A model generated the notes under the pieces. The model worked only from the letters and a program-made list of their open reading frames with translations, had not been told where the DNA came from and made no database searches. Of a DNA stretch of 64,000 bases, positions 1-64,000 are shown piece by piece. The position numbers and the translations under genes are program-made. The stretch's first letter is position 1. Every line of letters starts with the position of its first letter. The DNA is from Sipunculus nudus (taxonomy: Eukaryota; Annelida; Sipuncula; Golfingiida; Sipunculidae). The stretch lies in NCBI GenBank assembly GCA_026874595.1, contig CM049307.1, forward strand, positions 60,974,370 through 61,038,369, written 5' to 3'.

Positions 1-21
1 CTGCTGGATTTTGAGATGAAA

Positions 22-280
22 TTAGTAAAAGCAATATCTAAATACAGACTCGAAAGCAGTAAGAAATAAGAACTGCTGATATTTACAGTTACGAGTAAAA
101 ACTATCCAATCAGCGTAGCTCAACCAGAAGGCGTTATTTTTCTGGTTCAGATTTTCCCTCATCTCGACCTTTTCGTTGCCGATATAGATGTATTTGTATC
201 TTTCATTGGTGAAAGGTTCCCAGGTCACGTGGCCCTCCGTTTCCACGCCAGGTGCAGGGAGGGGCTCAGGTGTGGGGTTC
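22..280 (-). CDS. Copy A exon 10: C-terminal exon (residues 509-593)
   Basis: Acceptor TTTTTTGTAG|GAACC. It encodes NPTPEPLPAPG, then RYKYIYIGNEKVEMRENLN and [13 protein letters not shown], all matching copy B. The following 25 residues to the TAA at 22-24 do not match copy B. Either the tail evolved freely or the exon really ends at a donor after WIVF and continues outside the window. Confidence 0.75.
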
Positions 281-2903
281 CTACAAAAAAAAATAAAGCG
301 TCTCAAATTTGACGACTTAGCAGTTTTAGTGTAGTAGTTTTGGCATATATACTGGAGCTGAATGTCACGTGGTTTGATCCTCGTTGCAACAAATCTGAAA
401 TTTAAAGCTGGTCAAAAGACGTGTTTTGATGCCCACATTATATTTGACCCGCAACACCTTCTCACCAAACTAGCCACACCTATCTATGAAAACTGACACT
501 TTGTGTTCTGAAATCCTGCGAATCCTACGATCGGTCCTCCGAACATAACCCCTGCCGCCCGAGCTTTTCGGAATAAACGACCCTTTGCTGTAGTTATTAT
601 TACTTTAGCTTGCACTTACCCATATTTGGCAAAATTCGAGAAGAGGGTGATAGAATAGTTGCTGAAGCGTTTGTCTGTGTCAGTCCAAGGAAAGACGGTC
701 ATGAAGTCCAGCTTTGAATCCCGCAACACCTCTGGGTGATCTGGAGCCTGACACCAGCCCCAGTGGAATGGCAGATCTCCGATACCGTGTATCACGCCTG
801 AATAACATCTTCGAGTTAATGAAAACGCTTATAATAACATATTTTTTAACATGCATCAAAATGTCATTCATCTATAACTTTGCGAACCAGATTCTCCATG
901 GGTCAAAAAAGTATTTACCGAAGGATCGAAGACGCTCATTTAGAAGTTTAATTAATTTAACATTTATTAATGTTAAGTTAAAATATTTTCATTATAAGTA
1001 ATCTTGTAGTTTTCATACATGTTGCCTCTGAAAAAAATCTGTATTAGAAAATTTCTTTCAGTGTCAGTAATAATGTTTTCTGTACGTGTTCTGAGAGAAC
1101 ACAGATATATATAAAAATAGTAAGTTTCTCTTCTTTTGAATTTTAAGTTAAAGTATAATTTTGAATTTTTTAGTAATATTGAAATTTTATTGTTTATTTG
1201 TTTTATTTGAATTATTCGTATAAACATCAAATAAAACTTTGTTTCTATCACTGTCAATAATAATTTTAACTCTATTAATTAAAATAAAAATTTTTTTACC
1301 TCTCTACAGGTAAACAAGACAGCTATGATGATTAGGAAAGCTTACCGAACCATTCGGGTAAAATTTGATAGTGCGGACAGCCAAGGTAGGCGAACAGGTA
1401 TTCGTAGGTCTCATTATACTGCGCATGACTCTTCAAACTGTAGTCCAAACTGACACCATAAGCAATGTCTGTAACTGCCTACAATATTCATGAAACTGGA
1501 AACGTAAACAGATAAAAGCATACTGGACCTGTGGACCCATTTTAGGTTTTGTCATTGGCCCTCCTGGGTTGGACCCCTCCTTTTCCTGAATCGTGGATCC
1601 GTATAATGAAGATATAAAATTATAATATATTCATTTTTTGAACTTATAAACATGAAATTTCTGCGTGTGGAGCCTTTCTCTAGCACCTGATGGTATATGC
1701 TTGCTAAAAAGGATAACATAGTCAAAATTCTATGCAGCGGTTAAAACGAAGGAGATTTGGAACGATTCGAACGCGAGGAGTACATATTTGCACATGATAT
1801 CTATTTTTTTTTCAATTTGACCTTGACATAGTTTTTCAAGTCGTGACATAGTTTTCAAAGTCGTGATCGTTCGGCGATTTCCGACCTCCATTCACCTGTC
1901 GTAGTTGATCCCTGTTGTGTTCCGGTTCCTCGTCGTACGGCCAGTCTGTGAAAAAGTACTGCATGGCACGGCTCATGTACTCCTGGGTACCCTGCGGGTC
2001 ACGTGCCAACACCCAGCTGATCATACGGTTCCGGATAATATGATAATGTTCACTCCGATTCCACCCTCTCTCCATGGCCTCAGGTGCGACTGAAAGATAA
2101 AGCTAGGTGTGTTGGACGAGGTACGTACTTAAAGCTACCTGTTCACCTAACTTTTGAAAAATATTTTTTTTTGTGATTTCTGGCTTTCTCTGCGTATATA
2201 TTAATGATCTAAGGGTAATTCTGGTTATAAAATTTTTTTAACGCCTCCGTGAATGTATGAATTTGTTTAAACCTGTTTATCAACAACTTGTGTTTAAACA
2301 AAGCAATGTTGACAAATGCCAAAAGCATGTAACCTAAGTTGATAGGCTGCATATATGCGCAGGTATAAAGAACAAATCACCATGGCTTTGTTGAATTTAA
2401 TAAACACATTGATATAAAACAAAAAAAAAACAGCCTGTGTGCGGTGATATCCACGTTTTCTGGCCTATTTTATAAAAGCTCCAAGGGATTACCTTTAGTT
2501 TATAAAGGTCAGATAGGTGATTGGGCCAATTTAAATTCCAGGGAAAATGAACATGCTCTTTTCAGCAGGTTTAAACTGAATTTTCGGCTTGGTACTCGTT
2601 TTTCCCCGTTAGATTTAACATATTTTATTGTATGTGCGATTGAAAAACAGTGGTACTGCTATGTAAATGCCTCTTGCAGTAATAGTGTACAGTACATTTA
2701 CACAATACAATATTAACTCAAAGAATGAGAATGAACAAAACTTTGTTGGTCACATTCTTTAAATAACCAATTAGATAATTATAATATTGAAACTGCACGA
2801 TCAAGTTTTTTTTTAATTAAAACGTATTATTAAGAAAATAATGATGTCATGTGCTGTGTCCATAATGAAAGATTTTCATTCATAAATATATAGTAAATAT
2901 ATA

Positions 2904-2967
<64 letters not shown>

Positions 2968-4487
2968 GAATTATTTATTATTTAGAGATATTCCGGTTAA
3001 GAAAAGTGAAAGAGCATACAAAGCTTACACGGCAAGAGGTACGTAGTCCCGTCCTCTGACGTGTGGCCGGCCATGACTTTGACGTTTTTGTTGAACCTCC
3101 CCTGGTCTCTGAGTTTGTAAGGATCGTCAGGGAGGATCCCTTCTGGTCCATCAACCACAGGTGCAAATCCCAGACTGATGTAACCGGACTGCAGAGAAAT
3201 AAGTAGACTACATTCTATTGGATTCTTACACGCCAGTGATTTTTTTGTTTTGTTTTTAAATCTTGATTTATTTTTTAGGCATGAAAAACACTGTATAACA
3301 ACTGATATATTCAAAACGAATCTTATGGGTATCATACTGACACAAATTACACACGAGAACTGTATAGAGGAATACTTCTATCACACTATATATGCAGTAT
3401 CTGTTTATATAATATATATAATATATAATATATAGACTTTATATAATAGATAGAGCTTTTTTTTTCTGGGGTGCTCAATCATGCTGCAAAAGTTGGAAAA
3501 TATGGGTATGGATACCTATAATTTCAAGTTTGCAAGGAGATTTTTCATGGACCTTATAGGATGTCAAGTTGAAAGATTCTAGGTCTAGTCATTAAGATTT
3601 GTGCCCTGTTAACAGATGACAGCTACTTTTAAGGTCTCAAAATTTTTTTTAAAAATCGTAAAAAAGAAAAAAAATACAGGTGGCGTAAACAGTCTGCACA
3701 AACTGATGAACCATTCCATGATCAATATCCATGCAAAGAATCATGGTCATCAATGCATTAGTTGTTAAGATACTTGAGCTTTTGTATCGAATTTTCCATT
3801 ATTCTGGGGGGTACCTCAGAGCCCAATAGCTGGAAGAATATGGGTAACAGAGACCTAGTTTTAGGTTTCCAAGGAAATCTTTCATGGACCTCTCCGGATA
3901 GTTAGAAGATTTCAGATTCAGAGGTTACGATTTGTGCCTGGTTGGTTAAAACATATTTACCTGATATTGACCTGATAGACATTTAGAAAAATATAGTTAA
4001 TATAGATAATAGTTACATTACATTTCATGAAATTTTCAACATAAAAAACGTCTTGATGATTTCTGATATGTGAAGACATGATCAAGTATACATTGATTGA
4101 CTATTAAAATGAAATCTGATGACCCATGTAATAAGATAGACATTAATTTATCTGTTTGTCGTCTTCATGGATTTGACATGAAAGAAGTTATTATATCAGG
4201 GATTATATTTTGTAATTGCTCCTGAAGTAGTTGTCGTGCGATTCCTTAGTATGAACACATTAACTCACAGACGGACAGCACGACAGACGGACGGACGCCG
4301 GACAAAGGGTGATCGCTATAGCTCGCACGACTTTCAGTCAGCTTAGCGAAAAAATCGTGATTCGTGAAATGGATCAGTACGGTCAGCAGGTGGCGTGCGC
4401 GCTATGTCTATGTATAGCTCAACTAATCGCGCCCGCTGCAAGCTCGTTTCTACAGAATTTCCCCAGGTTCAGGAGTTATCAAACGTT

Positions 4488-4582
<95 letters not shown>

Positions 4583-7500
4583 TACCGGGTGACAGCTTTT
4601 AGAATGTGGCCATTCCACAGGTTGGCGGAGACATTTAATCGTGTATCGAATCGCTGTCATACTAATAGGCGACTTTATATGGATAGTGTATCAGGAAACA
4701 GACTTTGTCAGAGCCCCGAAAGAAGAGCCTGTTTGGGTTAATTTAAATTAAATATTATGTATTTATATCGTACACGCCTTTATTGTTTTTATTGTAATGT
4801 TGTTAATAACAAAAGTTGTGCTTGCTTTATTCTTTTTTAAGTTTTCACATTTTTTAGTACGGTATAAATAAACGTGTACGACACACTTCTTTTTTAATTT
4901 ACTGTCTTATTATGCAGAATTAGGCGGTAAACTAAATCAGTAATTCAAAATTATAATTAATAGCTACCTAAGTTAGCAACGTATGGCCAGACGAGCTGTT
5001 GTAAGACCCTTATAGTCAAACCTAACTTAGGGGACCACCTCGGAAATGGAACCACTTTATCTCAGTCCCGCTTGGTGATCGTAAATCGGAGGTTTTACTG
5101 TATATATAACATGTAAATATACTTACGATTAGTGTTGGGACGATATGGGTTTTTGATATCATGATAATTATTCAAATTTTATCGCGATATACCGTGATAT
5201 CGCGATATTTTTAATTATATATAATGGCATTAATAAGCCATTAATAATGATATTTATAACAACCACCTTTAAAGTCTTGACTTTATACAAGGGGTTAAGT
5301 ATTAATATCATTTACACCTATTGTGCCAGTACCACAGAAAGACTCATTAAGTGATGTAAGTTGCATGAAGGTCCTGCAGGTGTGCAAGCTTGAGGCGCGG
5401 GAAGTCCTGCTCCCATCGTCAAATCATGCTTGTCAGAACTTTCCATCAGTTTCCTGTAGCTACATAAAAGCCGGAGAATCCCGGCTAATTTTCGGAGAGC
5501 GTGTGATACCAATCATGGCTAAATATACCATCCAAATTTTATATGGCAAAATATGCAACCCGTATGGAATGTTCGATTCAGTTGTGACACTTTTATGTTG
5601 AAATTTTCGTTCCATGCAATAAAAGCATAAATATGTGTATTTATTGCTCTTTAATTATAATGTTATTATCTCCTGGAATTCTCAAGTTTTTGTCCTCTCT
5701 GATTCATCCTGCTACTTCCGGACATTTCCGACTAATCCCGAAGTTTGTAAGCACACGGTTCCACCCACACGCGGACATTTCAGACGAATCCCGAAGTCTG
5801 TAAGCACACGGTTCCACCCACACGCGTGTATTCAAATACATGTGGTTTATAAAAATAAATGTGATTCTTTGAAATAAATTTATTTTGAACCTCAAGGGCT
5901 TGCTTGTGAACCAAAATCGTGAACAAAAAATGATATCGTGGTATCGCGATAATAGGAAAGTTGACGGTATGATAACCGTAGCTGTCAGATATCGTGATAA
6001 TACCGTATACCGGTAACCGTCCCAACCCTACTTACGATATTGTCTACATAAGCGTTCCGGATCTGGTCAAACGTTTTTCCTCTCAGACAGGTGATCATTT
6101 CTTGTGAGGGGCTGACGGGACAGCTCAGCTGGCGGGCTACCTGTCTGGTGTACTCTTCCGGCGGTACACCTGGCGGGTTGTAGGCCCACGGCGACATGTC
6201 AGTCCCGCTGATCATGAGCGCCTGGTGGAACAAACCTGAGCAGACGACAAAACGGAAGTTTTGCTACAATAGGGTGATACCCACAATTCCGTACTTTAAA
6301 TAAGCACCATTTTAACATGTCAATGTTTTTATCATTCAGTTTCCTTGAAAATTACACACTTTCCGCAATAGAAAAAGAAAAATAATATTTCAAAATATTT
6401 TCATCCATGCGAGTTTCGAGTCAGTTGCAAAAACGATTTTGAATTAAAGGTAACCCATCTATATGGCACTGGAATTACACATCTTCCTATATAAAACAAA
6501 AAAAAAAAAAAAGAATTTTCAAGTTCCAGCATATAATATTGTAATCTGTACCAATATCGTACATGTATTCTTTAACGATATATCTTTCAATATGACCAAA
6601 ATATTTAGATTCATGTTAAAAATTTATTGTCAGGATTTGTAAATGCTACTTTATGAAAAAAGGATAATTGTTCTGTCATAAAGATCTGTCCGTAAAGGCT
6701 TCGTTAAATCATAATACAGCTGCTGGTAAGTGGGATATTATCCTCAGGAGTTTTAATTTATGTGGTCGATGCACTCTAAATATCTAAATATCTCTAAATA
6801 TCTGTAAAACTAACATTTTGCCCTAAGGGTACATTCGTTAGAAAACAACACCCTGAACAGAAAAAAAATCTTCCCAAAAAGGCTCTGATAGCCTGAACTG
6901 ATCCAATATTTTCAAGTATTTGAAGACATTTTTTTTTACTTCAAGTTATTTTAAGATGACTATACGTGATCCAGCGCTCAAATTAAAACCAAGCGTGAAC
7001 TAAAAAAGCACCCAGAGAGCTAAAACCCCCGCCAATGCAGCTCATTACCCCCATATGGCATTGTCAGAAATGCAGCATTTTTCCTTTTAAAAAATTCCTC
7101 GACCCAGATGATGATCTGCATCACCCCCACAATTTAATCATTCCTTGTTCCTTTTATCATTGCCGAGCTATCCTGAAAATTTCTTCAAAATCCGGGGGTA
7201 TATGCTGATCAAGTCCAGGAGGATAATAGGTGCAGATAATTTAGTGGTTTATGCAGAGTCTTTATACCTTCAGACTTCGGGGACAAAATATGGAAACCGG
7301 CACTGCTGGCGCCTGCGCTCTGACCGAAGATTGTGACCTTGTTAGGGTTCCCTCCAAAAAACTTGATGTTATCTCTTACGAAAATCAGGGACTCTCGCTG
7401 GTCCCAAAGTCCCCAGTTACCCCTGGCAACGTCGTCTCCTGTGCTAGCAAAACCTGCAAATATTTACGGTTTATTTATTTATGTGCACCTTACAAAAACA

Positions 7501-10500
7501 AAATCCTCATCCTCCCAAAAGTCTAATTCCATTACAGGTATATAAATGACTGAATACTATGTGTATTATTTCACTCTATTACTAGTATTATTTCGTTTTA
7601 CTGGAATGCAAAAGCTTCGAAGCAAAAACATCGCGGAACACGGTTTATTCCCCTTTTACAAGTAACTATTGTTCTGTATGTGAGTAAACACAGTCCATTT
7701 TTACCATAACAAGACTGCGTGACCAGAGGTCCGGCTTTGCGCATGCACGATAACTCTCCAACATTAAAAAAACATGACAGGAGAAATGCAGAAGAAATTA
7801 ACGCCGGTTGGATTGTTGCGGTACAGGGAGCAGGTGGCGAGTGAGTTATGATTATGTTTTGCACCACTGGTCTCGCCAGGTGCAAGATTATTTCCACTTG
7901 TCTACAGGAGTAAGGAGATGGTTCCTGAGCAAAATATTAGCATAATATTGCAAAAAGAAAACACTATACTTCATGTATATTTATCACACCTGGTGTGTGA
8001 ACAGGTCCCATTACAACTACAAATTTACGCACACACACGTATAGATTCTGCTTCTCGCACACTAATTTCTTCGCCTGGTCTACATGGCGCATGGTCCAGT
8101 AAATCGACAAAGTATTAAATTTAATGGGGAATGTTTACATTTTGTAAACAGCAGAAAAAGACACAGCCTACCTATTGCACCAACCCGGTAATTGGCCACG
8201 ACAACTATAACTCCTCTGACGGCGTAGAAGTGACCAGGATACATAACATTGGAACCGCTGGCGTAAGCCCCGCCGTAATAATACACCATCACCGCGTATG
8301 TCTCGTTACCAACAGGCTTGAGAAGAAAAACCATATCGTAACTACATAAACAGAGAAAACGTTGACAGCACGTCTTTACAATCCCTTGATTTGTGTTTTA
8401 TTCAGTAATAAGCCTATTATCAAATGTTCACGTTTATTATAGTACCATATAACCCCATCATGTTTCAGTGCCAGTGCCTGTTCCTTGCCTCGAGAAAAGA
8501 TTTACAAACAGACAGAAAAAAAGATCATGCACCCATATACAGGTCAGGAATAATAAATAAATGTAACTGACGTTATGTTTCAACTCGAAGCTTTTAATTA
8601 AAGCCTAAATAAAATACTAGTAGTTTACATGAAACAGACGGAAGGACATATAAATGTGCAAAAACATAATATCTTTGTTAAAAACGCGGTTATGTTTCAT
8701 GAACTAATTTTGTTTTACATTTCCTGTTTACCATGTTCGTGAGATTCGGACTGGAAATCTATTTACCATTATTTATTTTGGAGGATTCAAAGGTTAGGGT
8801 GCTAATTTTACGGTCATATTATAATTACTTCTCAATGTACATGTATATTGATTTATTATAATTAACCATGTGACATTCAAAAATTAAAAAAAAAAATCGG
8901 ATTCCTTCCTTATTTTTTACGTGTGGTATTCAGACATATTCAGTGTATAGATGTTCATGTTTACATGTAGTGTATAAACGTTCAGACTTACGTGTTCTTT
9001 ATATATGTTCAGACTAAAGTGTACTCTATAGATGTTCAGACTTACTTGTGGTGTATAGATGTTTAGACTTACGTGTGGCGTATAGATGTTTAGACTTACG
9101 TGTGGCGTATAGATGTTTAGACTTACGTGTGGTGAATAGATTTTAAGACTTACGTGTTGTGTACAGATGTGAAGACTGACATGAAGTGTATAGATGTTAA
9201 TTAAGACTTACGTGTGGTGTATTAATGTTAAGACTTACGTGTGGTGTATAGATGTTTAGATGCAGACAGTCTTCCTTGATGTCATTCCAGTCGGGATGGG
9301 TATCCACTCCGCCGCCACATGACGATCGGAATTCAGTGCAGTTCAAGATGCCATTCCAATTCTCTACTGTTTCTGGTTTCTGAATTGATATAGTTATATA
9401 ACAAATATGATATGATTCCGTATAGAGCAGAAAGTTTAGTGTCAACTAGTGTGTTAATCCAGGCTCAAGTGCACTTTTACATTTTACCCATATAAATACT
9501 TGTAAATATTGTTTATGCTATGGATTCAATATTGTTGAGGATGAAGCTCACTTTATGCAAGAGTGTAAATTATATCACGATTTGAGGTTAAAATATATTA
9601 GACAAGACTTGCATTATCCAAGTGAACAAAATTTTATAAAATTATTTAATTTAGATAATCCATTTGAAATATCAAAAGTTGCTGCATATGTGTTTAATTC
9701 GTTTTTGAGGAGACGGAAAATGATAGATGGTTGAATTATGTATTTTAAACAGTACTCACTGTTGACAGCACAATAGATTCATTGTGTACTTAGGTGTGCA
9801 ATAATGTTACATGTGTTTATGGCACGATTGATTAGTCATTTTAAGACTGTTACTTAACATTATATTGTTGTAATTTTTGAACTGACTGTTTATTGAAATG
9901 TAATTATGTTTATCCTCACAGATGATGGCAAAACAGATTTATATGTATGTAGGTATGCAGTTCTGTTACTTGTGTTAATGGCAGTGTTTACTAGAAAATA
10001 TAAGACTGCTACCTTCCATTGGATTGATGTACTTTTTAAAATTGAATATTTATTGAAATGTTTGGAACTTTGGGCCTGAGGCCTTTTTCCTGAATAAAGT
10101 TCTGTTCTGTTCTGTTCATATAAATACTATAACAGGTTCACAATTAGCCATCGTGCGCGGGTGACTCATAGATTTGGGGAGCACTGCCCACAGACCACAC
10201 ATGATGAGTGTGGCGTCTCTGAAATGATATTTCTGTGATTACGACAGCAGTTCTGACAGAAGATCAATCACACCACGTAGGCACGGAAGATTCACAGATT
10301 GTCGTATAAATAACATGTGCCCCAGGTATGATAAATAAGATGAAAAAAATGCATAATAAATATGATGAACTAAGTGCGTTTACAAGAAACGAAATGTGTG
10401 AAAAGGGCCAGCAGTTTTTCAGGGACATAATTAATATGCCAGCTATAGTTCGGGCAAATAATGGAAGTGAAATAACAGGGTTCGTAATACTTTCAAATGT

Positions 10501-11387
10501 TGACTTTTCCAACGGAAAGGCAAAAAAACTTGGTTTTGACTTCCGCAGGAAAATTTGCCTTTCCGCTATAGATGCATCCTATCATCATAATTATGAAAAT
10601 ATCAATCAATTCCGTTTAGATTTTTTTTGGGAGAACGGTTAACCTGCGTCCAAATGGCAACACCCGACAATCTCTTTGTTATGAATGCTGTGACTGAGTA
10701 CCCAGTAACGTATTTCCCTACAAAGTAAGAATGGGGGTGGGGTTAAGACTGACTCCCGGCTCTATTATGCGTCTGCTGCTCTGCATATCACGGAGCTTTA
10801 TGATTTCATCAGCAATGAGAAGCCATAATAGCGCGGGGGACCAGTCTAGCTGGGGGTTTCCAAGTTACCATTATGTGAGGGGAATTTTCGTTTTTACGTG
10901 TTTTATTATGCGTGACGCGGGGAATATTTGGAAGTTCACCATTCCCATAGATTGGTACAAAATGAAAATTAAATGCCTTTCCGGTCACGTGTTTGCATGT
11001 CTGAGACAGGCGTTATTACGACCCCTGCATAAGTAAAGCTAAATAATGGCACATTTTTTTTATGTCACTTGGCATTTGAAATAAACCGAAAATTGCGATC
11101 CTTTCTAGATCTAATAAACACAAAACCATAAAATACGCACATGCTTAAACAAAATGAAGGGCTTAATCTGTTACGAGAGTTAATTGGGAAGTCTTACTCA
11201 CGGCAAAGCGGAGGTCGCCGACTGGTGGTTTGGCAAAGGGAACTCCCTTGAATGATGCGACCTGCTGGCCATCATTTAGAGTGACAACACTGCCCCGGAC
11301 AGAACCATGTCTCGTGTTAACGACCACGCCTGTTGCTGGGAGGAGCAGCCCAGCACAGAGACCGAGCAGTAAACACCAAGACGCCAT
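22..11387 (-). CDS. Carboxylesterase type-B / cholinesterase-like protein, copy A (10 exons)
   Basis: Predicted secreted alpha/beta-hydrolase of 593 residues. Coding exons in transcript order: 11387-11202, 9379-9239, 8316-8172, 7453-7268, 6235-6036, 3188-3029, 2089-1896, 1478-1346, 797-620, 280-22. All introns are GT-AG and frames join without stops. Residues 1-20 look like a signal peptide. Seen motifs: EDCL near 98-101; YGGA at 123-126 where most relatives have HGGG; ASTGDD after 159; FGQSAGAS with nucleophile Ser203; SEDG with Asp332 in the catalytic-acid position; VIHG with His452; and [13 protein letters not shown] near the C-terminus. The family hydrolyses carboxyl esters; non-catalytic neuroligin-like members also exist, and the segments around [10 protein letters not shown] and the C-terminal block resemble those too. 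The triad positions are filled, so activity is plausible, but substrate is unknown. Copy B upstream is a tandem duplicate. The last 25 residues differ completely from copy B, so the true 3' end is uncertain. Confidence 0.88.
620..797 (-). CDS. Copy A exon 9: catalytic-histidine exon (residues 449-507)
   Basis: Acceptor TTATTCAG|GCGTG, donor TATGG|GTAAGT (phase 2). It encodes GVIHGIGDLPFHWGW, with His452 in the family's HG..LP motif, and ends with [11 protein letters not shown], the standard helix before the C-terminal domain. Confidence 0.9.
1346..1478 (-). CDS. Copy A exon 8 (residues 405-448)
   Basis: Acceptor ATTGTAG|GCAGTTAC, donor TTCG|GTAAGC (phase 1), 133 bp. It encodes AVTDIAYGVSLDYSLKSH and [13 protein letters not shown], then LPEWFG. 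It was found by aligning copy B exon 8 to the minus strand here. Confidence 0.88.
1896..2089 (-). CDS. Copy A exon 7 (residues 340-404)
   Basis: Acceptor CTTTCAG|TCGCACC, donor CGACAG|GTGAAT (phase 0). It encodes [15 protein letters not shown] and [21 protein letters not shown], matching copy B exon 7 codon for codon in length. No frame damage is seen. Confidence 0.88.
2905..2965. repeat. (AT)n microsatellite
   Basis: About 60 bp of alternating AT in intron 6 of esterase copy A, just downstream of exon 6. Confidence 0.95.
3029..3188 (-). CDS. Copy A exon 6: catalytic-acid exon (residues 287-339)
   Basis: Acceptor TCTCTGCAG|TCCGG, donor CCGT|GTAAGC (phase 1). It encodes [17 protein letters not shown] and [14 protein letters not shown]. 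Relatives normally read ...DEG here; this protein has EDG, placing Asp332 at the usual Glu position with Glu331 beside it. A 60-bp (AT)n tract lies about 60 bp into the following intron. Confidence 0.9.
3454..4330. repeat. Dispersed repeat related to the GGTGGCGCCACC family
   Basis: Two loosely similar blocks (each with GCCCAATAG/GCTCAATC, TATGGGTA, and an ATGGACCT segment) and one AGGTGGCGTAAAC motif. The 3' end is rich in GACGGACGG, a tail also seen with other copies of this repeat type (20830-20880, 45740-45790). It lies in intron 5 of copy A and shows no ORF. Confidence 0.5.
4491..4580. repeat. (CA)n-(TA)n compound microsatellite
   Basis: About 40 bp of AC repeats run directly into about 50 bp of AT repeats. 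Confidence 0.95.
5130..6030. mobile_element. hAT-like MITE inserted on the exon-5 donor
   Basis: Terminal inverted repeats TAGTGTTGGGACG (left) and CGTCCCAACCCTA (right) are flanked by a perfect 8-bp target duplication CTTACGAT (5122-5129 and 6031-6038). An 8-bp duplication is typical of the hAT superfamily. The interior has subterminal runs of GATATCG-type palindromes and a two-copy direct repeat of about 55 bp near 5718-5825 (CCGAAGTYTGTAAGCACACG), but no transposase ORF. The target duplication contains the splice donor of exon 5. Copy B has no element here. Confidence 0.88.
6036..6235 (-). CDS. Copy A exon 5 (residues 220-286)
   Basis: Acceptor CTGCTCAG|GTTTG, donor ATC|GTAAGT. It encodes [19 protein letters not shown], then SCPVS...MITCLRGKTFDQIRNA, the cysteine-bounded helix pair of the family. 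The donor lies inside the 8-bp target-site duplication of a 901-bp MITE, which begins 5 bp after the exon end. Confidence 0.9.
7268..7453 (-). CDS. Copy A exon 4: nucleophile elbow (residues 158-219)
   Basis: Acceptor TTTGCAG|GTTTTGC, donor GAAG|GTATAA. It encodes [32 protein letters not shown] and [10 protein letters not shown] with the nucleophile Ser203. This is the best conserved exon between the two copies; I count about 8 differences over 63 residues. Confidence 0.92.
8172..8316 (-). CDS. Copy A exon 3: oxyanion-hole strand (residues 110-157)
   Basis: Acceptor CTTCTCAAG|CCTGTTGG, donor ATAG|GTAGGC (phase 1). It encodes AVMVYYYGGAYASGSN then VVVANYRVGAIG. Tyr123 stands where esterases usually have the His of HGGG, and the third Gly is Ala. 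The same change is present in copy B. Confidence 0.88.
8937..9257. repeat. 27-bp minisatellite carrying a 5' splice site
   Basis: About 12 units of roughly 27 bp (plus strand GACTTACGTGTGGTGTATAG then ATGTTTA). Read on the minus strand each unit is the end of exon 2 (TATACACCACAC) followed by GTAAGTC. Eight units keep GTAAGT. One unit near 9193 has a 4-bp insertion (TTAATTAA). Confidence 0.92.
9239..9379 (-). CDS. Copy A exon 2 (residues 63-109)
   Basis: Acceptor ATTCAG|AAACC, donor CAC|GTAAGT. It encodes WNGILNCTEF...SSCGGG and EDCLHLNIYTPH, the family's first cysteine loop (EDCL). The intron side of its donor is the first unit of a 27-bp minisatellite that repeats the exon end and donor (8937-9257). 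Confidence 0.9.
9501..10116 (+). mobile_element. 5'-truncated LINE, 3' end of ORF2 plus 3' UTR
   Basis: The open frame 9501-9734 (77 codons then TGA) begins inside a zinc-knuckle-like motif, CKYC...EDEAHFMQEC, followed by a helical tail ending FLRRRK. This is the usual C-terminus of jockey/CR1-type reverse-transcriptase proteins. A 3' UTR of about 380 bp ends in repeated TGTTC after AATAAAG. The piece is flanked by a perfect 12-bp target duplication CATATAAATACT (9489-9500 and 10117-10128), so this is a clean truncated insertion in intron 1 of copy A, opposite to the gene. Confidence 0.8.
11202..11387 (-). CDS. Copy A exon 1: signal peptide and N-terminal strand
   Basis: Residues 1-62. ATG in a strong context (AAGATGGCG) opens a hydrophobic leader ([20 protein letters not shown]) followed by the family's N-terminal VRG...FKGVPFAKPPVGDLRF block. 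The donor is GCC|GTGAGT. The exon length (186 bp) and phase 0 end are the same as in copy B. Confidence 0.9.
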
Positions 11388-11450
11388 CTTAACTGTGAGC
11401 CCAATATGAAAGGTCCGTTGCCAAACAAAACCGAGTGTATTTATCTTTCG
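11388..11450 (-). promoter_or_regulatory. 5' flank of esterase copy A
   Basis: The 24 bp before the ATG (GGGCTCACAGTTAAG) match those of copy B (GGGCTCCACAGTAAAG), so the 5' UTR end was duplicated with the gene. A weak TATA-like AGATAAATA lies about 45 bp upstream of the ATG. Promoter assignment is tentative. Confidence 0.35.
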
Positions 11451-13640
11451 TTCGTTTCATCTATATGACCAATATCTCGTTATCTCTGTGATATGACGGT
11501 TTGTTACACATTAAGACTAATTGACTTCAACGCAAATACTGGTTGCTTGAGAAATATGTCCTGACAACATGGCATACGGATGTGTTTTCTTTTTGATAGT
11601 TCATATGTCATTTCTTATTCAAGAGAGCACGTTATTATCAAACAGGCATATATCCAGCCCTCGGTGAGGTAAATTTACCTTCTCACTTTAAAGGGACCTA
11701 GTCACTTATCTAACGAATAATGACTAAAAGATAATATCTTAAACATATTATAGAACTGTGCCATGCAGGAAACGCTATTTCCACCGCACATAGGGTGATT
11801 GTTTTGTTTAAATTCATGTGTTTATAACATGGTCCCTCAAAAATAATCCAATCACATTCAACAAGGACATTTGGCGGCAAATCAGAGTTTGGCAAAGGGC
11901 GTTTTACAACAAGTAAACTTTCAGGTTAAGTAAACCTATTCTACGTGCGTTTGTTGTATGAATGGAGGATTTCATCCAGATCCCAGACTTTGCCCTAATT
12001 TGATAGGATGGTACACATGTGACGTCATGGCCTGAATTTTATCAACAACTCAGATCTTGTAATGCATTTTGTTTTTATTCCCTCCTGAAAATTTTAGACT
12101 GACAGTGACAGAAATACTGCGGTTTTACTGAGATCTAGAATTTTTAGTCACAGGGGATCTCCCAGAGTGTGACGTCACTGCCGAGTTGAGAGTGCTCATA
12201 GATGTGCCAATAGTTTTTTAACATATCACACAACCTCATGTTTTTTTTGTGTGGAATAGACAGAAAAAAATGTTTTTCCACAAGGAACTGGGCTCATTTT
12301 ATGTAAAATCTATATAAATATTTTTTTTTCACAGGCAATTATGTTATATGATAATATGATGAGATTTGGAGTACGTTTGCTTGACCTTCAACTTCCGCAC
12401 ATATGCAACCAACGACCTTATGTTGCATGGATAGTCTGTTTGTCAGCACAGGCTCATGTATACCGTGTTCACAATCAGCTTATAGAAAAACTCATACATC
12501 CGTCACAGCGGCGTTATATGAACTTTTTTTAAACAAGAATTACCTGGAGTTCATTAATATGCGCGCAGAGTAAGCCAGGAATCACATAAATTCCTCAGAA
12601 AAGGTAGGGAAATATGTGTTTAAGGGGCCCAATCACATATAAAGCATGTTGAATTAACACGAAAAATGGCTACTTCGCTTTAAAATGAATTGGTACCTGC
12701 AAAACTATTGCCCTGAAACCGTTTACTTACTCCTGTAAACAAGTGTTAAAAACAGTAGACCGGGCGCGATAACAGGTGTTAACATAAACACCGCGCGTGC
12801 ATCGCCGGGCTACAACACGTGTCAATCTGGAGATGCCCTGTCTGACTTTGCCAAATAAAATGTAATACATGTTCCTGCTTGCTGAAACAACGCATGTTGC
12901 GGCTCATAATCAGACGGGGTTGTTTTATTAAAAACAAAAACAAAGTGGACTGTATGGACCTAACTAGATGCTAAACCGCCGTATGCGAGGTAATGAGACT
13001 GTGTACTGGGATGTTTTTGCGGGTAAACTTTTGTATAAAGCAAAACTGAACTGATAGTGTAGAGTATGGGCATAATAATGCTCCTGATTATGTCCCTTTG
13101 AATAATTATTTATTCTTGCCTCGTGACTAACAAATCTTATTATGCGAAATTCCGTTTACAGATACCAGACAGAGCATGGAGTTCTTTTATTTTAGGTTGG
13201 GGAGATATATACTCCGGAACTGTAGGAGCCCGGTCCGAATTCCGCCAGGGCCTCAAAGGTGAAAAAGGAATTCTCAAAAGAACCTTATAATCTATTGTCC
13301 TGTCGTTAAGACTTAATCATTAATCAATATTATAACATGTTTACCTCCATGACATTTATGAAGTCTAGGTGGTCATGCAGCCATGTATTATTACGCAGTA
13401 GTTACCGTTGGTTATACAAATCGGTTCATTCTGAATCTTCTCCGCTTTAACCTCTTCTTCCTTTTGGCAGGGTTATCCTGGTTTCGCGACCAGGCACGGG
13501 CACAAGGCCGAGAATTGCAACAATTCTTGAACGTGTTGTCCAAATCGAGATGCAAGAGTGGAAACAGGCAATCAACATCACGTGACCAGTGGATTGTCGT
13601 TAACTGTTCTGACGGCTGCGTCCTTCTAAATAGTGGCGTT
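11451..13640. other. Intergenic sequence upstream of copy A
   Basis: No supported gene. At 13471 the plus strand has a good acceptor-like tract (CTTCTTCCTTTTGGCAG) followed by about 110 bp open in more than one frame; without a partner exon this is not called. The rest is AT-rich unique sequence. Confidence 0.4.
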
Positions 13641-13659
13641 TAATTTCCATAGAAACGTG

Positions 13660-13959
13660 GTATATATATGTATATATATATAAATGTATATATATATATT
13701 TTTATATATCAAAGAGTGTTTTATTATATATATATATATACATGTATATATATATATGTATATACATTATATATATATATATATGTGTATATATATATAT
13801 ATATTTGTATATATCAAAGTGTGTTTTATTTTATATATATATATACATGTATATATATATATGTATATACATTTTATATATATATGTATATATATATAAA
13901 TATTTGTATATATCAAAGTGTTTTACTATATATATACATGTATATATATATGCATATAC

Positions 13960-14007
<48 letters not shown>
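13660..14007. repeat. Composite AT satellite with higher-order unit
   Basis: Alternating AT broken by regular anchors (ATATCAAAGTG, TTTTATT, ATACATGTATA, GTATATACAT). About three higher-order units of roughly 100-110 bp can be seen, ending in 40 bp of pure AT. Open frames across it are artefacts of the TA repeat. Confidence 0.85.
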
Positions 14008-14012
<5 letters not shown>

Positions 14013-14950
14013 GCCAATAGACGGTGACGATTAACTTTACCATACTCACAGAAGCTATTCATACACACGTATATTATGTATAACGTGAAAGTAAGCAGTA
14101 ACATTTGAAAATTGGGAAAAACACACATAGTAAATAAATACCTACCTCACACCCTACTTAAGCAACATAATAATTAGAAAAATATGAGAAATCAGTCTAC
14201 ATTTTACAAAATATCAGACCCACTTATGGAGTAAAGGCCATTGGTCACATGCAAAACACCCTCAAATGACAACTGCATGCTGATTGGATGATGTCATGTA
14301 AACATTTTAAAAACAAAACACAGATGGCTACTCATGCACGGAAAAATCATATCTGTCAGATTATTGTAAAGAAACTAAAATATTGTGAAACTGGGGATTT
14401 ATTGTAAAATTCTAAATTGCCATATAAGGTTGTCACTTCCAAATGTAGTTGTCTAGCAAAATGTTGAAAAATATAAACTTTATAAAGTACCGACAAATAC
14501 AGTTGGACAGCAGGTGGTGAAACGGACTATAGTATGGCCTATAACATTGCGCCGAAGACCTCATAGCGTAATATAACATGAATATGTATTTAACTTATTA
14601 AATTATTTTCATAAATGCGCAGTCCTTTAAACCATGAGTGAAAAATATATGTTGAGTCATAACAAATGACCTGAAGCTATAAATTTAAGCGTTTTTTTTT
14701 TTTTCTGGAACAATTTCTGTCGCAGATGTGCTTTAATGTTTTGCGATACCATATAAATGCTTTATATAATATATTTTACTTATATTATATATAATATATA
14801 ATAATTTATAATAATTTATAATTAATATTATACTATTTCTCATATTTTTATCGTCGAAAAATTTTGGGAAGCGCCCACACTGCGCGTGTTCTAAATCAGC
14901 CCCTTTTAGCAGTCGACAGTGCTGATGATGAAAAAAATTTGCTACACTTG

Positions 14951-15193
14951 CTAATACGGTCTAAATGGCCGAAACTGCAAGTATAAAATGGCTTTCCGTC
15001 TCAAAGCTTTGTCGTCCACAGATCGGGTTCGTCTCTCGATTGGCATAGCTGGGTCTCCGCTGATGGGACCGGTGAAGGGAATGTGGGTTGCTTCTGCCTT
15101 TGTGGCTGTGGGTGCTGTAGCTTTCCTATAGGGTCGTCGGTGCGGATTGAACGATTGCGGTCTCTCGCGGCTTTTTGCTTGGCTTAGTGGCAT
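14951..15193 (-). CDS. Small unrecognised ORF, 80 codons
   Basis: ATG at 15193 opens MPLSQAKSRERPQ, then a basic, proline- and threonine-rich stretch ending LQFRPFRPY. It is more GC-rich than the flanks and lies just downstream of a TATA-like box (15220-15228, minus). No family is recognised. The ATG falls almost at the predicted start site, which argues against normal translation. Alternatively this is the GC-rich body of a non-coding transcript. Confidence 0.2.
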   Translation of the reverse strand: MPLSQAKSRERPQSFNPHRRPYRKATAPTATKAEATHIPFTGPISGDPAMPIERRTRSVDDKALRRKAILYLQFRPFRPY

Positions 15194-15219
15194 CACGTCT
15201 GTTGGCTCTGAGAGCAATG

Positions 15220-15300
15220 CTTATAGACACATCCGATGTTTGCAAACAAAGCCCCCCAACTGGCGCATGCGCACTGGGCCGTAAGGCAAGAAACACAGCC
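15220..15300 (-). promoter_or_regulatory. Promoter-like segment, minus orientation
   Basis: On the minus strand: TTGCCTTAC, GCGCATGCGC (NRF-1-like palindrome), then ATCGGATGTGTCTATAAG. The last 18 bases occur again, identical, at 17582-17599 on the plus strand, with TTGCCTTAC also about 50 bp upstream there. Confidence 0.4.
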
Positions 15301-16754
15301 CAGCTTGACTGCCAGCCATATAATCAGCACAGTTTACCTATATAATATAGCATCAATGTATGTTTGATCAGTATCAAAATAAAAGACACTGCCATGTCCC
15401 ACAGTAACTTTATTATCCCAATAAATTAGTCTACACTTAACCCAGTGAAATAAAAGGGACTAGCCAAGGCTATTTACTGCAACAGATCAATTTGGTCAGT
15501 TCTGTCAGAGATGACACTTGTGAATATAAGATCGTATAGTGCAGAAATGATAAAGTAGTTTAAATCTCTAAGAAGACTTGTCTTCCAGATAGCTTATAAA
15601 ACTTGAAAATATGTTAAATTTTAATGAAAAAAATCCATGGTTTATAACAGTAGCCTATAACTAGCATGAAAATACAATTAATGGTGCAGTTTCCCTCAGT
15701 AAAAAACTAATAAAGAATACTCTATTGTTAGTTCAGTCTCTTCTCTAAAACATAATAGTGCCACGTAGATTTAAATTTATATAAGTATATCAAAATCTTG
15801 CTAATCTGCAAAAATTTGGTGCTCATCATAGGCCTATACTGTATGTATATATGAGTGTCAGTAATGATGTAACAAGTGATGTCTCATACTGTACAAAAAA
15901 AAAACTGCAATCAAACTTGAATGATTCTATAAAGGATATCATGTTTTTTTTTGTGACCAACTGACTCTGAGGAAAATATATTGTCAACTTACAAAAAATG
16001 TGTTCCCTTCTTAACTGCTTCATATTTTGTATGGCTTATAACAAGGTAGAGTCTAAACTTCCCCCCCCCCCATCCCCCGGACCAATAAAAATATAGAAAT
16101 ATCATCAAATCCCTGCCCATAAATCACTATTCACATCTTAATGCCAATTCTTATTTCAAACAGGGCAATAATAATCCTCCCACCAGAAACTTCCATTTAT
16201 TTTATATAATTAATATAGTATTACTCAAAATAAATAATTGATTTCTTCCAACACCTTGCTTTGGTTTCCACTAGTGTATGAAAAAATAAATACCACTATA
16301 CAGTACTTCATATGAACCATGAATGAAAAAGGAACCTTGCAAATTTTTTATATGTTCTAATTATTACTGTTATTATAATAATTATTGCCAAAAGAGTAAC
16401 TGTTAAACAATGTAAAGAATGGTTTCCTTTGAAGTATTATTGTAATCAGTTAAATAATTATTGAGGCGATGTAATCGATATATGCAACGGTATGTGTTCG
16501 TTTACAAGAGAAAGCAATTGTGTTGTGTAAGTTTTAATGTTAAATTGTGGTTAAAAATTTGTGGCGTTTGATTAGAATATAAATTTAAATAAAGTAAAAT
16601 TGATTATAACTGTAAGAAACATTGAAATATATAGATTTGCTAGGGGTTGTCCTTTCCAGTAGTTTTGATATTAATGATATTCATATTATTATTAAAGTTA
16701 TTATTATGATTTATTATTGATGATAATAAAATAAATAATAATAATAAAAATATA

Positions 16755-16818
16755 ATAATACTATTATTATTATTATTATTATTATTATTATCATTATTAT
16801 TATTATTATTATTATTAC
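16755..16818. repeat. (ATT)n microsatellite
   Basis: Runs of ATT/TTA over about 60 bp in the 14-17.5 kb intergenic stretch, which otherwise shows no gene. Confidence 0.9.
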
Positions 16819-17530
16819 AAAAATAAGAAACTATATGATAAAAACATTCATTGAATATTAAGTGAAGGGTTATATCTGTTACAGATTATGAGTCTCAAAT
16901 TAACTTAGGAAAATGAGTAATTAATTTTGTCATCAGATAAAGCTTCCATGGACATTCTCAACTTGGATCAGCTGATAGACAGGTCTAAAGACAAATTTAT
17001 TCATATGTATTGATTTTATATTTAGAAGAAAAAAGAACAACTCTAAAATGTGATTTGTTATTGGAAATGATCCACCAAAGTGAAGGCTGTACTCCCTTTT
17101 TGGCATTTATGACATTTACTCCCGCCAACAGGGAGGTCCAGGTCTGGACAAGGAAGTCTGACATTTCTTCTGCTGATTAAGTGAATAAAATTATCCATGT
17201 ACGTCACATGAATCGAACTGCACTTGTGGTTGGAAAGCATGTTACAAATATATAGAATGAAGCGTGAAAACCTAAATGTTAAAACCTCTTGATTAGCCAT
17301 GACTAAATGCAAGGATGCTGAACACCAGGTGGGATTGTCAGCTGCAAGTTTAAATGTTCTGTGGAAGGCCTCCTGGAGTTAAAATGACTATTTAATTGTA
17401 GGGACACTAGAATGACATGTTTATGGTGTTGGATATAGAATATGACATTAAACAGTGAGAAAAAGGAAGGATAACTCAGACTGGTATTGTAGGGTAAATA
17501 GCTTGTCCAGTGCCTGCCGCAGCCCATGTT

Positions 17531-17665
17531 TTGCCTTACAGAGCACCACGTGGTCAGTGACCTAGTTTCTGTGACGTCACGATCGGATGTGTCTATAAGG
17601 AGCGCGCAGGGCTGAGGTCTTGACCACAGCAACCTGTAGCTGCTCGGCGAGCGAAACTTCTTCAG
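17531..17665 (+). promoter_or_regulatory. Promoter-like segment, plus orientation
   Basis: TTGCCTTAC, CCACGTGG, GTGACGTCAC (CRE-like palindrome) and ATCGGATGTGTCTATAAG precede a GC-rich stretch containing TTCAGTCAGTCAGAAGTCG. It is the inverted partner of the segment at 15220-15300; similarity stops after the TATA, as expected if upstream control elements but not transcripts are shared. A 43-codon ORF (17722-17853, starting MPHLFHKFRRVDTLSGSQEY) follows but is not recognised. Confidence 0.4.
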
Positions 17666-17749
17666 TCAGTCAGAAGTCGACGGGAGGAAGTGCAGCGTGT
17701 TATTTTTAAACTATCCGACAAATGCCCCATCTGTTTCATAAATTTCGCC

Positions 17750-18010
17750 GAGTCGACACACTGTCGGGCTCACAAGAGTACGATCTGCAGATTAGGGTTT
17801 GTGGGCTTAGAAACCTATATGGCCTACAGGCCACAATGCAACGGCGCTGTTAAATACACGTAGGTATAAATGTAGTGAAGAGGGTAATGTAGTCCGTTCA
17901 AGTACATATTTTGATTATGAAGTCTGTCAGTTTAGACAAGTAGTCCAGGCCGTCCCACAGTGCCTTACTGGAAGAGGTTCGCTTTGAGTTGAAACGACCC
18001 CTGGCGGAAG
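17750..18010. repeat. Dispersed repeat R1, copy 1
   Basis: Shares GGTATAAATG..GAAGAGG.TAATGTAGTC, GACAAGT..TCCAGGCCGTCCCACAG and CTGGCGGAAGG with the stretches at 18715-18900 and 32260-32575. The internal spacing differs between copies. No ORF or target duplication was identified. Confidence 0.55.
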
Positions 18011-18714
18011 GGTGCACAGTACACGATGGCACTATTTAATACTTTGAGGAGTGGTGTCATCACTGTGATAGTCGCTCGAATCCTTATTTGTGGTTGTGTT
18101 TTTATCAAGAAATGGAGGAGGCTGTGCATAATATGAGTATATAGTCGTGCCTTACGTAGTTTAAGTGTCATATAATAAATAAAATATCAAAATAATTTAT
18201 TGAAAGGTTAAAGTAGGATTTCACTGTAGATTTAGCTTTGGGTGCGCACGCCAATTATATTTACTTAGTTCAAGAGTCTAGGATAAAACAGGCATCCCAT
18301 AAGATCAGACAGTGTGGAGCACTGGCCCGCGAATACACCTGTCAAAAGTAAGTCATATATCACAAATAACTCATCTGGTAAATTTTTTAACATGTTGAAA
18401 AATGCGGAATTTCTCTTCCTGACCTTTACCCGGACGGTCTTCTTTTCTTTACAATATGTGTAAGATACTTGTCCGTCAGCAGCCATATAGACATAACGGA
18501 TGAAAAAATAAGCAGCAAATCCTGAAACCACCAAAAACCTCTGATAAAGATAGTTTCCTGGGCCTGTTCAGCCCAGTTAAGAGATAGTATTCTTTCATAA
18601 CGGAGAGTTAAAAAATGTTTAGCCGTATGATCATGCACGATATGCTGATCAACCTGTTCATGGGCGCAATTTCATTCGCAATTAATGTGTGTGTGTGTGG
18701 GGGGGGGGTTGTTA

Positions 18715-18900
18715 TTTTGGTAAGGGACGGAATAATAATATTATCTAAGCATGCGCATGTTTAATATAAAAAAGTTGTTGCCTTGAAATATGAAAAATTT
18801 TGATTTTAAAGTTTGACAATTGAGACAAGTGGCTCCGGCCGTCCCACAGAGCCTATAAGAGGTTCGTGTCTGGAAGAAACAATATCTGGCTGAAGGGTGT
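18715..18900. repeat. Dispersed repeat R1, copy 2
   Basis: Contains GGCCGTCCCACAG, AAGAGGTTCG and CTGAAGGGTG (matching copy 1) and AAGCATG..CATGT, CCTTGAAA, AAATTTTGATTTTAAAGTTTG (matching copy 3 at 32260-32575). Confidence 0.5.
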
Positions 18901-19840
18901 GAATGTGGCAGGAGGTCATATGATCGGTCGTGTTTGCGTGTGCGTGTTTGTCTGGATGATATCCCCGAAAATTTCAATGAATTTCGACATAATTTCTTGG
19001 AACGATGGGCCATGGGACAACGAAAAAAAAAACACAATACTTTATGTGTGCACCACTGACTCAGAGCTAGCATATTTACAGGCTATTTCATGAAAGTCAT
19101 ATCAGTTAATGTCAGGTTGGAGACATATCACTTATATGTACAGACAGTATGATATGATACTCGTTATAATGCCAGGCTTAATAATAATAATAATGATAAT
19201 AATAATAATAATCATCATAATCATATTCCCTTTTTTCGATACAGGTTTAAAATGCAACCGCCATTTTAGATTCAGTGTAGTGTTTTTGTTAGGCCACGTG
19301 ACATTAGGCATTTTTGTACGCAGGTACAGGGTTTCACAGGCTCACACACACACTCACCGATTCACGTGCCCTTTTCCGGCCTACACTTTTCATCGAACAC
19401 CAGGAAATCCTGATATGAACTACCCGATGTAGGATATCTTTTTTATTGTTTTTACAAGATTCGGACACCCATGGACTGCCAACAAAAACAAAGCAAACAT
19501 ATGTCGTAAAAGATTGGAAAAAAGGAGAGAAGCAGATTATATTTATTTGTCAAGAATATTTAAAGAGCCATCGTTTTAAGGAACATTTGTTACTTAAAAC
19601 TCATCATTTACTGACATATGCTGTGTATGGCGTCATTCACACCATTTCGTTTAAATTTTAAAATTTACGTTTTACTGGACATGATATACCTTACGATCAT
19701 TTGGACTATAGGGTTTTACCATCGAGTTCATTAAAAAACTGCATTGTTTATGATAAAAATAAAACGAAACTATCCGATCATACTTTCACAATCTTCAACA
19801 ACAGGTGTCTGCAGTGTATTTTGCGTGATTCTGAGTATAT

Positions 19841-20076
19841 TCAGCACACACTAGCTTTTTCGCAGATAGCAAACATGGGATTTGTGTCAGGAATGTCGTT
19901 CCATATACCGGAACTTCCAAATAAGGAGAGCTCATGTTCTTTGCCCCTGTGGTTGTCCGGCTGCCCTGGAGGCCAGTTGTTGTACCTCATGGCGGACCCG
20001 GTTGCCTTCCACACCCAGCTACCCTCACTGCCTCTGTCCGACCCCGACGTCCAGTAACCAAACCACCCGGGTTTCC
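19841..20076 (-). CDS. Lectin exon 3: ligand-binding half and C-terminus
   Basis: Acceptor CTCATCTAG|GGAAACC. It encodes GYWTSGSDRGSEGSWVW, NNWPPGQPDNHRG, GIWNDIPD and MFAICE, then KASVC and TAA. Glu and Asp stand where the C2 and C3 cysteines should be (GKEHE for .NEDC; WNDIPD for WND..C), checked directly on the nucleotides. The sequence ends on a cysteine. Confidence 0.9.
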
Positions 20077-20906
20077 CTAGATGAGTCGAATACAGAAACA
20101 GCATGTTAAGTTATTATTACAAACTGCCTTCACAAGAGGAAATTAATAATAACAAGAATAAGCTTGCAAAAACAAATAAATGTCTCCCTTACCTATGGGC
20201 CTCTCATCTCAAAATTTAAGTGCAAAAAATACGGTATACTTAAAAAAATAATTTATGTTCCGGCTGATTTCACTTTGCGGATGAAGGTCACGGTCACCAG
20301 GTTTATTTTCCAGAAACATTTCACTTATCATATTTCATGAAAATATATTGTGTGGTTCAAAAGAGATAGTATAAATCAAATATTTCTATTTCTGATGGTT
20401 TTATGTTAAAGATGAAGGTCAAGGTTACCGGTTTTAGAAAAAATATATCGAGATTTTGGTAACAACATTTCACAAGTCGAAATTTATGAAAATATACTGA
20501 GTGGTTCAAAAGTTATAGCGTTCACGAATTATTTCTATTCGGGCTGATTTGACCTTGAAAATCCAGGTCAAGGTGATCAGTTTTCGAACTCGTCAGAGAA
20601 CTTGGTTGAAACATTAAGTTTTTTTTTTTCAAATTTGAGGTAGAAATTTGCGATACTTAAAAGTTCTGAGGTTCACAAAAAATCTATTTCAGCCTATTTA
20701 ACCTTGATGATAAAGGTCAAGGTCATGGTTTTCGAACTCTTCCGAGAAATTGATAAATAGAAACATTTTAAATTTCATATAGTTATTTCATATAAAAGTT
20801 AGTTGTTCAAATGTTATCGTGTTCAGATGAAACGACAGACGACGACCACGGACAATGACAGGCAAAGCACTATACGTCTCCCCCCAGGCATGGATATATA
20901 TATATA

Positions 20907-20948
<42 letters not shown>

Positions 20949-23303
20949 ATATGTTTGTGTGTATGTGTACAATATATCTTTTATGAGGCTTATTGAAATA
21001 AAATCATGATTGTAAAGCTGAAGAATTTCTCATTCAATTAAATCACTAAAGGGTAATCTATACAGTGCGGGAGGGGAAGGGGGGAGGGGGGGGGGCGGTA
21101 ACCTAAAATTAGATTCAGACTAATTAGGGAGAAAGTTGAATCGATTTCAGTTTACTGGGGACGGGGAGGGGGGGGGGGGTGATAATTTGAAATAACCTGA
21201 AGTCTTAACATGAGGAGCACTTATTTACCTTTAAGTAAGGGATGGTCTTTGTTTTTCATTATGATCCGCCTCAGGAACGCGTTCTCCTCTGCTGTTTCAA
21301 CGCTGACCAGGTCCGCCCCTCGTCCTTGACAGTAACTTCTTGCCTCGTTCCATGTGCGCAGAACCAGGTCAAAGGTGTAGCAGGAACCGCAGTTTCCTGG
21401 CTGGTTTTGGTAGAAGAAGCTGCCAGCCTCACAGGCAGAATCTGCAGTAAAAACACTCTCAAAACTGAGGACATGTTTCATGTTTCTATTTAAAACACCA
21501 TTCTGTCCCATTTTTCGAAACATGTTTCCAGCATGTTTCATGACTCACTGATGTTTCAACTGCGAAAACATGTTTTTAGTCATCTTGAAACATGTTTATA
21601 TATAAAACATGTTTCACACACAGAAAAAATTTCATGGACAGTAAGATAAAACATGACTTTGTGTTACATGTTTTTATATGAAATATGTCGCATATATGAC
21701 ATGTCTTAAGACATGTCTCAGTTTTCATAAAACATGTAACTATTTAAAACGTTTGTTTAGCCTAAAACATGTAGTTGTCCCATTTTTCGAAACATGTTTT
21801 AAACTTAGAGTTAAACATGCCTCAGTGTTACATGTCTTTATATGAAATATGCCACATATGAGACATGTTTTAAGACATGGTTCACTACATAAAACATGTA
21901 ACTATTCAAAACGTCTGTTCAGCCTAAAACGTGTAGTTGTCCCATTTTTCGAAACATGTGTTTTCCAAAGAAACTTTGGGTTCAGCCCTAAGGGTCAACC
22001 AAATAGACTTATGCGACATTGTTTCATAAGCAACCGAACAAGTGTCACTTAAGAATAACCATTATACATAATGAACACATAATGTCATCTTTATTTCTTT
22101 ATATTAATAGCTTGCTTTTACATGGCTTTATGGAAGTGTCTTATGAACCATCTATTAAAGCTTGTGATCAAACCCATGACCCTCCGATTGCCGGTCGTCT
22201 GCTCTACCACTGAGCTAACAGGGATCCCAACTTCCTCTGTGTACCAGCACACTGACATTGAAACCAGCGAAGAGACGTCACGACTGTGAATGGTATTATA
22301 CATACTGCATGTGTCGACACAGGGACTTTGCACGCAGCAATATTAGCTCAGTGGTAGAGTAGACGACCGCAAAACAGAGGGTCATGTGTTCGATTACAAT
22401 ACGGGGAGATCCGACTTTTTCCGTGTATTCTTGTCCTAAATCTCTATGAATTGGATAAGCATGGCCATTCAAACATCTCTAAATAAAAAAAAAATGTCCT
22501 AGGTTTGTAGTTTTTGTTTTTAGTGTGTGAAACAAAAAAAAAAAATTTCCTTAAACAACAAAATATCGCCCAATGCCAACTGATAGAAAAATGTTTGCCT
22601 ACACTGTCAATTGCATTTGGGTTTAAGCAGTGGTTTTTCAGTACCAAGCTTGATTGTGATCCACAACCAAGAAGAGAAATTTGCCAAACTTTCGACCTCA
22701 TTTGCATGGCAATGTGACTGTACCATGAATATTACCTGCATTCTTTGACCTAAAATGCTTTCACTCACCTGATTTATTGAGGAACAGACCGAGGCTCTCG
22801 ATTTCCTGTAAAAGTCGTCGGTTGTCGTCCCTGGCCTCGCTGATTGTTTTTAACAGATTAGTTTGAAGGTTTATCAGATGCTCCTGCATTATTTCCATCG
22901 ACTTTCCCAGTGATCTTCCAAGCTCATGTGTCGTTCTATTGACTGCTTCAGTGATGCGGTCAGCCACCGTATCCCCATCCTCTTCATCAGCTTTCCTGAG
23001 TGCAGACTCATTCTGGTGACATACCTCCGTCATCCGTTGGTACAGTCCCGCTGTGAATGTCTCCATCTCCTGTCGGATCACCATTTTCACTTTCTCCTGT
23101 ACATTTCGTCCATCTGTCTGGATTTGAGAAACGCCATGTGCATTGAATGCCTGATTCAGAGTTTGCACGAGGAATGTCATATTAATCGGTTGTGCGCCAG
23201 GTCTGATTTTAGGAGTGGATGTGACAGCAGCGCCCTCTGTTGTCATTCCCATAATCTGCAATCCGAGAGCCAACGCTCCAATAAACCCCGCAGTAACCAT
23301 CAT
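19841..23303 (-). CDS. C-type lectin with N-terminal hydrophobic segment and coiled-coil stalk (3 exons)
   Basis: Exons 23303-22769, 21441-21229 and 20076-19841, all phase-1 joins, give 327 residues. Residues 2-19 (VTAGFIGALALGLQIMG) are a signal peptide or membrane anchor. Residues about 45-175 form a charged heptad-rich stalk with NRT, NES and NKS glycosylation sites, predicting oligomers. Residues about 182-325 are a C-type lectin domain with QPD (the galactose-type triplet in vertebrate lectins), a following Glu and WND, so calcium site 2 looks complete. SYC and AICE supply the first and last conserved cysteines, but the two middle ones are replaced (KEHE, IPDT). An extra GNC and a C-terminal SVC occur instead. 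A likely role is sugar binding in innate immunity or digestion; this is inferred from the family only. Confidence 0.87.
20230..20880. repeat. Tandem repeat of about 140 bp with AAGGTCAAGGTCA motifs
   Basis: Four diverged units (GATGAAGGTCACGGTCACC, GATGAAGGTCAAGGTTACC, ATCCAGGTCAAGGTGATC, ATAAAGGTCAAGGTCATGG), each followed by TTTTCGAA-type text and a TTCAAA.GTTAT segment. It ends in GACGACGACCACGGACAATG. It lies in intron 2 of the lectin side (upstream of exon 3) and has no ORF. Confidence 0.7.
20889..20952. repeat. (AT)n microsatellite
   Basis: Alternating AT with short ATAATAT breaks directly after the preceding tandem repeat. Confidence 0.9.
21229..21441 (-). CDS. Lectin exon 2: first half of the C-type lectin domain
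   Basis: Acceptor TTTACTGCAG|ATTCTGCC, donor AAAG|GTAAAT, 213 bp. It encodes SACEAGSFFYQ, GNCGSCYTFD, TWNEARSYC, GADLVSVETAEENAFL: the standard alpha-1/alpha-2 helices with one cysteine more than usual (GNC). Confidence 0.9.
21500..21962. repeat. AAACATGTTT-rich tandem repeat in lectin intron 1
   Basis: Two units of about 165 bp share TTACATGT.TTTATATGAAATATG, ATAAAACATGTAACTAT and GTCCCATTTTTCGAAACATG. Perfect RRRCWWGYYY decamers occur at 21518, 21566, 21588, 21605, 21709, 21790 and 21861. Confidence 0.85.
22150..22235 (-). other. tRNA-like sequence (SINE head or tRNA relic)
   Basis: Minus strand: TTAGCTCAGTGGTAGAGC (A-box) and GGGTTTGATCAC (B-box-like) at the right distance. The anticodon stem is imperfect and position 33 is not T, so it is not a functional tRNA. 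It forms an inverted pair with 22334-22410. Confidence 0.5.
22330..22410 (+). other. tRNA-like sequence, inverted partner
   Basis: TTAGCTCAGTGGTAGAGT, GACGACCG and GTGTTCGATTAC give A- and B-box-like elements. It is diverged from the minus-strand copy 100 bp away, and together they could fold back. Confidence 0.5.
22769..23303 (-). CDS. Lectin exon 1: hydrophobic N-terminus and coiled-coil stalk
   Basis: ATG ATG at 23303-23298 is the first in-frame ATG after an upstream stop; the open frame reaches further up only with a non-ATG codon. The donor is TCAG|GTGAGT. A TATA box and initiator about 60-90 bp upstream support this start. CTGTTGTCAG|A directly before the ATG could also act as an acceptor for the candidate exon at 29581-29683. 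Confidence 0.85.
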
Positions 23304-23355
23304 TCTGACAACAGTAAGAGTTTCTTCAGTAAGTACGAAATTTATCGCCTGCAAA

Positions 23356-23396
23356 CTTCTGACTGACGATGGGCTTTACGCCATGCTTTATATAAG
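23356..23396 (-). promoter_or_regulatory. Lectin core promoter: TATA box and initiator
   Basis: Minus strand TATATAAAG (23394-23386) lies 30 bp upstream of an initiator-like CGTCAGTCAG (about 23368-23359). This would give a 5' UTR of about 60 nt. Spacing is textbook for RNA polymerase II. Confidence 0.6.
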
Positions 23397-23436
23397 CATA
23401 CGATTGTTTAGCAATCAAGCATCAATCACGTGAACG

Positions 23437-23699
23437 CAGATTTTTTACTAAGATTACACCACTAGCACTAGCATGTGACGAAATGTTTGAACGTAACAAG
23501 ATCTATCTTTGAGGTTACAAAGAAATGACTCGCATGACAGTCTCGGCACCAGTTAATTCAGCACAGATTCATTTTACTTAGATTACGACCGACATGTGGC
23601 AATATTTTGATAATGGAGGGATAGTTCATCTGTTTTACAGTAACTCTATATTTTTATAAGGTTCGCCACATTGACTCACATGACAGTCTCGTGATCAGG
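23437..23699. repeat. Imperfect two-copy repeat upstream of the lectin promoter
   Basis: Two diverged copies start TTTTACTWAGATTAC and end GACTCRCATGACAGTCTCG (about 23437-23553 and 23571-23699). They could carry duplicated control sites for the lectin gene. Confidence 0.5.
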
Positions 23700-23950
23700 A
23701 TATATAAATATTCTATCTGTGTAATACTAGGAATAAAGGTAATACAGTAATATACTACAAGTCCCGGATATATGAGATACGCCTCTAAGGCTCGAACAGC
23801 GATATGTGCGGGGGGTCGGGGTAGAATACTAAACTGCAAATATATGAATATATTGCAAGCTATATTTCTTTGAACAATTTAAACAAATATATATTTATAT
23901 ATGTATGTTTGTATTATATACACATAAATATTTATATATTTACATGTATT

Positions 23951-23956
<6 letters not shown>

Positions 23957-23997
<41 letters not shown>
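23957..23997. repeat. (AT)n microsatellite
   Basis: About 40 bp of alternating AT. Confidence 0.95.
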
Positions 23998-23998
<1 letters not shown>

Positions 23999-24119
23999 CA
24001 TTGCATTCACCGTAAAGTTTGGTATTTGTGTGTGATATTTTTCATTTGAAAGAATTATATATTTGAAAATTTAAATATTGATTAAACAGGGTTACCCTTT
24101 TTGTTTAAGAAAAGTAGGG

Positions 24120-24986
24120 TGTTACAGGTGCCCTTTTAATTGTGTGCAGCGGTCTTGCATGTGTTTCTTTTATTGTTGCGCAGGGATGCTCTATGCGTTG
24201 TTGACATTTGGTTCGTGTGCCACGCGTAGATCGTGTTGTAGCGGCCTCGCCTGGCCGGATGTTGCAGGCTCGGTTTAATCCGCATTGGTTGAACCCTTGC
24301 GTGTAGATACACAGCGTTCTTTGTTCTAGTATGTTCTTTGAGCGTGTTTATTATGTTGGGTTCTTTTGATTGTTCGAGAAATGGAAAGTTCTCGGCTTGA
24401 GGGAAAAGTTATAAATAGGGGGCTTTGTTTTAGAGCCGAGAGAGAGGTGAGAGAATATTCGTGCGGACACAGAAGCGTGTAAGTCAGTTCGTGGGACCTT
24501 TTCCGATAAGTGCGGCAATTATAGATTTTCTTCATATTTATGACGGATTATATGTAGTCTTCAGTTTGCCTTTCGGATCACTGCCAGGATTTCAGTTTTG
24601 GATATCAGTAGATTGAATTTGTAATTACATTGGACTTTTATTCTCCGAGAAGATTGGTGTGAACTCTTCATCCGGCTTATACATTTTAAATCACATCGCT
24701 TTGAGGTGGTATCCAGCTACTGTGTACTTTGTTTATTTTACTGTGTGGTTGTATTGATTTGCTGTTATACTGCTGTTATACTGTGTAATTGTATTGATTA
24801 AGTGTATTGTAATGTTAGGGTTGTTTTAAGAATAAATTATGGTTATTTGATGACAAAAAAAAACACTTCTTTGTTCATTCCCCTAGGCGTTTCATGCTGC
24901 CTGGTGTTACAGAATCTGATTTTCCCCAATTGCAAAATTTGTGTACATCACGCATACGTGATCTGTTTATATTAGGTTCCGTAACA
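24120..24986 (+). mobile_element. Solo LTR, copy 1
   Basis: Starts TGTTACAGGTGC and ends GGTTCCGTAACA, so TGTTAC/GTAACA are short terminal inverted repeats. The interior has TATAAATAGGGGG followed about 370 bp on by AATGTTAGGG..AATAAATTATGG (polyadenylation-like), the usual LTR order. It is homologous over its length to 28361-29160 in opposite orientation. No primer-binding site, coding region or obvious target duplication is adjacent. Confidence 0.72.
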
Positions 24987-27900
24987 AAAGACATTTGTGT
25001 ATTGTATTGGACTCCTGACTGATAAAAAAGAGACACAACTTCCACACTTTGTTACTGTAATTATGTTATTAATTGATAGGGGAACTGGCTAGGAAAGACC
25101 ACCAAGATTTATAGCTGGGTAGTATTAACAAATGAAATATAGGCATGAAATAAATAATAGTTATAATCTGAAGCGCTCTGCGGGCTGATTGGTGTTCACC
25201 GTTTTGTAATAGGTTTTCAATATAAATTTCATCTTATTAGAGGTCAACATGATAATACGTTCTTACTTTTCTAAACAGGTAAACGCACATTATAACAGGC
25301 CTGTAGCACATTGTTGTGTTCTCTGAACTTTATATATCTTAACATTAATTACAATACAATCATAAATTATTGTTAACTTTTAAGGTTCCATTCTTCCTGT
25401 TCACATGTTTGTTAGTCAGTTTTTTTAAGCAGGAACTGCATAAACTAGACGAAGCATTCTCCGAGAAGACTTGCAAAGGTTACCATGCAAGAAGAAACAT
25501 TTAAAAAGAAATTGTTATTATTTATTCAGGTATTAATATTAAATAAGAAGCAAGCATGAATAAAGTGAGGTAATTGATATAGTATGCGAATTTAAATTAA
25601 TTTATATGGTTGTTAAAATTAGCATGTGAATAAATACACGAGAAAACATGCTGATTTTGCCTGTTTTCATGTTTCATCAATTATTAGCCCTTAATTCATC
25701 AAACTGTAACTTTTCCAAGAGGTAACTCAGCAAAATGAAATATGTTGTATAATGTAACTGTAATAGTTATGGACTTGGAAAATATCATATACCATGGCCA
25801 GTTAACATGTTACGAGGGCCAGCAGTTAGCTGGTTGTACAAGAAACATATTTGTTTTTTTTTTCACAGTCAAAATTTTACAGAGAGAACTAGAGGTTCAA
25901 TGCTGTTCTAAAAATGTCTAATGACATTAGGATTTTATGTTTACATTGCCGAGGTAAAAGAATAAGAATTAAAAATAACTAGACAATGTTGTCCATATTC
26001 CTCGGTTGTCACATATGCGTACAATCAGTGAATATGGAATCTGAAGTTCGAAGAATTTAATGTAGACTATTTTTTTCATTGACAGCGAGACAACCCTATC
26101 GGAGAGGGATCAGTTTAAAGGAATACACAGAAACTGAGAATCCCCAAGCAGATACTGATCTCGGATATATGATGTATCTTATACATGTATTTCAACTATA
26201 GAAATCTGCATTCAAAGGATTCTCAGATATGGCTCCTAGAAAGATCAGGTCCCCTGATTAGTGAAGAAAGAGTGAAACAAAAAAATTTTTTGTTATGATA
26301 AAAATATTATCAGTTCAGGATTCCCATATGACACAACTATCATATTAACGGGAAGTGGATATGTCATGTTGTAAAATGCATTTTACGTTTTATTTCTTCA
26401 ACGTTTTTCATACCGTCTCAGGGGGAAAACCCCCTCCCACACCCTTCATTACAGGCAATCGTGCTTGATGCACTCTCAAAAGCCCCCCCCCCCCCCCCAA
26501 CACACACACTTTCAAAATCGCTTCAAGGCCTATAGTGTGTATATTAACAACGAAACTCACACCATCATGAACGGAATCTTATGACATGTTCATGCATAAG
26601 TGACCGTACACTCCATGATGAGGCTCCAGGATCCGGAGAAGAAACTGGTTCAACACCAGAACTAAGGGATTCTACCTTGGCCCATCCCCGAAAAGACCTG
26701 AAAATTTCATGAGATTCCGTTCATGATTGCCTGAGTTATGTTGTGAATAAACACACACACACGAACGGGAATACACGCATACCCACCCGACTAAGGCAAA
26801 TGTGTACATGTGTTCAACAAGTGTTAATGTGGGTATACGACTAAGCGCTGTCATGCGCTTTAACAAGGAGGAATAAAGGTTATGAAATAGGAAATGCCCA
26901 CAGACACACACGTATGTCATGTGTGTATGTGTTTATATAATACGATTTGTCTTATTTAATGGAACACAGACGTTCAGATTTCTAACATCTCTTGATTCGC
27001 TGATTTGTATTGAAGAGGCTTGTTTAAACAAGAAACTTTACCTGCCTGTTACCTATAGTTGTGTATAGATTATATCTGTAACAACTGATATGTTGATTTA
27101 CGGCAATTGAGAAATTACAATGTTATTATCCTTGTTGGTTAACCATAACGTGTATTCATTAGTTTCTACAAATGCCTTTTGTAAAGACCAGTTAATCGAA
27201 AGTGTTTGCAGTTTTGGCTGACTTCTAGCATCAATGTTTTTTCCCTCTTTCGTCTGTAAAGCAGCATTCACCGTTTTATTTTATAACTACATGCCTCCGC
27301 CATGCTTGTATCCACTCAGCTCAGAACCACACGTTTCAAAAATGCTCTGCAAACACACTGGACACCATCAATCCGAACTGCTGAGCGTTCGACTGTGACC
27401 TGCACAAATGACCGGACCGCAGTGCGCAGCGCATGAGGCTAGACCGTCTGTGCATTCACTTATTTTTTTTCCATATTCTAAGGTTAATAGTGCATAAGTA
27501 ACTGATTTATGAATATTAATTGATGACGCTGAATCCCGATAATTAAGATGCCATATCAACACCAAAATCTAATCGATTCTTTTATGGCAAATTCCCGAAA
27601 TAGCCAGAAAATTGAGATTCCTTTCATGATTCCGTGATTTATATAGTGAACAAACACACAAACAAACACTGACACAAACGCACACACAAACACACACTCG
27701 CACAAACAAATAAATACACACGAACGGGAATGATCGCATTTTCTCCTTGCGGAGACAACAATCGAATGCCACGTCATGTGACCAAAAGACACCAAAACAA
27801 CGAAATGTGTCTTTAAATATTTATATTTAATTTAATAAAAAATATTTTTCATATACCAGAACATCAGATTGCATACATTGATTTTCTTCATCCACTGGAT

Positions 27901-28135
27901 GAATCCACTGGTGTGAATTTCTCAGTTTTATCAGGGCTGTCCATTTTACAAATATACATGACAGTATGATTAATATTTGCAAGGCACAAGATCCTTCTTG
28001 TAATTAATCCTCTCACAAACGGTCTGGTCCCCAGGAACACGCTTGGTCAATCGGGTGGTTACCATATGGTATCTTCAGCTTGCTGTGAAATAGATATATA
28101 ATAATTATCATGTTCTTATAACTGATGATTCACTG

Positions 28136-28200
<65 letters not shown>

Positions 28201-28360
28201 CAAAATCAATTTGCTTTATTCCAATGAATATTTTATCTATTTCACCTGAATTTAGTTCAAATGTGTATTTTTTATCAATCTAGTATACTATAGTTTATAA
28301 TAACAGCTACCAGGAAAAAACTATTGTAATATAAGTTAAGACAGAAATTAAGTAGACCAT
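24987..28360. other. Repeat-rich gap between the two solo LTRs
   Basis: No gene is seen. It contains a pair of diverged repeats (about 26680-26790 and 27585-27740, sharing CCCGAAA..., TTCATGATT and CACGAACGGGAAT), a C-tract at 26482, and (AT)n at 28139-28198. There is no sequence expected inside an LTR retroelement (no Gag, PR, RT or integrase), so the LTRs are unlikely to be the ends of one element. Confidence 0.5.
28139..28198. repeat. (AT)n microsatellite
   Basis: About 60 bp of alternating AT. Confidence 0.95.
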
Positions 28361-29160
28361 TGTTACTGAACCTAGTATAAACAAATCACGTATGCGTGAT
28401 GAACACAAATTATGAAATGGAGATAAAAACAAATCAGATTCTGTAACACTAGGCAGCGTGAAATGTCTAGGGGAATGAATAAAGAAGTCAGTGTTTTTTT
28501 GTTAACAAATAACTATAATTTATTCTTTAAACAACCCTAACATTACAATACACTAAATCAATACAATTAAACAGTAAAACAGCGGTATAACAACAAGTCA
28601 ATACAATCATATAGAAAAACAATGCGCACAGTACCTGGATACCAACACCGTCACCACGATAATTCCTTTAAATGTAAACTCTCGGAGAATGACAGTCCAG
28701 TGGAGAGTTTTTGCAACAACCCAGAAAATAAACTGAAGTCTAAATGCATAAAATTCAGGAGAAAGTCTTGGAAAATCTATAATTGCCGCATTCGTCGGAT
28801 AAGGTCCTGACACACGCTTCTGCGTCCGCTGGAATCTGCTCTGCTGTTCTCTCTGCCCCCTGCTTAAACACAGCCCCTTGTATACTCTTCATCCAAGCCG
28901 AGAATTTTTCCACTTCTCGAACAGTCCATAAGATCTTGCACAACACACGTTTCAGGAATTCTCTGAAAAAACAGCGCTGTGTGTATCTCCACACACCAGG
29001 CTCATCACGTGACCTACGACCAGGCGTGAAAACCCAAGGCTTACATGACAACGAGAGTTCAACCAGTACTGATTAAACATAGAGTGTAATACGCGGCCAG
29101 ACACGAGTGCCACAACAGGAGTTACGCCCGTGTCACATAATAAAAAGAGCACCTGTAACA
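28361..29160 (-). mobile_element. Solo LTR, copy 2 (inverted)
   Basis: Minus strand TGTTACAGGTGC ... TTCAGTAACA. It shares with copy 1 long blocks such as GTGCGGCAATTATAGATTTTC, TAATGTTAGGGTTGTTT and ATTCCCCTAGRC. The flanks ACCAT and ATCAT could be a decayed 5-bp target duplication. Confidence 0.72.
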
Positions 29161-29580
29161 ATCATGTCCTCTTTGAATGTGCCCGTATTATTCGTAATTT
29201 TATATCTTAATTGAAATAATGCTCTTCTTCCATATACAATTCTGATAAGTATATTGATAAGCCTTCGGCCGAGATCGTCAAGCATGCAATCTCTTTTTCG
29301 ACGTCTGGCATTTTCAAGCAGTTAATTACTTTGAATTTCTTGATTCAACTTTTTAAATTTTACTGTGAAATCGATAGAAAGGTTCTATTTAAAAAAACAT
29401 TTAGTATATGCTGCGTTCCATATAACAGATTATGATGTTATTACGCAAAAACATGCATTTATAAAATTAGCGGTATACCATAACTTCGATATGCTACAAG
29501 TAACATCCAGGTTTTATTGTATACGCAAAATGGTAGCAAAATTCGAGAAACTTGAAAAATTAAACCTGTGTGAAATTTAC

Positions 29581-29683
29581 CTAGATTCGCTAGCCCGTTT
29601 GATCATTTTCTCCGTAATCTCCACGGCATAATTTCTTCCCAGGTCCACTTCTTCAGGATTTTTACTCACCGCCGCTGTTGGAA
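29581..29683 (-). CDS. Candidate orphan exon, possibly an alternative 5' exon of the lectin
   Basis: Acceptor ACCATTTCAG|TTCC and donor TCTAG|GTAAAT enclose 103 bp open in one frame: PTAAVSKNPEEVDLGRNYAV, then EITEKMIKRASES. The composition looks coding. The exon ends with two bases of a codon; joined to the potential acceptor at 23304 it gives Arg then the lectin's Met-Met in frame, placing a basic segment before the hydrophobic stretch as in a type II membrane protein. No further upstream exon was found and the lectin has its own TATA promoter, so this is a hypothesis. Confidence 0.4.
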
Positions 29684-30931
29684 CTGAAATGGTATTGCAT
29701 GATTATTTAAAACTGTCACGTGTTTGACCAGTCGGCAATCTAATAGGTTAGCAACCGACATCACAGTTCAGTTTTTAGGTCTTCAGTTTTTATCCACGGT
29801 CCGCCTGTGCGGTTACAGAAAAAATATATTTTTTTCAATGAAGCCTTTGTTTTTATAAAAGAACTTATACCTATTCAGCTGAAACAGCAAGAATCCATAA
29901 ACTTAAGTTTGACATCGAAATACGAATCCATGCTGTACTGTAATAAATTACAAGATATTTATTCTTATTACCTGGTATAACAAAGGTGTCACCGGGAAAA
30001 TATGGATAAACTTCTCTCAAAGCAGCTTTTATAATATATATAATTTATTGTTTTTCAAAATTAGTCTACACAAAAAAAATGTATTGAAGCTGTATATCAT
30101 ATATTACATTATTTTATCAATAAAACAATAAGTGCAGAATTTAATGGTAATCCCTAGTCTTCAATGTGGCTATTATCCAGTATTTTAGAGATCAGTAAAT
30201 TCTCCGCTGCATTACTACCAAGTTGCTTGGGATTTTTTTTTCCCAGGGCATTGAAGCTAATGGCCTACTCTTCCCGATACAGCAGTCGGTCATTTATTAA
30301 TTATATATATATACACTATATCACGCTGGTTCCCGGGCTGTCTCTGTGAACAATACGCAGCAATACGAGGTTTTTAAATGGAGCGCCATCACTAGGCAGA
30401 AATATGAACAAACATTAAATTTCCGACGTCTGTCCGCTTAAGAGAGTCGTAATATGATACGTAATGGATACGCAAGCGGGTCGAGAAAGTTTGTCCGTTG
30501 TCCAGGATAATGAGTTGTCGGCTTTACTGAGTTTACGTTAAACATAATATATAGGGCAGTTTGTATGGACTGGGATTTAGTGTCTGCATCAGTGAGTTGT
30601 CCGCGTTACCGCATGAGTTGTCACTGTATTCCGAGTATATTTGTCCGAGCTTTTGTCCCCATTGGTGCCATCAAGAAGTCTCTGATCAAAGAGCCAGCTA
30701 CTCCTGCAGGAACCAGCCTCCGGAACTAGGTCCTATGGAGACCACCCCTTTGCAGTCGCTGCACCAAAGTAATGTTGCCTATGGTCCTAAAAATGTTCAA
30801 CTCATATGACGCTTTCAAGAAGAAACTAAAGACAATTTTTTTTAGCTTTGCATATAATTGGACAATCTCTCTAGTCAGTTTCACTACTTACAGACTTTTA
30901 ATTATCTTAGTCAATGCTCATGCTTTCTGTA

Positions 30932-31130
30932 TGTTACGGGGTAACATAAAAGCGGGCCGAACTGGCTTGCTAGTGTAGCTTGCTTTGCTAGCGAAGCGGT
31001 TGGTACGCCTGACTTGTGTGCCATCGACATGGGTTCGAAACAGGGATGAGCAATTTGTCTTCGTAATAAACTGGGGGCTCGTCCAACGTGACGGTAATAC
31101 TTTGTGGCCCAGGCTTTGTGGCCTAATTTT
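30932..31130 (+). mobile_element. tRNA-derived SINE-like element, copy 1
   Basis: TAGCGAAGCGGTTGGTACGCC (A-box-like) and CGACATGGGTTCGAAAC (B-box) are followed by ATTTGTCTTCGTAATAAACTGGGGGCTCG. It is matched in opposite orientation by 31185-31382 and again at 38358-38535. Confidence 0.6.
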
Positions 31131-31184
31131 TTTGTGGATAATTAGTCTTGTTTTGATAACAGAACGCTCTTAAGAGGGAATGTG

Positions 31185-31382
31185 TTATGGGGTGACATTT
31201 TCTCCTGAAAAAATGAGCCCCCATTTCGTTACGAAGATAAATTTTTTCAGGGGAAAACATTGGGCCGATCCGGGATTCGAACCCATGTCGGTGCCGCACA
31301 TGTCCGGCGTTCCAACCGCTTCGCTAGCAAAGCAAGCTTCACTAGGGAGCCAGTTCGGTCCGCTTTAATGTCATCTTGTAAC
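31185..31382 (-). mobile_element. tRNA-derived SINE-like element, copy 2 (inverted)
   Basis: Minus strand: TAGCGAAGCGGTTGGAACGCC and GGTTCGAATCCCGGATCGG, the best preserved B-box of the three. It lies head to head with copy 1, so transcripts through both would form a long hairpin. Confidence 0.65.
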
Positions 31383-31533
31383 ATGTACTTTTATTTTTTT
31401 ATTTATCTCTTATTTTAAATTTTAACTTGTATATACATGTTTTTGTAAGGCGCCCCATAGCAACACTGTGTGTTGGAAGGTGGCGCGGTATTAAGTGAAT
31501 AAATTATTTTTATTATTATTAAATTATTATTAT

Positions 31534-31792
31534 TCATTGTTTCACTGTATACACATTACACACACACGCACACACATACACACACATAAGCTCCGTACCC
31601 TCTCTCTCAAAAACGATCCAGTCGGCGTAGCTGATCCAGAAAGCGTTGTTTTTCTGATTCAGGTTTTCCCTGACCTCCACTTTGTCGTTCCCGATATACA
31701 GGTATTTGTACCTGTCTTTGGTGAAGGGCTCCCACGTGACCGGACCTTGTGTCCCCGGCCCCGGCGCTGGAACGGCCCCTGGTGTAGGGTTA
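31534..31792 (-). CDS. Copy B exon 10: C-terminal exon
   Basis: Acceptor ATCGTTTCAG|TAACC. Encodes [32 protein letters not shown] and [13 protein letters not shown], then 25 residues unlike copy A, partly from a GTGTGTGT tract. Confidence 0.8.
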
Positions 31793-34700
31793 CTGAAACG
31801 ATATGGGTGTTGATCAACTAAACGGTAACAATTGGAGGAAATGTCCATGTTTGTCAGCTTGTGATCATATATTTACATTCAATATGAATACAGCTTCTGC
31901 TCGTTAATGAAACCCGTTAGTTATTCTTTTTTTCAGATACTGCACACATATAGGCCTACCATAATTCGTTATTTTTCGTATTCTCAGTGTCGCACACAAA
32001 CCATCATTCGTTAGTTTTCCTTATTTTTTCAGATGCCGCAAGCATACCATCGTTCTCATTAAATCACCCTTTTCTTTGGAAACAAATACTGACAGTTAAA
32101 AACACCAAGTAAGGCATGGAGCCGACTTGTTCCTTTCCAATGCATGTGCTGGACAACTTTATAGGATATAAATTATATTACGTATCAAGCAATCATTTGT
32201 GGATCCCACAGTGGTCGGTAGCACGATAAACCGTGTATGTTAGAGAGCCTCGCACCCTGCGCAGACTCGGACTCACAGGAGTACTAGTTTGCTGTTTATG
32301 GATTGTTGGTGTTGCCCCCTCAATGCACCGGGGCTTCTAAATACAGTAGGTATAAATGGAAGGAAGAGGACAATGTAGTCAAATCAAGTGTGTTGGATAA
32401 GAATGGTTTTTAAAGCAATTTACATAAACATGGGTGTTTTTGTGGTAAGGACTTTACGGAATAAGTATTATTTTGTAAGCATGTGTATGTGAAATGTAAA
32501 CAGAAGGTGTTTCCTTGAAAAGTAACAAATTTTGATCTTGAAGTTTGCATACGACCTCTGGTGGAAGGATGGAGAGCCTCGTTCTTTGGACTTACCCATA
32601 CTTGGCAAAGTTCGAAAACAATTTGATAGTATAGTTGCTGTACTCTTTGTCAGTGTCAGTCCATGGAAAGATTGTCATAGCATCAATTTGCATGTCATCC
32701 ACGACTTCTGGGTGGTCTTCAACTTGGCACCATCCCCAGAAAAACGGAAGATCTCCTAAGCCGTGAATCACACCTGAAGATAAAAAAATCCCTGTTGGTA
32801 CACATATACGCTTCAACAGTTTTCTATCAATTATTTAAACAGTTCCCAACCCTTTTCTAAGCACCAAACTAGTAAAAATTCTTGCCATGAACTTGTTTTT
32901 ATGAAAACAAATATAAGGCCGGCATCTTCCTTTGCAACTTCATTGTATCAATTTATTGGTAGACCCGCACAACTTTTTGTCATCTTGTGATTAACTTTTA
33001 ATAAGGAATTTATAGACTGGTATCTGTCTAATCACAAGGCTGCATTTCTAATATTCAAGCGTTTTTTATTCACTGTCAACAGGGCCGTTTACACCATTTA
33101 TGAAGCCAAAGATTCCTATGTACGGAATGCGGCATGCGGAATGCGTGGTAAGAGAACTATATATACCAAAACGGTATTCTGCATAGTTTCTGTGTGTCGC
33201 TCCGGGATACAATATATATGCGAAACAGGCAAAAATCTCTACATTTGGCCCGACCCGTTCAAAAGGAATCTCATCTTATTTAGTCAGTCAATACTGTTTT
33301 CTTTTCAACATGCAGGACGGGTCCTTATATCACAGACCCCACTCTTCAGTATAAATAATATTGTGTAATCAATGATCGGGACAAGATTGTGCTAACTGGA
33401 AGAAAATTAAAGAGGACATTTGAAGACCAACACTCTCATATTAATGTTCTGGTAGAAACACATTTATGATTAACAACTTTAGTCAAAAGAGGTTTTGTTA
33501 GGTTGTCAGAATTTTTTTTAAGAAACCAGAGCGGGTGGGTTTTTTTTTACCTTTTCATTATCCTGAACAGGTAACAAAAGGGTGATTTATAAGATTTGCT
33601 TTCTGAAAAGGTAAACGCAAACCAAAACATAACAAAAATTTATTATTCTGTTTTCTTGAAAGAATATTCGAGCCGCTGGAGCTCGAAATGGGTAAATTTC
33701 TATCGTATATCAAAATAAAATTATTTGACGGGGGAGTGGTGTGTGTTAAAATTGACGCCATCGGTGTAAGAGAATCCAGCTTTTTTCCTCATTAAGTTGT
33801 TTGATAGTGGCCAACTTACAAAATGGATAAAAGGGTATACATGAGTTAATATCCAACACCTATTGATCCAGAATTTGAAGTATTTTGCAGAGGGACCCAC
33901 TGGACAAAAAACTGACATGCATGTCAGGATTATAACCCATTTCTAATTCACGATAAATCATTCAAAGATTATTTTAGGCCTTGATTAAGTACACAAAGCA
34001 ACATATATCTCCATGTCAAGTAACTGTTTGGTGACTTCAAATGAATGGTATTTTAAAGCAGATTTTTCACGGGGAACGCGAACGATTCGGGAAGTAAAGA
34101 ATATTGAAAAAATAGCAAAGTCCAACATTCGTATTTTAAGCTCCATAAGTGCGCTAAATATGCGCAGGGGTTCGGATGTGTCATTTATTCGCGGGAGTCA
34201 CTTTTATTTCGGCGGGAATTTAAAAAAAAACAAGTTTGAAATTTCTTACGAACGTTTCCAGCATCCCAGGTCGAGATTTGCTCTCGAAAATGTCTAAAAA
34301 CCTTCGTCATATACGTACGACCTATTCATGACGTGTGCGATGTTCGCAAAACTTGGTGACTTTGGAAACATATTCAGATAATTTGGAGAATGTCTCGCGC
34401 ATTGAATCAGATAGCAGCGATGTTCGTCCGACCATTTCTCGACGAATTTACGACCTGTACTTCTTCAGAAGATGTGACTTCGCCAGAGAAGCAAACTCGA
34501 GCATTTCACGTCGGTCGCAAGATAACCGCGCGACATATGCACGGCGTTCATTATTCGCTTCATCTTCAGTATCAAACGCTTCCTCTTCATACATACGTGG
34601 CCAGTCAGGACAGGTTTGTAAGCTTCTTGTCATCACTGACCTCTGAGCAAGAACTTAACCGATGCTCGCAATGCAGTTCAATGCATTTCAAGGCAATTTC

Positions 34701-37700
34701 TTACTCCCTAAGTGTCGGTCGGATCGGCGATCGCACGATAATCTGACTATGGCCGCTGAAGAGAAACAGTTCGATTCATTTCTAATGCTGCAGGCAGATT
34801 TTAGGTCCCAAACTATAACCAGGTTCTCTGATGTTTTTAAGGGCTTAAGATGCCTACCTAACGTAAGACACACAAAATAAAGATAGATCCAGATAGTCAA
34901 CCAATTATAGAAACTTGTCGCAAATTACATTTTGCTCTCCATTGAGAAGTCAAGGCAGAACTCAAGGGGATGGAGGAAGCTGGAGTCATAACTAGAGTAA
35001 CGGAGCTGACTGACTTGGCCAGTGCACTTTAAGTCGTGAGAAAGAAAAAGGGAGGTCTGAGACCATAATAATGGCCGATGCATTTTCCAGAAATTATAAT
35101 GAACAAGAAACACCCATCAGTAGCACAGAAGGTAATGTGCGGGTGTTTGTTGATCAAGTGATTGCTACTGTGCCAATAGTAGACAAAAACCTACAGTTTA
35201 TACGCGAGGCGACATCCAGAGATGCTGAGATGAGGCAACTAGCTGATATCATTATGTACGGCTGGTCTGAGGCAAAAAACCTTTATCAAGGCAGTACTGC
35301 AGATTGCTGGAGCTATGGAGATGAATTAACAGTGCTTAAAGGACTCCTCTGAAAAGGGACTAGATTAATCATACCTTCGTATATGCACGCCAGTAAACTG
35401 CAGAAGATACATATGAGACATTTGGGCCAGTAAAAAAGTCACCAGGGTGCCTCCAAAGTGCGGTGACCTCTGACCTCATTAAATATGAATGAATTTTGCT
35501 GAAAATCAAACTTAGGCGAGATATTTTATTGATCAACATTTGTGACGAGTTTTATCAAAATCTTCCATATTCTTCCATATTCTAATCCGGACATTCCACC
35601 CTGTATTGCTTAATATCGCTTATATTATCAGTTGTATGCTTAAACCTGAAAGGGGAAGATGTAATAATCACATATCATGTCACGGCACCCTTATAAAGAA
35701 AGTAACGTGTATAAGTAAGCCGTTTGGGCACCAGGGGGTAGAACATACATTTCCTGTATCTGGTCGGATTGAAGCACATGTGGCTAGATGTGCTGCTGTG
35801 GTTTCATCGACTGTCATTCCACAACACAAATACTATTGGTCAATTGGCATCAAGATTATGTAAATAACGTTCGAGGATCAAGATTGCGAATACCGCCCTG
35901 AGCAAGTGAAATGGTCAGTGTTTAATAAGGACCAGGAAACATGTTGCCAATCTACATCATTGCAGGTGCAGCATTGTTCCGTTTATCGAATACTGAAGTA
36001 AATTTCTGTATTTTAAAATATTCTATACTTTTTTCTGCTTCAAAGGTTGACTGGGTATATATGCTGTACTGCTATCTACCGTAAATTATTTTTGATTTAA
36101 TACAACAAATTAGCTCAATTATTTGAAAAAGGATATCTTTTTAAATATTGTATAATCTTGCAACCAAGGTTGTCAATTCTAGAATGTTCCATCTGTTTAT
36201 AATCAAATTACGCTGTCATATTCGGATAATTCGACGGAAGAATAACCTGGAAGCTCGATATAAAAGTTGGCTGGATATTTTTAGAAATCACTAAAACAGT
36301 AAATACAGAGGAGACAAACTTACCGAACCATTCTGGCAATATAAGATAGTGCGGACAGCCAAGGTAGGCGAACAGGTACTCGTAGGTCTCGTTGTATTCA
36401 GCATGGGATTTCAGTGTCTGGTCCAAACCAACACCAAAGCCGAAGTCTGTCACCGCCTGCAAAAACAGTAATTAATGGATACCTTCTGTGAATGCGTCCT
36501 TCATGAGGACCACATTCTTTTCTGTCTCCGTGGTGTTTTGCTTTGATTATGTTAAGAGTGCTTAACGAATATTCAAATATCTGAACTATACAATGTGGAC
36601 ATAAACTGATATATTGAAACACCCGTACAATATTAATTTACACTTATTGTCCCTGTGTATTGAAATTATGAGGATTTATTCATATTTTCTGGGGGACTAA
36701 CCAACCCTTAATATTTTTGTTTCCGTTATCTCTTTATATTATTTAGCGCTGATGGGATTACGTCACCACACTGGACACCATGAAGGCGTTATAACAACGA
36801 AGAAGAAAAGGAACCTTGAAAGAAGGAAAACAGTTCCCTCTCAAACCGTTCTCCTGGACTGTTGTGGCGGGACAGAAACTAATTATTTGCAGAAACGCAG
36901 GTTTTGGCACAAAGATTCCATTGACTGAGGGGAAATACTTTTGGAAGAATGGAGAAAGTGTCAGAATGGCCAAAGATGACCTTGACCTCTTCGTTCTTTT
37001 TCTTATATTAACTTTTGGTAGTTTCTTTTCAGAACGATAAGCGCACACCTGTCAACTACAATTCAGTGTAAGAAACAGATGGACAGATGATTAGGAATCT
37101 CCGTTCCGACAGGCAACAAACATACATACCTGTCTGAATGCTGAATTGAAGATTCCGCCAAGCAAAATCCATCCGGAACTGATTAATATAAGTGCCGAAT
37201 AGACGATTTCGGCAAGCAACAATCATGTGGAACGGACTTGTATGCCTGCCACATCGAAGATAATGGCATGCAACAAATTAAATATACAGGGGTATAACAT
37301 GTAGACACATTTTTCTGCGCGCCCTCTCACACATGGTTAAGAATGTTGGTTTAATGAAGGACACACATACCTCTCTTAGTTTCCTCCTGTTGTTATTGGG
37401 CTCCTCGTCGTACGGCCAGTCCGTGAAATAGTACTGCAAGGCCCTGCTCATGTATTCCTTCCTGGCTTCCGGTTCCTTCGCAATTACCCAGCCTATCATG
37501 CGGTTCTTGATGAAATAATAATGCTCACTGCGGTTCCACCCTCTGTCAAAAGCCTCAGGCACGACTGTAAGAGAGCAGAAGTGATCCATGATTTATCACT
37601 GCTGATTGTCAGATTCATAAATATATAAATGAAATGGTAGGTAGCAACATACTTCTTGTGCATGATAAAATATCCAAGATGTTTGAACCTAAGAAATACC

Positions 37701-40700
37701 AGGCTAATCCATAAAGAATAATGCCTTACACATCTGGTCTTTTGTACGGATTAGATAATGAGAAACAAATTATATATGTCACCAGGCACCCCTAATTGGT
37801 AAAGCTATGCTAAGCTTTCATGCTGAGCCTTTACATGTCTTACCTTAGGGAAGATCAAAATCTTGTTTCTTTACTGACAGGCTCATACATGTATAATACG
37901 TATTTAATTAATGAATTGAATGCAGATGTTTTTACTTTTTGAATGTGTTTGCATCGTCCCATTGGTTAAAGCCTGTTGGAAAAGATCAAACATTTTTATT
38001 TGCAAGATTCTCATCAAAGTGTGTCACGTAGCAGAGGAGATTTCATTTCTAGGTGCAATGTGTTTATGTGTATGTGTGTGCGAACATGTGTGCCTTACAC
38101 GGAAGAAGGTACGTGGTCCCGTCTTCTGACGTGTGACCTCCCATTACCCTGACATTCTTGTTGAAATTTCCACGTTCTCTCAGCCTGTAGGGATCATCAG
38201 GCAGGAAGTGGCCCTCTCCGTCCACGACAGGTGCGAATCCAAGACTGACGTCACCAGACTGCAAATTTTTACTTTCTTACACACCATAGCCAAGCTTGAG
38301 TGAGTATTGTTATAGAGTGCATATAATGATGGACCTTACTGTCCCGCCATTAAAGCCTGTCTTTTTGGCGTAGCGGTTGGAACGCTGGACTTGTGTGCCC
38401 CCGACATGGGTTCTGATCAGCGATCGACCCAACGTTATTTCCTATGGTTGAAAATAACCTTATATTTAAGTCTGTCCACCTAGAAATGAGGGCTCGTCCG
38501 GGATTGCTTTTTTGCGGCCCCGGGGGAAAGGTGGTCTCGTAACAATTACCGCCTCCTAGTTCACCAAAAGTGTGACTTCTTAGAAAACTAGATATTTCTT
38601 TGCACCGCAGGTGCCATAGTATCCCAAGACAGTTAACCCCCCCCCCCCCCCCCCCCCTAAGAATAGGCCCTCCATCTTCAGCAGCATATACTGACACTTG
38701 GCAAACAAATATGGTTTCTTCCATCTATCAACTTGAAAAACAATAATTTTCACCATATGGGGGCCAATACGGCGAATCACGGTGATCAATGGACATGCAT
38801 AGTTTCAGCCCAATCTGTCCATTAGTATTAGACTTATTATGTTCACAGTACTGTCAAGTGGCAATGATGGGGTATTAAAAGGCGCGAAAACAAGAAAAGG
38901 ACAGAAGGTGGCGCCAACTGTCTCCCGCAGAAGACCAAGCTATCAAAGATCTTCGGTCAATTTGATTTTGGACCAATCCATGCATCCGTTATTGAGATAA
39001 ATATGATTTTGTGTGATTTTCATCATATATGGCAATATTTCAGGTCAAAGCTACTCTCATGGGAAAGGTCATGACTCCAATTTAAATATACATAATTCAA
39101 TAACCCATATCTATGTATATGCATAATATGATAGAAATCTGTCCATTAGTTTTTGACTTATAATGCTCACAGTACCGTTTAGTGGCAATGGTGGGGGTAT
39201 TATACGGCACGAAAACAAGAAAAGGATAACAGGTGGCGCCACCAGTCTCCGGTACATGACAACACTACCCAAGATCTTTGGTCAAGTCGATTTTTGGATC
39301 AATCCATACAAGGTTTCTTGAGAAAAGTAAAAAAGTAAAAGCTTTTAATAGATGTGCTCAGTAATGTCACTGTGCATCATAGTATTAAGTTTAACTGAAA
39401 TGTCTTCATTAGCAAATGGAGAAATAAGCTTAATAAAAATGTTTAACCTGATTTGTTCATGAACAACGTAGGCCTGTGAGCTTGACCTTGAACATTTTCA
39501 TACCTAAAATTATAGGGGGGAGGGGGGATTAATAACCATCTATACAATAAATATGTGTAATATGAAAGCAATCGGGTCAGTGGTTGCCGAGTTATAGACT
39601 AAACAATAAACTCTAACCCGGGTTGTCTACGGACGACGCCGAGGCCGACGCCGAGGGTACGAAATGGACTCTCTTGAACTTCGTTCCGGCGAGCTAAAAA
39701 GATCTTGGAGTGACGTTATTTTACCGGGAATTTCTGAGTTCACGCAGACCCTATGCGTGAAAATTGCCTTCAGATATACCCTTCTAAGAAAAAAAGGATT
39801 CGTGATGGGTTTTTTTTCCAAGAACCCTTGATTGTTCTATCTAGAACCATGGTTCCTGCTAGAACCATTTTCTCAGTGAAACGGTTCCATCCAACATTTA
39901 AACAGGGGCGGATCCAGGATTTAGGAAAAGGGGGGGGGGGGGTCCAACCCAGGAGGACTTATGAAAATCCTAAAAAAAAGGTCATCACGTCTGGAAAAGG
40001 GGGGTCCAGGCCCCAAAATTACGTCTAAAACCCCTTAAAAAAGGTTGCTTCGGGTGAAAAAGGGGGGGTCCGGACCCCCTGGACCCCCCCCCCCTGGATC
40101 CGCTTCTGTTTAAAGGTTTATGCCACATCATTTCTTATAATAGGGTTCCAGATGGAACCTTTGTTGTGACCGGATGTCTCGCTATGGGCACATGGAATCA
40201 ATACAGTTACGGTACAAAATCATAGGATTGATTTCCACGCATATATTTGCATGTCTGCATATATGTATGACAACACAGATTAAAGTGTATCTTACTGAAC
40301 ACAGCGTCCCCATGTAACTTGTTATGCATATTGTCCTGCCTAAGTGTCAATGGATACTAAATAACCGCCTCATGTATAAGTTTTGTAGAACCCTAAATGC
40401 TACACAAACTTGCATGTCATTTTATGGAGAAATATTATGATAAATCATCAACATATTGCTATATAGTCCACCAGTAACGGCAAGCACGAATTAGGATTTT
40501 GGAATACAACTAATAACATATAAACGGAAGAAACTTACGAGTTGCTGGATACGTGCACCCCGAATTTCCTCAAAGGATTTACCCCGTAGACAGTTGATCA
40601 TTGATTGAGAGTGATTTAGTGGGCAATCTAGTTGGCTGGCAATCTGCTGGGTGTAGTTTTCCGGGGGCAGAGTTCTTCGGTTGTAAGCCCAGGGTGCCAT

Positions 40701-41471
40701 GTCAGTTCCGCTGATCATGAGAGCCTGGTGGAACAGACCTGCACAGACAAATGACAACAAAAGTTAAGGCCAGACAAAAAAATTGTTTTGTGGACTTGTC
40801 TCTACTATTTTTCACGGTTACTTTTCTATGCGTGTGAATTAAGGTGCACCATTTTTCCGCTGTTACGGTTGCTAATATATTCACTTCTCTCTTTCCATCC
40901 ACCACGTGAATTAATAATGTAAAATAGTTTCATTCATTAAAAAAAATATAAATGAAAATTGAAAATGGATTCAATTTTGTGTTGTTCAAGCGCGTCATTT
41001 CATTAACTGTGGATTTTCTAGGCCGGTAATATAAAAATCAATTTTTATGGAAGCCTACACTGATTTTTTTTAATATATTATTTTTTATTTAGATACCCTA
41101 AAAGTTCTTTCTTTTAGATTTAGATTATGCAGAAGTAAAAGAGTACCTGACATATTGTAAAAAGCTTACGACTTAGGTATCTTCGTTTGCAGTAACATAG
41201 CAATTTGTCAAGGGTTCATAAATGAAATGAGATTTCAGTTTCACCTTCGCGAAAAGCGTAGTAAGGGTAATTTAAGATATTTTCATAACAGAGGAAGAAA
41301 ATAGAGCAAAATAGAAACTTGTCTTATTAAAAATGAATAAAAAATATTATCTTGTGCAAAAATAAATGTTGTGGGAGTACTTTTCTCAAGAAAATGCCAC
41401 AATTTCTACTGCCGTTGATTCTCTGCGGCCTTCCGTGCGGCACTGATGTTACAACAGTCACCACCAGTTCC

Positions 41472-41507
<36 letters not shown>

Positions 41508-44500
41508 CCTGCCGTGCTCTCATGTCTACTTTTGCCACATGACCTTGTCTTTGACCTTACGGAAATGAAAATGTTGTCCAAACATTGAATATCTCAAATA
41601 AATTATTGTAAATATTGGTTCTTTTAGCAAATTTATTACAAAAATTAATAGATATAGCCATAATGTTATATTGTTGCAATATATATTGTAGCCACATATT
41701 TTTATCAACTGTTAAGCATTATTTACGAACTAAGATGTTTTGGAATTGATTTATAAACAACAAAACTTATTTAAGTATTCTGATATTCAGGTAACAGGTA
41801 AGGATTATTGGTGACCAGAGTTCGTGTCTTGGCAATATGGCAGGGCCAGTAATCGTCTTCTAGCTCTTATCATTTTGATAAAATGCAGTTTCATCATATC
41901 TTACATGACCAGGACGCTCCCTCATGGCACCTGTGCATGGCAACTGTTAAAAAAGGATAGGTAAACATGCATAGCTTAAGCTGCATCTTAGTGTACTCTC
42001 TTACTTGCCTAATGAAACTAGCAATTTCACGTCTTCTTTAATACAGAAAGTATGTTTTTATTAATAAAAGTCGAAATATACAAGTAAAGAATAAATCTAG
42101 GATATGAACAATTCATCTGTTGCATCGTAGAAAGGATCTTTCTTTTCAATGAGCATGCGCATCAAGCGTCATGGTCGTCTGCTGAGTTCTGGGCGAATAA
42201 ACAATCATCGCTTGTTTTTGTCAAGTGATCCCAATAATAGACCGGAGACTCCCACAGTAACCTCATCGCTTATGATACTGCGCAAAAAATATGACATTGC
42301 TTTGTCAATGATTCAGACCTGATCTTATTGTCAGTCTTCGCCGATAGGTGTGGCGTTGACTGGAATAAACAGATCTGAGCTTAGTTTCAGTCTTCGCCGA
42401 TACTGACTGACTCAAAGTGAAGTCGGCGCTCGAGCCAGTCACACAGGTCTTCGGAAAATCTGGCCCGCACTGGCTCACTTAGCAACGACAAAGTTTGACA
42501 GACTGAGTCGGTTGAGGTTGATTCAAAATATTTAAGGCGAAAATAGAAAATACTGACAGAATTGAAGATCGTAGTGAGAGAGGTGGAGGAAGCCGGAGAA
42601 CCCGGAGAGAACCACCGACCTTGGAGGGGAACTACGATCCAGTCTTCGCCGATAGGTGTCGTTAGTTAACTGGAATTGAAAGACCTGAACTTAGTGTCAG
42701 TCTTTGTCAAAAGGTGTTGCTAGTTAACTAGACAAGGTGTTATGCAGAAGACGTGCACAATTTTATTTATTGTAACTCCTTACCTTCAGACGCCGGTGAA
42801 ACGAGATGGAGGCCAGCGCTGCTAGCGCCTGCACTCTGACCGAAGATGGTCACCTGATTTGGGTCTCCGCCAAAAAATTTGATGTTATCTCTAACGAAAA
42901 TCAGGGACTCTCGCTGGTCCCAAAGTCCCCAATTGCCCCTGGCGGCGTCGTCTCCTGTGCTGGCCCAACCTGTCAAAGATTCAAAATAATAAAATAATAC
43001 AACCAATTAGTAACTTAATATAGTTGTTTTAGCATGTGACTATTGACTTTGACCTTCAACAGTAGGGTTTAGTGGTTATAAAAAATAAACTGTTCTCAGA
43101 GATTTTGGTTTTAGATAATGAAATACTCAATTATTTGAAGATATGGTTGTGATTTCATACTAATTAATTTGGCCAATGCCCTTTTCCTTAATTCCAGCTT
43201 TCATTTTGGAACTGATCTGTCAAGTTAAGAAAATATTTTTTAAAAATTTAAGCATTATTGTGGAAAAGACTATCAGCTGTGTTGTGCTGAGTGAGAACTA
43301 CTTATTAAAAGTCACTTAATTTTGAACCTAAATTGCTTGTATCCGAATGATAAGGAAACGCAGACCCGTTTATCCTTTATCACTAGCTGCGCTAACTATT
43401 AAAACACTTACCAATAGCAGCCACCCTGTAGTTTGCGACCACCATGACCACGCCCTGGGCCGCGTGGAAGTGGCCCGGATACATAACGTTAGAACCGCTG
43501 GAGTACGCCCCGCCGTAAAAGTACACCATCACGGGGTAACTCTCATTGCCGACAGGCTGAAGATATAAATGCAAGGATCGTGTACTTGGTGGATACGTAG
43601 TTAAATCGGAGTACATGCATTTTGATATATTTTTTTTAAATATTTAGCCTGTTTCAGGATCAAAGTGGTTTTCCACGTCATTATAATGGAGTTTAGTCTA
43701 TCTGAGTTAGTGTTTAAAATATACAGCAGATGGCAGCAACTACCACAGAAACGCATTCAGTCAGGCCCTTCGATGAAAGCTAGAGCCAAAGGTTCCGTTT
43801 TACCAATCATTATTTGGATTAGAGATTGTAAAAAAATACAGTCTTATAATCTTCATTCTTAACCTCGTTGGGTTTTTTTTGCGCTTCAAAACACTTCTCC
43901 AATTACGCTGATCAGTATTTTCTATCTTGTTTTTAACCTCGTTAATTTTTCTGCGAAAATATATGATACATTATCATTAAAGATAACTATAGTGACTATA
44001 TTCACACAAGAACGTGATCCTCTGGAATATTATACGCAAGTACAGATACATACATGTGGTGTAAAGATGTTGACGTGTAAGCAGTCCTCTTGGATGTTGT
44101 CCCACTCGGGATGGGTAGTTACACCGCCCCCACATGACGCCCGGAGTTCAGTACAGTTCAAGATGCCACTCCAGTTACCAACCGTTTGAGTTCTCTGCAT
44201 GCAAGAAACCACAAAGTAAAATTGTTGTGGATAATTTTAGAATTAGAGGCGTGCGGCGGGTGGGTGGCCGCCACTTTGTCAACATTGCATTGACAACCCT
44301 CTGTATATAGGTTTGTGAAGAGAACATTAGATCGTTCATATGACGTCATCCTAAGGTATAAATGAGGCCCATACATAAGGGGCAAGGTTGATATATAGAG
44401 ATTTAATTAAACTGATATGTTGTTTAAAATAATTATGTTGTAATGTATTACCGGTATCATATTTATATAGAAGTACAAAAATGGTAAAGAGAACGCTGAG

Positions 44501-47500
44501 AGTCTACCTCACAAATCGTTGGACGAACACAGTAGGAATTTCATTCAAATAAGGTGGGGAATATATGCAAATTAACCTATGCCCCACAAGAGCAGCTCAT
44601 TTTCGAGGATATGCACTCATTATCTTAAAAAGATCCTTCGAAGCTTCCCGTCATAAATCGCAATGTTTCCAACCATACACATTCCTATTAGCTCATGCAA
44701 TCGGATGATACTGAGAATAAGGAATGTCTCATTTTATTCACAGTAAGTGCCCATTATTTCGGTCATACTAATGGCTTACAGCATCTATATGGTGTCTTTA
44801 TGGTACACAAGAAATTTTTGAACAAATGTATATTTTTACAGTTCTGTCCAACCAATCAATGAGGTAGACTCTCGCCGAACTGCGTTGTTTAGACAAGCGG
44901 TACTTTTTTTTTTACCTAATTGTAAGAGATAGTTTGATATGTTATGATGCTTGCAGATAGCGTTGCACGTTACCACATAGCAGTACCTGCAGACGTCGAT
45001 TTTTACGATTGATTGTGCTTTAAGAGAGCACTGTCTCAGCAACACCCTTAGTTAACTAGAATATGGGTAGTCGACAAGCGACTACGTGTATCCGCCGGAA
45101 TCAGAGTGGGACGGGTGAAGTGAGGCATGGATTGAGTAGCATGGGGAAATAGAGTGAGGTGTGTTGCATATAAGCATGGATGTCTGCAGCCGAAATGTGT
45201 ATGTAGGTGGCGCCACCTACCACAAAATCCAGAAAGCTATCCAAATTGTATACATATGCAAAAGTTTAGGTAGATAAGTCAAACCACTACTTGTATATGA
45301 GTGATTTTATCCCATAAAAGACAAACAGAAGGACGCTGTGCAAAAATGGTTGCAGGTGGCGCCTCCTGTTTTGTGTATGATAAAGTGCTATGTGTGATCT
45401 ATACACATGCCAAATTTCAAAAGGATATGTCAAACCAGTCTTGAGATATAAGCCTGTATGTCTGCAGCCTGAATGTGAATGTAGGTGGCGCCACCTGTCA
45501 TAAAATCAATAAAGCTATCCAGGATGTATACACATGCCAAATTTCAGATGGATAAGTACAACCAATGCAGAGATATGAGTGATTTTATCCCAAGGCAGTT
45601 GAACAGATGGACGCTGTGCAAAAATGGTTGCAGGTGGCGCATTTTTAGTGTATGTTATAAAGCTATCCAAGGGCTACATTTGTGCAAAATTTTTAGCCTG
45701 ATCGGTCAAACAGTTCCCGAGATATGTGGGTTTATGTGTGGAAACAGACGCACAACTGGACGCCGGGCAGAGACGAAAGGTCAGAGGTCAACCAAAAATA
45801 AGGGCGCAGCAGTTAACATGTGACCCGATCATAATTCTGAATTCAAAAAAAAAATTCTGCCCAATGTTTACGGTGGAGTTCGCCGGAAACCTATGCGGTG
45901 GCGGCGGCGGCGGCGGCGGCGGCGTGCAACTGGAAACATATAATCCGCAAAACTCCGTTTAGATAACTTGACTGTATCATCTATTTTGCGCTGTGAGTCA
46001 GACTATCGGAGAACTGGAGCTATAAATAAAACTATCTATTATTTTTATTATTATTATTATTATTATACCATTCCTACATATTCCATATATCTGCTAAAAA
46101 TTTTCAAACAAACATCGCCGTCATTTTACATCTACACTTTAAAAAACCCTTGTGTTGACCAAACACAAGTTTGTGTTCACTGCAACATAATACTTGAGTA
46201 ATATATAAAAGACACAAGCTTGTGTTCTGTTTACACAAGTACCTGTGTCAAGTCAAATGTCAACACAGGTCTTGTGTTGAAATCACATTTTAACTTGTGT
46301 TGTTAGAACACAAGTTTTGTGTCAAGTATGAACACACAAGTGTTGTGTTCCTTACCCAACTGACTTGTGCAGATTTTACAATCTACTGGTGTTATTCTTT
46401 CACACATTACTTATGTTGCAGGAACAAAATATTGTCTTCCTCATCCATTCCACTTGTGTTGATTTATCAATCTACTTGTGTTATTCTTTCACACATTACT
46501 TGTGTTGCAGGAACAAAATATTGTCTTTCTCATCCATTCCACTTGTGTTGATTTATCAATCTACTTGTGTTATTCTTTCACACATTACTTGTGTTGCAGG
46601 AACAAAATATTGTCTTTCTCATCCATTCCACTTGTGTTGATTTATCAATCTACTTGTGTTATTCATTCACTTATTACTTGTGTTGCAGGAACACAAAATT
46701 GTCTTCCTCATCCATTCCACTTGTGTTGATTTATCAATCTACTTGTGTTATTCATTCACTTATTACTTGTGTTGCAGGAACACAAAATTGTCTTCCTCAT
46801 CCATTCCACGTGTGTTGACATAACAATTTACAATTCACACATTATATGGGTTGCATTAACAAAACGTAGGTGTTGTTAACCCTTTCCGTTTTTGTCGATA
46901 TAATAATCTCCTTATAGGAATCTTAAAGGTTCACAAGTAACATTGAAAAAAGGGGTTCATAAAAAAAAACACTAGATCTTATTATTTTATTGTTAAGCTG
47001 GCACATTCAGCCACCCACAACTATAAAAAAATTACTAGCGATTTGATTCCCAGTGCAGAGCAAATGTATGATATTGAGATATCAGCAATATTAATGTGAT
47101 ATATTTATAGCCGTTGCTTGTGACGGTAGTGCCATGATGTGTCAGGAAAGTTATCTTGGCTTATAAACTCATCTGTCTACGGTAAAAATTTTACTATATA
47201 TACGCAGTGCTCCTTGAACCTTCCGTACTGTAAACTGATAAACTCGGGCAGGTTTCAGGCCAAAAAAAGGTATGGTTCTCAGGCACTTTTTTTTCAGAAA
47301 TCAGTGCGGGAGATTTTTTTTTTTTTTTTTACTTTTTTTGTATGTTTTGAATATAATGTCATATGATCAGGGAAAAGCGAAGGATGATAATAACATATTT
47401 GTTTTTACTAAACAGGTAAAACATAGCAAAGGAAATCTCATCAAAATTGTATTATTTTATCTTCTTGAAAGATGAAAATCAAAATAATTTTTTTATGCTG

Positions 47501-49196
47501 GGGGGGGGGGGGGGCTTAAAATTGACGCGGACGCTGCCTGAGAACCATAACACTTTTTTTGGCCTTAAGATAATCTTTTAACATCAAGCACTGACAATTA
47601 ATCAATGATTGTATCTTATCACGGTCTGAATTATTGGGGTGCACTCTCTCTAGGACAAATTACAAGTGGAAAGACCAAGCAAACATCGCCACACCATGGT
47701 AATATACAGGTCAAGGTTTTGGATGTGCAATACAGTTAAACACACATGAATGGCCAGATAGCGGCTAGAATACGGGGAAATATTATAATATATTGTATAT
47801 GTGAGATCAAATTTCAGGTTTTAACTGCCTAACCCTTATTGTGATAAATTCAATACTGGAAATAATTGTTTTTTTTTTGTAAACCGAAATACATATGTGA
47901 TGAAACGGATGCATCTACGAGACCTTAGTAATAATAAACTAGTAAAATAACTTAATTCTATTTTAAAGAGTACAAGGCTTATTATATGTCAAAATATTTA
48001 AACAATTAGAGCGCAACTTTTGATTTCTTCTTCATATCTGCGCGACATTTTGTGAACATTACAAGCATATATGCGTACATACGGCACCAAAAAAAAAATG
48101 GTGATATATTGACAGGAAAAGTACACAATCTTATACAGAATCTAAAGAAAAACCTGCCAAAGTGCTTACATCAGCGTTTTGTTGAAAACTTGACCTTGCA
48201 TAGTTAAGTCATTAATTGAGATCATGAGTTCAGAAACCGTAAGATATCTCGGTATACACATTTTTAACTCAGAATGCTTTAGTTGATAAAATAATCTTTA
48301 CGGATTTGAAAATATCTTAAAAATTTTGAGATTTTTCTTTTGAAAAACGCGTTTGAAACATGGAACCTACATTATACTTACAAATAAAAATGAAATACCT
48401 AAAGAAGCCGCTTGATCCTTCTAGTTAAGGAAGTCTGAAACCCCCGCACTGCATGGGGGCTCCATCAGCAAACGAAATAGGTTAAGGCAAAATAATGTTT
48501 ATCTTTATTAGAACCAGAGATAAGAAAACACTGTATGGAGACAGAGATGACATCGTGTAAAAGCTATAATCTGTAACTGTTGCCGCATCAAGTCCTACAC
48601 ATTTATTGATGTAAGTGGCTTAGGCTTAAAATTCTCATGTTCGGAATACGGGCATGCGGAATGCATGTTGATAGATTTCATATGTGCCAACAAAGTAACA
48701 AGCATATTTTCTTTGTGTAGCGATTCATTTTGCCAGATGCGCAACCGCTTTAGGAAACTCACCTTATTTATTTAGCCAATACTTATATTTATCCGCATTC
48801 CGCATGCTGGATCCGTATTCGGTAAATAAGGATAAATTAGATAAATGATAATTTAATTGCCTTCAAAATTACCGGATCACTGACACACTTCCGTCAAAGA
48901 GTCATGGGAATAGATTTTCCATCATTTTTATTATATTTCAGGTAAAGTTCGCATTCCATATCGGTTATGAATGAGTATATATATACAATATGATGGCGAT
49001 CTATACTTACAGCAAATCGCAGGTTTCCGACCGGCGGTTGTGCATACGGAACACCCTTAAACGACCGGACTTGCTGCCCCGTGCTCAGATTGATCACTTT
49101 GCCCCTGACAGCTCCATGCTTCGTGTTGACGATCACGGCTGTTGCTGGAAGTAGCAGTCCAGCACAGAGGCTGAGCAGAAGACACCAAGACGCCAT
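31534..49196 (-). CDS. Carboxylesterase type-B / cholinesterase-like protein, copy B (10 exons)
   Basis: Predicted secreted alpha/beta-hydrolase, 593 residues. Exons: 49196-49011, 44194-44054, 43556-43412, 42969-42784, 40738-40539, 38258-38099, 37564-37371, 36456-36324, 32773-32596, 31792-31534. Every exon length and intron phase equals copy A. Signal peptide [24 protein letters not shown] at 123-126; GQSAG with Ser203; SEDG with Asp332; VIHG with His452. No frame lesion is seen. The gene is 17.7 kb against 11.4 kb for copy A because its introns hold a Gypsy remnant, MITEs and an 89-bp minisatellite. The stop at 31534 is followed 20 nt later by AATAAA (31514-31509, minus), which supports a real 3' end, although the last 25 residues read partly through a CA microsatellite. 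Confidence 0.9.
32260..32575. repeat. Dispersed repeat R1, copy 3
   Basis: Shares CGGACTCACAGGAGTAC, GTAGGTATAAATGGA, TAAGCATGTG and CCTTGAAAAG with copies at 17750-18010 and 18715-18900. It ends just downstream of copy B exon 9. Confidence 0.5.
32596..32773 (-). CDS. Copy B exon 9: catalytic-histidine exon
   Basis: Acceptor TTATCTTCAG|GTGTG, donor TATGG|GTAAGT. Encodes [15 protein letters not shown] with His452, then [11 protein letters not shown]. Confidence 0.92.
33100..33330. mobile_element. Diverged MITE related to 48640-48822
   Basis: Left end TACGGAATGCGGCATGCGGAATGCG, then TTTCTGTGTGTCGC and TCTCATCTTATTTAGTCAGT. The right terminal repeat is not recognisable. Confidence 0.45.
33470..33760. 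mobile_element. Diverged copy of the GGTTCTCAGGCA MITE family
   Basis: Interior matches the 47257-47565 element (CAGGTAAC, CTTGAAAGA, ATTTGACGGGGG, TTAAAATTGACGC) but both terminal repeats are lost. Confidence 0.4.
34780..35445 (+). pseudogene. Ty3/Gypsy-like pol remnant with internal deletion
   Basis: Broken plus-strand frames read in Gypsy order. [12 protein letters not shown] (start of RT domain) is followed, after stops, by [25 protein letters not shown] and [10 protein letters not shown] (RT N-terminus). Text then jumps to [12 protein letters not shown] (the ADALSR end of RNase H at 35071), a linker, [10 protein letters not shown], and [19 protein letters not shown] (start of integrase). 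The RT palm with its YxDD box and nearly all of RNase H are missing. Several in-frame stops are present, so it is inactive. It sits in intron 9 of copy B, opposite to the gene. Confidence 0.72.
36324..36456 (-). CDS. Copy B exon 8
   Basis: Acceptor TTTTTGCAG|GCGG, donor TTCG|GTAAGT. Encodes [32 protein letters not shown] and LPEWFG. Confidence 0.92.
37371..37564 (-). CDS. Copy B exon 7
   Basis: Acceptor CTCTTACAG|TCGTG, donor AGAGAG|GTATGT. Encodes [17 protein letters not shown] and [18 protein letters not shown]. Confidence 0.92.
38099..38258 (-). CDS. Copy B exon 6: catalytic-acid exon
   Basis: Acceptor AATTTGCAG|TCTGG, donor CCGT|GTAAGG. Encodes [19 protein letters not shown] and [14 protein letters not shown], with Asp332 at the usual Glu position. 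Confidence 0.92.
38358..38535 (+). mobile_element. tRNA-derived SINE-like element, copy 3
   Basis: TGGCGTAGCGGTTGGAACGC (A-box-like), CGACATGGGTTCTGATC (decayed B-box), then GAGGGCTCGTCCGGG as in copy 1. Lies in intron 5 of esterase copy B. Confidence 0.55.
38583..39560. repeat. Dispersed repeat R2, copy 1 (GCACCGCAGGTGCC / GGTGGCGCC)
   Basis: Begins TTTGCACCGCAGGTGCCATAG, a C-tract, then TAAGAATAGGCCC. It later has CAGTACTGTCAAGTGGCAATG, AAAACAAGAAAAGGA and AGGTGGCGCCA. The same order occurs at 56430-58140. No ORF. Confidence 0.7.
39903..40108. mobile_element. hAT-like MITE (CAGGGGCGGATCCAGG family)
   Basis: Left CAGGGGCGGATCCAGGA, right CCTGGATCCGCTTCTG; flanked by TTTAAA (39897-39902 and 40109-40114). 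The interior has G- and C-tracts flanking CGTCTGGAAAAGG. Intron 5 of copy B. Confidence 0.75.
40539..40738 (-). CDS. Copy B exon 5
   Basis: Acceptor CTGTGCAG|GTCTG, donor CTC|GTAAGT. Encodes [19 protein letters not shown] and [16 protein letters not shown]. No MITE interrupts this donor. Confidence 0.92.
41474..41506. repeat. (GA)n microsatellite
   Basis: About 32 bp of GA in intron 4 of copy B. Confidence 0.95.
42310..42735. repeat. Diverged tandem repeat CAGTCTTCGCCGATAGGTGT
   Basis: Copies near 42330, 42390, 42640 and 42700 of CAGTCTTCGCCGATAGGTGT followed by GTTAACTGGAAT and GATCTGA.CTTAG. Embedded are GGAGGAAGCCGGAGAACCC and GAACTACGATCC. No ORF. Confidence 0.6.
42784..42969 (-). CDS. 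Copy B exon 4: nucleophile elbow
   Basis: Acceptor TTTGACAG|GTTGG, donor GAAG|GTAAGG. Encodes [31 protein letters not shown] and [10 protein letters not shown]. Confidence 0.93.
43412..43556 (-). CDS. Copy B exon 3: oxyanion-hole strand
   Basis: Acceptor TATCTTCAG|CCTGTC, donor ATTG|GTAAGT. Encodes [16 protein letters not shown] and [14 protein letters not shown]; the YGGA variant is shared with copy A. Confidence 0.92.
44054..44194 (-). CDS. Copy B exon 2 (residues 63-109)
   Basis: Acceptor TGCATGCAG|AGAAC, donor CCACAT|GTATGT. Encodes [18 protein letters not shown] and [12 protein letters not shown]. Unlike copy A there is a single donor here and no minisatellite. Confidence 0.92.
45180..45800. 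repeat. Two-unit repeat with GGTGGCGCCACC palindromes
   Basis: Two units of about 290 bp (GTATGTAGGTGGCGCCACCT at 45200 and GAATGTAGGTGGCGCCACCT at 45475) share AAGCTATCCA, GAGTGATTTTATCCCA, GGACGCTGTGCAAAAATGG and TGCAGGTGGCGC. It ends in a GGACGCCGGGCAGAGACG tail. Intron 1 of copy B. Confidence 0.8.
45896..45924. repeat. (GGC)n microsatellite
   Basis: About 9 GGC triplets; a second GGC run lies at 58085-58106 at the end of repeat R2 copy 2. Confidence 0.95.
46143..46850. repeat. 89-bp minisatellite built of ACTTGTGTT motifs
   Basis: Four to five near-identical 89-bp units from about 46375 (each has three ACTTGTGTT words, CAGGAACA, ATTGTCTT and CTCATCCATTCC). The flank from 46143 has the same word in both orientations (ACACAAG and CTTGTGT). 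Since 89 is not a multiple of three the same peptide appears in three frames; this is not a gene. Intron 1 of copy B. Confidence 0.9.
47257..47565. mobile_element. MITE with GGCC..GGTTCTCAGGCA terminal repeats
   Basis: Left AGGCCAAAAAAAGGTATGG then TTCTCAGGCA; right is its inverse (TGCCTGAGAACCATAAC then TTTTTTTGGCCT). About 309 bp with homopolymer T and G tracts inside. A partial copy in the opposite orientation lies at 51640-51855. Confidence 0.75.
48640..48822. mobile_element. MITE with TTCGGAATACGG..GCATGCGGAATGC ends
   Basis: Left TTCGGAATACGGGCATGCGG, right CCGCATGCTGGATCCGTATT then CGG, about 183 bp, no ORF. Intron 1 of copy B. Confidence 0.65.
49011..49196 (-). CDS. Copy B exon 1: signal peptide and N-terminal strand
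   Basis: Residues 1-62, ATG context AAGATGGCG, donor GCT|GTAAGT. Hydrophobic leader, then [19 protein letters not shown] and PPVGNLRFA. Confidence 0.92.
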
Positions 49197-49245
49197 CTTT
49201 ACTGTGGAGCCCCGTCCTCTGTACTAAATATCACGTGCCCTCTGT
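49197..49245 (-). promoter_or_regulatory. 5' flank of esterase copy B
   Basis: Shares GGGCTC..ACAGT.AAGATGG with copy A. Upstream CACGTG (E-box) and GATATTTAGTA (weak TATA-like) are visible. Tentative. Confidence 0.3.
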
Positions 49246-49879
49246 TCACCTCGTTGGTGTTATGATGAATGTAAGGTTTTTGTTAATTATTGTAGGCTTA
49301 TCATAAAGATGACGATTTGGTATAGATATTGTACTAACGTTATCGCTAATGAGTGATTTATTCGATGCTTTACGGTGATGTATCACATGGGCTATCATTT
49401 TTAACGTGTTTATGAAAGGTTGCAAGCCGGATAGACCTACTTATAGTCGTGCTGTCAAAAATATATGTATCAACCATAGGTGTGTGTAAAGCATTGCTTT
49501 TGCTCCTGAACTAAGAAATGATAAGGAAAGTCTTCTATCTTATATGCACCTAGATACGGACTTTGGGGGGGGGGTGTTAACCCTCTTTATAATTAATAAT
49601 AATCTGAACTATAACACTGACAGGTCAGGAACGGCCCCGCAAAAGGCCCGAAGCCTTCGATTGTTGACCGAGTGATGCTTAAAAATTATACTCAGGATCT
49701 GATTTTATGTCGACTCTTGGGCAGATGTTACTGATCCCTAGCGGAATTTGAGCAATAAACAAAGATTTTGGATCACTGACAGTTGTGTAAGTAAATGCAG
49801 TCATCGAAAAGTGAGGCATCCCGCCCAACAGGGGCATATTGCTCTATACGCATCAACAGTTAGCTTGGTCAGTGTGCAA

Positions 49880-50420
49880 ATCTGTATGTTGATCCTGTGA
49901 ACCTGACCTTTGAACTTCTTTCCCTATTGAAAGGTGAGCCATAAGTGAACGGTAGAAAGTTTGGGATGAAAACTTTGGCTTAAATGTGTCCACATGGTGT
50001 TAAAAGAGCAGAGTCCTGTGACCTTTGAATTTGTCACCTTAATATTTATAGGATTCTGTCCCTGTTGAAAGATAAGCCATCCGTAAACGATGGAAGATTT
50101 TGAATTAAAACGGTGGCTAAAACTGTGTCAACAAGCTCTGTAAACAAGTGGGTTCTGTGACCTTTGACCTCAATATAAATATGCTTCTGTTCCTTTTGAT
50201 AGAGAAGCTATGCCTGAGAGATGGAAGTTTTGGAAAGAAAATGTTGGCTTTAAATGTGCGCACAACCGTTGTAATGATGTAGGTGCTGTGACTTTGACCT
50301 TTTAGCTTGTGACTTGAAAATCAGTGGGATTCTTCCCCAACTGGTAGATGAGCAATAAGTGAAAGATAGAGGGGTTTTGTCAAATATTTGGCTCTGCATA
50401 TGACTGCAAGTTTCTTTAAA
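49880..50420. repeat. Tandem repeat of about 140 bp with TGACCTTTGACCT motifs
   Basis: Four units, each with CTGTGACCTTTGA, a GATAGA/AAAGATAAGCCAT segment and GGAAGTTTTG..GAAA..TTGGCT. Same family as 56560-57520. Intergenic, upstream of copy B. Confidence 0.7.
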
Positions 50421-51599
50421 AAACAAAAATCAAAAATCAAAAAGGTTCTTACTTTAGTAGTGGGCATATATATATATGCCTAGTTTGAAACAAATCAGTC
50501 AATTCAAACTGGAGTGATCACCCGGAAAACAATTTATGGATGGACAGGGTGTTACTATAGCTCACCCGCTTAACCATGCATTGACCTAAAATAGGGCAAT
50601 ATACGCTTACTACCGAATAAATACGGGGGATATAAATTTTGACCCGTTCCCCCCCCCCCCCAAACTCCCCTTGAACCATTAAAGGACAAATTATTAAATT
50701 TTTTAATGACCACAACTAGTGTCGCTGCACTGTAACTTTACACCTTCAGCAATTGAGGAAACAGTTGTATCACGTAAACTATCCAAGGATGCATGTGCAT
50801 AAGTTCCTGTTTAATTTACAATCCCGCCTTATAGATATTACACTGAAAACAGATCCACCGGTTAATCAATAGGTAAAATATATTTCACGGACAAATAACT
50901 TCTGTTGGTTATATTTGGAATGGATGTTGTTGATGCACACTCACTATTTGCTCCGTTCACTTTATGTTTGTAATTCATACTTCTCATGCGTTAAAGCTCT
51001 ATTTCAGCGTAAAAGCGTACTGTGTGAATGGATGTGTGCAGGAGGTATATCCTTGACATTCATAGATATTCCTGCTTGTGGAGAAACCAATTCTCTGCAA
51101 AACACAAGGATAGTTGCTGAATCTGGCGAAAAATTAAAAAACTAATTATGGTTCTTTTTCATTCTCTACACAGGTTTATCTATGAACATCAAAGGATAAA
51201 TGTAACCTCCTGCTTAAACTCATTCACACTTCACGCTTTTACGCCGAAATCGAGATACCGCGCCAGGAAATTATAAATTTATATAATTAAGCCAATGGAG
51301 CAAATAAAGAGCATGCAATGACAACATTTATGCAAAAATAAAACGGTTATAAAGAATAGTATTGTCATTATCGTTTGAAATTTCATAAAATCCGGGGAAC
51401 TACATTGCGGCGCGATATTGGTGACGTGGCTGTGAAAATGTATACAAACGATACAACGCACCACTCGGTTTAAGCACGTGTTTTGTTAATGTGCGTGATT
51501 CTGTTGTGACGTCCGGGTCCATACATGGTCCGTCATGCTTGTATACAGTACGTGGTTTTCCCAGCAACCTAGGTCAATGTCAGTTAAGGCCGCTTAAGT

Positions 51600-51860
51600 A
51601 CCGTGCCGGGTGAACAAGCAGGGTCCTTTCATCTTCCTGAATAAATCTTGACCCCAAGAAGATAAACAATACAAAATTTGAAGTGCTTTTATCTGTTTAC
51701 GAAAAAAATTTTTATTTTCATGCTTTTCCCTGATCATATGACATTTTTATCACGACATTAAAAAAAAGGTAAAAAATAAAATACCGCCCGCCCGCACTGA
51801 TTTCTGAAAAAAAGTGCCTGAGAACCAAACCTTATTTTTTTGGGCCTTACATTCTTATTT
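51600..51860. mobile_element. Partial inverted copy of the 47257-47565 MITE
   Basis: TCATGCTTTTCCCTGATCATATGACATTT, CCCGCACTGATTTCTG and GTGCCTGAGAACCAAACC with TTTTTTTGGGCC match that MITE in reverse. The other terminal repeat is missing. Confidence 0.55.
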
Positions 51861-52633
51861 TACAACCCAGAATATAGGCTAGCTCCATGTTTCCAACAAC
51901 GCGGAAGAAAATAAATAAAGGTCAGATCCTAGATCATTGCCTTAATTCGTGAATAAAGCTAACTGATAAATTTATGTCATAGCCCACCAAGCAGTTAATC
52001 GAAGTTTCCATGAAGAATAATAAAAAAATATTTCAGATGAACACGCACATTTAGGCAAGCAGTATACAAGGGCTACGCGCACGCCGCCTAGTGTAAATAT
52101 GCCGTACCGCGTTTAGGATGAATCATGTAGCGTCAATAGCATTTTTTCTGAAACTGTTGATATAAAACATCCTAAAACTATTTGTGAACACAATTAATGT
52201 GCCATGCAGTTATCTGCCGTGTTTTTCTATGATTAGCGTGCGAGGGAGTTATCTCTCTATTTCGAGCAACAAGTTTCCATGACGTTAATGAATTCAACGT
52301 CAAAAAAGGAAGGCGGACAGGAAGAGCCAAGTTTCACCATCCTGCTGAACCTGGAGACTTTTCCAGTGACGTCAGAAATTATTGTGGCCTCTCTCAGAAT
52401 TATACGGCTATAATCGATTGAGTCATTTTCAGTCTTGAGTCATTTTTATCAGGCGGAGCTGTGTGCTCACATATGTCCGGGTCTACATTTAGTATCAAGA
52501 CCATGCCATGTCAAAAGACTAAAGCATTAGACGTCAAACATCCCGTCAGCTGTCGTAAGTATCAGTGCTGTATGACTGACTGAATATACTATAATCGCCT
52601 CACAACTTGACGGCTTGAGCGATAATAAGTAAT

Positions 52634-54440
52634 ATGGCGGGGCAAGACTCTCTGTTTGGTGACTGGGTAGAAATCGCTATACCAGTCCCTGACACAGTTA
52701 AGGAGGCATTACAGAAGGAAGGCTTTGATAACATAGGGACCCTCCTATGTATGATATTGGATGATATCACGGCCCTTGACTTTGGAAAAACAGGGCCATG
52801 TCAGATGCCTGCAGGGCGCTATCACTTACTTGCAGGCCGCTCACCAAGAACTGAAGCCTATGAATATGAAACCTGTAAACCATGAACCATCTCTAATAGG
52901 GACCAATGCCAGTGTGGATGGTACAACACCAGGTAACAGTTCACTAGATGCAGTTCTTGGAAGTATCAGCAGCCAAGTGATGATGCAAGCCCCAGTCTCA
53001 ACAGCACTCGACCCCCCAGATATACCTGTCTAAAGGACCAGTAAGCACTATCTAACAATCATTGACTTTGTTAATGTTCATGGTCAGAGGATCCAGAAGT
53101 ACATCTGGGGAAATGTTAACTTAAGACTGAAATCAGTAAAACCTAAGCCGGATGCAATATCCCCGTCGATGTGGATAGGCGCAAACTCAGGAATTTGTGA
53201 CCAGATGTTGCAGGATGGTTCGCTTGATGGTGTATCGGTGCAAGATTATTTGTTATATACAGCAAAAATTGGTGATTTGGCCACTAGGTATAACTGGGCC
53301 TATTGTACGATGATGATTACCGCAAGCTGCAGGCGGCTTATGGTTTTAGATGGGGCTCTGATATACCCCATCTTTCTACAATTAACCTTAGGGAACATCA
53401 GGGTCAACGACAAACTTTATGCAAGGTGGCTTGGGATTACCAGGTTAAAACAAGTGGTGGTGCTAAGCTCATCTGTCGACAGTTTAACAGAGGCAACTGC
53501 ACTTACGGTGACAAATGCAATTACTTGCACACATGCATAACCTGAGGAATATGTTATGAATATGTTTTAGTTAACTGTTTGTTTTAATTTCAGGGTAATT
53601 TTGTGCATATGCCAGATGTTTCATATGTAATCTCAGATAACATTTCAAGGCTACATAAGATATCACATTTTAGGAACCTGTTTAAGGCGTTGTCTCATTG
53701 GAGTCACGGATGTTTACCATATCTGGACTTTGTTAATCATATCAACATATCATCATGCATTGGTTTGCTTTCACAGGTGCTGCGGTGGCCCCCGAAGCAG
53801 ACCTGACCAAGGAGCTTGCCACTTTTCGTACGGCAACCTTCTCAAGCAACACTGTCAAAACATATAAAACACATCATAGATCATATGTGGATTTCTGCAA
53901 AAAACTGGAGGTCCAACCAGTGCCAGCATAAGATTGGACAATTGCATTGTATGCAACATATTTAGCAAGGATATGCCTCTGTGCAATACTTAAATATTGT
54001 TCGTTTGTTACTGTTGAATGTGGCTATGATAACCCCATCAAGGATAGCTGGGTTATTAAGTCTACCTTATTGGGATTTCTAGGTGTCTTGGAAAGGCGAT
54101 CAGTAGGAAAAAATTCCAGTTGATCCACTTCTTCTGATGCAGATGAAACAGAAACTAGATTTTGCAGTTCCACAGGACATATGTTTTTGGGCCATTTGCC
54201 TTGTTTTATTTTTTTATATGTTCAGGAAAAGCAATGTATTGCCAAATACGGCGAAGGAGTTTGATAACACAAAACAATTTGTTATGCGTAGCTTCAGGTA
54301 GAACCATGGTTCTTTGAACTTTGAAAGGTCATACCTTGTAAGATTACCTGTGATACCTGGACATCCTTTGTGCCCAGTTGAGGTCTTGTTTCACTATTTT
54401 TGGTTTGTCCAGCTGAGCCTCTGCTAATGCACCTTATAAA
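52634..54440 (+). pseudogene. Decayed tyrosine-recombinase element (CCCH gag-like ORF plus recombinase)
   Basis: Frame pieces, in order: 52634-53032, a leader protein (IAIPVPDTVKEALQKEGFD); 53060-53545, INFVNVHGQRIQKY-type text, WIGANSGICDQML, YTAKIGDLATRY and a CCCH zinc finger, CRQFNRGNCTYGDKCNYLH; 53800-54430, a tyrosine-recombinase N-terminal region (FSSNTVKTYKTHHRSYVDFC, WTIALYATYLAR) and a catalytic-domain start (FRKSNVLP, then LPVIPGHPLCPVEVL). Frameshifts and stops break it throughout and the C-terminal HxxR/Tyr part is missing. No reverse transcriptase lies between the two parts, so it is either Crypton-like or a DIRS-like element that lost its RT. Confidence 0.72.
53303..53545 (+). 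pseudogene. CCCH zinc-finger segment of the recombinase element
   Basis: Longest intact stretch of the gag-like ORF: MYDDDYRKLQAAYGFRWGSD, PHLSTINLRE and CRQFNRGNCTYGDKCNYLH (C-x7-C-x5-C-x3-H), a nucleic-acid-binding finger. Confidence 0.7.
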
Positions 54441-54608
54441 CTATGCTTTCCTTAACTAATTTTATTATTTTATGAAATTCCATTTGACATACACTGGGCG
54501 GTATAGCACATTTGTGTCACACGCCCCCCCCCCCCTTTAACAAAAATTTCTGAAAGATATTTTCCGGTACCCAACAAAAAAACAAATGTGTACTGCTACA
54601 ATATCAAA

Positions 54609-54679
54609 CAGTGGCGTATCCAGGATTTGAAAATAGAGGGGGCGCAGGAAAGGGGGCTGTTCTGCGTCTTTTAGACATG

Positions 54680-54736
<57 letters not shown>

Positions 54737-54950
54737 CATTTTTTTCTAAATTATATTGATATTCCACAAAGCCCTACAAGTAGGAAGCAAGCATATTTAA
54801 ACTTGTTTGAACACACTGCGTGACTGTTAAATTTTCTCCTACTAAACATGTCAAATATTGTTAGTTTGTGCATAATTATTATGATTATTATATGTAATTT
54901 CGTAAGGTTTCTAGTTCAAGTTGTTTATTATGTTAACCGTGGGACCCTCA

Positions 54951-55014
<64 letters not shown>

Positions 55015-56236
55015 ATGCATTATTTGAGCAATAGAAAAGTACATGCATCAAAAAGTGTAGTGTTGTAACTTATTTGTAACTTTTAAGTAGAAGATGATGT
55101 GAAAAAACTGAAATGGATTAACTATTTTATGTCACTGCATCTGTCAAAGGATACTACATCCATTTTTCATGTAGAGCTTCTGATAATGAATTCCATAATA
55201 TAGGTTTTCGTAGAAAAATTATTTTTGCAGAAATTAAGTTCGAACTATATCCAGTTGGAGTGAAAAAGAAATAAAGATAGTCTGACCTGAGGTATTTAAA
55301 GTACATAAACACAAGAAATGACAAAAGTAAAAAAAAAATACTCATTGACAGTTATTTGCATACCATTTTCAGGTTTATATTATTATTCAAAATGCAGCTT
55401 TCTGACATAAATCCTGGCCATCTAGCTCCAGAGACAGTAGCTTGGTATTTAGAGGTGATTTTTAATTACCCCAGAATCAAGAAACCGGAAGCTTTCATAT
55501 AGTCTTTTGGTGTATTCCAGGGTAAATTTTAAAAATGAGGCATAGCAAGCGTCTAGTGAAAGTACAAATAGCTTGCATGGATTGTTTAACATTTTTTGGC
55601 CATCCACGATCATGTAACAGAACAGTAAAATGGGGGGGGGGGAGACTGGGGGTGGGGGGGGGGGGGGGGGGGTGGGAGACTTCACTTCTGCACACAAACA
55701 AAATAGAAAAGAGAGATGGTAAAAAAATGAGAGAAATGTGTAAGTATATAATCCCTCTACTGTTTAGATTTATTTTAGAAATTTTCTAAAACTCTTTACT
55801 TTTACATTACGAACAATATCTTGCTAAGCTTTTGTTCTTTCTTCACAAAATTTCAACAAATACAACAAAACTAAACTAGTTTCTCTTTAGGTCAATAGGA
55901 ACCTTAAGAACTGATAATAAATATAAATTACTATATAAGATATATATATATATGTATATATCTATATTTACATTACAGACAAGATCTTTCTTGTTTTTCT
56001 TCTTTCTTTTCTGTATGGAAATAACATTACCATAACCGCGCATAGAGAAACATGAAAATATTTTTTCTACATAAAACGCCATATTTTATATTTATGTGTG
56101 TGCATACTCAAGTGAAATAACATAAAATAAATTTGAGTTAACAAACATAACACTTGCTAGAAGTTGACTGGTACAAGTGTTAGCAGAATTTTAGGGGGGC
56201 GCGTGCCCCTTTGCGCCCCCTATGAATACGCCCCTG
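54609..56236. mobile_element. Non-autonomous hAT-like element, 1.6 kb
   Basis: Left CAGTGGCGTATCCAGGATTTG-type end, right CCCCTATGAATACGCCCCTG; inverted ends CAGKGGCGTATYCA. Flanked by TCAAA on both sides (54604-54608 and 56237-56241). Internally GGGGGCGCAGGA/GTGCCCCTTTGCGCCCCC near the ends, two (AT)n tracts (54681-54732, 54953-55007), a G-tract (55633-55672) and no transposase ORF. Confidence 0.78.
54681..55007. repeat. Two (AT)n microsatellites
   Basis: About 52 bp (54681-54732) and 55 bp (54953-55007) of alternating AT inside the hAT-like element. Confidence 0.95.
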
Positions 56237-56429
56237 TCAAATGCATCATCATGTAAATTACAAGCTTTCATTTACTGCACTGATGACCTTGTATTTACAG
56301 TATTTCATTGCAAACATGTGTGTACACATTCAATGGTTCTACTACTCGTCACTGCTCAACACATGCAGAACAATACACCCTCATCATATTTGAACATCAT
56401 GAAACATATATACAACTCGACATTTCTTG

Positions 56430-58145
56430 GCACCGCAGGTGCCAGAGTATCCCGAGACATAGTATGCCCCCCCCCCCTCTTTAAGAATAGGCCCCCATTT
56501 TTAGCAGCATATACTGACCCTTGGTACATCAATAAAAGCAGGAATTATCATCCAGAAACTAATTTTTTGACAGATGGCTCCTGTGGCCTTGACCTTTGAC
56601 CTGTGACCCCAAAATTGATATTGATCATCCACTTTTATATATAAATCAATAGAGGTCTAGATTAATATATGGATTTCAGGTTTGAAATCCATATATTAAT
56701 CCAAGCTTGAATTATCATCTCGGGAACTAATTTTTTTGACAGATGGCTCTTGTGACCTTCACCTTTGACCTTGTGACCTCGCAATTGACAGGCGTCTTCC
56801 TCTATTGGCAAGGGAACTGTATGTGCAAGATGAAATGTCTGATATGAAATGTTTGGCTGAAAATGCATCCACAATCTTTTTAAAAATGTGTCCTGTGACC
56901 TTGACCTTTGACCTCATGACCCCAAAATCAATTCGGGTCTTGCTTTTCCAATGGGACATATACAAGTCGAGTTTGAAATCTATACATCAATAAAAGCAGG
57001 AATTATCATCCAGAAACTAATTTTTGGACAGAAGGCTCCTGTGACCTTCACCTTTGACCCTGTGACCTCAAAAATGATAGAGCTCTTCCTCTCTTGACAG
57101 GTGAACTATATGTGCAAGATGAAATGTCTGAGATGAAATGTTTGGCTGAAAATGCATCCACAATCTTTTTAAAGATGTGTCCTGTGACCTTGACCTTATG
57201 ACCCCAAAATCAATTCGGGTCTTGCTTTTCCAATGGGACATATACAAGTCAAGTTTGAAATCCATACATCAATAAAAGCAGGAATTATCATCCAGAAACT
57301 AATTTTTGGACAGATAGCTCCTGTGACCTTCACCTTTGACCTTGTGACCTCAAAATTGATATGGATCATCCACTATTGGCAAGTGAGCCATATATTCAAG
57401 ATGGAAGACCTGGGATGAAAGTTTGGCTTAAAATGCATCCACAGTACTTTTTAAGATGTCCAGTGACCCTGACCTTTGACCTCATGACCCTAGATCCTAT
57501 AGGGTTCTTACTTTAGTGGTGGGCCATACATAAGTCCCGTTTGAAATCCATATGGCTATCAACACTGGGGATATCATAAGAGGTTTGTGATTTTCACCAA
57601 ATATGGACACATTAAAGGTCAAGGCCATTCTCATGGTAAAGGTCATGACCCAAATGTAAATGGACCTCATCCCGTAACCCATCTCTCTACATGTGCATAA
57701 TATGAAAGAAATCTGTCCATTAGTTTTTGACTTATAAAGCTTACAGTACTGTCAAGTGGCAATTATGGGGGTATTAAAAAGCGTAAAAACAAGAAAAGGA
57801 TAATAGGTGGCGCCACCAGTTTCCGGTGTATCACAAGGCTATCCAAGATCTTAAGTCACCTTGATTTTTGGACCAGTCCATGTAAGCTTACTTGAGATAT
57901 TTAAGCATTTGTGTTATTTTCAGCAAAAATGGACCTATTCAAGGTCAAGGTCACTCTCCTAGCATAGGTCATGACCCCATTTTAAATAAGCTTCGTCCCC
58001 TTACCTATATCTATACAAATGTAAAGTTTGAAAAAGATCAGTGAAATATTTTTTTAGTTATCCCGCTCACAAGGTTTTTCTGTTGCGGCGGCGGCGGCGG
58101 CGGCAACGGGACCGCCGTGAAACCATAGTATCCCGACTTTGTCTG
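56430..58145. repeat. Dispersed repeat R2, copy 2, with internal tandem array
   Basis: Begins CTTGGCACCGCAGGTGCCAGAG, a C-tract and TTTAAGAATAGGCCC as at 38583. Contains an array 56560-57520 of alternating units of about 140 bp (pairs of about 287 bp), each with a GTGACCTTSACCTTTGACC block and AGGAATTATCATCCAGAAAC or TGAAATGTTTGGCTGAAAAT. Then ACAGTACTGTCAAGTGGCAAT, GGTGGCGCCACCAG, a GGC run and CCATAGTATCCCGACTTTG. The start and end share ATAGTATCCC/GAGTATCCC. Confidence 0.8.
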
Positions 58146-58689
58146 GGGATACAATAATGCAACCTCATTTTAAAGCACATATGTTTTAAATCTACAATGC
58201 AACCATCATATCATTTCCAGTGTAACATTATTGTATGTGCATTCACATTGTTATGGAGTAGGAAAGGGCTTATTTGTAACTTGACATATATTTAAAGGAA
58301 TAATTCAATATTTTATTATTTAAAATCTAAATTTACTTCAGAAACAAATGAAGATCAATTTTGGTTTTTGCCAGTTCACTTCAGTGTTCTGATATTCAGA
58401 CAGAGCCAAAGAATTATAAATGGTGATCAGACGACCAAGTATCTAACAGTAATTCAGTATGTTTGTAAAGCCTTAATGTACTCTCACAAATTAGCTCTAA
58501 ATTGCTTTCTATGATGAGGCAAGCATATTGTGTTTATACGAGTCTGAAAATAGGACTTCCAGGTCATCTATAACTTGATGTATGTCGGGATTTTCCGGAG
58601 AACTTTCATCAAAACGAATCCGGTAAAACTTTTAAAGCACACTTTCAACTCTGACGTAATTGTGACTACTTTGGGTCATCCAACAAGGT

Positions 58690-58926
58690 TTAGCTTTTAT
58701 GACGAAATGCAGAAATATGGATATATATGTCTCCTATATCACATGACAGCTTTGTAACAAAACCATCTGTAGTGCGTGCTTTGAGGAGAGACTGGGCGGT
58801 TCTCTCAGCAGAGAGACTGTCCCAAAACTCTTGTATCGTGTAAGCCTCCACACCTAGACTGCGCGGTTCTGTGAGAGACGGCACAGACTGAGGGAGACTA
58901 CTTCTCTGCTGTAACAACATGTCCAC
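58690..58926 (-). other. Possible continuation of the Gypsy remnant
   Basis: Open minus frame MDMLLQQRSSLPQSVPSLTE then YTIQEFWDSLSAERTAQSLL. It lies where the RNase H-integrase linker would be, but the sequence is not diagnostic. Confidence 0.25.
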
Positions 58927-59084
58927 TGACCTAGAATAAAGTCAAGTGTCTACCAACCTAGTCTTGAGTCTCTCTCACCACCTTGTGTTACCCATTGTAA
59001 CAATATCATGAGTACTATCTACAGGGTGTAACATGTTTAACCTCTGTCTGCACTATTTGTTTAAGATCTACTTACACAACACGA

Positions 59085-60801
59085 CTTAAGAAGTCAGCGG
59101 CATTGTTTTTACTACCCTGAATTGATTTCCACATTGTATCAATTCCTGCAATATCTAACCGACCTAATAAATGGTCATCTCTTTTTCTTGGTTTTGCGTC
59201 TTATATCTGCCCCATCACTAGATCGCTGACGTGCCACTCAGGATCTATATCTTCACAAACCCCCTCAATATTTCGAATAATCAAATCGAACATGGGATCA
59301 TCCAGACAAGCGGTCTCTGTTCTGCCTACATAGAATGGTGTGTCTATATGTATTATAGCCAGATCATGTACACTCTCATGTCGATTAAAACCAATGACAC
59401 GTATCTCCTTATCTAACACCTGGTCTTTACCTACCAGACTAATCCTAACAATAACACTATCCCAACCGGTGTCTCCCATCACCCTTAGGCCTTACATCAC
59501 TATAGCCGACTCTACCCTGGGCTACTGGTACCGGACCTTCAGACTCAACCTCCGCAGTCTCATCAAAATTTGTCTCTCTTTCTACGCTAATACATGCAAC
59601 ACCCGAGTGAATCACAGTCTGACTAGCTCTCTAGCTTACTTTATCTTCATCACTCTCATTATCCTGTGTCAAATTCTTGCAATCTCGTGAAAGATGACCA
59701 AAAACCACAATTATGGCACCCCTTACAATTCGGTGCTATATGACCATTTCTCTAACATTTAAATCAATTTCTACACTTCCGCGCTATATAACCAATTTCC
59801 CCACATTTGAAACAACAGATCTATTTATCCTTCGATTTACTGTCAGATATTTCTTGACTTACAATTCTAAATGCATTACAATGTAACGGCCTATTTGACA
59901 CTGTCTGACCACTCGGTGGGTAACGGTTTACATTCAACTTACCAGGTTGTTGTCTACATGCAAGTTGTCTGTGTTCCTGGCAACTAAGAAATGTTCTGCC
60001 AAATCAGCCAAGTCTGACAAAGTAGCTGGGGCTTCCTGACGCAGGTGTACAGCTAAATCAACAGGACAAGAGTTTATGAACTGCACTTTTACTATCAAAT
60101 CACAGAGTTCCTCAAATGTACTCTTAGTATGAGATAACTCTATTCATCTATCTAAATAACCCTGCAGTCTAACGGTAAGTTGACCCGGACTCTCTGAGTC
60201 CTCTGGCTTACACTCTCTTAACCTAACCCAGAAACCATCTTCCGTATAGCCATATCTAGTTGACAAGGCTGTTTTTACAACATCGTAATCTAAACATTGA
60301 CTATTAGATAAACGCCAATAACAGTCTTAAAGCCTTAAAGTTGTCAGAAGCGCCGATGGACGAGTTGACCAGGAATCTCTTTCCACTTCGCTTGTTCGGC
60401 AAATCTTTCGAACCTCATCAAGTAGCTGTCTAGGAAATCTCTCTCGGTGATTCTGGGTAATTCGGGGCAGCGAACATCTGCTGTCATCACAGGAGTCTGG
60501 GGCTGAACTGTCCTCTCTTGCAGCTGGAGTCCTCTTTCCACCATGAGGAGTTCATGCTGCCTTTCTTTCTTTCCTGTCTTCTCTAACTGCCTGTTCAATT
60601 TCTATTTCCCTCTGTCTCTGTCTCTCTCTCTCTCTGTCTTCTCTAGCTGCTTGTTCACTCTCTCTGTCTTTCTTTTTCTCTCTCTCTTTGCCTTTCCTCC
60701 CATTTGGTGGCCTGCTGTTCCCTCACAAACACTTGCAAGGCTGGACCTTCGTATCCCAACTCTTGGCCAACCTTAATCAACTGCTGGACTGTGGTTGCCA
60801 T
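59085..60801 (-). pseudogene. Ty3/Gypsy-like gag-pol remnant
   Basis: Minus strand, starting ATG at 60801: MATTVQQLIKVGQELGYEGP, an Arg/Glu-rich repeat, then after frame breaks CPELPRITERDFLDSYLMRF (gag capsid region), zinc-knuckle relics at 59818-59690 (CFKCGEIGYIARKC, CHNCGF; knuckle His replaced), and a retropepsin tail at 59482-59201 (HIDTPFYVGRTETACLDDP). Next comes GSKNNAADFLSRVV at about 59100, the C-terminal signature of RNase H. RT and most of RNase H are absent. Several stops and shifts make it inactive. LTRs were not identified. Confidence 0.7.
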
Positions 60802-60919
60802 GTTGTTACAGCACAGTCGATCTCAGTACCGTTTGATCAATTGAAAACGACCTCAGCCCCCTTGACAAATTGCTATAGTAATATACCGACTATTAGCAGT
60901 AGTACCTTCGGTTTTTAGG

Positions 60920-61640
60920 TATCTTGCCGAATATCGCCGAATCCACAATTCGATCTGTTGAATTTCCCCTTAATTTCTTTCGCTCTCTGTCACCGGTTGA
61001 GCCCCTACTTATATTTGTCACACAACATGCAGCGGACATATATTCCGAAAAGTCTGAAAAGTCCAAAATATCACTCCTCTGAATTGAAAAACATAACTTT
61101 ATTCCGGTAACATCCAACAATTGACCTATCCACCACGGCCCAAATGCTCCGCCCTATTAACCTAATTAATATAATGAGCCCCCAAAACGCTCCATCACAG
61201 AAGGTCGTCCATGCCCATGGTATAGCGAGAGTTGCTTACAACATAATAATGACGTCACAAAGGTCGATGACGTAAGAAGTCGCATTGACTGACGTCATCA
61301 ACTGGCATATAGCTGTCCTGCATTGTTGAATATATCGCAGTCATTGTGAACTGTGTTGCAGTATTTGTGGAATATTTGTCTCATACGAATCACATGCCAG
61401 GTTAGACATTGTTATTTACTCGGTAGTTAGAGGAATGGCTCCTGCAACCTATAGCCTAGAACTTTTTATACCGTCTCCTTTGTATAAAATAAATATCCCG
61501 GAAAACATGTCGATATGGGTAATGGTACAGACTACACGTGTTCTGTTTGACAGACCTCTGTCAAATTCCGAAATTTTGTTTTGTCGGATGAATGACGCTT
61601 TACAATGATTACAGTCACCTGATTGCTTGCTCGTCAGTCC
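60920..61640. other. Unassigned sequence upstream of the Gypsy remnant
   Basis: No gene seen. If the remnant kept a 5' LTR it should lie here, but no TG...CA pair or second copy is present in the window. TGACGTCA-type motifs occur at 61250-61300. Confidence 0.3.
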
Positions 61641-61651
61641 AATGCGTATAA

Positions 61652-62520
61652 TTACTGTGGTTGCCTTTTTATTCGCGAGGGTTTTAATTTGGCGATATTC
61701 GCGAATGAGAAATACTCGCGAATATGAAACCCTCGGGAATTAGATGCCCCATCAACTAAGATAGCCTCTAAAAACAACCTTATCAGCAACCTTATCTGTG
61801 CCGGTTTTCGAAACTGGCCAATGCATTTGCCGTACTGATAGGCTGTAAGGCCGTATCCGCTCTTAGTTCGCATCTAAACCGGATTATTCTAAACCGGTTT
61901 ACTTTAGTCTCAAAGTATTCCGCTTTCCGTCCGAACTGTATTTCGCTTTACAAAAGCCTAACCGGTTTATACTACACAGCTTGAGTTGTTCTGTCCGCAC
62001 TTGGTTCGTCATCCGATTCAGGCCTGCAAATGAGCACTACCTCGTGCAACGCATGCTGGGGCAACATCACGGGTAGCGGTCAAGGCCGTTCGCTGAAACT
62101 GGACTCATTCGGACTAGAAGCGGGTGTGCCTGTACGCACTAGAAACCGGTTTACTATAACCTGGACTTAAGTAAACCGGACTACTGTAGACCGCCTTTCA
62201 AGCGGACTACAGTAAACCGAACTGATGCGGATTAGTGGCTTAGTGCGGACAGAGTAAACCGATTCACGATCCGAATTATTTGCTAGTGCGGACACGGCCA
62301 TATCGAGTGTGATACAAGTCATAATTTAATGACTGAACCAGTATACAGTTAGGTTTTGTAGGATTTTTTTTCTAAATTTTACGTCAATACACATCCTGTT
62401 GTACTTAGATTTTACAGGTCCTGCTGCATTCGCGAAAATGAAAAAACCTCGTGAAACGTTCAAAATTAAGAAATCGCGAAATTTCAGCCTCGCGAATATG
62501 AAGCCAATTAACCACATCGA
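61652..62520. mobile_element. Foldback element with TATTCGCGA ends (outer, interrupted)
   Basis: Left CTGTGGTTGCCTTTTTATTC then GCGAGG; right, inverted, TGTGGTTAATTGGCTTCATA then TTCGCGAGG. The two ends are separated by a second element (61848-62303). A short related hairpin lies at 63098-63176. Confidence 0.5.
61848..62303. mobile_element. MITE with GGCCGTRTCCGC ends, nested
   Basis: Left GGCCGTATCCGCTCTTAG, right AGTGCGGACACGGCC. The interior repeats AAACCGG in both orientations (at least ten times), giving a strong fold-back. No ORF. Confidence 0.65.
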
Positions 62521-62529
62521 ATGAATATG

Positions 62530-64000
62530 CAATTAAGGTGACATAGAGGTCATGGATAGGTCAATTAGCCACCGCCGTCGTTGAATGGCTCCAATCTCAC
62601 AATTTGTCTTCAACAAAGTACAGGTCACGTTATCTTCTAACGCACTGCTCGACTGGTACTATATGTACTGTCTCCAGGACTAATAATGTCCTCGCGGTGT
62701 TTTACAACTACATCCCGCTCGTCGTACACCTAATATGTCGTTGATATAACGACCCGTCACCAGTTGAGGCTAGCATCCAAATTCATTCACTGACTAACCG
62801 GCCTTAATTGACACCACCTATTTATATCTAGGTAGCCAAAACTTCGAGAAGTCTCTAGAGAGATCAGGTCTTCTTTACTCGTCAAGACTGGCACCTACAG
62901 GATTTTCTGGAATTTACCTATTAGAAATTACACATAGCCTGAATTCTCCAGAACCTTCTGTCATCCAATTAAAACAAATCCGGTACAGTAAGTCCATTTT
63001 TTTACATAAAAACAAAATACTGTTAAATAAACCATCAGCCTCCTCTGCACTGATGTAAACAATCCGGATGACAACAACAACATACAACTTTACCAAATAC
63101 TGTGGTTGTCTTCTTATTTGCGGTGGTTTCAAATTCGCGATATTCATGGTCGCTCTCTGACCGCGAAATTGAAACCACGCAGTTTTGAATGTATATATGC
63201 CAGGCCATGATCGTTAATTTCAGAAGGTGCCATTATAATTATAGTTTGCGACAGTTGAGATTAATCTTCAGCTACGTGGTGATGTCCAACGAGCCTCGTG
63301 CATATAATTTAAGTGATTCAGGAAGAATTAAAAACAGGGCCCATTTAAAATAATATCGGTTTGCTTAGATGTAAACCGTGACCCTTTACAGGGATGTGCT
63401 GACCCGGTGGGCGCGCCTGGCAGTATTTCCTTCCGCCCGGCACAGGACTGAAGTCTGGAAAGTGTCAATGCCCCCCGGGCAGTAACATTTTAAAATTACG
63501 TGTATGTGCGCCAAGCCAGGTGACATCTACTGCCGCTTAAAATGAATATTGAGTAGTAGGTACTCTTTCATATTGTGCCGTATTAAACAATTGTTAATAA
63601 ATAAAATATGACACTAAAGTAGTCAACGTAGCCGCTAAGGTAGTGCCACCTTGTAACTGTATAATGGACTAATTCTGACACTACCGAGATCATGACGCGC
63701 CAAACGATGTTTGATTGGATAGTGATGACGTGAATTTTGAATATATTTGAAAGGTCACAGTTCATTATGGGGCCAAAGTGCCATAGAACAGCGGAATGTG
63801 AGTTGTTTTGAATGAGTCTGGGCTGAACTAATTACAGCCAGCGGGGTCAAAGTTTTCCGCACGTGTCGGCTCACCCGTCCGTGACCGTTCGAACATGCGA
63901 TATCCGGAAAGAGAAATAATAGACCTGGATAACCATGAAATCAGCGGTTTATGAAATAATTTTGTCATTACAGTTCATAGTTTCATATTTGATAATAAAA
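62530..64000. other. Right-hand end of the window
   Basis: No gene supported. Contains the TTCGCGA hairpin at 63098-63176 and otherwise AT-rich unique sequence. Confidence 0.4.

Follow-up and report, generated by a model that had tools for sequence, protein, structure and literature searches.

When a transposable element inserts across a 5' splice site and its target duplication leaves a copy of that site at either end, which of the two donors would the gene use, and was the landing on a splice site an accident? The question is raised by exon 5 of an esterase gene (gene A) of Sipunculus nudus, which lies in the window, the whole stretch of 64,000 nucleotides analysed here, to which positions refer unless a contig is named.

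The duplicated donor and its empty sites

The coding part of gene A within the window (94-11387, minus strand) comprises ten exons of a cholinesterase-like (COesterase) gene, whose product belongs to the carboxylesterase family (PF00135, E 4.1e-128) and has the cholinesterases as its closest solved structures by sequence (best E 1.1e-80). Alignment to cholinesterases places a putative catalytic triad at Ser203, Asp332 and His452, its identity following from the cholinesterase residues that we take to be catalytic. Exon 5 (6036-6235, minus strand), whose last codon is 286 (phase 0), is joined to exon 6 (3029-3188, minus strand), which encodes the putative triad acid Asp332. The other nine modelled exons measure 133-194 nt, with the end of exon 10 set by eye in gene A and likewise in paralogue B.

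Exon 5 is not the only exon of gene A with multiple identical donors: exon 2 has them too, in this case through a tandem repeat. Its donor (9238) sits within a 27-bp tandem array (8942-9260), and between 9238 and 8991 the minus strand contains eight GTAAGT motifs, of which seven follow CAC, as does the real donor; use of the second of these, 27 nt on, would add nine in-frame codons and no stop. Elsewhere in the window, at 56676-57481, about 2.8 copies of a unit of about 282 bp are repeated in tandem.

At exon 5, perfect 8-bp direct copies of CTTACGAT are located at 5122-5129, on the intron side, and at 6031-6038, on the exon side, with the 901-bp element (5130-6030) between them. On the minus strand, in which the gene is read, both copies are ATCGTAAG, or ATC|GTAAG, and in the exon-side copy this is the last codon of exon 5 (6036-6038) followed by its donor. 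The end of exon 5 thus reads ATC then GTAAGTAG, and the intron-side copy, 909 nt further on, reads ATC then GTAAGTATAT. Downstream of the 8-mer, the exon-side copy continues into the element with TAGGG, the terminal TA of the element providing positions +6 and +7 of this donor, and the intron-side copy continues into TATAT; both donors therefore read ATC|GTAAGTA. The preliminary description had proposed two identical donors 909 bp apart, and the comparison bears this out and refines it to identity from -3 to +7.

The ends of the element form 13-bp imperfect inverted repeats, TAGTGTTGGGACG at 5130-5142 and TAGGGTTGGGACG at 6018-6030, complementary at 12 of 13 positions. For an element whose ends are defined beforehand, the chance of an 8-bp match at both ends is by arithmetic 4^-8, or 1.5e-5. 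The window contains no other full-length copy of the element, and the only mismatch-free matches to its end pattern are its own two ends; with up to three mismatches, 16 matches were counted against 17.8 expected by chance. Within the element we also noted a 53-bp tandem duplication (5719-5824, 94% identical) and a subterminal stretch (5145-5241) that matches its own reverse complement at 72% over 100 bp.

Paralogues of gene A provide sites free of the element. A search of the genome (1.43 Gb, 153 contigs) with exon 5 and its surroundings returned four places, one per paralogue and all on contig C2, and among these four no second allele of exon 5 was seen in the assembly. Exon 5 is 200 nt long and open in all four paralogues, A to D. 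It ends in CTC|GTAAGT in B (exon 5 at 40539-40738, minus strand), which carries no element and is uninterrupted as first described, and in ATC|GTAAGT in C and D, where the fetched loci (~3.2 kb) contain no exact element end. Paralogues A and B have equal lengths for exons 1-9 and share 75.6% protein identity over 569 residues, and intron 5 is at the same place in all three paralogues of gene A. We also sought the empty counterpart of the intron-side copy by comparing intron 5 of A with those of B and C, and only short weak matches were obtained, leaving the flank on the intron side with no empty counterpart. Because C and D carry ATC|GTAAGT uninterrupted, at the homologous exon end, the duplicated 8-mer is the old donor of exon 5, as had been claimed from the window, and the sequences, together with the length and frame of exon 5, support the view that this donor was duplicated as the target site of a hAT element.

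The surrounding array holds at least four esterase genes in tandem (L053-L056, L116, L117; contig C2, about 60.908-60.951 Mb); its members beyond A and B include exons of a third copy and exon 1 of a probable fourth.

A young insertion of a nonautonomous hAT family

The family search, whose query was offset by two bases, found at least 40 places (from 41 rows, since one place gave a second, internal match), and 40 copies were scored among 712 candidates. The exact 13-base element end occurs 686 times in the genome, compared with 40 occurrences of the reversed pattern. Perfect 8-bp duplications flank 36 of the 40 copies read, one copy has a duplication with one mismatch and three lack a duplication, one of these being truncated; all 36 perfect duplications differ from one another. 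Given these flanks and the element-free 8-mer of C and D, and with no point found in its support, a chance or element-borne origin of the repeat at exon 5 has next to no probability, and the target duplication first described from the flanks stands, together with its terminal repeats.

The duplications are biased in sequence: among 37 copies, 25 have T at position 2 and 23 have A at position 7 (binomial test against window composition, p 5e-6 and 9e-5, respectively), and the duplication in the window fits both. A 3193-bp relative (L046, C1:73822575-73825767) has ends resembling those of the element, with 85% identity over 79 bp and 83% identity over 121 bp, and is flanked by a perfect 8-bp duplication of its own, GTGTACTA, without A at position 7. 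It contains a 472-codon stretch similar to Hermes transposase (E 5.1e-11), with a match to the BED finger (E 1.1e-9); a 174-codon frame downstream overlaps this stretch in another frame, with a hAT-like RNase-H match at E 0.2, below the cut-off. Judged by these sequence features, the element in the window is a member of a nonautonomous hAT family. The preliminary description had called it a MITE; the transposon insertion stands, and for the label we prefer nonautonomous hAT element.

The copy in the window differs from two other copies (L002 and L003), which are identical to each other, by a single position in 901 bp, whereas gene copies A and B are separated by a dS of about 1.35 (Nei-Gojobori). 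Because of this disparity, the insertion is young, far younger than the split between A and B, and A-specific, which decides between the two possibilities left by the preliminary description, an insertion specific to A or one lost in B. The insertion is likely to be polymorphic in the host. A second tight group contains 25 of the 40 copies (within L011-L038), with at most 10 differences from their majority sequence and 35-39 from the copy in the window; it looks like a separate burst, apart from the three near-identical copies that include that of the window.

We propose the following history. A nonautonomous hAT element, very likely moved in trans by a Hermes-like hAT transposase, inserted recently into positions -3 to +5 of the exon 5 donor of gene A, where the site before insertion would have been a single ATCGTAAGTATAT. 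Fill-in of the staggered 8-bp cut copied the donor, leaving one copy on each side of the element. Two features of L046 count against this history, the change of frame in its downstream part and the missing A at position 7 of its own duplication.

Predicted use of the two donors

Splicing from the exon-side donor joins the ten exons of gene A into one open frame, as anticipated for the donor proximal to exon 5; the element would leave as part of intron 5, whose length from this donor was 1938 nt before the insertion and is 2847 nt now, and the protein would be unchanged. Splicing from the intron-side donor would extend exon 5 to 1109 nt, adding 16 codons and then TGA, and the product would end at residue 302, before Asp332 and His452. 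Since exon 5 ends at codon 286, only the Ser of the putative triad would remain. Frame and alignment in this way agree with what had been predicted for the distal site, namely 16 added codons, a TGA and loss of the triad Asp and His. Such a product would probably be degraded.

Because the two donors share every base from -3 to +7, their sequence itself gives no preference, and other considerations point in both directions. The intact frame favours the exon-side donor, as does exon definition with its preference for short exons. Competition between close donors in vitro favours the donor nearer the acceptor, and the T at +8, present only on the intron side, fits U1 better. In RNA folding, the mean unpaired probability over +1 to +6 was lower at the exon-side donor in three of three settings, with the exception that +3 went the opposite way when pairs were limited to 200 nt, and the terminal repeats were paired with a mean probability of 0.78 when long-range pairs were allowed and 0 when they were not, single-sequence folds of such length being weak evidence.

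We assign a probability of roughly 0.7 to the reading that a recent nonautonomous hAT insertion on the exon 5 donor has left the exon-side donor as the main site, with the protein unchanged, and the intron-side donor as a minor one. The alternative is frequent splicing from the intron-side donor, which would retain the element in exon 5 and knock the allele down in part or completely; to us this seems unlikely, if far from negligible. It draws on the identity of the donor sequences, on the folds and on the preference for the donor nearer the acceptor in competition in vitro; the very young insertion has also demonstrated no long survival under selection. It demands, however, an internal exon of 1109 nt in a gene whose other exons are all below 200 nt. 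The survival of the gene is indecisive here, since three paralogues could buffer or hide its loss, and the intact frame of gene A says little about selection on the insertion because the insertion is so young.

Target preference and relation to known systems

A target profile was built from 88 sites excluding the copy in the window: 36 family copies, and 52 more ends chosen among the first 100 of the 686 exact-end places. In this profile, ATCGTAAG scores 9.6 times the mean window 8-mer, at the 99.3rd percentile. Twelve registers were also compared across 18 donors from A and B, a set that is not independent because the two genes are paralogues: the register -3 to +5 has the best mean target weight (3.77), followed by register 0 (2.36), although by median registers 0 and -3 are equal (1.74 against 1.70). 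The family's target profile favours donors in the -3 to +5 register, so that hits on donors may be promoted by it and not just tolerated.

Five element ends follow GTAAG, where window composition predicts 0.7 and the 37-copy profile that includes the copy in the window predicts 3.6, and four follow GTGAG. One of these nine ends is that of the element in the window. For the other eight, judged by open frames alone, no position at an exon end could be demonstrated; three of them, with open frames of 61, 35 and 32 codons (L047, L121 and L119, respectively), may nevertheless lie at one, and in four of the eight a second copy of the 8-mer is present at the other element end.

We give somewhat better than even odds to the view that landing on the donor was pure accident, with no role for target preference. 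With several hundred insertions, as counted by the exact ends, a single evident donor hit needs no special targeting, the 52 further ends favour ATCGTAAG less than the 36 copies do (6.6 against 13.2 times the mean), and the two leading registers score alike by median. Against it stand the top mean weight of the -3 to +5 register and the high percentile reached by ATCGTAAG in a profile from which the copy in the window was excluded. A broader proposal is that this family, and perhaps hAT elements at large, prefers targets that match animal donors in the -3 to +5 register, the one in which the duplication copies the donor and the terminal TA adds +6 and +7, making such hits both favoured and self-repairing; we regard this as doubtful. 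If true, it would be a recurrent and nearly neutral way for introns to lengthen and donors to be doubled. The locus suggests a checkable link between a transposase target motif and splice sites, one that could explain harmless growth of some introns.

The closest known systems are the hAT elements (Hermes, hobo, Ac/Ds). The 8-bp duplications of the family are biased towards nTnnnnAn, which is the Hermes target pattern (PMC10368747). The relative with similar ends, a Hermes-like frame and a BED finger is a further likeness. Unlike those systems, the element in the window is nonautonomous, 901 bp long and has only short terminal repeats.

Introners recruit splice sites from their target duplications, the donor in some families (PMC9860276). 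The target duplication described here holds a donor. Unlike an introner insertion, the insertion in gene A creates no new intron position; it doubles a donor and lengthens an intron that were both there already. We considered the element as an introner and rejected this, with intron 5 already in place in three paralogues. Nor was the family found to supply introns elsewhere among the eight GTAAG and GTGAG ends, as far as open frames tell.

In maize, Ds insertions are reported to be spliced or to give rise to introns (Giroux 1994, Dennis 1988 and Wessler 1991, to judge by their titles as cited in PMC3260210), and Ds1 exonization has been simulated (PMC5432752). In a partial literature search we recognised no report of a hAT element doubling an existing donor, which does not imply absence from print. 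The duplication is young and base-perfect, in one of four genes of an array whose paralogues serve as empty-site controls, and it offers a natural test of the choice between identical donors, one on the exon side and one on the intron side. The case of gene A resembles those of maize Ds in being a hAT insertion in a gene, with an 8-bp duplication and with splicing changed or spared; unlike the Ds insertions, in which the element reportedly is exonic or brings its own sites, both donors here are copies of the host's own.
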